64,000 bases of DNA, from positions 1,156,501 to 1,220,500 of the forward strand of contig NZ_CP034791.1 in the NCBI RefSeq assembly GCF_003999255.1, read 5' to 3'. Origin of the DNA: Caldicellulosiruptor changbaiensis. Its GTDB lineage: Bacteria; Bacillota; Thermoanaerobacteria; Caldicellulosiruptorales; Caldicellulosiruptoraceae. The position numbers and the translations under genes were made by a program. The stretch's first letter is position 1, and the number at the start of each line of letters is the position of its first letter. The notes below the pieces were generated by a model. It was not told the DNA's origin and did no database searches. It saw only the letters and a list, made by a program, of their open reading frames with translations. This document shows, in pieces, positions 1 through 64,000 of this stretch.

Positions 1-522
1 GGACTTCACTATTTTGATGACTATCTTTATTTTGAGGTAATCGACCCGCAAACAGGACAAGAGGTTCCAGATGGTGAGTTTGGCGAGCTTGTCATAACAA
101 CCCTGCAAAAAGAAGGTGCACCTCTTATTAGATACAGGACAAGAGATATTACAAGAAAACTTCCAGGAATGTGCCAATGTGGGTCTACATATCCGAGAAT
201 TGATAGAATAGTTGGCAGAACTGACGATATGGTTAAAGTAAAAGGCGTTAATATTTTTCCTGCTCAGATAGATACGTTTTTAAAAGATATAAAGGGTGTT
301 GGCAGCGAGTATCAAGTTGTTATTGAAAGAATAGGTTTTCGAGATAAATTGACCCTGAAAGTTGAAGTTGAAGATGAATTTTATACAAGTTCAATGAAGG
401 ACTTAATTTCTAATGAATTTAAGAATAAAATAGGAGTGTCTGCTGAGATAATATTATGTAGAATTGGTGAACTTCCACGAAGTGAAAAGAAAACAAAGCG
501 TATATTTGATTTGCGAGGATGA
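1..522 (+). CDS. paaK: Phenylacetate-CoA ligase, C-terminal part (5' end outside window)
   Basis: The frame is open from base 1 and ends in TGA; about two thirds of the protein lies upstream of the window. The visible part is the C-terminal half of an acyl-adenylate-forming CoA ligase. It has the hinge motif YRTRDIT, a CQCG cysteine pair, the IVGRTDDM segment and the VNIFPAQID segment that align directly with the two complete PaaK proteins at 57993 and 61663. The family makes aryl-acetyl-CoA from ATP, CoA and arylacetate. This copy is more diverged than the other two are from each other (KVKGVN instead of IIRGVN). It may act in a separate operon; substrate unknown. Confidence 0.88.
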   Translation, partial: GLHYFDDYLYFEVIDPQTGQEVPDGEFGELVITTLQKEGAPLIRYRTRDITRKLPGMCQCGSTYPRIDRIVGRTDDMVKVKGVNIFPAQIDTFLKDIKGVGSEYQVVIERIGFRDKLTLKVEVEDEFYTSSMKDLISNEFKNKIGVSAEIILCRIGELPRSEKKTKRIFDLRG

Positions 523-529
523 TAGAATA

Positions 530-2053
530 ATGGTAAAGACAAAGCTTTTAAGAGGAAGGCGAATGCTTTCCTCTATTTTAATTGTAATAGCTCTTTATTA
601 TTCTGCGCCAAATATTTTTTCACATGATAGGCTTAGTGCAAATAGGCTTTTGAGCTGGCTTTTGTTATATCAAATATTTATCTTTTTCTCTTCGGCAATT
701 ACAATTTCTTTACTGGTCAGATTTTTGAGTATGAGGTATTCTCGTAAGGTCTCAAATTATATCTTAAGTCTTTGCTGGAATGATGTTTTGGCAGTCTTTT
801 CAAGTGTATCTGTACTTCATACTGCCTTTATGCTTGCCTCAGTAAATGTAGTTGATTATTCTTCTCAATGGATTGTCAAGGGAATTAACTTTGATATAGT
901 GATTTCATTTGCTAATATTTTGGTAATAACTCTCTATTTTTATATCTTTTACACAATAACTCAACCGAAGAAGCTTTTTAGAAAAATGCTAAAAGACTTA
1001 GATAGCTTTTTAAAAGCAGGTGAAAAAGAAAGAGTTAATGAACAGCTTTTACTCATAAAGGAATTTTTTCGAAAAGCAAATCTGTTTTTAGATTTAGAAC
1101 TACTACTTTCTATACTTAATAGTCCGAAGGCTTTTCAACTTTTCATTGAAGGAGAGAAGAAAAATGACGGTTATTTAGAGGAGATAGTGGAAATATTGTT
1201 CAAAAATATGGAAAGTGCTATCTCATCGGAAAGGGCAGAGAAATTTAAAGAAGCAGTTGATTTTTTAGATAGTTTTGTTGATAAGGTTCAGGACACAACG
1301 ATTTATATTTTTGAAAAGCTGATTACAGGTTATTACAGTTTTATCTTTCACAATATTCAAAGGTTAAAATATGAGCAGGTTTTGTATATAGTAAATCATT
1401 TGGAAAGGATTTTTGAAACTCTTTTAAAAAAACAAATAAACATAAGTGATAAGTCAAAGTCTGATTTGATTGGGATTTTAGATAGGCTTTCATATATAAT
1501 CTTTCATGAAAATTCAGCAAAAAGTAGTGAGCTACTTTCGATCTTAGAATTTTATATCATTTTATTTGCTTTTTTTGAAAAGGATCATATTTTCTACTCT
1601 CAGGTTAAGGAAGAATTTGATACCTTTGTAATTTATTTGCTAAAAAGTACGCATGAATTTCCAAAAAAAGAAGCAAAAGAATACATTCTTAAGATAATTG
1701 AGAAACCAAAACGTTACAAAATTTCTTTTACAAGAATGGTGTTTGTTTATATTTTTCTTTTGACATTAGAATATAAAAGGTACGATATTGGATATATTCT
1801 TTTTAATGGAATCATGGAATTAGTAAAGACAGGAGAATTTTCTGTAAGAGGTACACATACTTTTTATCATAGTGCTGATACAGCGAAGAAGATGTTCTAC
1901 CTTTATAAATGTTTAGCGACAATGAAAAGTGGGATAAAGAGCGAAAAGTACAAAAAGAAAATGTATAAAAAATACATGGTGGCAACAGGTAACTGTAAAC
2001 TCAAGAAACTTTCTCAGTATGTGAGGTTTAAAAGATTGTCTGGAAGAAAATAA
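530..2053 (+). CDS. Unknown membrane protein with long cytoplasmic helical domain
   Basis: I do not recognise the family. Start chosen at ATG 530, 8 bases after the upstream stop, with GAGGA at 515-519 as a modest ribosome-binding site; an earlier in-frame start would overlap the ligase gene. The 507-residue product has about four hydrophobic segments in the first ~160 residues. A highly charged, predicted helical region of ~340 residues rich in Lys, Glu, Phe and Leu follows, with no enzymatic motif visible. It is probably co-transcribed with the ligase upstream. An adhesin or secretion role is not supported because there is no signal peptide or repeat. Confidence 0.75.
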   Translation: MVKTKLLRGRRMLSSILIVIALYYSAPNIFSHDRLSANRLLSWLLLYQIFIFFSSAITISLLVRFLSMRYSRKVSNYILSLCWNDVLAVFSSVSVLHTAFMLASVNVVDYSSQWIVKGINFDIVISFANILVITLYFYIFYTITQPKKLFRKMLKDLDSFLKAGEKERVNEQLLLIKEFFRKANLFLDLELLLSILNSPKAFQLFIEGEKKNDGYLEEIVEILFKNMESAISSERAEKFKEAVDFLDSFVDKVQDTTIYIFEKLITGYYSFIFHNIQRLKYEQVLYIVNHLERIFETLLKKQINISDKSKSDLIGILDRLSYIIFHENSAKSSELLSILEFYIILFAFFEKDHIFYSQVKEEFDTFVIYLLKSTHEFPKKEAKEYILKIIEKPKRYKISFTRMVFVYIFLLTLEYKRYDIGYILFNGIMELVKTGEFSVRGTHTFYHSADTAKKMFYLYKCLATMKSGIKSEKYKKKMYKKYMVATGNCKLKKLSQYVRFKRLSGRK

Positions 2054-2117
2054 GAATAAATGCTTCATTCTTTGGAAAAATAGTAAATAGGAAAAACTCC
2101 AAAGGAGAGGCTTTTTT

Positions 2118-2795
2118 TTGATTATCACAGTCTTTACAAGAACACTTATCTTATATGTATTAGTTGTATTAGTTATGAGACTAATGGGAAAAAGGCAAAT
2201 GGGCGAGCTTCAACCATTTGAACTTGTAATTACAATAATGATTTCTGAACTTGCTGCTGTGCCCATGCAAAATACAGGTGTTCCACTTCTCAACGGAATT
2301 GTTCCTATTCTGACATTACTATTTTTACAAACCCTGATTACCTTTGGTACATTGAAATCTGACATGATGAAAAAATTAGTGTGCGGGAGTCCTACAATAT
2401 TGATTGCTAAAGGAAGAGTATTGGAAGATGCTCTTAGAAAAACACGATATAGCTTAAACGATTTGATGGAGCAGCTGAGAATTAAAGGATATTTCAATAT
2501 TCATGATATTGAATACGCTATATTAGAGACAGATGGAGACATATCAGTGATTCCAAAGTCACAAAAAAGGCCTGTAACGCCTGCAGATTTGGGTATTCAG
2601 ACAAAATACGAAGGCCTTCCTATAAGTGTAGTTGTGGACGGCAAGGTTAAAAAGGATGTCTTAAAATATGCAAACCTCAGTGAACAAGAGGTTTTAGTAG
2701 AACTTAAAAAAAGAGGTATTGATACTCCAGAGGAGGTATTTTTTGCTTGTATCGATCCAGAAGGCAATTGGTTTGTTCAAAAAAAGGAGGGATAA
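2118..2795 (+). CDS. DUF421 (YetF-type) membrane protein
   Basis: 225 residues, TTG start with GGAGAGG at 2104-2110. The N-terminal ~80 residues form three membrane helices containing the family signature MGKRQMGELQPFELV. The C-terminal ~140 residues form the soluble DUF421 domain (KTRYSLNDLMEQLRIKGY). Members of this family are small membrane proteins of Bacillus and Clostridia; YetF-like proteins have been linked to the spore membrane, but no biochemical role can be read here. The stop codon is 5 bases before the next gene, so the two are co-transcribed. Confidence 0.88.
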   Translation: MIITVFTRTLILYVLVVLVMRLMGKRQMGELQPFELVITIMISELAAVPMQNTGVPLLNGIVPILTLLFLQTLITFGTLKSDMMKKLVCGSPTILIAKGRVLEDALRKTRYSLNDLMEQLRIKGYFNIHDIEYAILETDGDISVIPKSQKRPVTPADLGIQTKYEGLPISVVVDGKVKKDVLKYANLSEQEVLVELKKRGIDTPEEVFFACIDPEGNWFVQKKEG

Positions 2796-2800
2796 ACTAA

Positions 2801-3181
2801 ATGAAGGTGTGGTATATTGTAGTTGGCTTTATAGTTTTGATTATTACTTTAACTATTATCTCTACTAATATAATAATAGGTGCTACACACCACATTGAAG
2901 ATAATTTAACAAAAGCATACGATTATATAAAAATTAACAACTATACACTTGCAAAATCAAGCTTTTGTGATACTATTAAAGAATGGGAAGGGTATAAGAA
3001 AAAGTGGGCGATGTTGATAGAGCATCAGGAAATAGATAATATAGATGAGCAGATAGCAAGGGTAAAAGAGCTACTTGAACAAGGTAATAAAGATTTACTT
3101 TTGTGTGAGCTTGGTACTTTGAAATTTTATATAAATCACGTAAAAGATATGGCTTTACTCAAGATTGAAAATATTTTTTAA
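2801..3181 (+). CDS. DUF4363 small membrane-anchored protein
   Basis: 126 residues: one N-terminal membrane helix (residues ~5-28) followed by a helical extracytoplasmic domain with paired Trp and Cys residues (DTIKEWEGYKKKWAML). DUF4363 genes usually sit directly downstream of DUF421 genes in Clostridia, as here, so a shared complex is a reasonable inference. The start follows AAGGAGGGA at 2784-2792, inside the 3' end of the upstream gene. Confidence 0.78.
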   Translation: MKVWYIVVGFIVLIITLTIISTNIIIGATHHIEDNLTKAYDYIKINNYTLAKSSFCDTIKEWEGYKKKWAMLIEHQEIDNIDEQIARVKELLEQGNKDLLLCELGTLKFYINHVKDMALLKIENIF

Positions 3182-3257
3182 AAAATTTTTAATACAAATG
3201 AGCGTTTGAGTGGTATATAATATATAAGAAATGTTTTTTAGATTGGAGGGGAGAGCC

Positions 3258-3902
3258 ATGAAAAGGTACGTTGTTGTAATGGGCTACTCCTTTGAGGAAT
3301 ATGACATCGAAAATGGAAATGCAGGTTTTGCTTACTTTTTCGTAGATGATTTAAAAGAGCTTGAAAAAGATAAATACACTGTTATTCCCTATAAAGATTA
3401 TAATGAATTTGCAACAAAATTCAAGGATGCAGCTTTAGTAGAAAAAATGGACGGATATTTGATTGATAATATTATTGAAGCTTGTGTAGATATTTCCCGG
3501 ATAATATATCCTTCGGATAGATTTTTCTCTGTGATTACTTACAATGTTTCTGAAAGTTTTAAGGAACTTATGTTCGAAACAAAGGCGAACGAGTTTAAGA
3601 TTATAGTTGATAGAAGGTCTAATTCTATTGAAATTAAGGGTGAAGGGGTTTTACGCGATCCTGTTGTGGTAAAAGAATATGACATTGTAGATGCGGTGGA
3701 TGAATTTTTGTTTGAATACAGAAAAGAAAATGTAAAACAGTTTATGATAAGCTTGAAAAGGATGTACAAAGACAAATATGGCGAAGATTTAAGAATGAAT
3801 GTTGTGGGGAATAAACTACTGATTTCAATTGGCAAGGATACCTTTGAATTTGATGATACACGTTTAGATATAGTTTATAACTTTATTATGAGTAGGAAAT
3901 GA
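3258..3902 (+). CDS. Unknown cytoplasmic protein
   Basis: 214 residues, family not recognised. Start chosen at ATG 3258 because TTGGAGGGGAG lies just upstream; the earlier ATG at 3231 has no ribosome-binding site. The protein is soluble and acidic, without cysteine clusters or nucleotide-binding motifs. A weak -10 (TATAAT, 3216-3221) lies upstream, so it may have its own promoter. The next gene begins 11 bases after its stop, suggesting co-transcription with the CoA-binding protein. Confidence 0.7.
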   Translation: MKRYVVVMGYSFEEYDIENGNAGFAYFFVDDLKELEKDKYTVIPYKDYNEFATKFKDAALVEKMDGYLIDNIIEACVDISRIIYPSDRFFSVITYNVSESFKELMFETKANEFKIIVDRRSNSIEIKGEGVLRDPVVVKEYDIVDAVDEFLFEYRKENVKQFMISLKRMYKDKYGEDLRMNVVGNKLLISIGKDTFEFDDTRLDIVYNFIMSRK

Positions 3903-3913
3903 GGATTTGAAAA

Positions 3914-4309
3914 ATGGAACAGGTAATTGAGAATGCACTAAAACTTAAAAATTGGGCGGTTGTTGGTGCAACCCCAAGGAAGGAAAAATATGGCTACTTG
4001 GTGTTCAAAAGATTGATGGAAAGAGGTTACAATGTGTTTGCCGTAAACCCATTTTATAACGAGATTGAAGGTCACAAGGTTTATAAAAGTCTGGAAGAAG
4101 TATCTAACAATATTGAGTGTGTGAGTATGATTGTCTCACCAGACAAAGGCGAGAAATACGTAAAAGAAGCAGCAGCCTTAGGAGTTAAATATATCTGGTT
4201 TCAGCCAGGCGCAGAAAGTATTAAGCTTATTGATATGTGCAAAGAACTCAGTCTAATTCCCATTTACAATGCCTGCATTTTAGTGGCTTTAAATTCCTTA
4301 AAAAAATAA
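3914..4309 (+). CDS. CoA-binding domain protein (YccU/COG1832 type)
   Basis: 131 residues forming one Rossmann-like CoA-binding domain. The motif NWAVVGATPRKEKYGY is at residues ~13-28, and IWFQPGAES is the conserved loop near residue 95. The family resembles the N-terminal domain of succinyl-CoA synthetase alpha chains but lacks the catalytic part; function is unknown in most bacteria. It is the last gene of its operon and is followed at once by a strong terminator. Confidence 0.85.
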   Translation: MEQVIENALKLKNWAVVGATPRKEKYGYLVFKRLMERGYNVFAVNPFYNEIEGHKVYKSLEEVSNNIECVSMIVSPDKGEKYVKEAAALGVKYIWFQPGAESIKLIDMCKELSLIPIYNACILVALNSLKK

Positions 4310-4346
4310 CTGTCAGGTTTTTCTGGTTAAACCTGACAGTTTTTTA
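4308..4346 (+). terminator. Rho-independent terminator after CoA-binding gene
   Basis: Perfect 13-bp stem (AACTGTCAGGTTT paired with AAACCTGACAGTT), 8-base loop, then a T run. It overlaps the stop codon of the upstream gene and lies 18 bases before the left end of the integrated element. Confidence 0.93.
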
Positions 4347-4363
4347 TTTATCTTGATAGACCA

Positions 4364-4408
4364 TGGAGCTCCATGGGGGATACGAACCCCCGACCAGTCA
4401 ATTACGAA
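4364..4408. repeat. Left attachment site, tRNA-Thr 3' half copy
   Basis: 45 bases matching 17989-18033 with two substitutions, at 4382 (A for T, in the T-loop) and 4400 (A for G, in the anticodon stem). Beyond 4408 a shrunken resemblance to the rest of the tRNA (AATCG, CTGAGATA) is visible, but the fold is lost. This is not a functional tRNA. Confidence 0.9.
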
Positions 4409-4523
4409 ATCGCTGAGATACCTTTTTACAAACTTTAACAAACTACAAACAGCTTGATACATCTTAATTACAAGACTTTGAAAATTTATTCCAACTCAAT
4501 AAAAAACACATTTTTTTATTTCG

Positions 4524-4553
4524 GTAGCTGTAGTGTAGCTGTAGTAGCTGTAG
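4524..4553. repeat. Three GTAGCTGTAG repeats, likely integrase arm sites (left)
   Basis: GTAGCTGTAG occurs at 4524-4533, 4535-4544 and 4544-4553, inside the left end of the element about 120 bases from the att core. A related copy lies inside the right end at 17920. Short direct repeats on both sides of the core are typical arm-type binding sites of Int-family recombinases with an N-terminal arm-binding domain; assigning them here is inference. Confidence 0.55.
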
Positions 4554-4560
4554 AAAAATT

Positions 4561-5052
4561 TTAATTGTGTTTGTAGTCTTTTATTCCTAATTTGTCTTTT
4601 AGTGCCTCTTGGAGTACTTGCGAAAAGTTTATGTTATGTTTTTCAGCTAACATATTCAACCACTGGGGAATTGTCAAAGTCTTTTTTACTGCCTTGTTGT
4701 CCATCTCATGTCGTACAAGAGGCATCCATACTTCAATCAACATTGGTATTTGATTTTGTTCAAGTTTTAAGTTGTTTACAGGCGTTGGCTCTGGTATTTG
4801 TTCATTGTCTTTTTCCATGCTCCAAAGATACAGCCCTAATACTTCTTTTGCATTTTTTACTGCTTCATCCAAAGTATCAGCACATGAAATACAGCCGGGC
4901 AGGTCGGGAAATTCAATTGTTATGCCGTCCTCATCAAAAATAAAAATAGCAGGGAATATATATATTTTTTTCTCATTCTTTTCTAATTCCTCAATGTATT
5001 CTATTTTAGATACCAACTTGTATAAAAATATTTTCACTCCTACTTCTGCCAA
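4561..5052 (-). CDS. hicB: HicB-family antitoxin without adjacent HicA
   Basis: Central HicB fold (YIFPAIFIFDEDG, FPDLPGCIS) followed by a C-terminal ribbon-helix-helix/HicB region (KKTLTIPQWLNMLAEK, INFSQVLQEALKDKLGI). It is a clear paralogue of the HicB at 7554. The farthest upstream start is TTG at 5052, overlapping the end of the HigA-ImmA gene by 13 bases. No good ribosome-binding site marks it, so the true start could lie up to ~30 codons downstream, closer to the IYIFPAIF segment. No HicA is next to it. It is the third gene of the higB-higA/ImmA transcript and could bind DNA or a HicA encoded elsewhere. Confidence 0.85.
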   Translation of the reverse strand: MAEVGVKIFLYKLVSKIEYIEELEKNEKKIYIFPAIFIFDEDGITIEFPDLPGCISCADTLDEAVKNAKEVLGLYLWSMEKDNEQIPEPTPVNNLKLEQNQIPMLIEVWMPLVRHEMDNKAVKKTLTIPQWLNMLAEKHNINFSQVLQEALKDKLGIKDYKHN

Positions 5053-6125
5053 GTAACTTTTGGTCTCAATTCAGTAAAATCCCAATGGTTAATCTTTTTA
5101 TCATGCATTAATCTTCCTACTACAATGCATGGATGAATGTTGAGAGAGTTGGCAAAAGAAATTATTTTGTCTTTTGTGAAAGACTTATTTTCAGTAATAA
5201 ACTTTTTATAATCTTTATATGGTATCAATATATTTGCAGCAAAATTATCTGCTTCTTCTTCCAGTTCGCATTTTGAAATTCCATCATCACCTTCAATAAA
5301 AACCTCTTTTCTACCATGTTTTAATATATGTCCTAATTCGTGAAAAAATGAAAACCAATAAACGTCAGCAAACTTGTATCTATAACTTAAAGCTAACAAC
5401 ACCTTATCTTTTTTTAGCCACTTTGTAGCACCGTTTACATAAGTGCCTTTTAAATGTGGAAGTGTTACTAAAGCAATTCCACATTCTGAACAAAGATTTA
5501 TCAGCTTTGGGTAAATTTCATCCCAAGAATGTTTTGTGAGTTCTCTAATAACAGGTATGATTTGATAAATTTTTTCTTTATTAAAAGGTTTTGTTTCTAT
5601 CTTGTGAGCTTCTATTTCGGCTTTCCTAATCCATGCTGCTAAAGCATAACATGAAGTTTTTTCGTTATTAGCTTTTCGAAAACAAACTTCCAAAGTTTGA
5701 GGAATAAAATTTAAAGATGATACTCCAAAGAAATTTCTAAGATTCTTTATTTTTTCTTCTTTGTTCTTTGTCTGTGGTACCCATTTGTATTTTGACATTT
5801 CATTGTATGGGATTTGGTTTAATATTTTTTCTTCATCCTTTAATTTTTGTTTTTCAGCTATTCTTGCTTTAGCAAGTTGATAATTAGCTTCTAAGTTCAT
5901 CCAAAATTCAGCAGAAGCACCTATTACATTTTCTAACTTAAGAGCTGTTTCATAAGTAATTGGAGCAATACCGTTAATTATTTCACTTACCGTTTTTTCT
6001 GAAAGTCCCATCCTTTGAGCAAACTCAGCCTGTGTCATACCTAAGTACTCAAGATTTTCTTTTATAGTCTCACCAGGTGGAATAGCAATCAATTCTTCTT
6101 CTTTTCTATCTTTTTTCCTTCCCAT
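5040..6125 (-). CDS. higA: HigA-type antitoxin fused to ImmA/IrrE metalloprotease domain
   Basis: 361 residues. Residues ~15-80 are a HigA-type XRE helix-turn-helix (PPGETIKENLEYLGMTQAEF, with LSEKTVSEIINGIAPIT). The C-terminal half is an ImmA/IrrE domain with the zinc-protease motif HELGH at residues 262-266 and downstream acidic residues (LEEEADNFA). HigA proteins repress their operon and neutralise HigB; the fused protease domain might control antitoxin or repressor turnover, which is inference. The gene overlaps the toxin gene by 20 bases, toxin first, which is the usual higBA order. All catalytic-looking residues are intact, unlike most genes of the element. Confidence 0.9.
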   Translation of the reverse strand: MGRKKDRKEEELIAIPPGETIKENLEYLGMTQAEFAQRMGLSEKTVSEIINGIAPITYETALKLENVIGASAEFWMNLEANYQLAKARIAEKQKLKDEEKILNQIPYNEMSKYKWVPQTKNKEEKIKNLRNFFGVSSLNFIPQTLEVCFRKANNEKTSCYALAAWIRKAEIEAHKIETKPFNKEKIYQIIPVIRELTKHSWDEIYPKLINLCSECGIALVTLPHLKGTYVNGATKWLKKDKVLLALSYRYKFADVYWFSFFHELGHILKHGRKEVFIEGDDGISKCELEEEADNFAANILIPYKDYKKFITENKSFTKDKIISFANSLNIHPCIVVGRLMHDKKINHWDFTELRPKVTWQK

Positions 6126-6453
6126 GATAATCTATCACCTCTTCAATTTGAATTATTACTATTTTCGATAAATCTATTTCATTATGTATCTGATTTTCGG
6201 AAGTTGTAACTGGTATAAAAATTAACCTAAATGGATGAACTAAGTACACAGCATATTGTCCTTTTCGGGAACCTTCTAACTTATGAAAACCTGTAGCTGG
6301 CAAACGGGATATGTCATATAGGGATTTGGCAGCCTTTAACTCATTTAATCTTTGAAAAAGCTTTTTAGCTATGTCTTGCCCAAACTCTTTTTGTGCCAGC
6401 TTAAAATTTTCACATATCTTTTTCAGCTTTTTGGTTTTATACCTTACTTCCAT
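6106..6453 (-). CDS. higB: HigB-type RelE/ParE-family toxin
   Basis: 115 residues from ATG 6453, preceded by AGGAGGAC; a start nine codons earlier lacks a ribosome-binding site. The sequence has the HigB pattern: KKLKKICENFKLAQKEFG at the N-terminus, then LNELKAAKSLYDISRLP and a basic core (GSRKGQYAVYLVHPFRLIF). Family members are ribosome-dependent mRNA interferases. It is immediately followed by the HigA-ImmA gene, forming a type II toxin-antitoxin operon. Confidence 0.88.
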   Translation of the reverse strand: MEVRYKTKKLKKICENFKLAQKEFGQDIAKKLFQRLNELKAAKSLYDISRLPATGFHKLEGSRKGQYAVYLVHPFRLIFIPVTTSENQIHNEIDLSKIVIIQIEEVIDYHGKEKR

Positions 6454-6480
6454 TATACTATATGTCCTCCTGAAAGTCAA

Positions 6481-7290
6481 TTTTTATTAACCTATTGGGT
6501 AAAGAATTTTTAAAGCATGTTTTAATTTATTATATCTCAAACGAAAAAAGAAAACAAACAAAAATAATATTACACCTTACTTTATCAGAAATGCCCCTTT
6601 TTTATAGTCTCCAAAATCAGTAATTAGTTATATGCTTGGTCCTTTTTTTAGGGACTCGGAAATCTCGGAATTCTTTCTTCTCAATCGGAATTCAACTCCT
6701 ATTACCGATTCTTTTAAATTGTTAGCATTTATCAGTTTGTTTTTAAAAACTCAAGTTTTCTCAAGTTCAAATTTTCATCAATATGGTCTACGGCCACTTA
6801 GATGATAACAACCGACGAATTTCGTCGTCTGTGTGCTGTTAATCTTATGCAGCTGTTCCATTAGGATTTGTAAGCTCTGACAAGCTTAACAACTTAGGCA
6901 ACAAACTTAACAAGCTTAAAAAGAAAGGCAATTTGTCTTTGTCACGCTTGACAACCTTCTCAAAGCTTTTTTAAAGCCTCTACAACACACGTTAAAATGC
7001 AAGTGGATTTTAAAGTACCACCCTGCCATTTTGATGTACCTATAGACGCTGGTAGGAATGGGATGCTGGCAGGATTTGTTCTTTGTAACCTTGCAAAAGT
7101 TTTGGCTTGACAACTGCGCATTTTTCCGCAAAGTTCCGAAAAGCTTAACATTTTTTAACGCACAAAAGCCTTTTAACCCCCCTCGTATGCGTGTAAGGTG
7201 CAGGTTTTTGGACCTGGGCCCGCCGGTCTTAAGAATGCTTGCTCCTTGGTCAAGGTGAGGGGATATATATATAAAGATTGTGCTTGTCAA
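6481..7290. other. Gene-free ~0.8-kb stretch inside the element
   Basis: No convincing coding region on either strand; the only longer open frames have neither ribosome-binding sites nor family motifs. Visible structure: three TCGGAA repeats (6656, 6665, 6685, two of them followed by TTC), a 7-bp-arm palindrome CGACGAA-T-TTCGTCG at 6813-6827, several AAGCTTAACA-like repeats (6893-6916, 7141) and a GC-richer, strand-asymmetric block at about 7020-7250 ending in GGGCCCGCC. It may be a decayed gene, an origin fragment or a structured RNA. I cannot decide. Confidence 0.5.
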
Positions 7291-7296
7291 ATATTA

Positions 7297-7326
7297 TTGA
7301 CACGTGTCAACAACACGTGTTAAAAT
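7297..7326 (+). promoter_or_regulatory. hicAB promoter with palindromic operator
   Basis: -35 TTGACA (7297-7302), 18-base spacer, -10 TAAAAT (7321-7326). The perfect palindrome TTGACACGTGTCAA (7297-7310) covers the -35, and AACACGTGTT (7312-7321) covers the spacer; both are centred on CACGTG 15 bases apart. Overlap of the operator with the -35 fits autorepression by the HicB ribbon-helix-helix domain. Confidence 0.75.
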
Positions 7327-7348
7327 AATTTTATGAGGTGGAGATGTA

Positions 7349-7531
7349 TTGAAGCCAAAAGAATTGATAAAAATACTAAAAGAAGATGGCTGGTATGAGG
7401 TAAGGCAGAGAGGTTCACATAAGCAATTTAGACATCCTGTTAAAAAAGGATTAGTTACAATTCCATTTCATAATGAAGACCTTGACATAAAAACACTCAA
7501 TAGCATTCTCAAACAGGCAGGATTAAAATAA
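7349..7531 (+). CDS. hicA: HicA toxin
   Basis: 60 residues, TTG start behind GAGGTGGAG. It is the whole dsRBD-like HicA fold: KELIKILKEDGWYEVRQRGS, the catalytic histidine in GSHKQFRHP, and IPFHNEDLDIKTLNSILKQAGL. HicA toxins are mRNA interferases neutralised by HicB. The gene is intact and lies 22 bases upstream of hicB in one operon driven from 7297-7326. Confidence 0.93.
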   Translation: MKPKELIKILKEDGWYEVRQRGSHKQFRHPVKKGLVTIPFHNEDLDIKTLNSILKQAGLK

Positions 7532-7553
7532 ATTGAGAAAGGGGGAAGGAACA

Positions 7554-7970
7554 ATGAAAGATAAGTATATTTTCCCAGCTATATTTGAACCAGCAGAAAA
7601 GGAAGGTTATGTTGTTACATTTCCAGACTTACCCGGTTGTATAACAGAAGGTAAAAATCTTGAAGAAGCTTTATACATGGCAAAAGAAGCTTTGGAGCTG
7701 CACATCTATGGTTTAGAAGAAGATGGAGAAAAAATTCCTGAACCTACTCCACCAGAAAAATTAGATGCTTCAAAAGGTGCTTTTGTAGTTCCAATCATTG
7801 CATATATGCCACCTGTTAGGGAAGAGATGGCTAACAAAAGCGTAAATAAAACGGTGACACTGCCAAGATGGTTAAGCAAGGCAGCTGAAGAAGCACATAT
7901 TAATTTTTCGCAGGTCTTGCAGCAAGCTTTGAAAGAAAAACTTGGAATTAAAGAGCGAAAGAATGTATAG
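7554..7970 (+). CDS. hicB: HicB antitoxin
   Basis: 138 residues from ATG 7554, directly behind GGGGGAAGGA. The N-terminal degenerate RNase H-like HicB fold (KYIFPAIFEPAEKEGYVV, FPDLPGCIT) binds the toxin; the C-terminal arm (NKTVTLPRWLSKAAEEAH, NFSQVLQQALKEKLGI) is the DNA-binding ribbon-helix-helix-type domain. It most likely represses its own promoter at the CACGTG palindromes. Both genes of the pair are open, in contrast to the adjacent broken phage-type genes. Confidence 0.92.
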   Translation: MKDKYIFPAIFEPAEKEGYVVTFPDLPGCITEGKNLEEALYMAKEALELHIYGLEEDGEKIPEPTPPEKLDASKGAFVVPIIAYMPPVREEMANKSVNKTVTLPRWLSKAAEEAHINFSQVLQQALKEKLGIKERKNV

Positions 7971-7984
7971 AAGATATTTTCAGC

Positions 7985-8905
7985 TTACAAAGTTAATTTT
8001 TTGACCGCTCTTTTTATTTGTTCTCTGTACTTGCTGCCATACTTTTGTACCATTGAAAGATGGAAATAACACCAAACAAAATAGTCCTGTAGCATTCTCA
8101 CGTGATTTATTGACAGCTTGTCAATATGTCGTTCAATAAACTCTTCCACTTCCCACTTGGCAGCAAGAAGCTTCATTCTGTCCTGTTCACCTTGCTGCTT
8201 TAAAACCCTCAGCTTGTCCAATTGTGGTATTGAAGACAAAACCTCAAGCTGCTTTCCCTTCTCCTCTCTCGTCAACACTGTGTTTTCTACTGGGGATGAG
8301 AAGTAACCACTGCCTGCTACCACATGCACCGCTGGGCAGGATATAAACACTGTCAAGTCGTCAAGGTCTGCCTCTAATTGGTCTTGTTTCATCGCCCGCA
8401 ATAGCTTCTTCCTTGCCGATTTAAACAGCTTGTCATCTGCTATTTTGCCTGTGTGGATGTACCTTAAAACTTGTTCTCTCTCATCGTCGGTTAGCTCTGC
8501 TAAATACTTTTACAACCTTGCTACAATATCCCGCCTTATTACCTCGTTTTCCACAGAAAAGCCACTGTCAATCACATCGCCAACTGTTATTTCCTCTTCC
8601 TCATCCTTGGTTAGTGGACTATCCAGTGACACCAAAGTGAGCCTGTACTTTGGCAAGCTTTTCCTTATTTTGCTTTCAATCACCTTGCAAGCATAGGTAG
8701 AAAAACTGCCTTTGGCAGGGTCATAGTTCTTTGCTGTAACAACAAGACCAAAGTAGCCTTCACTGACAAGGTCATCAACTTCAGAGCAATAGCCTTTTGG
8801 ACAAGGCATAAACTTGTTTGCTACATGATACACAAGCTTTAAATTGTCGGCAATTAAAAACTGCCTCTGGACATCTGCATTTTGCGTTAAAGCAGTTTGC
8901 TGCAT
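7985..8905 (-). pseudogene. Phage-type sigma-70-like factor with in-frame stop
   Basis: The frame starts at ATG 8905 behind AAAGGAGTG and runs 306 codons, but TAA at 8510-8512 interrupts it after residue 131. Before the stop is a sigma-70 region 2 (KLVYHVANKF, VDDLVSEGYFGLVVTAKNYD, FSTYACKVIESKIRK); after it, in the same frame, ELTDDEREQVLRYI resembles the start of region 4, followed by a helical tail I do not recognise. The second part has an internal ATG at 8401 but no ribosome-binding site. It probably once directed transcription of the element; the first half alone is unlikely to work. It lies just downstream of the terminase-like pseudogene. Confidence 0.75.
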
Positions 8906-8929
8906 TTGTTGTAACCACTCCTTTGCAGC

Positions 8930-9255
8930 TCAGTTCAAGACAGTGTCTTCACTCACTTCATTAATTGCTTGAACAATCTCTCTCATCCTCTGGAGTAGTC
9001 CTTCGTTATTGTCATCCTTCTTCTCATCAAGTCCAAGAGCAAGCCTCTGTTCTTTTTGCACCTTCTCAGCCACGTTTGCAAGTTTTTCAAGTGCATAAAC
9101 GTTTATTTTACCATCTTTTGTTTTGATGGTCTTATCATCGCTTTATTCCGCAAAAGCCCATAGCTTATGTTTTTATCCTCTGCAAACTCTCTCAAGGTTC
9201 TGTAGCTGCCAAGCACAAACTCACGTTTTAAGCTTTCCCAGTCATAACAAGGCAT
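8930..9255 (-). pseudogene. Terminase small subunit-like gene, frameshifted
   Basis: ATG 9255 follows GAGGTGA. The first ~35 codons encode a phage terminase-small-type HTH start (WESLKREFVLGSYRTLREFA, ISYGLLRNK). Near 9135 the frame shifts by one base and continues in another frame as TIKTKDGKINVYALEKLANV to a stop at 8930-8932. Too short for either half to be annotated alone. A DNA-packaging origin for the element is therefore plausible, but no large terminase follows. An alternative is another DNA-binding protein with the same HTH. Confidence 0.6.
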
Positions 9256-9425
9256 TTTGAAATCACCTCAAACCTGTGTTCTGATTCAATTATATCATCT
9301 GCAAAGCTGTATTGTCGAATTTTGTCATAAGATTGATAGTAGAATGCCACTTCAGTTGTATGCTAAGAAATGCTAAAGTGCTGGTTACTACTTGTTGTGG
9401 CCTTACAAGTGCTATCAGTTTGTAA

Positions 9426-9459
9426 CAAAAATAAAAAAGCACCTTTCACAAGGTGCTTT
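9426..9459 (-). terminator. Terminator of the leftward element operon
   Basis: A 10-bp stem (AAAGCACCTT / AAGGTGCTTT) with a four-base loop, followed on the minus strand by a T-rich run. It ends the leftward transcript just after the gene at 9461-9779 and separates that block from the terminase/sigma genes. Confidence 0.82.
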
Positions 9460-9460
9460 A

Positions 9461-9779
9461 TTACAAAATTTTAGCTTTTATATCCATTGCTTTTTTCACA
9501 TCATCAACAGTCAAAACCTTGTTATTCTCTGTTGCTATTATTTTTGCCAACGTGTCAATAAAATCTTGTGCTTCTTTTTTTGCTTTTAAACGTCGCTAAT
9601 GCAATCCCATAATCACCATTATTAAAGGAATTTTTATTATCTGGCCCAAATATAGCTAAAACAATTACAGCTTTTATAGCTCTTGACCCATCATACCCCA
9701 CAGTCCCGCTTGTGGTTTTAAAAAACAAGACCTTCTCTAAATTTGCTACCATACCATTTTCACACCTAAACAATAACAT
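9461..9779 (-). pseudogene. Unknown small element protein, frameshifted
   Basis: Starts at ATG 9779 behind AAAAGGGGGT. The first frame (containing VLFFKTTSGTVGYDGSRAIK) reaches a run of A residues near 9590. A one-base shift there restores a sensible C-terminal half (KEAQDFIDTLAKIIATENNK, VDDVKKAMDIKAKIL) that stops two bases before the terminator hairpin. The full product would be about 105 residues, soluble, with no recognised family. The last gene of the leftward block. Confidence 0.55.
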
Positions 9780-9875
9780 CTTGTAAACCCCCTTTTACAA
9801 AATAAAACGAATCTTGTTTGCAAAGAGCTGCCCGCCGCCGGTTCAAAGTAGCAAGCTTAAAATTTTTGACTCCCC

Positions 9876-10210
9876 CTACCGCCTGCCTTTGATGATTTTC
9901 AAATGCTTTGGTACTTCTCTCACTCTTGTTGTCTTGCCTGTTTCTTCATCAAATAAAAACTTTTTGCCCTTGCTGTCTTGGTATAACCTATAAGTTTTAA
10001 TTCCAAGCTCTTTTGCAATCTCCTCGGCTAATGTTGTTTTGCCTTCATATCTTCTTAAGTTGCTGATTGTGACCATGTATCTTACAAGAAATTCTTCTAT
10101 TTCGTCGTTGACATAATTCCATAAAAATCAATAACCTTGTCACCAATAAGACTGTTCATATCAACTTTGCTGAGCATTGCTTTTGTTGTGTTAGTAATCT
10201 TTAATGCCAT
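9876..10210 (-). pseudogene. Unknown element protein, frameshifted
   Basis: ATG 10210 (start MALKITNTTKAMLSKVD) overlaps the previous gene by 20 bases. Near 10130 the frame breaks; one shift joins it to NYVNDEIEEFLVRYMVTISN and the basic C-terminus ending KHLKIIKGRR. The downstream part has an in-frame ATG at 10076 but no ribosome-binding site. The reconstructed protein has about 111 residues. The segment YEGKTTLAEEIAKELGIKTY resembles a phage P-loop-like or DNA-binding region, but no family can be named. Confidence 0.5.
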
Positions 10211-10505
10211 ATTTATGACCTTCATAAAACTTTTTGATAGGGAAAGTATTCACAAACTGTTTTGGTGTCATATTAGCAAAAATTTGAAGCACCAGCCAAT
10301 GGAGAAATAAGCTGTCTTTTACCTCTTCTCGTGTAACAAGTTCAGGTTCTGTTTTTGTGGTTGTATACTTCACAAGGTAAAAAGCTAACTGCGGCATTAG
10401 TTCTCTTGCGTCTTCTTCATCTAACAAACCTAACTGATGACCAAATACAAAACTTGAAGTCAATCTTTTGGCAGCTTTGAGATACAAAACAGGATTAAAT
10501 TTCAT
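10191..10505 (-). CDS. Unknown phage-type protein
   Basis: 104 residues, ATG 10505 behind AAGGAGG. Soluble and helical (ELMPQLAFYLVKYTTTKTEP, SLFLHWLVLQIFANMTPKQF). No family recognised and no lesion visible. It belongs to the leftward run of small genes between the replication pseudogene and the terminator at 9426-9459. Confidence 0.65.
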   Translation of the reverse strand: MKFNPVLYLKAAKRLTSSFVFGHQLGLLDEEDARELMPQLAFYLVKYTTTKTEPELVTREEVKDSLFLHWLVLQIFANMTPKQFVNTFPIKKFYEGHKYGIKDY

Positions 10506-10567
10506 GGTTTTAACCTCCTTCCTTTTTTACATTTTAGAGCCGAAAGGCTAAAAAGCGTATCGGCTCA

Positions 10568-10888
10568 TTAACCTGTCATTTCATTCTGCTCAAAAGCTTT
10601 GTCATAAGTTTTGCACCATCTTTTAGCCCTTTGTCTGTATCCGTGCAGCTCATAGATTGCACACAGGTAACTCTGGAGTTCTTCAATCTCTGTGTAAATT
10701 TTCAATGCCTCATCGCTCAATAACTCTTTTAATTTAGCTTCCAGAATATCAATTTTTCCTGTAGTTTTCATGTACTTTTGGTCTTTCAAGATTTCATTTG
10801 ACCTGCAGCTTACCAGTTCAACTGTAAACTGAGAAAATAGCTTTTCAAACACATCATTTGCTGTCTGAATTTTTTCAAGCGCTATCAT
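10568..10888 (-). CDS. Unknown phage-type protein
   Basis: 106 residues. ATG 10888 overlaps the stop of the preceding gene (ATGA) and is preceded by GAGGTAG; a TTG two codons earlier is also possible. Helical, charged product with one Trp-rich basic patch (RAKRWCKTYDKAF) near the C-terminus. No family recognised. Translational coupling with the ribbon-helix-helix-like gene upstream is evident. Confidence 0.6.
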   Translation of the reverse strand: MIALEKIQTANDVFEKLFSQFTVELVSCRSNEILKDQKYMKTTGKIDILEAKLKELLSDEALKIYTEIEELQSYLCAIYELHGYRQRAKRWCKTYDKAFEQNEMTG

Positions 10889-11373
10889 TGACAAACTACC
10901 TCACTTTCTGTTTTAGGTTTGAAAAGAAGCTTCTCTGGTATTACAAATCCTTTGCTTTGCCAAAACTTGATTTCCTCATCCAAATGTGGATACCTGAGTT
11001 CTACTAAATACTCAATTCCTTCATTGTCCAAGCTCACCTTTAGGTATTCAAGTAGTATAAGCACTCTTAAAGTTTGTGCACATTCTCGCATATCACCAAC
11101 TTTAAAGTGCTGCTCAAAAATTGACGTGAACAGTTCTGTGCCTTGGTCTAAAAATGAAATCAAAAGTTTTCTGTAATCCAAATCAATTGAAGAGACAATT
11201 GTAAACCAGTGAGCTGTTTGCAACTCTCTTTTTGTGGCTCTTCTTATTGTGTCGATTAAAATTGCACTTGCATGGGTTATAATCTCATCAAGATTTCTGC
11301 TGCCATCTGCAAGCTTACAAAGCTTGTCATAAACAGGTTTTGGTAGATTCACTGTTACTTTTGGCATTTTCAT
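10885..11373 (-). CDS. Unknown protein with ribbon-helix-helix-like N-terminus
   Basis: 162 residues from ATG 11373 behind GGGAGTTGA. The first ~45 residues (KVTVNLPKPVYDKLCKLADG) have the beta strand-helix pattern of ribbon-helix-helix DNA-binding proteins; the rest is helical and ends EKLLFKPKTESEVVCQ. A role in copy control, partition or regulation is possible but only inferred from this pattern. Confidence 0.6.
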   Translation of the reverse strand: MKMPKVTVNLPKPVYDKLCKLADGSRNLDEIITHASAILIDTIRRATKRELQTAHWFTIVSSIDLDYRKLLISFLDQGTELFTSIFEQHFKVGDMRECAQTLRVLILLEYLKVSLDNEGIEYLVELRYPHLDEEIKFWQSKGFVIPEKLLFKPKTESEVVCQ

Positions 11374-11387
11374 TCAACTCCCTTCGT

Positions 11388-11565
11388 TTAATTTTGTTTT
11401 AAGTTATTCTTGTTCACTGTAAGCATATTGTGTTTTCTGATGTCTTCAATAAATTCTTTTACTGCTCTCGTTGTTTCTCTTTTGTAACCCTCAAAAACTT
11501 TGTCATTCATATAGTCTAAAAATCTCTCCAAGTTCCTCAAGGTCAATCACAACTTTCTTGAACAT
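11388..11565 (-). pseudogene. Small unknown protein, frameshifted
   Basis: Starts at ATG 11565 behind GAAAGGAGATG with the product MFKKVVIDLEELGE. A one-base shift near 11525 leads to FLDYMNDKVFEGYKRETTR and a stop at 11388-11390. About 59 residues when repaired. The strong ribosome-binding site and continuity of reading across the shift support a real but broken gene. Confidence 0.45.
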
Positions 11566-11702
11566 TAAAAACATCTCCTTTCAATAAGAATTTGAGTTTT
11601 ATTTAAATTATTAAATAGCTGCCATTGTTTCGGTGGTACTTCCTTCAGAATTTTTCTCTGTCCTGTATCTATATATGGGGTAGAGTTCATAGATGTATTC
11701 AT
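11565..11702 (-). CDS. Possible 45-residue protein
   Basis: The frame from ATG 11702 encodes a short polar peptide (IDTGQRKILKEVPPKQWQLF) and ends in TAATG, overlapping the start of the next gene, which suggests translational coupling. There is no clear ribosome-binding site, so this may be non-coding. Confidence 0.28.
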   Translation of the reverse strand: MNTSMNSTPYIDTGQRKILKEVPPKQWQLFNNLNKTQILIERRCF

Positions 11703-11712
11703 TTGTAACAGG

Positions 11713-12273
11713 CTAAATATAGCTTTTAACCTCAATAGCAACATCGGTTTGAGGAAAACAATTAAGGCATACAAAAGCTCCTATAGCGTCAAAATAAGCA
11801 AGTTCATTGCAACCGTCCATCTCACATCTGAAATCTATAAAAGCGTCTTTTGCTTTGCTAATATCAAGTGGATTTTTGCTTTTTATAACAAAGCACTTTT
11901 TACTGTCTTCTGCTTTTTGCTTAGAAAATACACATTGCAAAACTTTTTTATCGGTTTTCTGTTCTCGTTCTTGCTTTTGAAGGTTGTCTGATAGGCTGTA
12001 AAACTCTATAGAGATATTCTCTTTCAAGGTCTTGATAGCTTTTTTCAGCTTTGATTCATCCAAAAATATAAGTGCTGCTTTAACCTCTTTGAGCTGTTGC
12101 TTACTTGCGTATTTCTTATATTCCTTTATTTCATCTTCAACTTTTCTGCACAGCTCAATATATTGAGCTTTTAAATCTGGGTCACTTTCTATAAGGCTTT
12201 TCATTTGTTCAAGAGCTTTTTCGTCTCCAAATCGGTAGTATCTCTGCTTTAAGCTTGCAAACATTGATACCAC
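11713..12273 (-). CDS. Unknown protein with C-terminal zinc-ribbon-like cysteines
   Basis: 186 residues, ATG 12273 behind AAAGGAGTGG. The N-terminal two thirds are helical and highly charged, probably coiled coil. The last ~45 residues contain CEMDGC and CLNC around a small beta-rich segment, a plausible zinc ribbon. No family recognised. It is the first gene of the leftward small-gene run and lies directly beside the repeat-rich region at 12404-12731, so a role in replication or its control is possible but unproven. Confidence 0.65.
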   Translation of the reverse strand: MVSMFASLKQRYYRFGDEKALEQMKSLIESDPDLKAQYIELCRKVEDEIKEYKKYASKQQLKEVKAALIFLDESKLKKAIKTLKENISIEFYSLSDNLQKQEREQKTDKKVLQCVFSKQKAEDSKKCFVIKSKNPLDISKAKDAFIDFRCEMDGCNELAYFDAIGAFVCLNCFPQTDVAIEVKSYI

Positions 12274-12403
12274 TCCTTTGAAATGATTTGTTATATTTTT
12301 ACATCCAATTTTTAAAAAGTCTTTTTATTTTTGTTCCCAGCTATTTTGGGAATATTGTAAAATAAACACATCCAAATTTGATTTTTAAAGTGGCTTGTAA
12401 AGA

Positions 12404-12731
12404 CCTAATCAGTAGCACTGGTTAGGATTTTAAATCTTAAAAAGCTTGCAAATTGCTATGTGCACATTTTTGCGTTCGCCTAACCAGTAATTTTAAAATA
12501 CATATATACTTTTTTTTATAATTTGGATGTAATTTTATTCCAATGGTAATTACTGTTTATTAACCTCCTAATTTTATTTTTTATATGACTAATTATTTTT
12601 ACTGGTTAGACTGGTTAGGTAGGGTATATAACCTATTGGAATATCTATTTTTGAGTCCCTAACCAGTTCCTAACCGATCTAACCAGTAAGTTATTGTAAT
12701 ACTTGAAAATACTAAAATCTTTACTGGTTAG
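12404..12731. repeat. Iteron-like array, nine copies of ACTGGTTAG
   Basis: Copies of ACTGGTTAG or its complement CTAACCAGT lie at 12404 (CCTAATCAGT, degenerate), 12417, 12479, 12601, 12610 (tandem with the previous copy), 12658, 12669 (CCTAACCGAT, degenerate), 12679 and 12723. The first two form an inverted pair three bases apart. The array fills most of the gene-free 12274-12757 stretch, which is strongly AT-rich and ends with the palindrome TACCCTAATAGGGTA at 12741-12755. It lies between the replication pseudogene and the leftward small genes, so an iteron-type replication origin is the favoured reading. A cooperative repressor operator is the alternative. Confidence 0.75.
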
Positions 12732-12757
12732 AATTCTTATTACCCTAATAGGGTATA

Positions 12758-14538
<1,781 letters not shown>

Positions 14539-14649
14539 CAATATTTTTCTCCTTCTTTTCAAAAACACCAATCAGCCACCTTGCCGATTCCCAAACAAGG
14601 CAGCGAACAAAGAGAAGAAAGGGGATAGCTTGAACATGGTAGGTATCTA

Positions 14650-14868
14650 TTATTTATTCCAGCAAGCCTGCTCATTGACCCATTTAATGAAAGCTTCTTT
14701 TGGTATGAGGATTCTTCGCTGCCCTGCTAAGATTTTTGGGAAGTCTCTCCTGTGGATTAAGGTAAGCGTTACGTTGTATGATATCCCCAGCATTTGGGCA
14801 GCTTCCTTGATGCTAATTGTCAATTTCTCTATTTTGTCTCTTTGAGGTTGAGGATTGTAGATTTCCAT
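14650..14868 (-). CDS. Excisionase-family helix-turn-helix protein
   Basis: 72 residues, ATG 14868 behind AAGGAGG; the longer frame upstream lacks a ribosome-binding site. The sequence is a typical HTH_17/excisionase domain (TISIKEAAQMLGISYNVTLT, then a basic wing and ILIPKEAFIKWV). Such proteins direct excision or bind early control regions of integrative elements. The gene overlaps the 3' end of the broken XRE gene upstream and precedes the replication pseudogene. Confidence 0.8.
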   Translation of the reverse strand: MEIYNPQPQRDKIEKLTISIKEAAQMLGISYNVTLTLIHRRDFPKILAGQRRILIPKEAFIKWVNEQACWNK

Positions 14869-15106
14869 CAGAATTGCCTCCTTTATCTTCAAATTTAATA
14901 CTAAAAATTTCCTCAAAATCTACTTTTAACGCTTCAGCTATAGCTTTAGCAGTTTTAGGTGATGGATTTTAAATACCTTTTTCAATAAGTGCTATAGTGG
15001 AATAGTGAACGCCAGCCAATTTTGCTAAGTCTCTTATTGTGTATCCTTGTTTTATTCTAAGTGTTCTTATTTTAAAACCTTTTACAGAAATATAAGAAAT
15101 TTTCAT
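14813..15106 (-). pseudogene. XRE-family regulator with in-frame stop
   Basis: ATG 15106 follows GGAGAGTGACG. The frame encodes a Cro/CI-type HTH (IRTLRIKQGYTIRDLAKLAG, VHYSTIALIEKG) and is cut by TAA at 14969-14971, exactly where the family continues as NPSPKTAKAIAEALKVDFEE in the same frame. One base change explains the stop. It diverges from the intact repressor at 15279 across a shared operator region, the classic arrangement of an early-gene regulator opposite a lysogeny repressor. Confidence 0.72.
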
Positions 15107-15120
15107 AAGCGTCACTCTCC

Positions 15121-15246
15121 ATAAATCAATAAATTGTTGATTTATATTTAATCTATCAACTAATTTAATTATAAATCAATTTTTTGTTTATGTCAATAAC
15201 TTTTTATCAACTTTTTATTGATAAGATAAAAAGAAAATGTTAAAAT
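15121..15246. promoter_or_regulatory. Divergent operator/promoter region of the two XRE genes
   Basis: The inverted repeat ATCAA-N7-TTGAT occurs at 15125-15141 (extended to 9-bp arms ATAAATCAA / TTGATTTAT) and at 15206-15222; an extra half-site ATAAATCAA lies at 15171. A rightward promoter reads TTGATA (15218-15223), 17-base spacer, TAAAAT (15241-15246), so the second operator overlaps its -35. This predicts autorepression of the intact repressor and control of the leftward genes by the first operator. Confidence 0.65.
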
Positions 15247-15278
15247 TAAATTAGGATATACTGAAAAGGAAGATGATA

Positions 15279-16115
15279 ATGTTTGGTAAAAGATTAAAAG
15301 AATTGCGTGAGGAAAAGGGATTAACCCAAGCTGAATTAGCAAAAGAATTAGGAATATCTGTCCAAAATCTTTCGTATTATGAAAATGGAAGAGAACCCAA
15401 ATATGAATTACTTATAAAAATTGCAGACTATTTTGGTGTCACAGTTGATTATCTTATTGGTAGAAGTGAGTATAGGACAGTAGAAGAACAATTTTCCAAG
15501 AGAACAAAGTTTGAGAGATTTGTAGTTGAAAATCTACCTTATGTAATTTCGGATGAAAAAATTGAAAAAAAAGTTGCAACATTTATTGAACAGGTATTAG
15601 AACCTTTGTTAGTTAATACTGCCATAGTTTACTTCTTTGCTCATGAACCAGAAAGAAATAGAGAATTTATTACTGATTTAATTTATCATTTGTTAAGCCA
15701 TATAAACTTATTCTTTGAAAAGTTTAGGGCATTTTTAGAAGATAGAGAGAATAGACTCATTGCTTTAGATGATTTGTATCCAAATGATAAAGTTGAGAAA
15801 TTGTTTTCAGATTTTATTGATGATCAAATAACTTATGAGGAATTTAAGAAGGAAGATGAGAAAATAAAGAGCAAGTATGATTATTTTGAGAGAGTATTAA
15901 ATGAAATGGGTGAAATTTACGAAAATATTAGAGATAATTTTTCTGTGCTTTTTGATTTTTTAGAGGATATGTCAACAAGTTATTCAGAAGCTCTTTATTT
16001 AGCATTGTTTAAGACAGAAGGGAATCTTGTAGAAAAGGTTAAAGAATATAAGAAAAAAGAGAAAGGTATTGATTATTCCAAGGAAGGTGAATCTGATGGA
16101 AGCCAGAATACCTAA
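15279..16115 (+). CDS. XRE-family repressor with long helical C-terminal domain
   Basis: 278 residues; start at ATG 15279 preferred because AAAAGGAAG lies at the right distance, ATG 15273 being too close. Residues ~1-65 form a Cro/CI HTH (FGKRLKELREEKGLTQAELA, ISVQNLSYYENGREPKY). The rest is an acidic helical domain of unknown family, not a LexA-type peptidase and not ImmA. It is the likely master repressor of the element and is intact. Its 3' end overlaps the nuclease gene by 20 bases, so the two are co-transcribed. Confidence 0.85.
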   Translation: MFGKRLKELREEKGLTQAELAKELGISVQNLSYYENGREPKYELLIKIADYFGVTVDYLIGRSEYRTVEEQFSKRTKFERFVVENLPYVISDEKIEKKVATFIEQVLEPLLVNTAIVYFFAHEPERNREFITDLIYHLLSHINLFFEKFRAFLEDRENRLIALDDLYPNDKVEKLFSDFIDDQITYEEFKKEDEKIKSKYDYFERVLNEMGEIYENIRDNFSVLFDFLEDMSTSYSEALYLALFKTEGNLVEKVKEYKKKEKGIDYSKEGESDGSQNT

Positions 16116-16677
16116 AATATACACCTATGCAGACTATCTTCAGCTGCCAGAAGACGCAAGGGTGGAGTTGATTGAAGGTGTCATCTATGATATGAGCCCT
16201 GCACCCTCAAGAGTGCATCAAAAGATAGTTTCAGAGTTAACAATAACAATTGGTAGCTATCTCCGGCAAAATAAAAAAGCATGCGAAATCTACACAGCGC
16301 CATTTGATGTAGTCCTAATAGAGGGAGGACAGGACGAAAAACAAGCAATCAACGTTGTGCAGCCTGATATTTCAATTATTTGCGACAAGAGAAAACTTAC
16401 TGATAAAGGCTGTGTTGGAGTTCCTGAAATGATAATTGAGGTTGTATCTGAGAGCAATTTTTCGCATGACTATATCCGAAAGCTCAATCTTTATACACAG
16501 TTTAAGGTTAAAGAATACTGGATTGTCAATCCTAAAAATCAAACAATCTTAGTGTACAGACTCATAGACAACGAAGATTACTTGCCACCAGAAGCTTACA
16601 CCTTCAGTGACAAGGTCAAGGTTGGTATTTTTGAAGACCTTATAATAGACTTTGCCCAAATAAAAGAGGTGTTATAA
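16096..16677 (+). CDS. Uma2-family (DUF820) PD-(D/E)XK nuclease-like protein
   Basis: 193 residues from ATG 16096, with AAGGTGAATCTG upstream; an earlier in-frame start has no ribosome-binding site. Family pattern: YLQLPEDARVELIEGVIYDM at the N-terminus, VQPDISIICD carrying the catalytic aspartate, and EYWIVNPKNQTI. Uma2/DUF820 proteins have a restriction-endonuclease fold and are abundant in cyanobacteria and thermophiles, with largely unknown roles. Here it is translationally coupled to the repressor and precedes the integrase, so it is part of the element's maintenance or defence cassette. It is intact. Confidence 0.85.
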   Translation: MEARIPKIYTYADYLQLPEDARVELIEGVIYDMSPAPSRVHQKIVSELTITIGSYLRQNKKACEIYTAPFDVVLIEGGQDEKQAINVVQPDISIICDKRKLTDKGCVGVPEMIIEVVSESNFSHDYIRKLNLYTQFKVKEYWIVNPKNQTILVYRLIDNEDYLPPEAYTFSDKVKVGIFEDLIIDFAQIKEVL

Positions 16678-16678
16678 T

Positions 16679-17879
16679 ATGCCTGCAAAGACTAAAAAGA
16701 AAGGAAACAATGAAGGCAGCATATACAGAAGGAAAGACGGGCTTTGGTGTGATCAAATTACCATAGGAAGAGATGAAAACGACAGACAAAAGCGGCAGTA
16801 TTTCTATGGCAAGACAAGACAAGAAGTTGCCGACAAGATAGCAAAGGCATTAAACGACTTGGCCAATGGAGTATATGTTGACCCTGCAAGAATGCTTGTC
16901 AAAGATTGGCTCAGCACATGGCTTTGGGAATATAAAAAACAGACGTTGCGACCTTCAACGTTCAAAGATTATTTGTGCTATATAGAAAAACATATAAATC
17001 CAGCCATTGGTCATTATAAGCTAAAAGATTTGAGACCTGAACATCTTCAAGCTTTGTATAATGCCAAATATCAGGAAGGTTTGAGTATAAGTACGATTAA
17101 GCAGATTCATGTTGTTTTGTATTCAGCTTTAGACCAAGCTTTGAAAAATGGACTTGTCAACAGAAATGTTTCAGAAGCAACCACTTTGCCAAAAGGCAAG
17201 CCAAAAAGGGAAATAAGAATACTGAGTTTAGAAGAACAAAAAAGATTTATTGCAGCTTTGGAGGGGAAAAACTAAAAACTGCATTTTTTGTTGAGTTAGC
17301 AAGTAGACTTAGAATAGGTGAACTTTTGGCTTTGCGCTGGAAAGATGTAAATTTTAAGGATGGATACATTGAAGTTAGAAGGTCATTGCAGCGTGTAAAG
17401 ATTTTTGATGGTAGTAGCTCTAAAAAGACTGCACTTGCTTTTCAAGAGCTAAAAACAGAGGCTGGTAAAAGAATAGTGCCTTTACCACCTGTAATAATTG
17501 AAGAGTTAAAGCAGCACAGGAAAAACAGTTAGAAGAAAAATTAAAAGCTGGAATGCTTTATGAAGATAATGATTAGTATTTACAACAGAGTGTGGCACTC
17601 AAGTTGACATAGGGAAATTTGAAAGGCTTTTTTACAGAATAAGAGAAAAAGCAGCTATTTACAAAAGAGTAAATTTTCATATACCAAGACACACATATGC
17701 AACAAGGCTTTTAGAAGCGAACGAACATCCAAAAGTTGTTCAAGAGCTTTTAGGACACAAAGATATTTCTACAAACCCTCAATATTTATTCTCATGTTAT
17801 GCCTGAAATAAAGAAAGCTGCTGCAATGAAATTAAACAGCTTATTTGAAGATATAAAAACAAAGGGTAACCACTCCTAA
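16679..17879 (+). pseudogene. Tyrosine integrase (Tn916/phage type), at least four frameshifts
   Basis: ATG 16679 follows GAGGTG. The N-terminal arm-binding domain (NEGSIYRRKDGLW), SAM-like domain (VKDWLSTWLWEYKKQTLRPS) and start of the catalytic domain are in one frame to 17275. Shifts near 17272, 17525, 17571 and 17774 break the rest. All catalytic elements remain visible in pieces: the Arg of LRIGELLALRW, HIPRHTYATR, LGHKDIS and the Tyr of IYSHVMPE. Its 3' end lies 110 bases from the intact tRNA, as expected for an integrase beside its att site. Inactivation appears recent because no catalytic residue is lost. Confidence 0.85.
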
Positions 17880-17897
17880 GATAGTGGAGTAGTTACC
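17865..17897 (+). terminator. Hairpin after integrase
   Basis: Imperfect inverted repeat GGTAACCACTCC / GGAGTAGTTACC overlapping the integrase stop codon, followed by a weak T-containing stretch. It would separate element transcription from the tRNA. Confidence 0.5.
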
Positions 17898-17919
17898 TTA
17901 AAATTTTACAGTTTCTCGG

Positions 17920-17944
17920 GTAGCTGTAAGATATCTGTAGAAAA
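17920..17944. repeat. Likely integrase arm site (right)
   Basis: GTAGCTGTAA at 17920-17929 and CTGTAGAAAA at 17935-17944 match the left-end GTAGCTGTAG/CTGTAGAAAA block (4524-4557). The copies lie 45-70 bases from the att core. Confidence 0.5.
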
Positions 17945-17988
17945 TGCACTTGATATATTTTACCTATCCTCAAACCCCTTAATTTTCT

Positions 17989-18033
17989 TGGAGCTCCATG
18001 GGGGATTCGAACCCCCGACCAGTCGATTACGAA
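17989..18033. repeat. Right attachment site within tRNA-Thr
   Basis: The 3' half of the intact tRNA gene, from the encoded CCA end through the T-arm to the anticodon loop; it matches 4364-4408 at 43 of 45 positions. The crossover segment for integration should lie inside it. Confidence 0.9.
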
Positions 18034-18063
18034 TCGACTGCTCTACCACTGAGCTAATGGAGC
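17989..18063 (-). tRNA. tRNA-Thr (anticodon CGT)
   Basis: 75 bases including encoded CCA. Acceptor stem GCTCCAT pairs with ATGGAGC; the D-arm reads GCTCAGTGGTAGAGC. Anticodon stem GTCGA/TCGAC encloses the loop TTCGTAA, with CGT at 18029-18031 (plus-strand ACG). The T-arm GGGGGTTCGAATCCCCC is perfect. It decodes ACG. The gene serves as the integration site of the element yet remains intact because the integrated copy restores the 3' half. Confidence 0.96.
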
Positions 18064-18075
18064 AAGTACAATAAA

Positions 18076-18105
18076 ATTATAATATCTATCTTGACAATAA
18101 ATCAA
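18076..18105 (-). promoter_or_regulatory. Promoter of tRNA-Thr
   Basis: On the minus strand: TTGATT (18105-18100), 18-base spacer, TATAAT (18081-18076), 13 bases before the tRNA 5' end. Confidence 0.65.
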
Positions 18106-18118
18106 GAGTTATTATATT
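18091..18118 (+). promoter_or_regulatory. Promoter of DUF89 gene
   Basis: TTGACA (18091-18096), 16-base spacer, TATATT (18113-18118), about 60 bases before the start codon. It is interleaved with the divergent tRNA promoter. Confidence 0.6.
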
Positions 18119-18178
18119 AATTTAAAATGTTAAACCTCATCTCAGCATACAAAATGATGAAAGGAGAATTCTAATACT

Positions 18179-19057
18179 ATGAATGCTCTTATAGATTGTA
18201 TTCACTGTTATTTAAAACAAGCTGTTTCATGCATGGAAATGGCTAATATACCTGACGAGAGAAAGAAAGAAGTTTTGTATGAGCTAATGGACTTTATAAA
18301 AACTTTAAATCCACAGGATTCACCAGCTTATAATTCTTCACTTGTTTTGCTTAAAACGTATGAAATAATACAAAATAACGATCCCTATTACTCTGCGAAA
18401 AAGCAATCAAATGCTTTGGCACTTGAACTTTTCGAAAGTGTAAGAAAAAAGGTTTTTGAATCAAAAGATCCACTTTATGAGTCTCTAAAGGCTGCTGTAG
18501 CGGGCAATGTAATTGATTTAGGCATAAAAAGAGAGTTTGACATCGAAAGTGAGCTTTCGCACGCTTTTGATTTCGGATTTTCGATAGATGACTATCCTCT
18601 CTTAAAAAAGAAGCTTCAAAACAGTAAAAACATTGTGATTGCAGGAGATAACGCAGGGGAGATTGTGTTTGACAAAGTTTTAGTGGAAGTATTAAATCAA
18701 ATGGGCAAGAATGTATATTACATAGTAAAGACAAAACCTATACTAAATGATGCAACATTAGAAGATGCAAAAGAAGTTGGCATGGATAAAATTGCAACCA
18801 TTGTGGAGACAGGTTTAGGCTTGTTAGGTATTCCTAAGGAATTTGTATCATCTCAGCTTAAACAGTTAATCTTAAATGTGGATATTGTAATTTCAAAAGG
18901 TCAGGCAAATTTTGAATCCTTAGATGAATTTGAGGAAATTCAAGACAATATATTTTACCTTCTTAAAATTAAATGTGAATACTTGGCAAAGAAACTTAAT
19001 TTCAAACATGGAGATTTAGTGTTAATCAATGGAGAAAATTTGAAAAAAAGAAAGTGA
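18179..19057 (+). CDS. DUF89/ARMT1-like metal-dependent phosphatase
   Basis: 292 residues, ATG start with AAAGGAGA upstream. The N-terminus has CIHC (residues ~7-10). The DUF89 core shows NIVIAGDNAGEIVFDKVLVE (metal-binding Asp and Asn) and ISKGQANFESL. Characterised DUF89 proteins are metal-dependent phosphatases acting on sugar phosphates or damaged metabolites; the CxxC subtype has not been assigned a substrate that I can infer. Convergent with the deacetylase gene downstream; 14 bases separate the stop codons and no clear terminator is visible. Confidence 0.85.
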   Translation: MNALIDCIHCYLKQAVSCMEMANIPDERKKEVLYELMDFIKTLNPQDSPAYNSSLVLLKTYEIIQNNDPYYSAKKQSNALALELFESVRKKVFESKDPLYESLKAAVAGNVIDLGIKREFDIESELSHAFDFGFSIDDYPLLKKKLQNSKNIVIAGDNAGEIVFDKVLVEVLNQMGKNVYYIVKTKPILNDATLEDAKEVGMDKIATIVETGLGLLGIPKEFVSSQLKQLILNVDIVISKGQANFESLDEFEEIQDNIFYLLKIKCEYLAKKLNFKHGDLVLINGENLKKRK

Positions 19058-19071
19058 CAAACAACCTAGTG

Positions 19072-20394
19072 CTATTTTAAGTTTTCTTTTTTGTAAAATT
19101 CAAAATTCTTTTTATCCTGCAAGATTATATGGGAAAAGTTGACAGGATCAGAAGTTGCAAAAAGTTTATAACCTTCATCACAGCACTCATCACATGCATC
19201 ATGTGGTATTGTGATTGCAAAAACCCTATAATTCAAACAACGCGACTCAATAGTTATTAACCCTGAGCATTTGTTACAAATTTTAATGTTCTCAAGCTGC
19301 TGCTCTAAAAATCCCATGGTATCGTAGTATATTGATTTTTTTCGTGTATAATATTTCTGGTATTTTTTCTTGAACTCATGTGCAGTCTGTTCTTTGTTTT
19401 TCCATATAGTGTACACGTTTTCGCACAATCTTTTAATATATTCACTTATTTTTGGAGATTGTCTTAACTTTTCATAATCATAGTCAGGCTCTTTTATATT
19501 AGAATAATCAATACCAGCAAGGGCAAATATTATACCAAGATTGACATATGGAAGAGCACTTTCAACAGAGTACCCACCTTCTAACACTGAAATATGAGGG
19601 TTTAATCTTTCGGTGAGTTTAGCATATCCTTGCGCTGAAAAGTTCATATTTGTCAAGGGGTCTGAATAATGATTATCCTGTCCAGCTGAATTTATGATAA
19701 TGTCAGGTTTGAATTCTTCTAAGATAGGGAGGATCAAATTTTCTAAGCAATATAAAAATCCTTCATCAGAAGTATATGGTGGCAGAGGTAAGTTGAGTGT
19801 ATATCCAAGTGCAGCTGGCCCTCCTATTTCATTTGTAAATCCGCTTCCTGGGTAAAGTGTTCTTCCATCTTGATGCAAGGAGATGAAAAGAACATCTTTG
19901 TCATTCCAGAATATATCCTGTGTTCCGTCTCCATGATGACAATCTGTGTCAATGATTGCTATCTTTTTTATTCTATATTCTCTCTTTAAGTATTCAACCA
20001 TTATTGCTTCATTATTTATTATACAAAAACCTCTATCACCATATGTTATTCTGTGAGCGTGGTGGCCAGGTGGTCGAATCAAAGCAAAACCTTTTGTTAC
20101 CTCTTTTGACATGACCTTTTTAGCTATGGTAATAGTGCTACTTGCGGCAATTTTATGTGAAATGGTTGCAATTGAATCAAAGTTAGGGACACAAAAGTGT
20201 GTAAGATTTATATACTTCTCGTCAATTATTTCAGGATTAAATACAAATACATTCTCATAGTCAAAAAAACCTTCTTCTTCAATTTGGTCAATGGTGTAAA
20301 GAAGTCTCTCTTCTCTTTCAGGATGTGTAGGGGTAATTCTCCAGTCAAATGCAGGAAAGAGGATAAGCCCAAGCTTGTTCTGTGCTCTTTGCAT
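19072..20394 (-). CDS. Histone deacetylase-family (AcuC-like) deacetylase with C-terminal Cys extension
   Basis: 440 residues from ATG 20394, preceded by GGAGG; an in-frame ATG five codons earlier has no better site. The zinc-dependent deacetylase core is complete: FALIRPPGHHAH (catalytic His pair), DTDCHHGDGTQDIF (metal ligands), SAGQDNHYSDPLT (metal Asp) and LEGGYS. Bacterial members act on acetylated small molecules or proteins (AcuC on acetyl-CoA synthetase). Residues ~360-440 are an unusual extension with CNKC and CDECC, a possible zinc ribbon. Co-transcribed 15 bases after the hydantoinase-like gene. Confidence 0.88.
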   Translation of the reverse strand: MQRAQNKLGLILFPAFDWRITPTHPEREERLLYTIDQIEEEGFFDYENVFVFNPEIIDEKYINLTHFCVPNFDSIATISHKIAASSTITIAKKVMSKEVTKGFALIRPPGHHAHRITYGDRGFCIINNEAIMVEYLKREYRIKKIAIIDTDCHHGDGTQDIFWNDKDVLFISLHQDGRTLYPGSGFTNEIGGPAALGYTLNLPLPPYTSDEGFLYCLENLILPILEEFKPDIIINSAGQDNHYSDPLTNMNFSAQGYAKLTERLNPHISVLEGGYSVESALPYVNLGIIFALAGIDYSNIKEPDYDYEKLRQSPKISEYIKRLCENVYTIWKNKEQTAHEFKKKYQKYYTRKKSIYYDTMGFLEQQLENIKICNKCSGLITIESRCLNYRVFAITIPHDACDECCDEGYKLFATSDPVNFSHIILQDKKNFEFYKKENLK

Positions 20395-20409
20395 TTTGAA
20401 GACCTCCAT

Positions 20410-22044
20410 TTATTTTAATTCTTGAAGTTTAGGTTTTAGCTGTGCCTTTATCTTGATTATCTTTCCACAATATCTAAAATTTCTAATCATATTAAACGAA
20501 TTCTCCTCGACAATTTCTATATCATCCGCTGAAAGAGCATCACCTGCTTCTATAATCTTGTTTATCAAAAAATCCTTTGCTTGAGCAAGAGAAAAATCTA
20601 TATTAACACTTTCATACTTGTCAAGCTCAGGTATATAAACTTTTCCTTGTTCTGTATCTGCAACCAAATTATATTCTCTTGAGACTGAGCCAAGCGCACA
20701 CCCTATTGCGTTTGCCACCATATAATATCTAGGAACTTCTACTTTAATTTTTAACTCTTTTTCTAAATGTTTACTTATCAAATCAGCTGCTCCACCAATT
20801 ACTACTATTTTTTTGGGGATGAATTTCTCACCATGTAAAAGTTTTTGAATTGTATAAATGGGGGTGCTATTGATGTAATCAATCCCTTCTTCTATTTTTT
20901 TACAAATTGTATTTAAAGCTACCTTTACTACTTTATTGCAAAAGAGCTCAAGTGGCATATTTGCTTTATTTGACAAATTTTTAAGTCGACTTTGTGCTTC
21001 ATCATCCGAAGAAGAATTTAGATACTGTAACACGTCAGTAAAGGTAACAATATTTTTTCTATTGATATTACAAGATTTTACTGTTTCAGGACCAACTGAG
21101 ATGGAATCTTCAACTTTTACTATGCTATCACCACCTATTCCTACAGACCTTGAATAAATAGCACGGACTAAGGTTGGGTAATTTGCTATTCTTGCCCCAT
21201 ACTGTTCTAAAACAAACTGGCCATTGCAGACAAATGAAATATCAGTAGTTGTTCCACCAATGTCGATTATAACTGCATCTGAGAGAGGTTTTGAGAGTAT
21301 GTAACCGCCTTGTGCTGAAGCCGCAGGACCTGATAAGATTGAAAAAATGGGGAATTCCTTTAAATTTTCCAAATGGACAATTCCTCCATCTGGTTTTTGT
21401 ATAAATACCAAGTGTGAAGGTATATTTTTTTTCTTTAAAAATTCTAAAATGGCATTGCACAATGCTTTAAAATTACTATAGACAGCTGAATTTAAATATG
21501 TAGAAAATACTCTGCGTGGGAAGTTCAATTTACCAGAAATCCTATGCCCTAAAGAAACAAACTCAAAACCATGCCTTTTTACAATGTCATAAACATCGAG
21601 CTCGTGCTTTGGATTTCTAACAGAGAATTTGCACGCAATTCCTATGTTGTTAATATCAGCTTTTTTGAAGATCAAAATTGCTTTTTCTACTTTCTCTCTA
21701 TCGAAACTCTTAACTTCAATCCCTCTGTTGTTTATATACCCGTCAAGTAAAATATTAACATCTGCACACATAAGAAAATCTGGATTTGCTCCGATGCCAT
21801 TTTCAATTATCATTCCAACCTTGTCAAGCTTGTTCTGGACGATTGCATTTGTGGTAATTGTAGTGCTAAGCACAATACGACTAAGATTGGAGATATAATC
21901 TTTTGTTATAAATTCTTCTAAGCTTGTCAATATAGAAAAAAGGAGGTCTTCACCATGTTCAAATTTTCTGTGATCTACAACTTTATTGTTTTCAATTGCG
22001 ACAATATCAATGTTTGTTCCGCCTACATCAAGCCCAATTATCAT
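20410..22044 (-). CDS. Hydantoinase/oxoprolinase-family ATPase (HyuA-like)
   Basis: 544 residues, ATG 22044 behind AGGTGA. An actin-like ATPase fold is marked by GLDVGGTNIDIVAI (phosphate 1) and VIIDIGGTTTDISFV (phosphate 2), with LSTTITTNAIVQNK and RSVGIGGDS typical of hydantoinase/oxoprolinase A subunits. The family opens 5-membered cyclic amides with ATP. It is shorter than classic HyuA (~680 residues) and no HyuB partner is adjacent, so it may belong to the shorter hydantoinase-like branch with a different activity. Followed directly by the deacetylase. Confidence 0.82.
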   Translation of the reverse strand: MIIGLDVGGTNIDIVAIENNKVVDHRKFEHGEDLLFSILTSLEEFITKDYISNLSRIVLSTTITTNAIVQNKLDKVGMIIENGIGANPDFLMCADVNILLDGYINNRGIEVKSFDREKVEKAILIFKKADINNIGIACKFSVRNPKHELDVYDIVKRHGFEFVSLGHRISGKLNFPRRVFSTYLNSAVYSNFKALCNAILEFLKKKNIPSHLVFIQKPDGGIVHLENLKEFPIFSILSGPAASAQGGYILSKPLSDAVIIDIGGTTTDISFVCNGQFVLEQYGARIANYPTLVRAIYSRSVGIGGDSIVKVEDSISVGPETVKSCNINRKNIVTFTDVLQYLNSSSDDEAQSRLKNLSNKANMPLELFCNKVVKVALNTICKKIEEGIDYINSTPIYTIQKLLHGEKFIPKKIVVIGGAADLISKHLEKELKIKVEVPRYYMVANAIGCALGSVSREYNLVADTEQGKVYIPELDKYESVNIDFSLAQAKDFLINKIIEAGDALSADDIEIVEENSFNMIRNFRYCGKIIKIKAQLKPKLQELK

Positions 22045-22191
22045 TTCGCATTCACCTGCTTTTTAAAATAGTGTACAATTATTATTATAACCCTTTCTTG
22101 ATTTTATGGCTAAAAATACTTTAAAATAAATAGTGCAAAAATAATTTTTCTGATTTGCTTTAAATATTTTGAAAGGAATGATTGCATTACA

Positions 22192-23073
22192 ATGATTAAA
22201 AGTATGACAGGCTATGGTGGCTCTAAACAGGTCACACAGCAACGAGAATACTCAGTTGATATAAAAAGTGTAAATCATAGATATTTGGAGATAAACCTGC
22301 GGGTACCAAAGGAATTTATTAAATTTGAAGGTGATATAAAAAATCTCATATCAAGATATATTCAACGTGGAAAAGTTGATGTTTATGTGAGTTTTAAGAG
22401 TTTTAGTGAAAAAGATTATAAAATAACACCAAATTTGGGATTGTTAAAGCAGTACTTAGAAGCAATAAACATTGTAAGAGAGAACTTCCTTGAGGTCCAA
22501 GACGATTTTAGCTTGTCAACCTTCATAAAACTTCCAGATGCACTTGTGATTGAAAATCAAGAATTTGATAGTGACGTAATAAAAAATGAGCTTTTGAGTT
22601 GTATTGAAGTTGCGTTAAAGAACCTTGATAGTATGAGAAAAACTGAAGGTGAAAATTTAAAAAGAGACATATTACAAAGAATTGAAAGGATAAATGAGAT
22701 AGTACAAAAGATAGAGAGATATTCTGCGTCTCTTGTAGAGAGCTATCGTGAAAAACTCTATAAAAGAATAAATGAGTACTTTGAGCTAAAGAATATTGAT
22801 GAAAACAGGCTGATGTTAGAAATAACACTTTTTGCAGACAAGAGTGATATTACAGAAGAGTTGGTGAGGCTAAAAAGCCATATAGTGCAGTTTGTAGAAT
22901 GTTTAAATGCAGGTGGAGTTGTTGGTAAAAAGCTTGACTTTATTATTCAAGAAATGAATAGAGAAGCAAATACAATTGGTGCAAAGTCTACAATATATGA
23001 AATTTCAAACTGTGTTGTGAGTTTAAAAGATGAGCTTGAAAAAATCCGTGAGCAAGTTCAAAATATTGAGTAG
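22192..23073 (+). CDS. yicC: YicC-family endoribonuclease
   Basis: 293 residues starting MIKSMTGYGG, the family hallmark, and ending with the YicC C-terminal domain (DFIIQEMNREANTIGAKSTI). Family members are hexameric endoribonucleases. First gene of the conserved yicC-remA-gmk-rpoZ-coaBC-priA run; 12 bases separate it from remA. It is divergent from the hydantoinase-like gene. Confidence 0.95.
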   Translation: MIKSMTGYGGSKQVTQQREYSVDIKSVNHRYLEINLRVPKEFIKFEGDIKNLISRYIQRGKVDVYVSFKSFSEKDYKITPNLGLLKQYLEAINIVRENFLEVQDDFSLSTFIKLPDALVIENQEFDSDVIKNELLSCIEVALKNLDSMRKTEGENLKRDILQRIERINEIVQKIERYSASLVESYREKLYKRINEYFELKNIDENRLMLEITLFADKSDITEELVRLKSHIVQFVECLNAGGVVGKKLDFIIQEMNREANTIGAKSTIYEISNCVVSLKDELEKIREQVQNIE

Positions 23074-23085
23074 AGGTGAGTTTCT

Positions 23086-23391
23086 TTGAGTAACAGTGGT
23101 AATATAAAACTTATCAACATTGGATTTGGGAACATAGTTTCGGCAAACAGACTGATTGCAATTGTTAGTCCTGACTCTGCTCCAATAAAGAGAATAATCC
23201 AAGAGGCAAGAGAAAGAGGAATGCTAATTGATGCAACATATGGAAGAAGAACACGGGCAGTGATTATAACAGATTCTGACCATGTAATACTATCCGCTGT
23301 TCAGCCAGAGACTGTTGCGCACAGGGTAATTGAACCGGAAGAAGATTTTGAAGAAGATATTGATGTTGAGGATGAGGTTGACAAGAGATGA
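23086..23391 (+). CDS. remA: RemA/DUF370 regulatory protein
   Basis: 101 residues, TTG start behind GAGGTGAG. It has the compact RemA fold: [40 protein letters not shown], and [17 protein letters not shown]. In Bacillus RemA is a DNA-binding activator of matrix and osmoprotection genes. An acidic C-terminal tail ([17 protein letters not shown]) follows. Overlaps gmk by 4 bases. Confidence 0.93.
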
Positions 23392-23987
23392 AAGAAGGAC
23401 TTTTAATTGTTATTTCAGGTCCAGCGGGTGTTGGGAAGGGCACAGTTGTGGGCAAACTATTAGAGAGGAATCCTAATATTAAACTTTCAATTTCAAAGAC
23501 AACAAGAAAGCCAAGACCTGGTGAAAGAGAAGGTGTTAACTATTTTTTTGTTTCTCGGCAGCAGTTTGAGGATGATATAAAAAACGACAATTTTTTAGAA
23601 TATGCTGAGTATAACAACAATTATTATGGTACACCTAAGGATTTTGTTTTGGAAACATTGAAAAATGGCTTTGATGTAATATTAGAGATTGAAACCCAAG
23701 GTGCTTTGCAAGTCAAGTCTACATTTGAAGATGCAGTGCTCATATTCATATTACCCCCCTCTATGAAAGAGCTGTATAATAGGCTTAAAAAAAGGGCAAC
23801 AGAAACTGAAGAGGAAATTGAAGCAAGGCTTAATATTGCAAGAGGCGAAATTAGACTTTTGCCCAAGTATGACTATTGTGTTATTAATGACAATGTTGAC
23901 AAAGCTGTTGAGGCAATTGAAAAAATTATTGAAGTGGAAAAGCTTAGGACAAGAAGATTTGATGTACAAAGCTTTTTAAAGGAGTGA
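23388..23987 (+). CDS. gmk: Guanylate kinase
   Basis: 199 residues. The Walker A motif is [10 protein letters not shown] (residues ~10-19); the GMP-binding region contains [20 protein letters not shown]. It phosphorylates GMP to GDP using ATP. Normal length for the family. ATGA overlap with remA and 6 bases to rpoZ show co-translation. Confidence 0.97.
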
Positions 23988-23993
23988 AAGAGG

Positions 23994-24224
23994 ATGTTAC
24001 TTCGACCAGGGCTTGATGAACTTTTGCAATATGTTGACAATAAATATACACTGTCTGTGCTTGTTGCAAAGCGTGCAAGACAACTTTTAGAACAAATACA
24101 AAAAAAGGTGGATATAAACTTAGAATCAGACAAATACGTCACAATGGCAGTAAATGAGATTGCCTCTGGTAAGATTTCTTATAAGTATATAAAGCCGGTG
24201 AAAAAAAATGAGTCTAAAAAATAA
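23994..24224 (+). CDS. rpoZ: RNA polymerase omega subunit
   Basis: 76 residues with the omega pattern: YTLSVLVAKRARQLLEQIQK and KYVTMAVNEIASGKI. It binds beta' and assists RNA polymerase assembly. The start behind GTGAAAGAGG and its position between gmk and coaBC are as in other Firmicutes. Overlaps coaBC by 17 bases. Confidence 0.95.
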   Translation: MLLRPGLDELLQYVDNKYTLSVLVAKRARQLLEQIQKKVDINLESDKYVTMAVNEIASGKISYKYIKPVKKNESKK

Positions 24225-25410
24225 AAACATCTTGATAGGAATATGTGGCGGGATTGCAGCATATAAAGTGTGTGAGCTTATAAGGTTTTTAAAAAAGTCT
24301 GAGGCAAATGTAAAGGTAATTATGACCAATAATGCACAAAGGTTTATAACTCCTTTGACAGTGCAAACTCTTTCGCAAAACAGAGTTTATCTTGACACAT
24401 TTGAAAGTGAGTATTTCTATGATATAGAGCACATATCATTGACAGCCTGGGCAGATATCTTAGTTGTAGCTCCTGCAACAGCAAATATTATTGGAAAGTT
24501 TGCAAATGGCATTGCTGATGACCTTTTGACAACCACTTTTTTAGCATTCAATAAGCCCATTTTAGTTGTTCCTGCAATGAATTCAAACATGTTTGAAAAC
24601 AAAATTGTGCAGGCAAATATACAAAAGCTAAAGCAGGTTGGCATAAATGTTTTAGAACCTGAAGCAGGGCTTTTAGCTTGTGGAGTATATGGGAAAGGAC
24701 GTTATCCTGAAAACCGAAAAATTGTAATTGAAATTGAAAGGCTGCTTGAAAAAAAAGATTTAGATGGCAAAAGGGTTCTCATCACAGCCGGCCCAACAAG
24801 AGAATACTTAGATCCTGTGAGGTTTATTTCTAACAGGTCATCAGGTAAGATGGGTTTTGCATTAGCAGAAGAAGCCTATAAAAGAGGAGCAAAAGTTACT
24901 CTCGTATCAGGTCCTGTAAACATTCAAACTTATGCAGACATCGAGATAGTTAACGTTGAGACAGCTTATGAGATGTATGAAGAAGTAAAAAGTATAAAGG
25001 ATAAATATGATATACTCATATTCTCTGCTGCAGTTGCAGACTTTAAACCAAAAAACTTTAGAGAATCGAAAATAAAAAAGGAACAAGAACAAGAACTACA
25101 GATTGAACTTCAGAAAAATCCTGACATTTTAAAATATGCGGGGGAGACTAAGAAGGATTGGCAAATTGTTGTAGGATTTTCGGCTGAGACAGAAAATCTA
25201 ATTGAAAATTCCAAGAAAAAACTTTATGAGAAAAATGCAGATTTGATTGTTGCTAACAATGTTTTACAAGAAGGTGCTGGGTTTAATGTGGATACGAACA
25301 TTGTCACGCTAATCTCAAAAGAGAAGGTTTTAGAGCTTCCTAAACTTAGCAAAGAGGAAGTGGCAGGCAGAATATTTGACTTCATAGTAGATTACCTCTG
25401 CAGAAGGTAG
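24208..25410 (+). CDS. coaBC: Bifunctional phosphopantothenoylcysteine decarboxylase/synthetase
   Basis: 400 residues. The N-terminal flavoprotein domain (GICGGIAAYKVCELI; PAMNSNM; ACGVYGKGRYPE) decarboxylates phosphopantothenoylcysteine. The C-terminal domain (ITAGPTREYLDPVRFISNRS; FSAAVADFKP) joins cysteine to phosphopantothenate. Together they form 4'-phosphopantetheine for CoA. Full length with both active-site sets present. The stop lies inside a hairpin. Confidence 0.96.
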   Translation: MSLKNKNILIGICGGIAAYKVCELIRFLKKSEANVKVIMTNNAQRFITPLTVQTLSQNRVYLDTFESEYFYDIEHISLTAWADILVVAPATANIIGKFANGIADDLLTTTFLAFNKPILVVPAMNSNMFENKIVQANIQKLKQVGINVLEPEAGLLACGVYGKGRYPENRKIVIEIERLLEKKDLDGKRVLITAGPTREYLDPVRFISNRSSGKMGFALAEEAYKRGAKVTLVSGPVNIQTYADIEIVNVETAYEMYEEVKSIKDKYDILIFSAAVADFKPKNFRESKIKKEQEQELQIELQKNPDILKYAGETKKDWQIVVGFSAETENLIENSKKKLYEKNADLIVANNVLQEGAGFNVDTNIVTLISKEKVLELPKLSKEEVAGRIFDFIVDYLCRR

Positions 25411-25426
25411 CAGAGGTAATACTTTT
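25391..25426 (+). terminator. Hairpin at the coaBC-priA junction
   Basis: ATTACCTCTG / CAGAGGTAAT form a perfect 10-bp stem spanning the coaBC stop codon, followed by ACTTTTA. The short T run suggests an attenuator or mRNA-processing hairpin more than a strong terminator. Confidence 0.5.
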
Positions 25427-25443
25427 AATGGGTGGAGTTTTTT

Positions 25444-27615
25444 ATGATGATTGTTGAGGTGTGTATTAATTATCAAGATGCAAATGTGGACAGGACATTC
25501 GACTATTTGGTCCCAGGACATCTTGAAGAACTTGTTGAAGTTGGTAAAAGAGTGTATGTAAACTTTGGAGTTTCAAATAGAGTTGTAGAAGGGCTTATTA
25601 TCAATGTAAAAGAAGATACAAATGTTGAAAGAGAAAAACTAAAGTGTGTGCTTGCTGTAATTGACAAAATTCCAATTGTCTCGGATGAGCAGATAAAGCT
25701 TGCATTTTCCATAAAAAATTATTATGCCACTAAATTAGGGCAAGCATTGGGTTTAATCATTCCTCCGTTTGTGAGCAATAACGAAATATACATAATTTGT
25801 GCCCAACAAACTTCAGATTTGACCTTAGAAGATGAACTTAAAGAAATTTACAATAGAATTCTAAAGAGGCCGGTCTCGGCGAATTCCAAACTTGCAAAAG
25901 AAAATGAAGATAAAATTGCAAGCTTATTTTTAAGAGGATTACTAAGATTTGAGTTAAAACTCCTAAAGAGTTTAAATGAAGAAAAGAGAGAGACGCCAAC
26001 TGAACCTCAATATAAGTTGACAAAAGACCAAAAGAAAGCTCTTGAATTAATAACCTCTACGTTTGACAAAGGAATATACAAAAATATTCTTTTGTTTGGA
26101 GTAACTGGAAGTGGAAAAACAGAAGTTTATATTCAAGCAATGAGATATGTGATTAGCAAAGGTAAAAGCGTAATTCTTATGGTACCTGAAATCTCACTGA
26201 CGCCACAAATGATTCAGAATGTCAAAAGAAGAATAGAAAGTGAAGTTGTTGTATATCACAGTAAGATGAACAGTTCACAAAGACAGAGAGCCTGGCTCAA
26301 GCTAAAAAGTGGAGAGGCAAAAGTAGTAATTGGGCCAAGGTCTGCAATATTTGCTCCGGCAAAAGAGTTAGGACTTATAATTGTTGATGAGGAGCATGAG
26401 ACAAGTTATAAATCAGAAAAATCACCTCGTGTAAATGCTGTAGAAGTTGCTCAGATGCGAGCAAAAATAAATAGTATACCAATTGTTTTGGGTTCAGCGA
26501 CTCCAACAGTTGAACACTATTATTATGCAATAGCAGGAAAATATGCTATTTGTACTTTGAGAGAGAGAATAAACAAGGCACTACCAGAGGTATTTGTGGT
26601 TGACATGAAAAAAGAGATCTTAGATGGTAACAAATCAATCTTTAGTAGGCTTTTATTAAGTGAGATAGAGAAGAACTTGCAAAGAGGAGAACAGGTTTTA
26701 CTTTTCCTGAACAGAAGAGGGTATTCTCCCATTGTGATATGCCGTGAGTGCGGCTATGTTTACATGTGCAAAAATTGTAGTATCTCACTTACTTATCATA
26801 AAGACGGATATTTGAGGTGTCATTATTGCAATTACAAACAAGAGTATACTAGTATATGTCCAAAATGTGGTAGCAAATATGTCCGCCAGTATGGAAGTGG
26901 TACTCAGAGAATAGAGGATGAAATAAAAACGTATTTTAAAGACGCAAGAGTGCTACGTATGGATAAAGACACTACCACAAGAAAAGATGCAGTTGAAGAG
27001 ATTTTGAGCAAGTTCAAATCAAAAGAAGCTGACATCTTGGTGGGTACTCAAATGGTTGCAAAGGGATTGCATTTTCCTGATTTGACTTTGGTTGGAGTGA
27101 TAAATGCTGATACTATTTTAAATATGCCAGATTTTAGAAGCAAAGAAAGGACATTTCAACTTATTACTCAGGTAGCAGGGAGAGCAGGAAGAGAAAAACA
27201 AGGAAGAGTAGTAATTCAGACATTTAACCCTGACGATTATAGTATAGTTGCAGCCTCAAATCATGACTATGAAAGCTTCTTTGAAGAAGAGATAAAGATT
27301 CGCAAAACAATGGGATATCCACCATATTCATATATTGTAAATTTCATTGTAGTATCACAAAATGAAGGCTTTGCTAAAAAAGGGATAGAAAATGTGTATA
27401 GGTTACTTGAAAAATGTACAAAGATTGTTAATCTCAAAATTTACGGGCCCAGCGAAAGTCCAATTTTCAAAGTTGAAAATCAATATAGGTATCATATACT
27501 TGTCAAGTTTGAAAAAGCTTCACAGATGATTGATATAGCCAATATGATAAAAGAAAGATATAATTATAATAATGCTGAGCTTATAATCGATGTGAATCCT
27601 ATAAACACACTGTAA
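25444..27615 (+). CDS. priA: Primosomal protein N' (replication restart helicase)
   Basis: 723 residues from ATG 25444, 6 bases after GGTGGAG. Domain order: N-terminal 3'-DNA-binding domain (VEVCINYQDANVDRTFDYLV), then Walker A FGVTGSGKTEVY, the DEEH box in VDEEHETSYK, and four cysteine pairs of the zinc region (CRECGYVYMCKNC, CHYC, CPKC). The helicase C-terminal motifs follow (GTQMVAKGLHFPDL, QVAGRAGRE). PriA reloads the replisome at stalled forks. Complete, normal length. Confidence 0.97.
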   Translation: MMIVEVCINYQDANVDRTFDYLVPGHLEELVEVGKRVYVNFGVSNRVVEGLIINVKEDTNVEREKLKCVLAVIDKIPIVSDEQIKLAFSIKNYYATKLGQALGLIIPPFVSNNEIYIICAQQTSDLTLEDELKEIYNRILKRPVSANSKLAKENEDKIASLFLRGLLRFELKLLKSLNEEKRETPTEPQYKLTKDQKKALELITSTFDKGIYKNILLFGVTGSGKTEVYIQAMRYVISKGKSVILMVPEISLTPQMIQNVKRRIESEVVVYHSKMNSSQRQRAWLKLKSGEAKVVIGPRSAIFAPAKELGLIIVDEEHETSYKSEKSPRVNAVEVAQMRAKINSIPIVLGSATPTVEHYYYAIAGKYAICTLRERINKALPEVFVVDMKKEILDGNKSIFSRLLLSEIEKNLQRGEQVLLFLNRRGYSPIVICRECGYVYMCKNCSISLTYHKDGYLRCHYCNYKQEYTSICPKCGSKYVRQYGSGTQRIEDEIKTYFKDARVLRMDKDTTTRKDAVEEILSKFKSKEADILVGTQMVAKGLHFPDLTLVGVINADTILNMPDFRSKERTFQLITQVAGRAGREKQGRVVIQTFNPDDYSIVAASNHDYESFFEEEIKIRKTMGYPPYSYIVNFIVVSQNEGFAKKGIENVYRLLEKCTKIVNLKIYGPSESPIFKVENQYRYHILVKFEKASQMIDIANMIKERYNYNNAELIIDVNPINTL

Positions 27616-27639
27616 ACAGGAGGGTAAAAGATAGGGAAG

Positions 27640-28140
27640 ATGGCTTTGAGAAAGATAAGGATTTATGAAGATGAGATACTTCGCAAAAAGTCTAAAACTG
27701 TTGAGAAGTTTGATAAAAGGCTGCATGACCTCCTTGACGACATGAAAGAGACAATGTATGAGGCAAACGGGATTGGACTTGCCGCACCACAAGTTGGAAT
27801 TTTGAAAAGAGCTATTGTGGTCGACCCAGGTGATGGTGCAATTGAACTTGTGAATCCACAAATAGAGTATTCTGAAGGAAGTCAGATAGATATCGAAGGG
27901 TGTCTTTCTGTTCCAAATGTATGGGGAGAGGTTGAAAGACCAAAAAGAGTGATTGTAAGAGGACAAAACAGGCACGGAGAAGAGATTAAAATCGAAGCTG
28001 AGGATTTGCTTGCAAGAGCTTTGTGCCATGAGATAGACCATCTTGATGGAATCTTGTTTATTGACAAGGTGATAAGGTTTGTTACTGAGGAAGAAATTGA
28101 AAAAAGACGCTCAAAAGAGCAAAAGATGGATTTGGAGTAA
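27640..28140 (+). CDS. def: Peptide deformylase
   Basis: 166 residues with all three active-site motifs: [17 protein letters not shown] (metal Cys) and CHEIDHLDG (HExxH). It removes the formyl group from nascent proteins in a metal-dependent reaction. Start behind a GGGAAG site, 24 bases after priA; next to fmt, its pathway partner. Confidence 0.97.
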
Positions 28141-28193
28141 TATTGCATAGTTGATAAAAAATATTTGCTTTTTGAAAGGAGATAAGATGAGCC

Positions 28194-29129
28194 TTGGACA
28201 TTGTTTTTATGGGCACACCAGAGTTTGCGGTAGATATTTTGCAAAAACTGATTGGCAATCCTCTATTTAGCATAAAACTTGTAGTGACTCAACCAGACAA
28301 GCCAGTTGGAAGAAAACAGATTTTAACCCCACCACCAGTCAAAGAATTTGCGTTAAAATTTAATCTTAATGTAATCCAGCCAGATAGGTTAAAAGGCAAT
28401 GAAGAGTTTTTTGAAGTCTTGAAAAAGATAAATCCAGAGGTAATTGTGGTTGTGGCTTATGGGAAAATACTTCCAAAAGAAGTTTTGCAAATACCCAAGT
28501 ACGGATGCATTAATGTCCATGCCTCGCTTTTGCCTGAATACAGAGGTGCTGCACCTATTCAAAGAGTGCTGATGGATGGGAAAAATTATACAGGCATTAC
28601 AATTATGAAGATGGATGAAGGGCTTGACACGGGAGATATTCTACTTCAAGAGAGAATAGAAATAGAGCAAAATGATGATGTTATAACCCTTTCTAAGAAG
28701 TTGTCTGAGCTTGGTGCAAAGCTTTTGATTGAGACTTTAAAGAATATCTCAAATATTGTGCCAGTAAAACAAGACTCTACAAAAGCCACATACGCTCCTC
28801 CAATTGATAAAAAGGAAGGTCAAATTTCTTGGGATATGAGTGCAGTGCAGATTTACAACAGGTTCAGAGCTTTAAAAATTTGGCCTGGCATATTTACAAT
28901 TTATAAAGGGAAACTTCTAAAGATTCATGAGATGGAGATTGCAAAACTTGACAATCTTGAAAATGTACAAAATGGCACAATATTGGGAATTAATGAGACC
29001 GGGATTCTTGTTAAGGTAAAAGGTGGTGTAATTAAATTAAAAGAACTTCAATTAGAAGGCGGCAGAAAAATGAGTGCAAGAGATTTTGTTAACGGGTATA
29101 AAATAAAAAAAGGTGATATTTTGAGCTAA
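28194..29129 (+). CDS. fmt: Methionyl-tRNA formyltransferase
   Basis: 311 residues, TTG start giving the family N-terminus MDIVFMGTPEFAV. Catalytic elements: INVHASLLPEYRGAAPIQ and the hinge VPVKQDSTKATYAPPI. It formylates initiator Met-tRNA using 10-formyltetrahydrofolate. AAAGGAG lies ~12 bases upstream of the TTG, a slightly long spacing. Full length. Confidence 0.96.
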   Translation: MDIVFMGTPEFAVDILQKLIGNPLFSIKLVVTQPDKPVGRKQILTPPPVKEFALKFNLNVIQPDRLKGNEEFFEVLKKINPEVIVVVAYGKILPKEVLQIPKYGCINVHASLLPEYRGAAPIQRVLMDGKNYTGITIMKMDEGLDTGDILLQERIEIEQNDDVITLSKKLSELGAKLLIETLKNISNIVPVKQDSTKATYAPPIDKKEGQISWDMSAVQIYNRFRALKIWPGIFTIYKGKLLKIHEMEIAKLDNLENVQNGTILGINETGILVKVKGGVIKLKELQLEGGRKMSARDFVNGYKIKKGDILS

Positions 29130-29148
29130 AAAAGGAGAGGTTTCTAAA

Positions 29149-29844
29149 ATGTTTTACTACTTTGACCCAATGTATTTAATCTTTGCGATCCCTGCATTTT
29201 TGATTTCAATATTTGCCCAAATAAAAGTTCAAGCAGCTTTTTCAAAGTACTCTAAGATGAGAAGTTTTTCTGGGCTGACAGGAGCAGAGGTTGCAAAAAG
29301 TATCCTGTGGGCAAATGGTATTTACGATGTTAAGGTGGAATATGTCCCTGGTCTTTTGACAGACCATTATGACCCACGCTTTAAGGTTTTGAGGTTATCA
29401 AGCGGTGTATTTGATTCAAATTCAATTGCAGCAATAGGTGTTGCTGCCCATGAAGCAGGTCATGCAATACAGCATTACGAAAGATATCCTTGGCTTTCTT
29501 TGAGAAGTGCAATGGTCCCAGTTGTAAATATAGGTTCAAACCTTGCGTTTCCGTTAATATTAATAGGTCTTTTGTTCAGAAACGGTGATATTTTTATAAA
29601 TCTTGGAATACTTCTATTTTGTCTTGCAGTTTTGTTTACCTTAATTACTTTGCCAGTTGAGGTAAATGCAAGCAAAAGGGCTATTCAGGCCTTGAAATTG
29701 GCAGGAGTGGTTATGCCTTCAGAAGAAGAGGGTGTTAAGAAGGTTTTGAGGGCTGCAGCAATGACATATGTTGCAGCCGTCGCTGTTGCAATACTTCAGC
29801 TTTTATATTATTTAAGCTTAGTTCAAAGAAGAAGGGATGATTGA
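29149..29844 (+). CDS. YugP-type zinc metallopeptidase, membrane protein
   Basis: 231 residues, start behind AAGGAGAGG. N-terminal membrane helix, soluble segment with the zinc motif AAHEAGHAIQH (HEAGH), then two to three C-terminal membrane helices around LPVEVNASKRA. This is the neutral zinc metallopeptidase family 2 (YugP), whose substrates are unknown; it commonly sits between fmt and rsmB in Clostridia. The stop overlaps the rsmB start (TTGA). Confidence 0.9.
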   Translation: MFYYFDPMYLIFAIPAFLISIFAQIKVQAAFSKYSKMRSFSGLTGAEVAKSILWANGIYDVKVEYVPGLLTDHYDPRFKVLRLSSGVFDSNSIAAIGVAAHEAGHAIQHYERYPWLSLRSAMVPVVNIGSNLAFPLILIGLLFRNGDIFINLGILLFCLAVLFTLITLPVEVNASKRAIQALKLAGVVMPSEEEGVKKVLRAAAMTYVAAVAVAILQLLYYLSLVQRRRDD

Positions 29845-31142
29845 AGATTAATACGCGCAGCGCTGCTTTTTCAGTCATTTTTGAGATTGAGAGTAAAAAA
29901 AATATAAATGCAGATACTTTGATGGAAAAGTACCATCAAAAGCTCAAAAAAACAAAAGATAGAGCACTTTTTGTTGAGCTTGTACATGGTGTGCTAAGAT
30001 ATAAAAACCTTCTTGACTATTATATAAACTTTGTTGCAAAAAAAGGTGTAAAGGACAAGAAAATACTTAACATTTTGAGAGTTGCAACATACGAGCTATT
30101 ATTTCTTGACAAGATTCCAGACTATGCTACAGTCAGTGAAGCATGTGGGCTTGCAGAGAAGGTCAATAAAAATCAAAAGGGCTTTGTCAATGCGATATTG
30201 AGAAACATAATAAGGAGAAAAGACGAAATAGAAAAAGCACTTGAAAGAGTAAAAGAGGTAAACATCAAGGATTTTCTTTCTATAAAACTTTCATACCCTA
30301 AGTTTTTGATTGATTATTTAGAAAAGTCTTATGGATTTGATAAGACAGTAAAAATTTTGGAATTTTTAAATACAAAACCACTGCAAAGTATAAAAATAAA
30401 TACGAAAAAAATAAGCCAGGCAGAATTTTTAAAAAAGCTTGAAGCCTGTGGGTATGAGTATGAAGTGCCAGAACTAAATAGAGAGATTGTTTATATTGTC
30501 AAAGGTAATATAAAAGAAAGTGAACTTTACAGAGATGGTTACTTTTATTATCAAGACCTTGCCTCTTCATTCATTGTAAAATGGAACAGATATGATTTTG
30601 AAAAGGCAAGCTCCATTTTGGACTTATGTGCAGCGCCAGGTGGTAAGACATTTAACTGTGCAGAGGTAACAAGGGGTTTTGTTGTTTCATGTGATGTGAA
30701 TAAGTCAAAGATTGAGCGTTTGAGAGAAAATCTATTGAGGCTTGGCTTTGACAATGTTATAGTTGCTGAAAATGACGCTCTTACGTTGAATGAAGATTTT
30801 GTAGGGAAATTCGATATTGTAATTGCAGACCTTCCTTGTTCTGGTTTTGGAACAATTAGAAAAAAGCCTGATATTAAATGGAATAAGACCAAAGAGGATA
30901 TTGAGAACTTGCATGAACTTCAGCTAAAAATGCTTGACAACGCTGCACAGTATTTAAAAGAGGGTGGTATAATATTTTACAGCACATGCACGCTTGGACA
31001 CAGGGAAAATGAAGACACTGTATTAAGATTTTTAGAGAAACATAAGGATTTTAATCTAATCTCTCAAAATACAATATTTCCTGATGAATATAAATGTGAT
31101 GGATTTTTTATTGCAAAACTCAAGAAAGAAGGCAAAGCATAG
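29841..31142 (+). CDS. rsmB: 16S rRNA m5C967 methyltransferase
   Basis: 433 residues, TTG start overlapping the upstream stop. The N-terminal NusB-like RNA-binding domain (NTRSAAFSVIFEIESKK, VELVHGVLRYKNLLDYY) is followed by a SAM-dependent methyltransferase: ILDLCAAPGGKTFNCAE (SAM site), DLPCSGFGTIRKKPD (first Cys) and YSTCTLGHRENE (catalytic Cys). Complete for the Sun/RsmB family. Confidence 0.95.
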   Translation: MKINTRSAAFSVIFEIESKKNINADTLMEKYHQKLKKTKDRALFVELVHGVLRYKNLLDYYINFVAKKGVKDKKILNILRVATYELLFLDKIPDYATVSEACGLAEKVNKNQKGFVNAILRNIIRRKDEIEKALERVKEVNIKDFLSIKLSYPKFLIDYLEKSYGFDKTVKILEFLNTKPLQSIKINTKKISQAEFLKKLEACGYEYEVPELNREIVYIVKGNIKESELYRDGYFYYQDLASSFIVKWNRYDFEKASSILDLCAAPGGKTFNCAEVTRGFVVSCDVNKSKIERLRENLLRLGFDNVIVAENDALTLNEDFVGKFDIVIADLPCSGFGTIRKKPDIKWNKTKEDIENLHELQLKMLDNAAQYLKEGGIIFYSTCTLGHRENEDTVLRFLEKHKDFNLISQNTIFPDEYKCDGFFIAKLKKEGKA

Positions 31143-31143
31143 T

Positions 31144-32178
31144 ATGAAAAGGCTCATTAAAGATTTTACCTTGGATGAGCTAAAAAAATGGGTGGAGGAT
31201 ACAGGTGAAAGGGCATTTCGTGCTAATCAAATTTTTGAATGGTTGTATAAAAAGAATGCGACTGATGTAAATTCATTTACTAACATTCCAGCTCAATTGC
31301 GAAAAAGAATAGAAGAAGAGTTTATTTTAAATTCTTTGAAGGTTGTAAAATATGAAAGTGACGGTGAAAGCATAAAGTTTTTGCTTGAGCTTGTTGATGG
31401 CAATGCTATTGAGTCTGTTTTTTTGCCATACAAGTATGGTAATGCAATATGTATCTCAACCCAGGTTGGTTGTAGGATGAAGTGTGCATTTTGTGCCTCA
31501 ACCATTGGTGGCATGATAAGAAATCTTTCTGCAGGTGAGATGGTAGACCAGATAGTCAATGTTGAGAATGTCACAAAAAAGAGAATTTCTAATGTTGTTT
31601 TGATGGGGAGTGGTGAGCCATTTGACAATATTGAAAATGTGTTTAAGTTCATTGATATTATAAACTCTAAAGAGGGGAAAAATATAGGCGCGAGACATAT
31701 AACAATCTCAACTGTTGGGATTATAGAGGGAATTTACAAGCTCTCTGAGTATCCTAAACAGGTAAATCTTGCAATTTCTCTTCATGCCCCAAACAACTAT
31801 TTACGAAACAAATTGGTCCCAATGAATAGAAAATATCCTATTGAAGGTATATTAAAAGCTGTTGACTACTATATTAGCAAAACAAACAGAAGAGTGACAT
31901 TTGAGTATGCGTTAATAAATGGAATAAACGACTCAATTGAATGTGCAAAAGAGCTTGCCAAGATATTATCAGGAAAACTTGTCCATGTTAACTTAATTCC
32001 TGTAAACCCAGTAGACGGAAAAGACTTCAAAAAACCACCAAGAGAAAGGGTTAAAGAATTTTATAATGTTCTTATGTCATCTGGTATTCAAGTGACAATC
32101 AGAAGAGAGTTAGGAAGTAGTATTGCTGCAGCGTGTGGTCAGCTACGATCAAGACATTATAATATATCCGAAAAATAG
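31144..32178 (+). CDS. rlmN: Dual-specificity 23S rRNA/tRNA m2A methyltransferase
   Basis: 344 residues from ATG 31144, immediately after the rsmB stop; the open frame starts earlier inside rsmB but that part is not homologous. It has the radical SAM cluster CRMKCAFCAST, the GSGEPFDN segment, and a C-terminal Cys in AAACGQL. The enzyme methylates A2503 of 23S rRNA and A37 of some tRNAs. Full length. Confidence 0.96.
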   Translation: MKRLIKDFTLDELKKWVEDTGERAFRANQIFEWLYKKNATDVNSFTNIPAQLRKRIEEEFILNSLKVVKYESDGESIKFLLELVDGNAIESVFLPYKYGNAICISTQVGCRMKCAFCASTIGGMIRNLSAGEMVDQIVNVENVTKKRISNVVLMGSGEPFDNIENVFKFIDIINSKEGKNIGARHITISTVGIIEGIYKLSEYPKQVNLAISLHAPNNYLRNKLVPMNRKYPIEGILKAVDYYISKTNRRVTFEYALINGINDSIECAKELAKILSGKLVHVNLIPVNPVDGKDFKKPPRERVKEFYNVLMSSGIQVTIRRELGSSIAAACGQLRSRHYNISEK

Positions 32179-32190
32179 GAGATGAAGTAT

Positions 32191-32925
32191 GTGAAGTACG
32201 TTGCACTCTCAGAAATAGGGAATGTGAGAACAAATAATGAGGACTATTATTTGATATTTAAGTCAAATGATGATAGTTTTAGCATATTCTTGGTTGCAGA
32301 TGGTATGGGTGGTCACAATGCAGGTGAGGTTGCAAGTAGCCTTGCCTGCAAATATGTCCTGGAGTATCTTTTGATAAATCTAAAAAGGTTTAATGAAATA
32401 GCAAAAGAGGTTATAAAGGAAGCATATTCTTATGCAAATCAAAAGATAACAGAGCTTCAGGTTGAAAATCCGCTATGGTTTGGAATGGGGACAACCTTGG
32501 CGGGGGTATTTCTTCTCAAGGGCAAGGTAATTATTAGCAATGTAGGTGATTCAAGGGTTTATCTTATTAATGCAGAGAAGATAATGCAAATAACAGAAGA
32601 TCATTCGTTAGTTTATGAGATGTACAAAGATGGTAAAATTACAAAAGAGGAGATTTATACTCATCCACAGAAGAATATAATTACACGTGCAATTGGCGTA
32701 GACAAAGAGATAGAAATAGATATATATGAGCTTACACAGGAAGAGCTTGGGGAAAAATGGTGTATTTTACTGTGTACAGATGGACTTACTAACATGGTTC
32801 CAGAGTCTTACATAAAAGAGGTTTTTGTGAAAAGTACATTTGAAAAAGTAGGAGAAGTGCTAATAAACAAGGCACTTGAAAATGGTGGCGTTGACAATAT
32901 AACAGTACTCTATTTTACCGCTTAG
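32191..32925 (+). CDS. prpC: PP2C-type Ser/Thr phosphatase
   Basis: 244 residues from GTG 32191, chosen because AGGAG is 9 bases upstream; ATG 32182 abuts that site. PP2C motifs with metal-binding Asp residues: RTNNEDYY, VADGMGGHNAGE, NVGDSRVYL, CTDGLTN, GGVDNITV. It reverses phosphorylation by the adjacent PrkC kinase. Part of the rlmN-prpC-prkC-rsgA-rpe operon conserved in Firmicutes. Confidence 0.94.
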   Translation: MKYVALSEIGNVRTNNEDYYLIFKSNDDSFSIFLVADGMGGHNAGEVASSLACKYVLEYLLINLKRFNEIAKEVIKEAYSYANQKITELQVENPLWFGMGTTLAGVFLLKGKVIISNVGDSRVYLINAEKIMQITEDHSLVYEMYKDGKITKEEIYTHPQKNIITRAIGVDKEIEIDIYELTQEELGEKWCILLCTDGLTNMVPESYIKEVFVKSTFEKVGEVLINKALENGGVDNITVLYFTA

Positions 32926-32970
32926 GGAAGACCATTTCAAAGAATTTTTTCAAGAAGGTGATGGTTGAAA

Positions 32971-34854
32971 ATGGATGATTTTGTTATAGGTAATAGGTAC
33001 AGTGTTATTGAAAAGTTAGGCAGTGGTGGTATGTCGATTGTATACAAGGCAAAGGACAAAGTACTTAACAGATATGTTGCTATAAAAGTATTAAGAAGTG
33101 AATTTGCAAATGATGAGGAGTTTTTGTCAAGATTTAGAACAGAGGCTTTAGCTGCAGCTTCGCTTTCACATCCAAATATTGTATCTATTTACGATGTTGG
33201 TGAGCAAGAAGGTATGCACTACATAGTAATGGAATATGTAAATGGGAAAACACTGAAAGAATTTATCAAAGAGACAGGAAGAGTCAGTACAAAAGATGCA
33301 GTTACAATTGCAATACAGGTTTTGAGAGCACTGGACCATGCACACAAAAAGGGAATTGTTCACAGAGATATAAAGCCACAAAACATTCTAATTGACGAAA
33401 ATGGAATAGTTAAGGTCACAGATTTTGGCATAGCACGGGCTGTTTCAACCGGAACCATAATAAATACAAATCTGACAATAGGGTCTGTTCATTATTTTTC
33501 ACCAGAGCAAGCAAGAGGTGGATATGTTGATAATAGGTCTGATTTGTATTCGCTTGGAGTTGTATTATATGAGATGGTGACTGGCGTTTTGCCATTTGAT
33601 GGCGATACCCCTATATCCATTGCGTTAAAACATTTACAAGAACAGCCAATTCGTCCTACTATATACAACCCGGATATTCCACGTAGTTTAGAGGCAATTA
33701 TCCTAAAAGCTATGCAAAAGGATGTACTTTTAAGATACCAATCTGCAACAGAGATGATGCAAGATTTGAAAAATTCATTAATTGAGCCTGAAGGGGATTT
33801 TGTAAAGATAGAAACTCATGAAAATGTTGCAACAAAGCAGTTTCAACTTGAACAATTGAAGTCAAAAGATATAGTTTTAGAAGGTGAGAAAAAGCAAAAA
33901 GCAAACAAAAAAGATTGGATATACGTTGTAAGTGGTATTTTAACTGCTTTAGTTATTGTTGCGATTGGCTGGCTAATATTTTATAATGCTATTGGAAAGA
34001 GTTTAACACCACAAGATAACGAAATTACAATGCCAGATCTTGTTGGATATTCAGTTGATGATGCGAAAAGCAAATTAGATGAGCTTGGACTAAAGTTTAC
34101 AATAGAGGAACAAAACGACCAAGCTGAAAAGGGGACAGTTATAAATCAAGAGCCGGCTGCGGGCATTAAAGTTAAAAAAGATACAACTGTAAAACTTACA
34201 GTTAGTAAAGGACCAGAGATGGTACGTGTACCAGATGTTGTTGGACAAAATGTGAAGGATGCGGAGATTGATTTGACTAATGCTGGGCTTAATGTAGAGA
34301 TAAAAAGAGATTATTCTGATAAACCTGTTGACACTGTTATCTTCCAGCAGCCTTCTGCTAACGAATTGATTGAGAAAAACGGAACAGTAGTATTGACTGT
34401 GAGCTTAGGGCCTAAGATTGAAAAGGTGCCTGTACCTGATGTTACTGGTTTAGATATAGCTTCTGCAAAAGAACTTTTGCGAAAAGCAGGTCTAAATACT
34501 GGCAGTATCACATATAAAGAAGTAACTGACAATGACTCCAACATTGTTATAAGCCAGCTACCTGTTGCAAATACTCTTGTGGACAAAGGTAGCAGTGTTG
34601 ACTTAGTAGTTTCCAAAAAGGTTGAACAAAAAAATACTGCTAAGATTATCATTAAAACAGTTATTTTACCTTCTGACTTAAATGAGGCAAATGTAAAGAT
34701 TGTTGTTGTTTCAAACAACAATGAGAGTATTGTATTTGATAGAGTTGTGAAAAAAGAAGAAACCCCTTTGCAGGTAAAGGTACCAATCACAGGACCATCC
34801 ACTATTAGAATGTATATCAATGACCAATTATCATCAGAGGAGATGGTGGAATAG
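32971..34854 (+). CDS. prkC: Membrane Ser/Thr kinase with three PASTA domains
   Basis: 627 residues from ATG 32971 behind GAAGGTGAT. Kinase domain residues ~8-270: GSGGMS glycine loop, VAIKVL lysine, HRDIKPQN catalytic loop, DFG. One membrane helix (VVSGILTALVIVAIGWLIF) at ~315-335. Outside are three PASTA repeats (MPDLVGYSVDDAKSKLDELG; VPDVVGQNVKDAEIDLTNAG; VPDVTGLDIASAKELLRKAG) and a short C-terminal beta-rich tail. It senses muropeptides or lipid II in relatives. Complete. Confidence 0.96.
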   Translation: MDDFVIGNRYSVIEKLGSGGMSIVYKAKDKVLNRYVAIKVLRSEFANDEEFLSRFRTEALAAASLSHPNIVSIYDVGEQEGMHYIVMEYVNGKTLKEFIKETGRVSTKDAVTIAIQVLRALDHAHKKGIVHRDIKPQNILIDENGIVKVTDFGIARAVSTGTIINTNLTIGSVHYFSPEQARGGYVDNRSDLYSLGVVLYEMVTGVLPFDGDTPISIALKHLQEQPIRPTIYNPDIPRSLEAIILKAMQKDVLLRYQSATEMMQDLKNSLIEPEGDFVKIETHENVATKQFQLEQLKSKDIVLEGEKKQKANKKDWIYVVSGILTALVIVAIGWLIFYNAIGKSLTPQDNEITMPDLVGYSVDDAKSKLDELGLKFTIEEQNDQAEKGTVINQEPAAGIKVKKDTTVKLTVSKGPEMVRVPDVVGQNVKDAEIDLTNAGLNVEIKRDYSDKPVDTVIFQQPSANELIEKNGTVVLTVSLGPKIEKVPVPDVTGLDIASAKELLRKAGLNTGSITYKEVTDNDSNIVISQLPVANTLVDKGSSVDLVVSKKVEQKNTAKIIIKTVILPSDLNEANVKIVVVSNNNESIVFDRVVKKEETPLQVKVPITGPSTIRMYINDQLSSEEMVE

Positions 34855-34858
34855 AGCT

Positions 34859-35731
34859 ATGCAGATAAATGGGGTTATTGTAAAAGCAATTGCGGGTTTT
34901 TATTACGTCTATGACCGTGAAGGTACCATTTACGAGTGCAAAGCACGTGGAGTGTTTAGGAAGGATGATATAACTCCGCTTGTTGGAGACAATGTTACAA
35001 TTGTGGAAAAAGCAAAAGGAGCTTATGTAATAGACAAGATTCATCCACGGAGAAACCAGCTTATAAGACCACCAATTGCAAATGTGGATACTGCAATTGT
35101 TGTAGTAGCTTCTGTTTTCCCTGAGGTTTCTTTCATTACACTTGACAAATTACTTGTAAATGTTTTAAGAGAAAAGGTAAAACCCCTTATCTGTGTTAAT
35201 AAGGTTGACCTTGACAATGGCAAAACATTAGAGGTTGTAAAAAATCAGTATGGTATATTTGACGTCATAGGAGTGTCTGCAAAGACTGGTGAAGGAATGG
35301 AAAAATTAAAAGAGCATATCAAAGGAAAGATATCTGTTTTTGCAGGCCAGTCAGGTGTAGGAAAAACATCTATTTTGAACTGTTTAATCCCCGGTTTGAA
35401 TCTTAAGGTTGGGGAGATTTCTAAAAAGATTGAAAGAGGAAGGCACACCACAAGGGTGGTTGAACTTTTACGAGCAGGTGAAGACACATATATTGCCGAT
35501 ACACCAGGCTTTAGTTCAATAGAGATTACGGGAATGCTCAAAGATGAGCTAAAGTACTATTATCCAGAATTCTATGATTACGAGAATTGTAAATTTCCAG
35601 GATGTAATCATATCTTTGAACCAGAATGTGGTGTAAAAGCAGCTGTAAACGATAGGAAGATAAACTTTGAGAGGTATGAACGTTACAAGCAGATATTTAT
35701 GCAGCTTCCTGCCCAAAAGGAATATGATTAA
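34859..35731 (+). CDS. rsgA: Ribosome small subunit GTPase
   Basis: 290 residues from ATG 34859, just after the prkC stop. N-terminal OB domain; circularly permuted GTPase with NKVD (G4) before GQSGVGKTSILN (G1) and DTPGFSS (G3). C-terminal zinc finger from CKFPGCNH and CGVKAAV. It checks late 30S assembly. Normal length. Confidence 0.95.
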   Translation: MQINGVIVKAIAGFYYVYDREGTIYECKARGVFRKDDITPLVGDNVTIVEKAKGAYVIDKIHPRRNQLIRPPIANVDTAIVVVASVFPEVSFITLDKLLVNVLREKVKPLICVNKVDLDNGKTLEVVKNQYGIFDVIGVSAKTGEGMEKLKEHIKGKISVFAGQSGVGKTSILNCLIPGLNLKVGEISKKIERGRHTTRVVELLRAGEDTYIADTPGFSSIEITGMLKDELKYYYPEFYDYENCKFPGCNHIFEPECGVKAAVNDRKINFERYERYKQIFMQLPAQKEYD

Positions 35732-35777
35732 AACTAATGTGACAAGCATATTTGCTTTAAAGGGGAGGATTTTTAAG

Positions 35778-36443
35778 TTGTCGGTAAAACTTGCACCATC
35801 AATCTTATCCGCTGATTTTTCAGATTTAAAAAGTGAAGTTAAAAAGCTTGAAAAAGCTGGTGCTGATTTGGTACACATAGATGTTATGGATGGGTGTTTT
35901 GTTGAGAATATTACAATTGGTGCTCAGGTTGTAAAGGCATTAAGAGAGCATACAAACCTTTTTTTTGATGTGCATTTGATGGTCATAAATCCTGAAAAAC
36001 ATATTGACAAATTTATAGAAAGCGGAGCTGACAACATCACAGTACATGTAGAAACTACTCATCATTTAGATGCTCTTTTAAATAAGATAAAAGGTGTTGG
36101 TAAAAAAGCAAGTGTTGCAATAAACCCTGCAACTCCAATTTGCCTAATTGAAAATGTGCTTGAAATTGTGGATATGGTCTTGGTTATGGCTGTAAATCCT
36201 GGCTATGGAGGGCAGAGGTTTATTCCTTACACCTTAAAAAAGATTCAAAATTTATCTGAGATAAGGAAAAAAGAAGGATATAGTTTTGAAATTGAGGTAG
36301 ATGGTGGTATCAACGAAAAGACTATTGTAGAGTGTGTAAAGGCAGGTGCAGATGTAATTGTTGCTGGGTCGTATGTGTTTGAAAGTGGAGATGTAGAAAA
36401 AGCTATAAACAAATTAAAGAATTCATTGAAGGAGTTTAGGTAA
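35778..36443 (+). CDS. rpe: Ribulose-phosphate 3-epimerase
   Basis: 221 residues from TTG 35778 behind GGGGAGG; the open frame extends upstream, but that part overlaps rsgA. TIM-barrel signatures: LAPSILSADFSDLK, HIDVMDGCFVENITIG, MAVNPGYGGQRFI, EVDGGI. It interconverts ribulose-5-P and xylulose-5-P. Last gene of its operon. Confidence 0.96.
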   Translation: MSVKLAPSILSADFSDLKSEVKKLEKAGADLVHIDVMDGCFVENITIGAQVVKALREHTNLFFDVHLMVINPEKHIDKFIESGADNITVHVETTHHLDALLNKIKGVGKKASVAINPATPICLIENVLEIVDMVLVMAVNPGYGGQRFIPYTLKKIQNLSEIRKKEGYSFEIEVDGGINEKTIVECVKAGADVIVAGSYVFESGDVEKAINKLKNSLKEFR

Positions 36444-36463
36444 TAATAAAATTGAATGGATTC

Positions 36464-36492
36464 TTGTTAAAATAAATGTAAGATGGTATAAT
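36464..36492 (+). promoter_or_regulatory. Promoter of the rimP-nusA-infB operon
   Basis: TTGTTA (36464-36469), 17-base spacer, TATAAT (36487-36492). It leaves an untranslated leader of about 120 bases containing the hairpin at 36533-36553. Confidence 0.78.
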
Positions 36493-36532
36493 ATATATAA
36501 TCAGTTTTGTTGACATAAAGTAAATTAGCAAG

Positions 36533-36553
36533 AGAGTGGGTGTCCCCCACTCT
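36533..36553 (+). promoter_or_regulatory. Leader hairpin before rimP
   Basis: AGAGTGGG / CCCACTCT form an 8-bp GC-rich stem with a 5-base loop, followed by TTAATGTTGTTT. It might act as an attenuator or stability element. The T run is too weak for a firm terminator call. Confidence 0.45.
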
Positions 36554-36616
36554 TTAATGTTGTTTAGAAGGAAATTTCTTTGTTGAAAATAAAGTTTATG
36601 AAAGGAAGGATTAAGT

Positions 36617-37072
36617 GTGTCAAAGGTGACCAAAAGGGTAGAGGAGCTTGTGAAACCTATTTTAGAAAAATATGGTTTTGACTTAGTTGCTATTGAATTC
36701 AAAAAAGAAGGGAAGAACCATTTTCTAAGAGTGTATATAGACAAGCCTGGTGGAATTACAATAGACGACTGTCAACTTGTGAGCGAAGAATTATCTAATA
36801 AGCTGGATATTGTTGATCCTATACCTTTTAGCTATTATCTGGAGGTTTCATCACCGGGAGTTGACAGACCGCTTGTGAATGACAGAGATTTTATAAGAAA
36901 TAGGGGAAGGGTGGTTGACGTTTTCTTGAAACAGCCTATTATGAATACTACCAAGCTAACAGGTGAGCTTGTCGAGAAGAAAGAAGATGTGCTGATTATA
37001 ATGGTAGATGGAGAAAATATTTCTATCCCATTTGAGAATATAAAGAAGGTAAAGGTTGCGATAAGATTCTAA
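36617..37072 (+). CDS. rimP: Ribosome maturation factor RimP
   Basis: 151 residues, GTG start behind AAAGGAAGG. RimP signature: VEELVKPILEKYGFDLVAIE, then LRVYIDKPGGITIDDCQLVS and YYLEVSSPGVDRPL. It aids 30S maturation. First gene of the nusA-infB operon, as in other bacteria. Confidence 0.96.
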   Translation: MSKVTKRVEELVKPILEKYGFDLVAIEFKKEGKNHFLRVYIDKPGGITIDDCQLVSEELSNKLDIVDPIPFSYYLEVSSPGVDRPLVNDRDFIRNRGRVVDVFLKQPIMNTTKLTGELVEKKEDVLIIMVDGENISIPFENIKKVKVAIRF

Positions 37073-37100
37073 GAAAAGACAAAGGGGGCTTTTAACAAAA

Positions 37101-38171
37101 ATGCCAAAGAAAGAACTAACTACAGATTTTCAGGAATTATTTTCTGCAATTGATGAACTTGAGAGGGAATATAAGATTGAAAGAGAGTATATCTATTCTG
37201 TTTTAGAATCTGCACTTTTAACTGCTTATAAGCAGGTAAGAGGGATAAGGGACAAGAACCTTTCAAATGTAAAGGTTTCAATTGACCCTGAAAAAGGCGA
37301 TGTGAAAATTTTTGAATACAAAAAAGTAGTAGAAAATGTAAAGGACAAAAGAAACGAAATCTCGGTGGAAGATGCACGGAAGATTGACAAACGCTATCAG
37401 ATTGGTGACATTGTTGCAATAGAGGTTCCAATCTCAGACTTTAGCCGAAAAGCTGCAATGACGGTAAGACAAACAGTTATAGGAAAGATAAGAGAGAAGA
37501 AAAGAAATATCATATTTGAAGATTATTCAGCCAAGATTGACAATATTGTAACAGGGGTTATTCAGAGAATAGACAAGAAAAATGTCATTGTTGAGATAGA
37601 AGGTGGGAAGGTAGAAGCAATACTTCCAATGGAAGAGCAGATACCAGGTGAGGAGTATAAGCCGGGGACAATGATGAAGTTTTACCTTGTGGATGTCAGG
37701 ATTCCCCCAAAAGAGAAAGAACCAATTGTTTATCTTTCAAGAACACATCCAAATTTGATTAAAAGACTTATGGAAAATGAAGTACCAGAGATTCAAGAAG
37801 GGATAATCGAGATAAAAGGGATTGCAAGAGAGGCTGGGTCAAGGTCAAAGGTTGCAGTTTATTCTAACAGTTTAAAGGTTGACCCTGTGGGTGCTTGTAT
37901 TGGCGAAAAGGGAATAAGAATTCAGAATGTGCTAAGGCATCTTGGAAGTGAAAAGATTGATATAGTGAAGTGGAGCAATGACATAGGTGAGTTTATCAAA
38001 AATGCGCTCAGTCCTGCGGAGGTTGTTCATATTGATTTGAATTTGGTTGAAAAAAAGGCATTTGTACTTGTTCCAAATGACCAGTTATCGCTTGCTATTG
38101 GGAAAGGTGGACAAAACGCACGGCTTGCGGCAAAGCTCACTGGTTGGAAGATAGATATAAAGGGTAAATAA
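37101..38171 (+). CDS. nusA: Transcription termination/antitermination factor NusA
   Basis: 356 residues with the N-terminal RNA polymerase-binding domain, an S1 domain ([20 protein letters not shown]) and two KH domains ([40 protein letters not shown]). It lacks the acidic repeats found in proteobacterial NusA, normal for Firmicutes. AAAGGGGG precedes the ATG. Confidence 0.97.
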
Positions 38172-38189
38172 AGTGAGTGGGGTGAAAAG

Positions 38190-38477
38190 GTGCAAGAATA
38201 TGTCCCACACAGAAAATGTGTTGGTTGTCAAAAGATAAGACCAAAATACCAGCTTTTGAGGATTGCTAAAAATAATGAAGGTATTTTCATAGATGAAAAA
38301 CAAAGGCTACCCGGAAGAGGAGCATATCTATGCAAAAATGAGGAGTGCTTGCATCTTGCGATGAAGAAAAAGGGGCTTGAGAGATCTTTGAAGGTAGCTA
38401 TTCCGAAGGAGTTTTATGACGTGGTTGAGAGGTTTTTTGCTGAGAATTTTAAAAAATCGGCGGAGGTGTCAGAATGA
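38190..38477 (+). CDS. rnpM: YlxR/RnpM-family RNA-binding protein (DUF448)
   Basis: 95 residues, GTG start. Family hallmark [18 protein letters not shown] and GRGAYLC. In Bacillus this protein binds and modulates RNase P RNA. In Firmicutes an L7Ae-like gene often lies between it and infB; that gene is absent here and the stop overlaps infB by 4 bases. Confidence 0.93.
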
Positions 38478-41044
38478 CAAATAAGCTTAGGATATATGAG
38501 TTTGCAAAGCTTTTAGAGATTCAAAATAAAGATTTGATGGATATACTTAATAAGTTAAATATTGAACACAAAAATCATATGAGCGCTTTAGAGGAAAACG
38601 ATATTAACCTTGTTTTAGAATATATCTTGCAAGAAAAGGAAAAAGAACATGCAGAGAAGAGAAGAGAAAGGTTACCAAGTCATAAGGAAGGTCGCTCAGG
38701 TGAAAGACATACAAAGACTCATGATGAGAAAAAACACATAAGACATGGTGAAAAACCGTCTCATCCTTATGACAAGAGAGTAGAACAAAAAGTACCGCAG
38801 AAATCTCAACAAGAGGTTAGACAAAAGCTTGACAGAGAAAGAAGAGAAAAACATCAAGAAGCCATTCCAAGAGAAAGTGGCAAAAAATTTGAGGGCAAAG
38901 AGAAAAAGGCTACCGTGCATGATCAAAAGGTTGTGGAAATCTTTCCACAACAAGAGCCTGAAAAAAGACAGACAGCAAAACCAAAATATGAGGTTACAAA
39001 AGAACAAAAGATTGAAAAAAGATATCAGGACAAAGCCGCAGCAAAGCAAAAAGCTGAAAAGGCTACTAAACACAAAAAGCAGCTATTTCATGTTGATGAA
39101 CTGACTCAAGAAGAGGTTACTGTTGACAGAGAAGAACTTGAAAAGATTGACAAAGAGGTAGAGGATACCTTATTAGAAGAGGAGTACTTGCAAGAAAAGC
39201 ATGTGAGACGTGGCAAGAAAGAGAAGCTCAAGAAAAAGTCAAAAGAACAGAAAGAGGTATTAAAGCTTCAAACAAAAACTCTTCAGGAAGAGAAGAAGGA
39301 AGAGATTGTAAAAATTCCTGAGAAAATTACTGTTGGTGAGTTTGCAAATCTCATAGGTAAGCCTGCTGCTGAGGTCATTAAAAAACTCATAATGCTTGGT
39401 GTGATGGCAAATATTAACCAAGAAATAGATTTTGATGTGGCCTCTTTAATTGCAGAAGACTATGGGTTTAAGGTTGAAAAAGAGATAATAAAGAGCGAAG
39501 AGGAGATACTTTTAGAAGATCAAGAGGATCCACCAGAATCTTTGCAACCACGTCCACCTGTTGTAGTTGTAATGGGTCATGTTGACCATGGTAAGACATC
39601 ACTGCTTGATGCGATACGAAAGACAAATGTTACAGAAAAAGAAGCAGGCGGTATTACACAACATATTGGTGCATCTGTTGTTGAAGTAAACGGTAGAAAA
39701 ATAACATTTTTAGACACACCTGGTCATGAAGCATTTACTGCTATGAGAGCTCGTGGTGCACAGGTAACTGACATTGCAGTCTTGGTTGTTGCAGCAGATG
39801 ATGGTGTTATGCCCCAGACAGTTGAGGCTATAAACCACGCAAAAGCAGCAAATGTCACTATTATAGTTGCTATTAACAAGATTGACAAACCAGAGGCAAA
39901 CCCAGAGAGAGTGAAACAACAGCTTTCTGAGTATGGTCTTATACCTGAGGAGTGGGGTGGAGACACTGTATTTGTAAATGTTTCTGCTAAAAAGAAGATA
40001 GGAATAGACCACTTATTGGAGATGATTTTGCTTGTTGCTGATTTGCTCGAGCTTAAGGCAAATCCAAACAGACCGGCTCGTGGTAGGGTAATAGAGGCAA
40101 AGCTTGACAAGGGAAGAGGACCTGTTGCAACAGTTTTGGTTCAGAAGGGTACATTGAAAGTAGGCGATTATGTAGTTGTCGGTAACACATGGGGAAAAGT
40201 AAGAGCAATGATTGACGACAAAGGGCAGAGAATTAAAGAAGCAGGGCCTTCCATGCCTGTTGAAATTTTAGGACTTGAAGATGTTCCAACTGCTGGCGAT
40301 GAGCTTGTTTGTGTAAAGGATGAAAAAACAGCAAAAACAGTTGCTCAAATTCGCCAAGAGAGACTCAAAGAAGAAAAAATGCAGCAAAGCAAGATTTCAC
40401 TTGATGAACTCTTTGAGAGGATTCAAAAAGGACAGTTAAAAGAACTAAGGGTTATAATAAAAGCAGATGTTCAAGGATCTGTAGAAGCTTTAAAATCGGC
40501 AATTGAAAGGCTTTCAAACGATGAGGTTACAGTGAAGGTAATCCATGCAGCTGTTGGTGCAATTACAGAATCAGATGTGACTTTGGCTTCTGCATCAGAT
40601 GCCATAATAATTGGATTTAACGTAAGACCAGAAGTTGGAGCGATGTCTCTTGCAGAAAAAGAAAAGGTTGATATCAGAATGTACAGAATCATATATGATG
40701 TTATAAATGACATAGAAGCAGCGATGAAAGGTTTGCTTGAGCCTGTTTATAGAGAAGTAATAATTGGTCATGCTGAGGTAAGGCAGATATTCAAATCTTC
40801 ATCTGTTGGCACAATTGCTGGATGTTATGTTTTAGACGGTAAGATAGCAAGAACGTCCAATGCACGAATTATCAGAGACGGTGTTATTGTATATGAAGGG
40901 AAATTGGCTTCGCTCAAAAGGTTCAAGGATGATGTAAGAGAGGTTGCGGCTGGGTATGAATGTGGTATGACATTTGAAAAGTTCAATGATATAAAAGAAG
41001 GAGATATTGTTGAAGCATACGAGATGCAAAAGGTTGAGAGTTAA
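38474..41044 (+). CDS. infB: Translation initiation factor IF-2
   Basis: 856 residues. The N-terminal IF2-N domain is followed by a ~200-residue highly charged Lys/Glu/Arg linker, then a second IF2-N domain ([20 protein letters not shown]). The G domain has [14 protein letters not shown] (G1), DTPGHEAF (G3) and NKID (G4); the C-terminal domains bind fMet-tRNA. ATGA overlap with ylxR. Complete. Confidence 0.97.
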
Positions 41045-41068
41045 AATATAAAGAGGTGAAAACATAAG

Positions 41069-41482
41069 ATGCAGTTTGAAAGGGCCGACAGAGTTGCTGA
41101 GGAAATAAAAAAAGAGATAAGTGACATAATACAGCATGAGCTTAAAGACCCCCGGATATGTGCAGAACTCATAAGTATAGTAAAGGTCAACATGAGTAAA
41201 GATTTAAGATATGCAAAAGTCTTTGTGAGTATTTTTGACAAAAATAAGGATAATATTACAAGTACTATGAAAGCTTTAGAAAATGCCAAACCTTATATAA
41301 GAAGAGAGATTTCTCGAAGGATAAACTTGAGATTTTCACCAGAGATATCATTTGAGTTAGATGATTCAATTGAATATGGTGCTCGAATTTCAAAAATCCT
41401 CAATCAATTGAACATTACAAAGAATGAGGAAGAGGAAGAAGGAAAATCTTTAGATGAAAGCGAAGGTGAACAGGAGAATTGA
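41069..41482 (+). CDS. rbfA: Ribosome-binding factor A
   Basis: 137 residues with the KH-like RbfA fold: RADRVAEEIKKEISDIIQHE, KDPRICAELISIVKVNMSKD and YIRREISRRINLRFSPEISF. It assists 16S 5'-end maturation. An acidic tail rich in Glu ends the protein. Overlaps nrnA by 4 bases. Confidence 0.95.
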   Translation: MQFERADRVAEEIKKEISDIIQHELKDPRICAELISIVKVNMSKDLRYAKVFVSIFDKNKDNITSTMKALENAKPYIRREISRRINLRFSPEISFELDDSIEYGARISKILNQLNITKNEEEEEGKSLDESEGEQEN

Positions 41483-42435
41483 TAGAGAGCAAGATTATAA
41501 ATTGTCTTTTGAACTCAAACAAAATTGCAATTGTCTCACATGAAAATCCTGACGGTGATTGTATTGGTTCTATGCTTGCCTTATACTTAGCCTTGACAAA
41601 GAAGGGCAAAAGTCCACGGATGTTTTTAAAAAACAATGTCCCAAAGAATCTATCATTTTTACCTGCTGCGAACAAGATAGAGATTAAAGATGAGATTGAT
41701 GAAATGTTTGATGTTTTGGTGTTATTAGACACTGGTGAGCTTGAGAGAACTGGTATAAAAAATATTAAAAGTTGTTATAAAAAACTGGTCAATATTGACC
41801 ATCATGTAACAAGTGAAGGGATTGGAGATTATTACTATATAAATTCATCTGCTGCAGCAACTGGCGAAATTGTATATCAGTTGGTAAAGCTTATGGGCAT
41901 TGATAACGACAAAGATATAGCAACTTGTCTTTATACAAGTATTTTTACAGACACAGGTGGATTTAAATATTCAAATACTACATCAGTAACACATCAAATT
42001 GCTGGCGACCTTATAAATATGGGTATTAACTTTGTGTATATTGTAAATAAAGTGTTTGACGAGATGAGTTTATCAAAGTTTAACCTTTTAAAGGATACTT
42101 TGCAAACTTTAGAGCTCTTTGAAGAGAACAAGATAGCATTTTTGACAATTACGAAGGAGATGTTCGAAAGAAACAACGCATCTCGAGATGAAACAGAGAA
42201 TATTATAAACTTTGCAAAGAACATTGAAGGTGTTGAAGTGGCTGCCCTGTTCATTGAAGAAGACAGCAGAATAAAAGTAAGTCTTAGATCGAAATATTAT
42301 CTTGATGTAGCAGCCATTTCAAAAGAATTTGGAGGCGGCGGCCATCCTAGGGCAGCCGGTTTTAGTGTAAGTAACTTAGAGTTAAACCAGATAAAGAATA
42401 ACCTATTACTGAGGCTCAAAAGTGATGTTAAATGA
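41479..42435 (+). CDS. nrnA: NrnA-type oligoribonuclease / pAp phosphatase
   Basis: 318 residues, TTG start overlapping rbfA. DHH motifs: HENPDGDCIGSMLALYL, LLDTGELERTG, and DHH in NIDHHVTSEG. The DHHA1 domain ends with GGGGHPRAAG. It degrades short RNAs and 3'-phosphoadenosine 5'-phosphate. Conserved position between rbfA and truB. Confidence 0.95.
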   Translation: MIESKIINCLLNSNKIAIVSHENPDGDCIGSMLALYLALTKKGKSPRMFLKNNVPKNLSFLPAANKIEIKDEIDEMFDVLVLLDTGELERTGIKNIKSCYKKLVNIDHHVTSEGIGDYYYINSSAAATGEIVYQLVKLMGIDNDKDIATCLYTSIFTDTGGFKYSNTTSVTHQIAGDLINMGINFVYIVNKVFDEMSLSKFNLLKDTLQTLELFEENKIAFLTITKEMFERNNASRDETENIINFAKNIEGVEVAALFIEEDSRIKVSLRSKYYLDVAAISKEFGGGGHPRAAGFSVSNLELNQIKNNLLLRLKSDVK

Positions 42436-43295
42436 ATGGAATACTATTGGTTGATAAACCAGTGGGACTTACTTCTCATGATGTTGTTGAGTATGTAAGA
42501 AAACTCTTTAAAACAAAAGTTGGGCACTGCGGAACACTTGACCCATTTGCAAGTGGACTTTTAGTGCTTTTGATAGGTGAGGCAACAAAACTTTCATCCT
42601 TCTTCACCAAAACAAAAAAGACTTATATAGCTACAATCCAGTTTGGAATTAAAACAGATACACTTGACATAACGGGGAGAGTGCAGTTGCGGAATAATAT
42701 CTTCATAGAGCAAAGTGAAATTGAGGATTGCCTAAAAGACTTAAAAGGAGAGGTAGAACTTTCAGTTCCTATCTACTCTGCAAAGAAAGTAAATGGTAGG
42801 AAACTATACGAGTACGCAAGAGAGGGAATTGACATTGAAATTCCAAAGATTAAGAGTATCATATATAGTATAGAGATGATAAATTATTGCTATCCTTATA
42901 TGACATTTGCTGTTGAGTGCAGTCATGGCACATATATAAGGAGCTTGGCTGAAAAAATAGCAAATAAGCTTTCTACTGTTGCCACTTTGGTTCAGCTAAG
43001 AAGGGCAAAAAGTGGGGTTTTTGATATCAAGGCTGCTTCTTCATTGGACTTTATTTCAAAACACAGTATTATTCCTTTAGAAAATCTGATTTCCAATGAA
43101 ATAGTTGTGAATGAGTCTGCATATAAAAAGCTAATAAATGGCAATCCTTTAACAAGGAAAGATATAAAAGAAGTTAAATTAAATAATAGTCTTTTTGAAG
43201 ATTTTTATAAAATCAATATGAAAGATACTTTTTTTGTTTACAAAAGAGAGGGGGATAGATTTAAATATCTATTGAAGGTGGAAAATTACAGATGA
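42432..43295 (+). CDS. truB: tRNA pseudouridine-55 synthase
   Basis: 287 residues. N-terminus GILLVDKPVGLTSHDVVEYV; catalytic Asp in GHCGTLDPFASGLLVLLIG; YIRSLAEKI in the C-terminal part of the core. It modifies U55 in the T-loop of tRNAs. ATGA overlaps at both ends show tight coupling. Confidence 0.97.
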   Translation: MNGILLVDKPVGLTSHDVVEYVRKLFKTKVGHCGTLDPFASGLLVLLIGEATKLSSFFTKTKKTYIATIQFGIKTDTLDITGRVQLRNNIFIEQSEIEDCLKDLKGEVELSVPIYSAKKVNGRKLYEYAREGIDIEIPKIKSIIYSIEMINYCYPYMTFAVECSHGTYIRSLAEKIANKLSTVATLVQLRRAKSGVFDIKAASSLDFISKHSIIPLENLISNEIVVNESAYKKLINGNPLTRKDIKEVKLNNSLFEDFYKINMKDTFFVYKREGDRFKYLLKVENYR

Positions 43296-44209
43296 ACATT
43301 TATCAGAGGATACTCACGAGAGATGATGCGCCAGCAGTTGCTTTAGGATTTTTTGATGGTTTTCACATAGGGCATAAAAAATTATTTGAGGTTTTAACTT
43401 CAAGTGCTAATCAGTGCAAAAAGGTAGTTTTTACTTTTAAAAATCACCCTGACAAATTGCTTGGGCTTGACACCAAATATATCCTTACAAACAATGAAAG
43501 GTTAGAATTTTTTGAAAAGTATGAAATTGATGATGTATATTTTATTGAATTCAACAAAAAATTTATGCAGATAGACAAAGATAGGTTTATTGAAGATATC
43601 TTGATTAAAAAGCTAAATGTTTCCTTGGTAGTAGTGGGATATGACTTTACATTTGGCTATAAGGCTGAAGGAAATAGCAAATATCTATGCGAAAAACTCA
43701 AAAACTTTGGCAGAAAATGTGTAGTCATTGAACCAGTCAAGTACCAGGGACAGGTTGTAAGCAGCACACTCATTCGAAACTTGATAATGGATGGCAATAT
43801 AAAACTTGCAAATTTGTTGCTGGGTTATAACTTTTTTATCAAGGGCATTGTCAAAAGAGGAAACAGATTGGGCAGAAAAATGGGTTTTCCAACTCTTAAT
43901 ATAGGATTTGACAAAAACAAGGTTGTACCAAAAAATGGAGTATATATAACAAATACAATTATAGACAACAAGAGGTATCTTTCGCTTACAAATGTAGGTC
44001 TTAATCCTACGGTGTCAAAAACTCAGAACATAAAAATTGAGACTCATGTTTTGGATTTTGAAAAAGAAGCATATGGTAAGGAGATAACTGTTGAGTTCAT
44101 TAGTTTTATTCGAGATGAAAAAAAATTTGTCAATTTACAAGAACTCAAAAATCAGATTAACAAAGACATTGAATATGTAAAAGCTCTATTTTGCAAAGCA
44201 AGCATATAG
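43292..44209 (+). CDS. ribF: Bifunctional riboflavin kinase / FAD synthetase
   Basis: 305 residues. The N-terminal nucleotidyltransferase carries LGFFDGFHIGHKKLF and VVSSTLIRNLIMDGNI; the C-terminal flavokinase domain has GNRLGRKMGFPTLNI and KNGVYIT. It converts riboflavin to FMN and FAD. Last gene of the long operon. Confidence 0.96.
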   Translation: MNIYQRILTRDDAPAVALGFFDGFHIGHKKLFEVLTSSANQCKKVVFTFKNHPDKLLGLDTKYILTNNERLEFFEKYEIDDVYFIEFNKKFMQIDKDRFIEDILIKKLNVSLVVVGYDFTFGYKAEGNSKYLCEKLKNFGRKCVVIEPVKYQGQVVSSTLIRNLIMDGNIKLANLLLGYNFFIKGIVKRGNRLGRKMGFPTLNIGFDKNKVVPKNGVYITNTIIDNKRYLSLTNVGLNPTVSKTQNIKIETHVLDFEKEAYGKEITVEFISFIRDEKKFVNLQELKNQINKDIEYVKALFCKASI

Positions 44210-44235
44210 ACATCCCAAAAGATTTTTGTTACAAT
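44207..44235 (+). promoter_or_regulatory. Promoter of rpsO
   Basis: TAGACA (44207-44212), 17-base spacer, TACAAT (44230-44235), partly inside the ribF stop. It gives a leader of about 90 bases. Confidence 0.72.
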
Positions 44236-44241
44236 ATGCTA

Positions 44242-44329
44242 TGTGTTAACCTGAGTCCTTGTTAGAGGATACTCCCAGCCTTTAACAAAGATTCAGGCAT
44301 TTAAAAAGGAAAAGGGAGGTGTAAAGAGA
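44242..44329 (+). promoter_or_regulatory. Structured rpsO leader (S15-type)
   Basis: The leader folds as a long hairpin: CCTGAGTC (44250-44257) pairs with GATTCAGG (44290-44297), continuing into TTGTTA/TAACAA, with GAGGATACTCCC in the apical loop region. Ribosomal protein S15 commonly represses its own translation through such a leader. The assignment is by position and pairing only. Confidence 0.6.
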
Positions 44330-44596
44330 ATGCTCACAAAGGAACAGAAGCAGGAGATAATCAAAAAGTACCAGCTTCATGAATCTGACACTGGTTCTCC
44401 AGAGGTTCAGATTGCTCTTTTGACAGAGAGAATAAATAGGCTAAACGAGCACCTACAGATTCATAAGAAAGACTTTCATTCAAGAAGAGGTCTTTTGAAG
44501 ATGGTAGGTCAGAGAAGGAAACTTCTCAACTATCTGAAAGAATATGATATAAATAGATATCGTGAGCTGATTGAAAAATTAGGACTCAGAAAGTAA
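44330..44596 (+). CDS. rpsO: 30S ribosomal protein S15
   Basis: 88 residues, full length. Signature [20 protein letters not shown] and [20 protein letters not shown]. It binds 16S rRNA helices 20-22. AAAGGGAGG precedes the ATG. Confidence 0.98.
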
Positions 44597-44607
44597 AGTC
44601 ACAAAAG

Positions 44608-44635
44608 TGGAGCGGTGTAGCCGCTCCATTATTTT
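44608..44635 (+). terminator. Terminator/attenuator between rpsO and pnp
   Basis: TGGAGCGG / CCGCTCCA 8-bp stem with a 5-base loop followed by TTATTTT. It probably sets the rpsO:pnp ratio or provides a processing site. Confidence 0.8.
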
Positions 44636-44653
44636 AGAGAGAGGTGGTTGAGT

Positions 44654-46759
44654 TTGGAAAGTAAAATTTATAAAATGGAGCTTGCAGGAAGGGAGCTGAG
44701 TTTTGAGATTGGTAAATATGCACTTTTGGCGAATGGAGCAGTGCTTGCAAGATACGGTGACACAGCTGTTTTAGTAACTGCTTGTGCTTCAGAAAAACCG
44801 AGAGAGGGTATAAACTTTTTCCCATTGACAGTTGACTATGAAGAAAGACTATATTCTGTGGGAAAGATTCCAGGTGGGTTTATCAAAAGAGAAGGAAAAC
44901 CTTCTGAAAAAGCAATTCTGTCTGCAAGATTAATTGACAGGCCAATACGTCCTCTTTTCCCGAAAGACTTTTATCATGATGTATCTGTCATCGCAACAGT
45001 TTTGTCAGTTGATCCTGACAATCCACCTGATGTTTTGGCAATGCTTGGCTCATCAGTTGCTCTATCAATATCTGATATTCCATTTGAAGGTCCAACAGGC
45101 TCTGTGTTGGTTGGGTATGTGGATGGAAAGATTGTAATCAATCCTACAGCAAAGGAAAGAGAAGTCAGTAAGCTACACCTTGTTGTATCTGGCACAAAAG
45201 ATAAAGTAATGATGATTGAGGCAGGTGCCCAGGAGATTTCAGAAGACATAATGCTTGAGGCTATTATGACAGCTCAAGAGGAGATTAAAAAGATTGTTGA
45301 GTTTATAGAGGGAATAGTAAAAGAAGTTGGAAAGCCAAAGATGCAATATGAAAAAAGAGTAGTTCCTGAAGAGATAAAGCAAAAGGTAAGAGAACTTGCA
45401 TATGAAAAAGCATATCAGTATGTTCAGATACCAGATAAGATAGAAAGAGATAAAAAACTTGATGAACTGAAAGAAGAGGTTTTGAAGGTATTTGAGGGCG
45501 AGACAGAAGACACACTCCTTTTGGTTGACGATGCGCTTTACAACCTTGAAAAAGAGATTGTTCGAAAGATGATTGCTGAAGAGGGTAAGAGACCAGACGG
45601 ACGCAAATTTGATGAAATCAGACCTCTATATGCTGAGGTAGGAATTTTACCGAGGACTCACGGCTCAGCCCTGTTCAAAAGAGGTTATACTCAGGTTCTG
45701 ACAGTTGCAACACTTGGAACAAAAGGTGAGATGCAATTTTTAGATGGGCTTGAAGAAGAAGAGGCAAAAAGGTATATGCATCACTACAACTTTCCACCGT
45801 ATTCAACAGGGGAGTCAAAACCTGTAAGAGGACCTGGTAGAAGAGAGATAGGACATGGTGCTTTAGCAGAGAGGGCTCTTGAGCCTGTTATACCTTCAGA
45901 AGATGAGTTCCCGTATACAATAAGACTTGTATCAGAAGTTTTAACATCAAACGGTTCAACTTCACAAGCAAGTGTATGTGGAAGCACTCTTGCACTAATG
46001 GATGCTGGTGTTCCTATAAAAGCACCTGTTGCAGGAATATCAATTGGTCTTATTACAAAAGAAGATGGAAGCTTTATCACACTTACTGACATTCAAGGAA
46101 TAGAGGATTTCTTTGGTGATATGGATTTTAAAGTGGCTGGGACTCGTGAAGGTATAACTGCAATCCAACTTGATATAAAAATCCATGGTTTGACAAAAGA
46201 GATAATTGAAAAGGCGTTATATCAAGCAAGAGAAGCAAGACTAAAGATTTTAGACTTTATGCAAACAGTTATTGACAAACCGCGAAGTGAGCTTTCACCA
46301 TATGCGCCCAAGATATTTAAAACTACAGTTGACCCAGAAAAGATTCGCGATATTATTGGTCCTGGTGGTAAGATGATTAATAAAATCATTGCAGAGACAA
46401 ATGTGAAAATCGATATAGAGCCAGATGGTAGAATATTTGTTGCAGCACCTGATGATATGTCAGGTAACAGAGCGATTAGTATGATAGAAGGTATAGGTCG
46501 TGAAATTGAAGTAGGCCAGTTCTTCTTGGGTAAAGTTACAAGAACAGCTTCATATGGGGCGTTTGTTGAGATATATCCTGGTAAAGAAGGGCTTGTCCAT
46601 ATTTCTCAGCTTGACAACAAGAAACTTAAATCGGTTGATGAGGTTGTCAAAGTAGGAGACCTTGTATTAGTAAAGGTTATTGGAATTGACAGACTTGGCC
46701 GAATTGCACTTTCTCGAAAGGAAGCTTTAAATGTCACATATTCGCGAAAAGCAAAATAA
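44654..46759 (+). CDS. pnp: Polyribonucleotide nucleotidyltransferase
   Basis: 701 residues from TTG 44654, 7 bases after GAGAGGTGG; another TTG two codons earlier sits too close to that site. Two RNase PH domains ([24 protein letters not shown]-like segment [12 protein letters not shown]), a KH domain ([17 protein letters not shown]) and an S1 domain ([15 protein letters not shown]). It performs 3'-5' phosphorolysis in RNA decay. Complete. Confidence 0.97.
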
Positions 46760-46760
46760 C

Positions 46761-46806
46761 AAAGAAAGCATAAACCATAAAAAGTGGCTTATGCTTTCTT
46801 TTATTT
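46761..46806. terminator. Bidirectional terminator between pnp and the exporter genes
   Basis: AAAGAAAGCATAA / TTATGCTTTCTTT, a perfect 13-bp stem with T-rich flanks on the plus strand. It lies between convergent genes and can serve both directions. Confidence 0.85.
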
Positions 46807-46807
46807 T

Positions 46808-47260
46808 TTATTTCCCAAATTTTATCTTTTGAAATACTTTGAAAATCCAGTTGAATGATGTAACAAGCATTAAGGCAATTGCAATACTTCCTGCAATTAA
46901 AAGTGTTTGAATTCCTGTTTTTATTGCGGTGTCAAAATTATTTTTTATAAGTGCAGTCATTGTATTATACATCCCCGCACCTGGAACAAGAGGTATAATG
47001 CCTGGTATAAGAAAGATTGGAACAGGATTTTTTAGAAGTCTTGCAAAGATTTCTGAAAATATGTTCACCGTTAAGGCAGCAAAAAATACACCTATAATAG
47101 GAGAAAAATTTGACCGTAAAAATATTATGTTTACAAACCAGCCTATCATACCACTTATGCCACAAAAAATCAGTGTTTTTTTAGGTGAATTTGTCAAGAT
47201 TGCAAACGAGAAACTCACCAAAAACGCTGAAATTAATTGAAACCAGAAACTTTTTTCCAA
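46808..47260 (-). CDS. ThrE-family exporter, small subunit (DUF3815)
   Basis: 150 residues with four membrane helices and the family motif PIFLIPGIIPLVPGAGMYNT. It corresponds to the C-terminal half of single-chain ThrE threonine/serine exporters. The two halves are encoded by adjacent genes here, 23 bases apart, so they most likely form one transporter. Confidence 0.88.
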   Translation of the reverse strand: MEKSFWFQLISAFLVSFSFAILTNSPKKTLIFCGISGMIGWFVNIIFLRSNFSPIIGVFFAALTVNIFSEIFARLLKNPVPIFLIPGIIPLVPGAGMYNTMTALIKNNFDTAIKTGIQTLLIAGSIAIALMLVTSFNWIFKVFQKIKFGK

Positions 47261-47283
47261 GGTTTGCTCCTCCTTAGAAAATC

Positions 47284-48036
47284 CTATTTTAAAATACTTA
47301 GAGCAATTCCTGCTCCAGCTGCGATAAAGATAGCTATTAAAAATGCCTCAACTCCTCTTGCAACACCTGAAAGAAGGTCTCCAGCAATTGTATCTCTTAT
47401 TGCATTTGTTATTGCAACACCTGGGGTCATAATCATAACAGAGCCAATAATTATCTTATCTAAATTAATTCCAAGGTGAAAATTTACGGTTATTAATGCC
47501 AAGGTGGCTGTAGAGAATCCACCTATTATATAAGAAATAAAGTAAGATAGTTTTCGCAAATTTAAGATATTCAATATAGCTTGTGTAAATAAACCCACAA
47601 AAAAGGCGGAGATTGCATCAACAATTTTCCCACCAAACAATATTGTGGAAAAACAACACACCAAAGCTGCTGCAATTGGTGTCATCGTATTGCTGTAACC
47701 TTTTTTGTTTTGTATGTCATTCAAAATCTTTATTGATTGGGCATAACTATACTCATGCTTTTGAAAATCTCTTGAAAACTGGTTAACAAGAGATATCTTG
47801 TTTAAATCGATAGTTCTGTTCTTTATTCGCTTCGAAATAGTCAAAAAGTTGTTTTCTTCATCTGCAACTGTTGCAACAATTCCAGTAGGGATGACAAAAC
47901 TTTCAGCAAATTTCAAGTTTCCTTTTGAACATATCCTTACCATTGTATCTTCAACCCTGTAAGTTTCAGCTCCGTTTTTTAACATTATCTCACCAGCTAA
48001 AAGTGCAACTTCAATAAGCTCCTTTGGACTCATCAT
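47284..48036 (-). CDS. ThrE-family exporter, large subunit (DUF1212)
   Basis: 250 residues from ATG 48036 (or the adjacent ATG at 48033), with GGAGAGC somewhat far upstream; a start 22 codons earlier has no site. The N-terminal cytoplasmic ThrE domain (LAGEIMLKNGAETYRVEDTM) is followed by five membrane helices containing IMTPGVAITNAIRDTIAGD. Family members export threonine and serine. Divergent from glyA, the serine-glycine enzyme, which fits serine metabolism. Confidence 0.88.
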   Translation of the reverse strand: MMSPKELIEVALLAGEIMLKNGAETYRVEDTMVRICSKGNLKFAESFVIPTGIVATVADEENNFLTISKRIKNRTIDLNKISLVNQFSRDFQKHEYSYAQSIKILNDIQNKKGYSNTMTPIAAALVCCFSTILFGGKIVDAISAFFVGLFTQAILNILNLRKLSYFISYIIGGFSTATLALITVNFHLGINLDKIIIGSVMIMTPGVAITNAIRDTIAGDLLSGVARGVEAFLIAIFIAAGAGIALSILK

Positions 48037-48151
48037 TTTTAATGTTAGCTCTCCTTTTGTTTGATTTTCAAAAGTCTTTAATAAGATTATATAGTACTTC
48101 AAACTATCTTGTGAACATTAAAATTTGTGCAGTGCTTTTCCAGCAAAATGA

Positions 48152-48181
48152 TTGACTTTGAAAGTACAGCTAAAATATAAT
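48152..48181 (+). promoter_or_regulatory. Promoter of glyA
   Basis: TTGACT (48152-48157), 18-base spacer, TATAAT (48176-48181); the leader is about 80 bases. A second -10-like TATAAT lies near 48205. Confidence 0.68.
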
Positions 48182-48267
48182 ATACACAAGGACAATTTTA
48201 GTGTATAATCATAAATTGCAAACATTGTATATAGGAAATAAAAAAATATTCAGAAAGGGGCATGCAA

Positions 48268-49515
48268 ATGTATTTTTATAATTTAGTAAAGGATACTGAC
48301 CCTGAAATAGCTGAAGCAATCAAGAATGAGCTAAAAAGGCAGCAAAACAAGATTGAACTCATTGCTTCGGAGAATTTTGTGTCTATTGCTGTGATGGCAG
48401 CAATGGGTTCGCCTTTGACAAATAAATATGCAGAAGGTTATCCAAACAAAAGATACTATGGTGGCTGTGAGTATATTGATGTTATTGAATCAATTGCTAT
48501 TGAGAGAGCAAAAAAGCTATTTGGCGCAGAGCATGCAAATGTCCAGCCACACTCTGGTGCTCAGGCAAATATGGCAGTGTATTTTGCAGTGTTGAATCCT
48601 GGAGATACAATACTCGGCATGAATCTTTCACATGGTGGGCATCTTACGCATGGAAGTCCTGTTAACTTTTCTGGTAAACTTTATAATATTGTCTCCTATG
48701 GTGTTGACCCTGAAACAGAGACAATAGACTATGATGAGGTTTTAAGAATTGCAAAAGAGCACAGACCGAAACTAATTTTGGCAGGTGCTTCAGCTTATCC
48801 AAGAGTTATCGACTTTAAAAAGTTTAGGGAGATAGCTGACGAGGTTGGTGCATATTTGATGGTTGACATGGCACACATTGCAGGCTTGGTTGCAGCAGGA
48901 CTTCATCCATCGCCTGTTGAATATGCTGATTTTGTTACCACAACAACTCACAAGACACTTAGAGGTCCTCGAGGGGGGTTAATCCTATGTAAGGAAAAGT
49001 ATGCAAAGCTAATTGACAAATCTATATTCCCCGGCATTCAAGGAGGACCTTTAGAACATGTAATTGCAGCAAAAGCAGTTGCTCTAAAGGAGGCAATGAC
49101 AGAAGAGTTTAAAAACTATCAGATTCAGATTTTAAAGAATGCTAAAGCACTCAGTTCGAGGCTAATGGAAAGAGGATTTAGACTTGTGAGTGGTGGCACA
49201 GACAATCATTTAATGCTTGTTGATTTGCGAAACAAAGGTATCACTGGCAAAGATGCAGAAAAAAGACTTGATAGCTTGAATATAACATGTAATAAAAATG
49301 CAATTCCTTTTGATACTCAAAGCCCAATGGTAACAAGCGGGATTAGGCTTGGTACTCCAGCTGTGACAACACGTGGGTTTAAAGAAGAAGACATGATAGA
49401 AGTTGCTGATATCATTCATGATGCTTTGGTAAATTCTGATACAGATGATAACATCTTACAAAGGGTTAAAGCATTGTGTGAAAAGTATCCACTTTATAGC
49501 GAATTTAAAGAGTAA
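48268..49515 (+). CDS. glyA: Serine hydroxymethyltransferase
   Basis: 415 residues from ATG 48268, 7 bases after AAAGGGGC; ATG 48262 is too close to it. PLP-binding lysine in [33 protein letters not shown] and [13 protein letters not shown] are family signatures. It makes glycine and 5,10-methylenetetrahydrofolate from serine. Complete. Confidence 0.97.
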
Positions 49516-49538
49516 AAATGAAGTTCTGGTGAGCTTGA

Positions 49539-50873
49539 ATGGATTTTTTTCAATATTTAGGTGAAAAAAGACTAAAAAAAGAATCTCCTCTCGCATATAA
49601 ACTAAGGCCTAAACGACTTGAAGAGATTGTTGGGCAAGAGCATATTTTAGGTGAAGGCAAACCTCTTTACAATCTCATAAAAAATGATAAACTTACCTCT
49701 ATAATCTTATATGGACCGCCTGGTACAGGAAAGACCACAATTGCTCATGTTGTTGCACAGGTTACAAACAAAATATTTAAATCAATAAATGCAACCATTG
49801 CTGGGATTAATGATATAAAAAAGATTATAGAAGAAGCAAAACTTGAATTTTCACAAGGTGGTCGAAAGACAATCTTATTTATTGATGAAATACACAGATT
49901 TAACAAACTTCAACAGGATGCACTTTTACCGTCTGTTGAAGAGGGAATAATAGTCTTGATTGGAGCCACAACAGAAAATCCATTTTATGAGGTCAACAAA
50001 GCACTGGTGTCTCGCTCTCTTGTCTTTGAGCTATTTCCTTTAAAGGAAGAGGATATTATAAAGATTATTGACAGAGCAGTCTCAGATAAGGAAAACGGCC
50101 TTGGAGAAATGAATATAAAAATAGAAGAGAGTGCCAAAAGACTTATAGCACGGCTTTCTAATGGTGATGCAAGGGTTGCTTTAAATATTTTAGAAGCCTG
50201 TGTTTATTCAACAAAGCCTTTGGAAGATGGAACAATTATGATTACCCAAGACACCATAGGCAACCTTTCAAGTAGAAAGGTAAGTCTTTATGATGCCACA
50301 GGTGATATGCATTATGATACAATTTCGGCGTTTATCAAAAGCGTAAGGGGTTCTGACCCTGACGCTGCTTTATTTTATCTTGCAAAGATGCTGGATAGCG
50401 GTGAGGATATAAAATTTATTGCCAGAAGACTTATAATCTTAGCAGCAGAGGACATTGGTTTGGCAGACCCTATGGCACTAAATGTGGCAACATCTGCTGC
50501 ATGGGCTTGTGAGTTTGTCGGAATGCCTGAGGCTCGGATAATTTTGTCTGAGGCTACTATATACCTTGCATGTGCTCCGAAAAGCAACTCAGCGTATTTA
50601 GCAATTGAAAAGGCACTTGAGGATGCTAAAAATACTCCTATTAAAAGTATTCCCATGCACTTGAGAATGGCTTCACATGGTGAAGAAAAACTTGGACATG
50701 GAGTAGGGTATCTGTATCCACATGATTTTAAAAATCACTGGGTAAAACAACAATATTTGCCTGATGAGCTTGTTGGAAGAAGGTACTATTATCCTACTGA
50801 AATGGGAAAAGAAAAAGAAATAAAAGAGTATATAGAAAATCTTAAAAAAGAAGATGGTAACAAAAGTAGCTGA
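49539..50873 (+). CDS. rarA: Replication-associated AAA+ recombination protein
   Basis: 444 residues. Walker A YGPPGTGKTTIAH, Walker B LFIDEIHRFNKLQQD, sensor ATTENPFYEVN, and the C-terminal MgsA/RarA tetramerisation domain (GEEKLGHGVGYLYPHDFKNH). It acts at stalled replication forks. It lies 23 bases after glyA. Confidence 0.95.
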   Translation: MDFFQYLGEKRLKKESPLAYKLRPKRLEEIVGQEHILGEGKPLYNLIKNDKLTSIILYGPPGTGKTTIAHVVAQVTNKIFKSINATIAGINDIKKIIEEAKLEFSQGGRKTILFIDEIHRFNKLQQDALLPSVEEGIIVLIGATTENPFYEVNKALVSRSLVFELFPLKEEDIIKIIDRAVSDKENGLGEMNIKIEESAKRLIARLSNGDARVALNILEACVYSTKPLEDGTIMITQDTIGNLSSRKVSLYDATGDMHYDTISAFIKSVRGSDPDAALFYLAKMLDSGEDIKFIARRLIILAAEDIGLADPMALNVATSAAWACEFVGMPEARIILSEATIYLACAPKSNSAYLAIEKALEDAKNTPIKSIPMHLRMASHGEEKLGHGVGYLYPHDFKNHWVKQQYLPDELVGRRYYYPTEMGKEKEIKEYIENLKKEDGNKSS

Positions 50874-50916
50874 GATTTTTTAAAAGATCAAGTAAAATGA
50901 GAGGAGCAAAGAAAAT

Positions 50917-52140
50917 ATGGAAATTGCAAGTTTAGCTTTAAAACTTCACAAGCAGCACAAAGGCAAAATTGCGCTCAAAAACAAAGTGCCAATAAATGAT
51001 GCAAATGATTTGAGCATCTATTACACCCCTGGTGTTGCAGAGCCATGCAAAGAGATTGCAAAAGACAAAGAACTTGTTTATGAATACACTTCAAAGTCAA
51101 ATTGGGTTGCGGTTGTTACAAATGGAACAGCTGTGTTAGGATTGGGCAATATTGGTGCCTATGGTAGCCTTCCTGTGATGGAGGGAAAAGCAGTTTTGTT
51201 TAAAGAGTTTGGCGGGGTTGACGCCTTTCCTATCTGTATAAATTCAAATGATGTGGAAGAGATTGTAAAGGTAATAAAACTTATTGAACCCTCATTTGGA
51301 GGAATAAATCTTGAGGATATAGGGGCTCCTGCATGTTTTGAGATTGAGGAAAGGCTCATTGAGGAGCTTGATATTCCTGTATTTCATGATGACCAGCACG
51401 GGACGGCAGTTGTCGTATTGGCTGCTTTGATAAACTCTTTAAGGCTTGTAAACAAGAAAATCTCAGATGTAAAGATAGTTATCAACGGTGCTGGGGCAGC
51501 TGGAATTGCAGTCTCAAAACTTTTGATAAAATACGGGGCACAGAACGTGATTATTTGTGATAGGCTTGGATCAATTTATGATGGAAGAAAAGAAGATATG
51601 AACAAATACAAACAAGAAATAGCAAAAATTACTAATAAAGAATTCTTGAGAGGTTCTGTTCATGATGTAATTAAAGGTGCCGATGTCTTTATTGGATTGT
51701 CGGTTGCAAACGTGCTTGACGAAAAAGATATAAAGAATATGGCGAAAGATGCTATTGTTATGGCAATGGCAAACCCTATACCAGAGATTATGCCAGATAG
51801 GGCCAAAAAAGCGGGGGCGAGGATTGTTTGCACAGGCCGCTCAGATTTTAGCAATCAGGTAAACAATGTATTAGCTTTTCCTGGCATTTTTAGGGGAGCG
51901 CTTGATGTAAGAGCAAGGAGAATAACCGATGAGATGAAAATTGCAGCAGCAGAGGCAATAGCAAAGATTGCAGATGAGAACTTAAGTGAAGATTATATAA
52001 TTCCAAAGGCATTTGACAGAAGGACTTCATTTGAGGTAGCCTTGGCTGTGGCAAAAAAGGCAATTGAGCAAGGTATAGCAAAGCTTTATATGAGCGAAGG
52101 GGAACTTCAAAGAAAAATTTCACTTATGTTAAATATGTAA
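50917..52140 (+). CDS. NAD(P)-dependent malic enzyme
   Basis: 407 residues, the short bacterial malic-enzyme type. YYTPGVAEPCKEIAKD and the catalytic region around VMEGKAVLFKEFGGVDA, divalent-metal site LEDIGAPACF and HDDQHGTAVV, Rossmann motif VINGAGAAGIAVSKL. It oxidatively decarboxylates malate to pyruvate. Cofactor preference cannot be read from sequence. Followed by a strong terminator. Confidence 0.94.
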   Translation: MEIASLALKLHKQHKGKIALKNKVPINDANDLSIYYTPGVAEPCKEIAKDKELVYEYTSKSNWVAVVTNGTAVLGLGNIGAYGSLPVMEGKAVLFKEFGGVDAFPICINSNDVEEIVKVIKLIEPSFGGINLEDIGAPACFEIEERLIEELDIPVFHDDQHGTAVVVLAALINSLRLVNKKISDVKIVINGAGAAGIAVSKLLIKYGAQNVIICDRLGSIYDGRKEDMNKYKQEIAKITNKEFLRGSVHDVIKGADVFIGLSVANVLDEKDIKNMAKDAIVMAMANPIPEIMPDRAKKAGARIVCTGRSDFSNQVNNVLAFPGIFRGALDVRARRITDEMKIAAAEAIAKIADENLSEDYIIPKAFDRRTSFEVALAVAKKAIEQGIAKLYMSEGELQRKISLMLNM

Positions 52141-52172
52141 AATTGTACAATCTTCCAATAAAGTCTTTACTA

Positions 52173-52203
52173 AAAAGTACCCTTTTCAAAGGGTACTTTT
52201 TTT
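52173..52203 (+). terminator. Terminator after malic enzyme
   Basis: AAAAGTACCCTTT / AAAGGGTACTTTT, a near-perfect 12-13-bp stem with a tight loop and a run of seven or more Ts. Confidence 0.93.
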
Positions 52204-52204
52204 G

Positions 52205-52233
52205 TGGACAGTAAGTGCAATATGTAATATAAT
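52205..52233 (+). promoter_or_regulatory. Promoter of the diguanylate cyclase-nrdR pair
   Basis: TGGACA (52205-52210), 17-base spacer, TATAAT (52228-52233). The inverted repeat ATGTAA-N5-TTACAT at 52281-52297 lies downstream and could bind a regulator. Confidence 0.6.
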
Positions 52234-52302
52234 TTTAATGAGAGACTTATATCCTTATAATTGTGTTGCATTTTAGTATGATGTAAATATATTACATTTA
52301 TG

Positions 52303-52326
52303 AAAAAAAAAAAAAAAAAAAAAAAA
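52303..52326 (+). repeat. Poly(A) tract of 24 bases
   Basis: An uninterrupted run of 24 A residues lies in the untranslated leader 47 bases before the GTG start of the diguanylate cyclase gene. Such runs are prone to replication and transcription slippage; an assembly length error is also possible. Confidence 0.9.
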
Positions 52327-52372
52327 GTTGGAACTTTAAAGTAATGGATTGTATAAGGCGGGAGGAAGTTGT

Positions 52373-54046
52373 GTGAATGCTCAAAAAATAGTTATTGAAA
52401 GAGAATACATAAAAGTTTCGTGGTTCTTAATAGGAGCAGTTGGCCTGTACTTAGTTTTTGATAGGCTTTTGTTTTCAAAAAATTACAATCTCTCCTATTT
52501 TTCTGATTGGCTTGTGCCAGTTATATTTTTATTTGTATCAGTAGGCTATAACCTCTTTAAAGTATGGCTTTTTAGTGGCAGGATTGAGATTAGTGAAGAG
52601 ATTTATAAGTACCTTAAATTTTTTGAGGTTATAAATCTTATCTTTTTCTTTGGATATGAAAAACTGTTTGACCTCATGTTTATTATCTCATTGGTATTTT
52701 TATTTTACATCGGAAGAATTAAAATGAGTGGTATCAGACAAGTAGTAGTTATCTTGATATTCTCTTATATTCTTTTCATATTCCGTAATTTTATTTCAGG
52801 CGATATAAACATTGAAGTTTTTAGAAATTTATTATACATCCTTTTCTATGTTTTTTGGATTTACAACGCTGGTAAAGTTGAAGTTGTTGAAAGAAATTCA
52901 ATTAGCAGCTTAGAAGCACAAGTACAACAAATGGAAGAAAAGATAAAAAATTACGTAGAGTTAAATAAGGCTAAAGATGTAAAGATAAAGGAATTGGAAA
53001 GGGAAATAAGCTATCTTAAAGAGATAAATAAAAGGCTTAATATCTCTCTTGGTGAGTTTTTCAATCTACAAGAAATCAGTAAAATAATAACTCAAATTTT
53101 AGATACTAACGAACTTTTGAAATTTGTAAACGATGTATTGATTGGTGTAACAGGAGTTGACAAGAGTTCTATTTTACTATTTAATAGAGATAAAACAGAG
53201 CTATACGTTGCATATTCTAATCTTCCTGAGAATGAACAAAAAGAGAGTTTTAAACAAGAAAAAATTGAATGGCTTAAAAACGTTGCAATGAATTGTGAGA
53301 GTGGGTATAGAAATAGAGTAAGAGCAGAAGATTGCCCGTTTATTGACGGAAGACCAACGAAGGCGATTATGTATGCCTCTCTTTCTACAAAAAATGACAA
53401 GTATGGAGTAATATTGCTTGAACATGTATTTGAAGATATTTTTACAGAGGACAATTTGAGGTTTTTAACTTCTATTGCTGCTCAGGTTTCAATTGCATTA
53501 GAAAACTCAAGCCTGTATCAGCAAATGAGAAGTATGGCAATGGTTGATGGCTTGACAGGTGCATATAACCGTATTTACCTATATGAAGTTTTAGAAAAGG
53601 AAATTGAAGCTTCAAATGGTAGATATCCTATTAGTGTTGCATTGTTTGACGTTGACAATTTCAAAAAACTCAACGATACATATGGGCATTTGTTTGGGGA
53701 CAAAGTACTACAGACAATTGTTAGGATTGCGAAAGAAAAGATTAGAAAGGGAGATATTGTGGCAAGGTATGGTGGCGAAGAGTTTGTGATTGTATTTAGT
53801 CATCTTGAAAGTTCGGAGGCTTACAAGGTTGTTGAGAGGATAAGAAGAGCAATTGAGAACGAAACAATAGAAGATAATCTTGTCCAGACAAAGATTACAG
53901 TAAGCTTTGGAATCTCTTCTTACCCAGCACATGCCGAGAATGTTAAGGATTTGATAAAATGTGCTGATATTGCGATGTACCGTGCAAAAAGCAGTGGGAA
54001 AAATTGTACTGTGATATACAATCAGGAATTGGAGATGAAAGTATGA
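52373..54046 (+). CDS. Membrane diguanylate cyclase with GAF-like and GGDEF domains
   Basis: 557 residues from GTG 52373 behind GGGAGG; an in-frame TTG eight codons upstream lacks a site. About six membrane helices (residues ~18-175), a coiled coil (SSLEAQVQQMEEKIKNYVEL), a GAF-like domain (~235-385) and a GGDEF domain with the active motif GGEEF. Five residues before it is RKGD, matching the RxxD inhibitory site, so product inhibition is expected. It should make cyclic di-GMP in response to an unknown membrane or ligand signal. Overlaps nrdR by 4 bases. Confidence 0.93.
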   Translation: MNAQKIVIEREYIKVSWFLIGAVGLYLVFDRLLFSKNYNLSYFSDWLVPVIFLFVSVGYNLFKVWLFSGRIEISEEIYKYLKFFEVINLIFFFGYEKLFDLMFIISLVFLFYIGRIKMSGIRQVVVILIFSYILFIFRNFISGDINIEVFRNLLYILFYVFWIYNAGKVEVVERNSISSLEAQVQQMEEKIKNYVELNKAKDVKIKELEREISYLKEINKRLNISLGEFFNLQEISKIITQILDTNELLKFVNDVLIGVTGVDKSSILLFNRDKTELYVAYSNLPENEQKESFKQEKIEWLKNVAMNCESGYRNRVRAEDCPFIDGRPTKAIMYASLSTKNDKYGVILLEHVFEDIFTEDNLRFLTSIAAQVSIALENSSLYQQMRSMAMVDGLTGAYNRIYLYEVLEKEIEASNGRYPISVALFDVDNFKKLNDTYGHLFGDKVLQTIVRIAKEKIRKGDIVARYGGEEFVIVFSHLESSEAYKVVERIRRAIENETIEDNLVQTKITVSFGISSYPAHAENVKDLIKCADIAMYRAKSSGKNCTVIYNQELEMKV

Positions 54047-54504
54047 GATGTCCATACTGTGGATATGAAGATAGCAAGGTAATTGACACAAGACCTGCTG
54101 ATGAAGGAAGGACAATTAAAAGAAGAAGAGAGTGTTTGAAATGTCAGAGGAGATTTACTACATTTGAGAAGATTGAAAGACAGCCTATTTTGGTTATAAA
54201 AAAAGACAACCGCCGTGAAGAGTTTGACAGAAGCAAAATTCTCAATGGGATTATAAAAGCATGTCAAAAAAGGCCTGTGTCTATTGAGCAGATGAACAAA
54301 ATAGTAGATGAGATTGAAAATGAGATTTATAACTCTATGAGAGATGAGATTTCTTCAAGGGAAATAGGCGAAATGGTTATGGAAAAGTTGAAAAAACTTG
54401 ATGAGATATCGTATGTGCGATTTGCCTCTGTTTACAGGCAATTTAAAGATATAAATACCTTTATAGAAGAGCTTCAGAAACTTTTGACAGAAAAGATAGA
54501 ATAA
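54043..54504 (+). CDS. nrdR: Transcriptional repressor NrdR
   Basis: 153 residues from ATG 54043, overlapping the cyclase stop. The N-terminal zinc ribbon (MRCPYCGYEDSKVIDTRPAD, then CLKCQRRFTTFE) precedes an ATP-cone domain. It represses ribonucleotide reductase genes in response to nucleotides. Full length. Coupling to a GGDEF gene is unusual. Confidence 0.96.
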   Translation: MRCPYCGYEDSKVIDTRPADEGRTIKRRRECLKCQRRFTTFEKIERQPILVIKKDNRREEFDRSKILNGIIKACQKRPVSIEQMNKIVDEIENEIYNSMRDEISSREIGEMVMEKLKKLDEISYVRFASVYRQFKDINTFIEELQKLLTEKIE

Positions 54505-54582
54505 TCTTAAGAAAGACTGAGAAAAATAAATATTGAATGAGAAAAACTTAAAAAAATCAAGAAATTTGATTAAATTTGAAAG

Positions 54583-54637
54583 TTGAGATGAATGTGAAAA
54601 AATGTATAATAGTAAGTGAAAGTCAAAGATAGTCAAA
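54583..54637 (+). promoter_or_regulatory. hsp20-clpB promoter with CtsR operator
   Basis: Promoter TTGAGA (54583-54588), 16-base spacer, TATAAT (54605-54610). Just downstream is AGTCAAA-GAT-AGTCAAA (54621-54637), matching the CtsR heptad consensus RGTCAAA-NAN-RGTCAAA. A second imperfect pair AGTCAAA-AA-AGTCAAG lies at 54685-54700. CtsR represses clp and small heat-shock genes in Firmicutes and releases DNA on heating. Confidence 0.82.
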
Positions 54638-54716
54638 ATCAAATTGGAAATGGCGATGGTTCGCTACTTTAGAAACCTTCCAAAAGTCAAAAAAGTCAAG
54701 AGGAGGGTGATGTGAA

Positions 54717-55163
54717 ATGTTAAGAGACATTGTTCCATTTGGAAGAAAACCATTTGACATCATGAGAAGAATTGAAAGAGAGTTCTTTGACATTGACGAT
54801 TGGTTTGAGGATTTCTTTGCTCCGTTTGAAAGAGGTTCAAGATTTATGAGAACAGACATCAAGGAGACTGAAAACGAGTATATCATTGAAGCTGAGCTTC
54901 CTGGGGTTAAAAAAGAGGACATCAAGATAGAGCTTTACGACAATAAACTCACTATAAAGGCAGAAACTAAGCAAGAGGAAAAAGAAGAAAGAGAGAACTT
55001 TATAAGAAGAGAGAGAAGATATGGAGCATTTAGCAGAACATTCTACCTTGATAATGTAAAAGAGGACGGTATTAAAGCAAAGTATGAAGATGGAATTCTG
55101 CGAATTGTGCTTCCAAAAGAAAGACCATCAAAACCAAATGTTAGAACAATTGACATCGAATAG
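54717..55163 (+). CDS. hsp20: Small heat-shock protein, Hsp20/alpha-crystallin family
   Basis: 148 residues, ATG behind AGGAGGGTGATG. The alpha-crystallin domain spans ~40-140 (ENEYIIEAELPGVKKEDIKI; YGAFSRTFYL; GILRIVLPKE) and the C-terminus ends VRTIDIE, containing the IxI-type motif. An ATP-independent holdase that cooperates with ClpB, encoded just downstream. Confidence 0.95.
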   Translation: MLRDIVPFGRKPFDIMRRIEREFFDIDDWFEDFFAPFERGSRFMRTDIKETENEYIIEAELPGVKKEDIKIELYDNKLTIKAETKQEEKEERENFIRRERRYGAFSRTFYLDNVKEDGIKAKYEDGILRIVLPKERPSKPNVRTIDIE

Positions 55164-55206
55164 AAACAATCAGGGAAGGCAGTAACCTTCCCTGATTGTT
55201 TTATTC
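55164..55206 (+). terminator. Terminator between hsp20 and clpB
   Basis: AAACAATCAGGGAAGG / CCTTCCCTGATTGTTT, a 16-bp perfect stem and T-rich tail. It probably gives high hsp20 and lower clpB expression from the shared promoter. Confidence 0.9.
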
Positions 55207-55241
55207 TAAAAAGCTCTTAGGTGTGAGGTGTGAAAGACAAT

Positions 55242-57836
55242 ATGAATATGGAAAAATTTACACAAAGCCTACAATCTGCTCTTTTAGACGCACAAAATAC
55301 CGCAATATTGTATAAACATCAGGAGATAGGAGTAGAACATTTGCACTATGCCCTTGTAAATGAAGATGACAAGCTTGTTGCAAAGATACTAAAAAATATG
55401 GGAATAAATACAGAAATATACAAAAGAGATATAGAAGATCAACTAAAAAAGATTCCAATGGTTTATGGCCCTGGGGCTTCGGCTGTGTATGTAAATAGAT
55501 TTTTAAACGAAATACTATTGAGAGCTGAAGATGAGGCAAAAAAGTTTAAAGATGAGTATATCAGTGTTGAACATGTATATCTTGCAATGATAGACTATGA
55601 CCATCCTTCTACAAAAGCTATATTCAGAAAGTATGGGATTATCCGCGAAAAATTCTTGCAACAGCTTTATAAAATAAGAGGAAACCAGAGGATAACAAAT
55701 CCAAACCCTGAAGAAACATATGAGGTGTTGAAAAAATATGGTCGTGACCTTACTGACCTTGCAAAAAAAGGAAAGCTCGACCCTGTTATTGGAAGAGATG
55801 AAGAGATAAGAAGAGTAATTCAGATTCTTTCAAGAAGGACAAAGAACAACCCTGTCTTGATTGGCGAGCCTGGTGTTGGAAAAACTGCTATTGTAGAGGG
55901 GCTTGCACAAAGGATTGTCAAAGGTGATGTTCCAGAAGGCTTGAAGGATAAGACCATCTTTGCACTTGATTTAGGTGCGCTGATAGCTGGTGCAAAATAC
56001 AGAGGTGAGTTTGAAGAAAGACTAAAAGCGGTTTTGAACGAGATTACGGCATCAGAAGGCAGAATAATTTTATTTATTGATGAGATTCACAATATAGTTG
56101 GTGCAGGAAGAGCAGAAGGTGCAATGGATGCAGGAAATCTTTTAAAACCTATGCTTGCAAGAGGAGAGCTTCACTGTATAGGTGCAACTACAATTGATGA
56201 GTACAGAAAATATATCGAAAAAGATGCAGCCTTGGAGAGAAGATTTCAGCCGGTTTTAGTAAATCCACCGTCTGTAGAGGATACAATCTCTATTTTAAGA
56301 GGACTTAAAGAGAGGTTTGAGATCCACCATGGTGTAAGAATTACAGACGATGCTTTGATTGCTGCCGCAAAACTTTCTGATAGGTATATCACAGATAGGT
56401 TCTTACCAGACAAGGCAATTGACCTCATTGATGAAGCTGCCGCACTTCTGAGAACAGAGATAGATTCAATGCCTACAGAACTTGATGAGATTACAAGAAG
56501 GATTATGCAGCTAAAAATTGAAAAGAATGTTTTGCAAAAGGAAGAAAATCCAAGTACAAAGCAACGATTGGAAGAGATAGACAAAGAGATTGCAGAACTA
56601 AATGACAGAGCAAACCAGCTTTCTGCTCAGTGGGAATATGAAAAGGAACTTATCAAGGAGATAAGAAAAATAAAAGAAGAAATTGAAGATGTTAAAATTC
56701 AAATAGAAGAAGCAGAGAGAAACTATGATTTGAATAAACTCTCTGAACTAAAATATGGAAGGCTATTAGATCTTCAAAAGAAGCTTGAGCAAAAACGCCA
56801 AGAAACAGAAAAGATTCCGCCAGAAAAAAGACTTTTGAAAGAAGAGGTTACAGAAGAAGAGATTGCAAAGATTGTGTCAAAGTGGACAGGAATTCCTGTT
56901 GCAAAGCTTGTTGAAACAGAAAGGCAAAAGATTTTAGAGCTTGACAAAATACTTCACAGAAGAGTTGTTGGTCAGGATGAAGCAATTGAGGCTGTTTGCA
57001 ATGCTATAATGAGAGCACGGGCTGGAATAAAAGACCCAAGAAAGCCAATTGGAACATTTTTGTTCTTAGGGCCAACAGGTGTTGGTAAGACAGAGCTTGC
57101 ACGGGCTTTAGCGGAGGCTTTATTTGACTCTGAGAACAACATGATAAGGATCGACATGACAGAATACATGGAAAAACACTCTGTATCAAGACTTATTGGT
57201 GCACCACCTGGTTATGTTGGGTATGAAGAAGGAGGTCAGCTCACCGAAGCTGTCAGAACAAAACCATATTCTGTTGTCTTATTTGATGAGGTTGAAAAAG
57301 CTCACCATGATGTATTCAATATCTTGCTTCAGATAATGGATGATGGAAGGCTCACAGATTCAAAAGGAAAAACGGTAGACTTTAAAAATACAATTATAAT
57401 AATGACCTCAAACTTGGGAAGTGAGTATCTCTTGAATGCAAACATCTCAAATGGTGAAATAGATGAAAATACAAAAAAACTCATAGACAAAGAGCTCAAA
57501 GCACACTTCAGGCCAGAGTTTCTAAATAGGCTTGATGAGATAATAATCTTTAAGCCCCTTACAAAAGAGCAGATAATAAAAATTATCGACTTGAGAGTTG
57601 CCGAGATTCAACAAAAGCTTATAGAAAAAGGGATCTCAATAATGCTTACACAGCGAGCAAAAGAATATGTAACGGAAAATGCATTCGATGTGAACTTTGG
57701 TGCAAGGCCAATAAAAAGGTTTTTACAGAAAAATGTTGAGACGTTAATTGCGAGAGAAATTTTAAAGGGTACAATTGACGAAGGTGACAATATCAAAATT
57801 GATGTTGAAGATGACAGATTTGTAATAATAAAGTAG
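55242..57836 (+). CDS. clpB: ClpB disaggregase
   Basis: 864 residues from ATG 55242; GTG 55230 is too close to GAGGTG. N-domain (~1-150), first AAA+ module with Walker [14 protein letters not shown] and [13 protein letters not shown], a coiled-coil middle domain (~395-520), second AAA+ module with [14 protein letters not shown] and [15 protein letters not shown], and the C-terminal small domain. With DnaK it resolubilises aggregates. Complete and uninterrupted. Confidence 0.97.
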
Positions 57837-57877
57837 GGCTATCTCAAGGAAATATCAAATGAGGTGGCCCATTTTTG
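57836..57877 (+). terminator. Terminator after clpB
   Basis: GGGCTATCTCA pairs with TGAGGTGGCCC in 11 bp (two G-U pairs), 13-base loop, then ATTTTTG. Confidence 0.8.
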
Positions 57878-57890
57878 TTTGCCTTTTTGC

Positions 57891-57919
57891 TTGAAAATCA
57901 TCAAATATTACAATATAAT
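57891..57919 (+). promoter_or_regulatory. Promoter of the paaK-iorAB-paaK-ACT operon
   Basis: TTGAAA (57891-57896), 17-base spacer, TATAAT (57914-57919), with a ~70-base leader. No operator or riboswitch structure is obvious in the leader. Confidence 0.75.
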
Positions 57920-57992
57920 AACTTAAAAAAGCTCATAATTATAATTTATTATATTCTGCAATATACATAATCAGGAAGGATGGTAGGTTGGA

Positions 57993-59294
57993 ATGATATG
58001 GTCAGAATATGAAAAACTAAACAGAAAACAATATGAAGAACTGCAACTTGAAAGGCTTAAAAGGACGGTAGAAAGGGTTTATGAAAATGTTCCTTTTTAC
58101 CGTAAAAAATTTGATGAAATTGGAGTAAAGCCACATCACATCAAAACTCTTAAAGACATTCAGCTTCTTCCTTTCACAACAAAGGATGATTTAAGAGAGA
58201 ACTATCCATATGGACTATTTACCGTCCCTTTGTCAAAGATTGTTAGAATTCATGCCTCCTCAGGTACAACAGGAAAACCTACAGTTGTAGGATATACCAA
58301 ACATGATATGGAAATCTGGACAGAGGTGGTTGCGAGAATTGTAACAGCAGCAGGGGTAAGAGAACATGACATTGCCCAGATAGCATTTGGCTATGGACTT
58401 TTTACAGGAGCGTTTGGACTTCATCAGGGTTTAGAGAGAGTTGGTGCAACTGTAATTCCTATTTCAAGTGGTAATACAGAAAAGCAGCTTATGGTAATGC
58501 AAGATTTTGGCGCAACAGTTTTGGTTTGCACTCCATCTTATGCACTTTACATGGATGAGGTTGCAAATGAACTCAATATTGACAGGTCAAAGCTGAAACT
58601 CAGGATAGGATTATTTGGTGCAGAGAGTTCAACAGTAGAGATGAGACGAGAGATTGAGAAAAAATGGGGTCTTTTTGCAACAGAAAACTATGGGTTGTCT
58701 GAGATTATTGGGCCGGGTGTTTCAGGAGAGTGCGAGTTTCGAGAAGGACTTCATATAAATGAAGACCATTTCTATCCAGAGATTATAAATCCCCAGACGG
58801 GTGAGGTCTTACCAGAGGGCGAAACAGGTGAGCTTGTTTTGACAACAATCACAAAAGAAGGAATGCCGCTTATAAGGTATAGGACAAGAGACATTACATC
58901 ACTAATTTATGAACCATGCAAATGTGGAAGGACAAATGTCAGAATGACCTCTGTAAAAGGACGCACAGACGATATGCTAATTATTCGAGGTGTGAATGTA
59001 TTTCCTTCGCAAATTGAAAGTGTTTTAATGGGAATAGAAGGAATTGGACCACATTATCAGCTGGTTGTTACAAAAAGAGGATATTTGGATGATTTAGAAG
59101 TACATGTTGAGCTTGTAGATGGGAAGCTTTTAGAAAGGTACGCTGAACTTGAAAAGCTGGAAAACAAGATAAAGCACAGAATTTATACAGTATTGGGGTT
59201 AAATGTAAAAGTAAAATTGGTAGAGCCAAAGACTCTTGAAAGAACAACTGGCAAGGCAAAAAGAGTTGTTGATTTGAGGAAGCAAACAAACTAA
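57993..59294 (+). CDS. paaK: Phenylacetate-CoA ligase (first of the operon)
   Basis: 433 residues, full length. AMP-forming ligase motifs: the P-loop [19 protein letters not shown], adenine site [12 protein letters not shown], hinge YRTRDIT with an adjacent CKCG cysteine pair, and the C-terminal lid [10 protein letters not shown]. It activates arylacetates, such as phenylacetate or indoleacetate, to CoA thioesters. Next to iorAB it could act on products of 2-oxo-acid oxidation or run in reverse to save ATP; that is inference. Confidence 0.93.
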
Positions 59295-59326
59295 AAAAAC
59301 AAAGAATAAATTGGAGGCTGAGACTA

Positions 59327-61060
59327 TTGAGACGACTTATGCTTGGGAATCAAGCAGTTGCCAGAGGATGTTATGAAGCAGGTGTGAAGGTTGCAACTGC
59401 TTATCCTGGTACACCTTCAACAGAGATTACAGAGTTCATATCCCAGTACAGTGAGATTTACTGTGAATGGGCACCAAACGAAAAGGTGGCTTTGGAGGTT
59501 GCGATTGGGGCGGCTATCTATGGTAAAAGAGCAATATGTTCGATGAAACATGTGGGTTTGAATGTTGCCGCAGACCCCCTTTTTACTGTATCTTACACAG
59601 GGGTAAACGGCGGACTTTTAATAGCTGTTGCTGATGACCCTGGTATGCACTCTTCACAAAATGAGCAGGACACAAGAAACATTGCAAAGGCAGCAAAAGT
59701 GCCAGTTTTAGAGCCTGCTGACAGCCAAGAGTGTGTTGATTTTGTGAAAAAAGGTTTTGAAATAAGTGAAAAGTACGATACACCTGTAATTTTGCGCCTT
59801 ACAACAAGAGTTTCACATTCTCAATCAGTAGTGGAAGAAGATAGCCGAGTTGAAATAGATTATGGATACAAAAAGGATATTCAAAAGTATGTAATGATGC
59901 CAGCGATGGCACGAAAAAGGCATGAAATTGTTGAAAAGAGGTTAAATGACTTAAAGGAGTTTGCCGAAAAAACAGAGCTTAATAGAATTGAGGAAGGTGA
60001 AAGTAATTTAGCCTTTATCACAGCAGGTATAGCTTACCAGTATGTAAAAGAAGCATATCCTGACGCTTGGGTTTTAAAATTGGGTATGGTTTATCCTCTG
60101 CCAGAGAGGTTAGTTAAAGATTTTTGCAGCAAGTTTGAAAAGGTCTATATTGTTGAAGAGCTTGACCCTTTTTTAGAAGAAAATATAAAGGCAATGGGAA
60201 TAAGAAATGCAGTTGGCAAAGAGATCTTTAAGATGACAGGTGAATATTCCCCTACGTTCATAAAATCGGCAATTGAAAAAACGCAAGTTGAGCCTCCTTA
60301 TAAACTGAATGAAGAGCTTGCTCCAAGACTTCCTGTTTTATGCCCTGGCTGCCCTCACAGAGGTATCTTTTACGTTTTAAGCAAAATAAAAGACATTATC
60401 ATAACAGGTGATATAGGTTGTTATACGTTGGGGGCTCTTTCGCCTTTTAATGCTATGGATACATGTATTTGTATGGGTGCAAGTGTTGGAATGGCTCATG
60501 GCATTTCAAAGGCCTCAGATAAGAAGGCTAAAGTAGTTGCAGTCATAGGTGATTCAACCTTTGTTCACTCTGGAATAACTGGGCTTATTGATGCTGTTTA
60601 TAACAAATCTGACATGCTACTTTTGATATTGGATAACTCCACAACTGGAATGACAGGGCATCAAGACCATCCAGCAACTGGATATACAATTAGGGGAGAG
60701 GAGACTTTTAAACTTGACTTGGTTAGTCTTTGCAAAACTATAGGATGTTCAGTTGTCGAAGAGATAAACCCATACAATATCAATGAGAACATCAAAAAAA
60801 TAAGTACACTAATCGACAAGCCAGGTGTTAAGGTTTTAATTGTCAAAGCACCTTGCAGACTTCATAGAAGGTATAAATATGTATTATCAAAAAGATACAT
60901 TGACAAAAATAAATGCAAAAACTGTAAACTATGTTTGAGCTTAGGCTGTCCTGCTATATCACTTAAAGAGGTACCTACGATTGACCAGAACTTGTGTCTT
61001 GCATGTGGTATGTGCGAAAGTATCTGCAGATTTGGAGCAATCAGTAGTGTAAAGGAGTAG
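59327..61060 (+). CDS. iorA: Indolepyruvate:ferredoxin oxidoreductase, alpha subunit
   Basis: 577 residues, TTG start behind TGGAGGC. N-terminal pyruvate-ferredoxin-oxidoreductase domain (ATAYPGTPSTEITEFI), central transketolase-like part, TPP-binding C-terminal domain (GDIGCYTLGALSPFN; VIGDSTFVHSGITGLIDAVY). The last ~55 residues hold two Fe-S motifs (CKNCKLCLSLGCP and CLACGMCESICRFGA). It converts aryl pyruvates from aromatic amino acids to aryl-acetyl-CoA, reducing ferredoxin. Eight bases before iorB. Confidence 0.95.
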   Translation: MRRLMLGNQAVARGCYEAGVKVATAYPGTPSTEITEFISQYSEIYCEWAPNEKVALEVAIGAAIYGKRAICSMKHVGLNVAADPLFTVSYTGVNGGLLIAVADDPGMHSSQNEQDTRNIAKAAKVPVLEPADSQECVDFVKKGFEISEKYDTPVILRLTTRVSHSQSVVEEDSRVEIDYGYKKDIQKYVMMPAMARKRHEIVEKRLNDLKEFAEKTELNRIEEGESNLAFITAGIAYQYVKEAYPDAWVLKLGMVYPLPERLVKDFCSKFEKVYIVEELDPFLEENIKAMGIRNAVGKEIFKMTGEYSPTFIKSAIEKTQVEPPYKLNEELAPRLPVLCPGCPHRGIFYVLSKIKDIIITGDIGCYTLGALSPFNAMDTCICMGASVGMAHGISKASDKKAKVVAVIGDSTFVHSGITGLIDAVYNKSDMLLLILDNSTTGMTGHQDHPATGYTIRGEETFKLDLVSLCKTIGCSVVEEINPYNINENIKKISTLIDKPGVKVLIVKAPCRLHRRYKYVLSKRYIDKNKCKNCKLCLSLGCPAISLKEVPTIDQNLCLACGMCESICRFGAISSVKE

Positions 61061-61067
61061 TGGCGCG

Positions 61068-61661
61068 ATGAAAGAAAATCTCAACATATTAATAGTTGGG
61101 GTTGGTGGACAGGGAAATATTTTGTTGAGTAAGATTTTAGGTGAAGTATTTTTGAATGTAGGATATGATGTAAAAATATCAGAAGTCCATGGAATGGCGC
61201 AAAGAGGAGGCAGTGTTGTAACATATGTAAAGGCAGGCACGAAGGTATTTTCACCACTTATAGACAAAGCAGAGGCTGACTATATAATTGCATTTGAAAA
61301 GTTAGAAGCTCTGCGCTGGATTGAGTATTTAAAAAAAGAAGGGATTTTAATCTACTCTGACTATGAAATCCCTCCGATGAGTGTTATTACGGGGGTATAT
61401 AAGTATCCTGATGTGGATAAGATTGTAAAGAAGCTTGGAGTAAAGTTCTATAAGGTTGATATCCCATCTTTGCTCACTAAAGTAGGAAGTCCACGTGTTC
61501 AGAATACTATAATGTTAGGCGTGTTTAGCAGACTTATAGGAATTGAAGAAAGCTATTTTAGAAAGGCTATAGAGAATAATGTAAAACCAGAGTTTGTTGA
61601 GATAAATCTTAAGGCGTTTGCGATAGGTAGAAATGTAGATTTAGGTGAGGTGAAGATTTAA
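61068..61661 (+). CDS. iorB: Indolepyruvate:ferredoxin oxidoreductase, beta subunit
   Basis: 197 residues of the POR gamma-domain type: [40 protein letters not shown], and [15 protein letters not shown]. It pairs with IorA. One base before the next ligase gene start, so translation is coupled. Confidence 0.95.
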
Positions 61662-61662
61662 G

Positions 61663-62964
61663 ATGAGATATTGGGATGAACATATGGAGTGTATGGAGAG
61701 GGGTACATTGCAGGAAATTCAACTAAAACGCTTGGTTGAGACAGTAAAAAGAGTTTATACAAGTGTTCCGTATTACAGAAAAAAGATGCAGGAGTTAGGG
61801 CTTATTCCTGAGGATGTAAAAGACTTAAGTGACCTACAAAAACTTCCATTTACAACAAAACAAGACCTAAGAGACAACTATCCATATGGTCTTTTTGCTG
61901 TGCCATTAAGTGAGATTGTGAGAATCCATGCATCATCTGGTACAACTGGAAAACCCACAGTTGTAGGATATACCAAACATGACATCGGGATCTGGTCTGA
62001 GGTTATGGCAAGAACACTTGTTGCAGCAGGGGCAGATAAGCATTCATTTGTCCAGATTGCATATGGTTATGGACTTTTCACAGGTGGTCTTGGAGTACAC
62101 TATGGTGCAGAGAGAATTGGTGCATCTGTCATACCAATTTCATCAGGCAATACAAAAAGACAGATTCAGCTAATGGTTGACTTTGGAACAACGCTTTTGG
62201 CTTGTACACCATCTTACGCACTTTATCTTGCTGAAACAATGGAGGAAATGGGAATTGACAAGTCTCAATTGAAGCTCAAGTCAGGTGTATTTGGAGCAGA
62301 GCCATGGTCTGAAAATATGAGAAAAGAGATAGAGTCAAAGCTCAATATTAAGGCATATGATATCTATGGGCTTTCTGAGATAATTGGCCCAGGTGTTGCT
62401 TTTGAGTGCGAATACCAGTGTGGTATGCACATAAATGAAGATCATTTCTTACCTGAAATAATAAATCCTGAAACAGGAGAGGTATTAGGTGAGGGAGAGT
62501 ATGGTGAGCTTGTATTTACTACAATAACAAAAGAGGGACTTCCTCTTATAAGATACAGAACAAGGGATATAACAGCTCTTCACTATGACAGGTGCAAATG
62601 TGGCAGGACACTTGTTAGAATGGAAAAGGTTATTGGCAGAACTGATGACATGATAATAATAAGAGGTGTGAATGTTTTCCCATCTCAGATAGAAAGTGTT
62701 TTGCTTGAGATGGGCGAGGTTGAACCTCATTATCAGTTAATTGTGGACAGGGTCAATAACCTTGATGTTTTAGAAGTTTTGGTAGAGGTTTCTGAAAGAA
62801 TGTTCTCAGATGAGGTCAAAAAGCTTGAACAGCTTGAAAAGAAAATAACAAAAGCAATTGAAGATACACTTGGAATCTCTGTTAAGGTAAGGCTTGTTGA
62901 GCCAAAGACAATTGAGCGAAGTGAAGGAAAGGCAAAAAGAGTAATTGACAAGAGAAAGATATAA
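61663..62964 (+). CDS. paaK: Phenylacetate-CoA ligase (second of the operon)
   Basis: 433 residues, the same length as and closely similar to the copy at 57993 (identical stretch [49 protein letters not shown]). Differences concentrate around the substrate region ([20 protein letters not shown] versus [17 protein letters not shown]), suggesting a different aryl acid. The pair flanking iorAB is the notable arrangement. Confidence 0.93.
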
Positions 62965-63025
62965 ATAAATGGGTATTAATATAATTAGTAGGTGAGTTTG
63001 AAAATATTCAGGAGGGTTTTTAAGA

Positions 63026-63457
63026 ATGTATGTAAAGCAGATTTCTGTGTTTTTAGAAAACAAGTCAGGAAGACTTGCTGAGGTGACAAGTATTTTAGGG
63101 AAGAACAACATTGACATCTCAGCTCTCTCAATTGCTGATACAACAGACTTTGGTATTTTGAGACTAATTGTTAACAAGCCTGATTTAGCTTTGCAGGTTC
63201 TAAAAGAAAATGGATTTACAGTTTCTGCAACAGACGTGATTGCAATAGCTGTTGAAGACAAACCAGGCGGTCTTGCAAAAGTGCTTGATATTCTATATAA
63301 AAACGACATAGGAATTGAATACATGTATGCTTTTGTAGGAAAGATAACTGATGAAGCTCTTGTAATCTTGAAAGTTGAAAATGGCGATTATGCAGTAAAT
63401 GTCTTAAAAGAAAACAATGTTAGGATACTGTCAGCAAATGAGGTTTATTCTCTGTAA
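63026..63457 (+). CDS. Tandem ACT-domain protein
   Basis: 143 residues made of two ACT domains ([20 protein letters not shown] and [20 protein letters not shown]). Stand-alone double-ACT proteins next to paaK or iorAB are common and are thought to sense amino acids allosterically; no catalytic domain is present. Binding an aromatic amino acid is the natural guess. Last gene of the operon. Confidence 0.9.
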
Positions 63458-63481
63458 GGAATTAATCTGAATAAGGTGAAA

Positions 63482-63513
63482 GGCAGAAGGGAATTTCCCT
63501 CTGCCGTTTTTTT
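63482..63513. terminator. Bidirectional terminator between ACT gene and SASP gene
   Basis: GGCAGAAGGGAA / TTCCCTCTGCC hairpin (one mismatch) followed by seven Ts on the plus strand. It sits between convergent genes. Confidence 0.85.
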
Positions 63514-63514
63514 G

Positions 63515-63712
63515 TTACTGCTGGTTCTTTGCCCTGTTTTGATAGTCCTGAATCATCTTTTTGACCATATATCCACCAACAGTTCCTGCTTGCTTTGTGG
63601 TAATGTTTGGATTGTAGTTGTCAAGAGTTACGCCAACCTCTTGGGCTGTTTCTTGTTTTAATTTATCCAGCTGAGGAGCAGCTTCTGGAACAAGCCTTTT
63701 TCTCCTTGGCAT
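63515..63712 (-). CDS. Alpha/beta-type small acid-soluble spore protein
   Basis: 65 residues, ATG behind AAAGGAGGAAA. It has the GPR protease-type segment (KQETAQEVGVTLDNY) and the DNA-binding signature TVGGYMVKKMI. These proteins coat spore DNA. It shows that the organism belongs to a spore-forming lineage. No convincing sigma-G promoter could be fixed by eye. Confidence 0.93.
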   Translation of the reverse strand: MPRRKRLVPEAAPQLDKLKQETAQEVGVTLDNYNPNITTKQAGTVGGYMVKKMIQDYQNRAKNQQ

Positions 63713-63881
63713 GAATTTTTCCTCCTTTTTTCTCGGTGATTATTTGAGATTTCAATATTAATTTTGTTCTGATTTTGCTCCAAATATTAAGAAAAAAATG
63801 GGACCATATGATATTATAATTCCATGTACAAAATGTTATAATAAAGCTTGTTAAATGAAAAAACTTTGAGGGGGATAAAAC

Positions 63882-64000
63882 TTGGAAAATAGAGGAATTT
63901 ATTATATAGATTTTGGTACTCAAGCACACTTCATTGAAGAGATTGAAAAGATGAACTCAGAGTATTATTTTAAAAATGGGAAAAACAGAACATATCACAT
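63882..64000 (+). CDS. Probable MiaB N-terminus (truncated by window end)
   Basis: TTG start behind GAGGGGGATAAAAC. The visible 39 residues (EEIEKMNSEYYFKNGKNRTY, then H) resemble the N-terminal extension of clostridial MiaB tRNA methylthiotransferases, just before the expected TFGCQMN motif, which lies outside the window. The diagnostic part is missing, so the name is tentative and I give no gene symbol. Confidence 0.45.
   Translation, partial: MENRGIYYIDFGTQAHFIEEIEKMNSEYYFKNGKNRTYH

Follow-up and report, generated by a model that had tools for sequence, protein, structure and literature searches.

The window, i.e. the whole stretch of 64,000 nucleotides of Caldicellulosiruptor changbaiensis DNA analyzed here, contains a 13.7-kb island that lies between 45-bp att repeats and is inserted in a tRNA-Thr gene. 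The integrase and the XRE repressor are encoded on one strand, and the Xis-like protein, the primase-helicase, a repeat array and small genes are found on the other:

4364–4408: 45-bp attachment repeat at the island's far end, with 2 mismatches
12405–12731, no strand: putative iteron replication origin (ori) of the island, made up of two groups of ACTGGTTAG copies (nine in all) on either side of an AT-rich core
12758–14571, minus strand: pseudogene of a CHC2-DUF927-HTH_56 primase/initiator helicase (from domain matches and comparison with the intact protein of the congener G002)
12758–13171, minus strand: surviving HTH_56 winged-helix domain, still an open frame, predicted iteron reader
14650–14916, minus strand: HTH_17 small protein (Xis-like), which heads the leftward replication operon
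15273–16115, plus strand: XRE-type repressor, divergent from the replication genes
16679–17773, plus strand: tyrosine integrase, frame-broken
17989–18033: attachment repeat inside tRNA-Thr (tRNA-Thr at 17989–18063, minus strand)

The divergent integrase and repressor, the size class of about 15 kb, the specific att site and the lack of structural genes are those of a PICI, and the gene order and other traits of this type were also compared in the sister island of another congener, G003. A terminase small subunit is suggested by a weak match of a G003 protein to phrog_1206 (E 3e-6), of whose gene the window has a fragment only. No DNA similarity to phage records was found. Elsewhere in the island, a gene of the sigma-70 region 2 type (7985–8905, minus strand) is intact in G003 (314 aa) and apparently split in frame here. 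Two adjacent ORFs at 9876–10505 (minus strand) correspond to two halves of phrog_6329, and this island gene looks frame-broken. A toxin-antitoxin-like pair (5040–6480, minus strand; HigB/HigA type by resemblance) is located near the island's far end and is about 88% identical to the G003 pair. The G003 island has similar Uma2-family genes near both of its ends (L007, 4180–4770 and 16859–17440), one within and one just beyond the att repeat.

The repeat array starts 27 bp past the stop of the minus-strand helicase gene. It consists of seven exact and two degenerate copies of the 9-mer ACTGGTTAG in both orientations, which bears out the count given in the first-pass annotation:

12405–12413, minus strand: iteron 1, ACTGATTAG, one mismatch to ACTGGTTAG
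12417–12425, plus strand: iteron 2, exact ACTGGTTAG
12480–12488, minus strand: iteron 3, exact ACTGGTTAG, core border
12489–12600: AT-rich core between the two iteron sets, 112 bp, 85% AT
12601–12609, plus strand: iteron 4, exact ACTGGTTAG, core border
12610–12618, plus strand: iteron 5, exact ACTGGTTAG, in tandem with iteron 4
12659–12667, minus strand: iteron 6, exact ACTGGTTAG
12670–12678, minus strand: iteron 7, ATCGGTTAG, two mismatches to ACTGGTTAG
12679–12687, minus strand: iteron 8, exact ACTGGTTAG
12723–12731, plus strand: iteron 9, exact ACTGGTTAG

The tandem pair (12601/12610) and the inverted pair (12405/12417) had both been recognized earlier, and the latter is also kept in G002, G003 and a third congener, G007. 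We regard the degenerate copy at 12670 as real because G002 has, by synteny, an iteron at the equivalent place. A shifted 9-mer with one mismatch inside the core (about 12549–12557) was discounted in its favor, as it has no counterpart in G002. Exact ACTGGTTAG occurs ten times in the whole genome (2,905,633 bp), with seven of these copies in the array and the other three all single. As only about 3e-4 exact copies are expected by chance in 330 bp, a chance origin of the array is excluded. The array is also the strongest short-repeat cluster of the window (9 copies, compared with 6 for the runner-up), and the motif does not recur at similar density elsewhere in the genome; such recurrence would have refuted the reading of the first-pass annotation by its own criterion. 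The repeat region had been described as very AT-rich; this is true of the core, but the repeat-bearing arms are only 65% AT. The core, which is the presumed melting site, holds a AATTACCATTGGAA-type block that is kept in four islands of the genus. A further motif, ACATCCAA/TTGGATGT, has three copies in the vicinity of iterons 1–3 and the core (12300–12544), with CCCTCAAA/TTTGAGGG at some of the equivalent places in G002.

An Rfam search gave no match, and the sole terminator-like hairpin in the scan is the inverted iteron pair itself (12404–12426). The combination of iterons with an AT-rich region could also describe a plasmid origin of the DnaA or RepA type. However, there is no DnaA-box-like site (TTWTNCACA, at most one mismatch) inside the array region of L004, and the initiator is a DUF927 helicase rather than a RepA/pi-type protein, and we consider such an origin barely credible.

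The replication gene next to the array had been called dead, and this is indeed the case. Alignment to its intact counterpart in G002 shows that the helicase of the window has lost residues from about 384 to 632, which make up most of the AAA+/ATPase part of DUF927, and it carries several frameshifts besides this deletion. We found no second protein with DUF927 or HTH_56 in this genome. Since the helicase is left without its ATPase core and the genome without another DUF927 protein, the window array is an orphaned and probably inactive origin; presumably it is unable to replicate autonomously, the helicase being broken.

In a survey of 12 genomes of the genus, an HTH_56 helicase was found in three besides the window genome (G002, G003 and G007). 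All three helicases are open frames of 848–863 aa, and each is followed by an array with the same place, copy order and orientation as the window array. The words, however, differ: ACTGGTTAC in G002, AGTGGTTAC in G003 and AGGTGTTAC in G007. Every copy in an array is altered together, and parts of the intervening core are conserved. The first-pass annotation had proposed a search for ACTGGTTAG clusters near intact DUF927/CHC2 genes. This search fails, as exact ACTGGTTAG is absent beside the intact homologues and, among 248 loci retrieved, no other contains it exactly more than once. What might first be taken for a refutation is due to the fact that each relative has its own word in the same layout. 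Its proposal that an iteron array beside a replication gene marks an origin is, on the other hand, upheld by the conservation of this layout next to intact homologues.

The persistence of the array beside a dead gene had been called notable, and a role as a decoy or an operator had been suggested; we found nothing in support of one. Selection might have kept the orphaned array because it titrates the initiators of related islands or phages that enter the cell, be it as a decoy or as an incompatibility locus, and indeed seven of the nine copies are intact and the HTH_56 remnant is still an open frame. But such a locus would affect only an invader with the same word, and this word is not found in more than one exact copy at any of the other loci mentioned above. 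Furthermore, persistence needs no special function: intact sister islands exist and all but two of the nine copies are perfect, as is expected with recent decay. We therefore find selection for a decoy improbable.

The G003 and G007 islands, in which most flanking genes are 90–100% identical, are informative as to which protein might read the word. The identity of their helicases drops from 87% at the N-terminus to 61% in HTH_56, and the sole other gene that is as diverged is that of the XRE repressor (62%). The homologues of the two small proteins put forward earlier as binders, 11713–12273 and 10885–11373, are 91% and 93% identical, respectively. They are unlikely word readers because they are near-unchanged between G003 and G007 while the word changes. 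These comparisons bear on the possibility that the array is solely a multi-site operator, bound by either small protein or by the XRE repressor to control the downstream operon. Its intergenic position in front of the next gene (11713–12273, minus strand) and the divergence of the repressor would fit such a function, whereas the near-constancy of the small proteins and a promoter scan that gave promoter-like matches only at the level of shuffled sequences argue against it. Taken with the survey and the covariation described below, we hold an operator-only function to be very improbable.

A double function, in which the array is the origin and the helicase also regulates the downstream genes via the iterons, deserves more consideration. 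Plasmid iteron origins are often autoregulatory, and the array is situated between the helicase and the next gene, but the helicase gene's own promoter does not adjoin the array. Such regulation in addition to replication is possible, albeit doubtful.

The association of arrays with this helicase family extends far beyond the genus. Our collection of DUF927 helicases, which drew on bacterial genomes, viral contigs, phage records, plasmids and one SaPI-like element, comprised 55 distinct genes having enough downstream DNA; family-level genome searches for further DUF927 loci added none. An array was scored if at least 7 copies of one 9-mer, with one mismatch allowed and on both strands, were present within 400 bp after the stop. 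By this measure, 45 of the 55 helicases are directly followed by an array of a private 9-mer, whereas only 3 of 400 control windows, placed behind other open frames in these loci, reach the threshold; shuffled sequences reach at most 7 copies. Most of the ten helicases below the threshold show weaker arrays of the same type, and L190 and L166 are array-free. At one locus scored as positive by the script, L147, the repeats seem to be a tandem repeat of another kind, and we did not use this locus for the covariation analysis. Arrays follow DUF927 helicases also in phages and plasmids whose other neighbors differ, which is a further argument against an operator for the island's own neighboring genes. 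One example is a circular Geobacillus stearothermophilus plasmid (pSJEF4-2-2, CP128451), where the DUF927 gene is followed by a 14-copy TTGTGACA array at 5266–5690. This plasmid gives indirect support to autonomous replication of such helicase-array segments. Large near-identical duplications in its 13-kb record suggest that the true replicon may have roughly 6.5 kb, the record being either its dimer or an artefact of assembly.

Most of the arrays have a common layout. Oriented by the iteron on the core's far side, the usual order is (-) + + (+), - -, core, + (+), - +. The iterons that border the core point away from it in 40 of 43 arrays, and in 42 of 43 the AT content of the core (median 94 bp) exceeds that of the arms. 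The SaPI-like element PT1028 has the same layout after its rep gene, and SaPI/PICI origins are defined by two iteron sets flanking an AT-rich region (PMC6092414). In a profile search, the helicase matched SaPIbov1 Rep (8tch; E 3.5e-40) and also SCCmec Cch (5dgk). The island resembles the SaPI/PICI systems (SaPIbov1 Rep-ori, PT1028) in having a homologous DUF927-type initiator upstream, an ori immediately 3' of its gene, two sets of iterons flanking an AT-rich core, and an integrase and repressor divergent from the xis-primase/rep-ori genes. It differs from them in that its family fuses a CHC2 (DnaG-type) primase to the helicase, in its words, in its thermophile host and in that the window copy is dead. 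Although the motif had been said to match no familiar iteron family, the array is, by its layout and its adjoining initiator gene, a SaPI/PICI-type origin of a self-loading initiator helicase.

Other relatives share parts of this arrangement. SCCmec Cch and Cch2 (5dgk; PMC7581432) are self-loading helicases with a C-terminal DNA-binding domain. Cch has the DUF927 and HTH_56 folds in common with the window family (HTH_56 is the 'Cch helix turn helix domain' of Pfam), but we found no multi-iteron two-set array described for it in the accessible literature. Cch2 uses its C-terminal domain to bind direct repeats that directly follow its gene, as proposed here, but it belongs to another helicase family and has three 5-nt iterons (PMC7581432). 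The phages THSA-485A (Thermoanaerobacterium) and FP_Epona (Faecalibacterium) encode a CHC2-DUF927-HTH_56 protein followed by an array of the same layout (TTCGGTTACC and AGGTGAAACA, respectively). Unlike the window island, they are full phages with other words, and the array carries no origin annotation in their records.

The iteron words fit one scaffold, A-S-n-n-G-n-n-A-S. We compared every alignment column of the C-terminal domain with every word position by normalised mutual information. One column stands out for word position 9 (0.81; the next is 0.45) and one for position 4 (0.69; the next is 0.47); P values for these pairings are not independent because they came from an exploratory scan of all columns and the sequences are related. 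At position 9, Trp/Tyr occurs with G in 14 cases and Lys/Arg with C in 22, i.e. in 36 of 36 without exceptions; the Tyr/G pair of L011 is backed by 6 of 11 copies. The surviving HTH_56 domain of the window has the wing Trp that matches G9 of ACTGGTTAG. On a helicase tree made without the HTH domain, the wing residue and position 9 each switch six times, all six jointly. The window and G002 provide a further matched switch (Trp/G vs Lys/C), which is outside this tree because the window helicase lacks its body. The pairings at position 4 are Arg-G (10), Glu-C (5), Gln-A (2), Val-T (5) and Lys-T (2), with Thr (with T or A) and His (with G or T) as exceptions. An apparent Arg-T pair in L149 proved false, the word having been shifted by one position in the automatic alignment. 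Such pairings are chemically familiar. This covariation of the words with residues of the helicase also weighs against an array that serves an operator only.

An AlphaFold2 model of the HTH_56 domain alone (28 sequences, with one annotated-phage-record row left out) has a pLDDT of around 90 over the fold. In this model, the associated residues 111, 115 and 117 (numbering of the G002 fragment L009:10856-11275) are predicted to lie on the two strands of the wing and off the helix. Residue 117, a Lys in G002, corresponds to the Trp of the window and to word position 9, and residue 111, an Arg, to position 4. Among known structures, the model is most similar to SCCmec Cch (Z 11.8), SaPIbov1 Rep (11.1) and TcpK (11.1). 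TcpK of pCW3 binds tandem 9-nt oriT boxes, GGAACTTTA, with its beta-wing in the major groove, and its usual helix makes only a backbone contact (PMC6137059, 5vfx). The winged-helix arrangement is the same in the two proteins (Z about 11), and reading by the wing agrees with the covariation observed here. TcpK differs in being a conjugation factor at an origin of transfer, a stand-alone dimer with no helicase. The sequence GGAACT is common to the TcpK box and the SaPI-like iteron TCGGGAACT.

Closely related elements differ in the same parts. The phages L156 and L170 have helicase bodies that are 99.4% identical and HTH domains that are 91% identical, and their words differ at position 6. Their DNA identity is 76–85% only in a stretch that begins about 300 bp ahead of the helicase stop and ends 450 bp past it, and 91–99% beyond, whereas control pairs with the same word show no identity dip over the origin. 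The corresponding values for bodies and HTH domains are 94.8% and 66% in L187/L188, and 98.8% and 85% in L073/L074. Near-identical phages thus differ mainly in HTH_56 plus the origin, as though a cassette had been swapped. Two prophages of a single genome (L010 and L011 of G014), with helicase bodies 88% identical, have the words AGAAGTAACC and AGGAGTAA, as would be expected if private words allow coexistence.

On the best explanation of these findings, a phage-satellite-like (PICI/SaPI-like) island integrated in a tRNA gene has its replication origin in this array, the word is read by the wing of the HTH_56 helicase, and the copy in the window is orphaned. We consider this very likely. In the intact relatives, we infer, the self-loading DUF927 helicase encoded just upstream would bind the iterons via its C-terminal HTH_56 winged helix, and helicase rings would be loaded at each of the two iteron sets, thus flanking the AT-rich core, which would then melt. 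The CHC2 primase fused to the helicase would supply the primers for copying the excised circle in both directions. A few residues of the beta-wing would largely set the choice of 9-mer, and origin and HTH domain would evolve or be exchanged together, so that each element has a private origin, with incompatibility expected between elements that share a word. It seems fairly likely that the wing follows a code (Arg-G, Gln-A, Glu-C and Val-T at position 4; Lys/Arg-C and aromatic-G at position 9), that an exchangeable HTH-origin cassette sets replicon identity, and that the origin word of an uncharacterised phage or island can consequently be predicted from its protein.

In summary, the array represents a new host lineage for a known kind of origin, and, as far as the accessible papers go, it is new that the layout is so widespread, that each element has a private word and that wing residues follow a pattern; no description of the residue-base pattern was found in the open-licence papers searched. 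An origin can now be assigned to a primase-helicase family that is common to phages, satellites, SCC-type cassettes and small plasmids, and the two-set iteron layout, which has been called unique to PICIs, is found in complete phages too. If the wing code is true, the specificity of an initiator for its origin would be predictable from sequence, and the code would explain how the swap of one short cassette could be enough to separate the replication machineries of near-identical phages.
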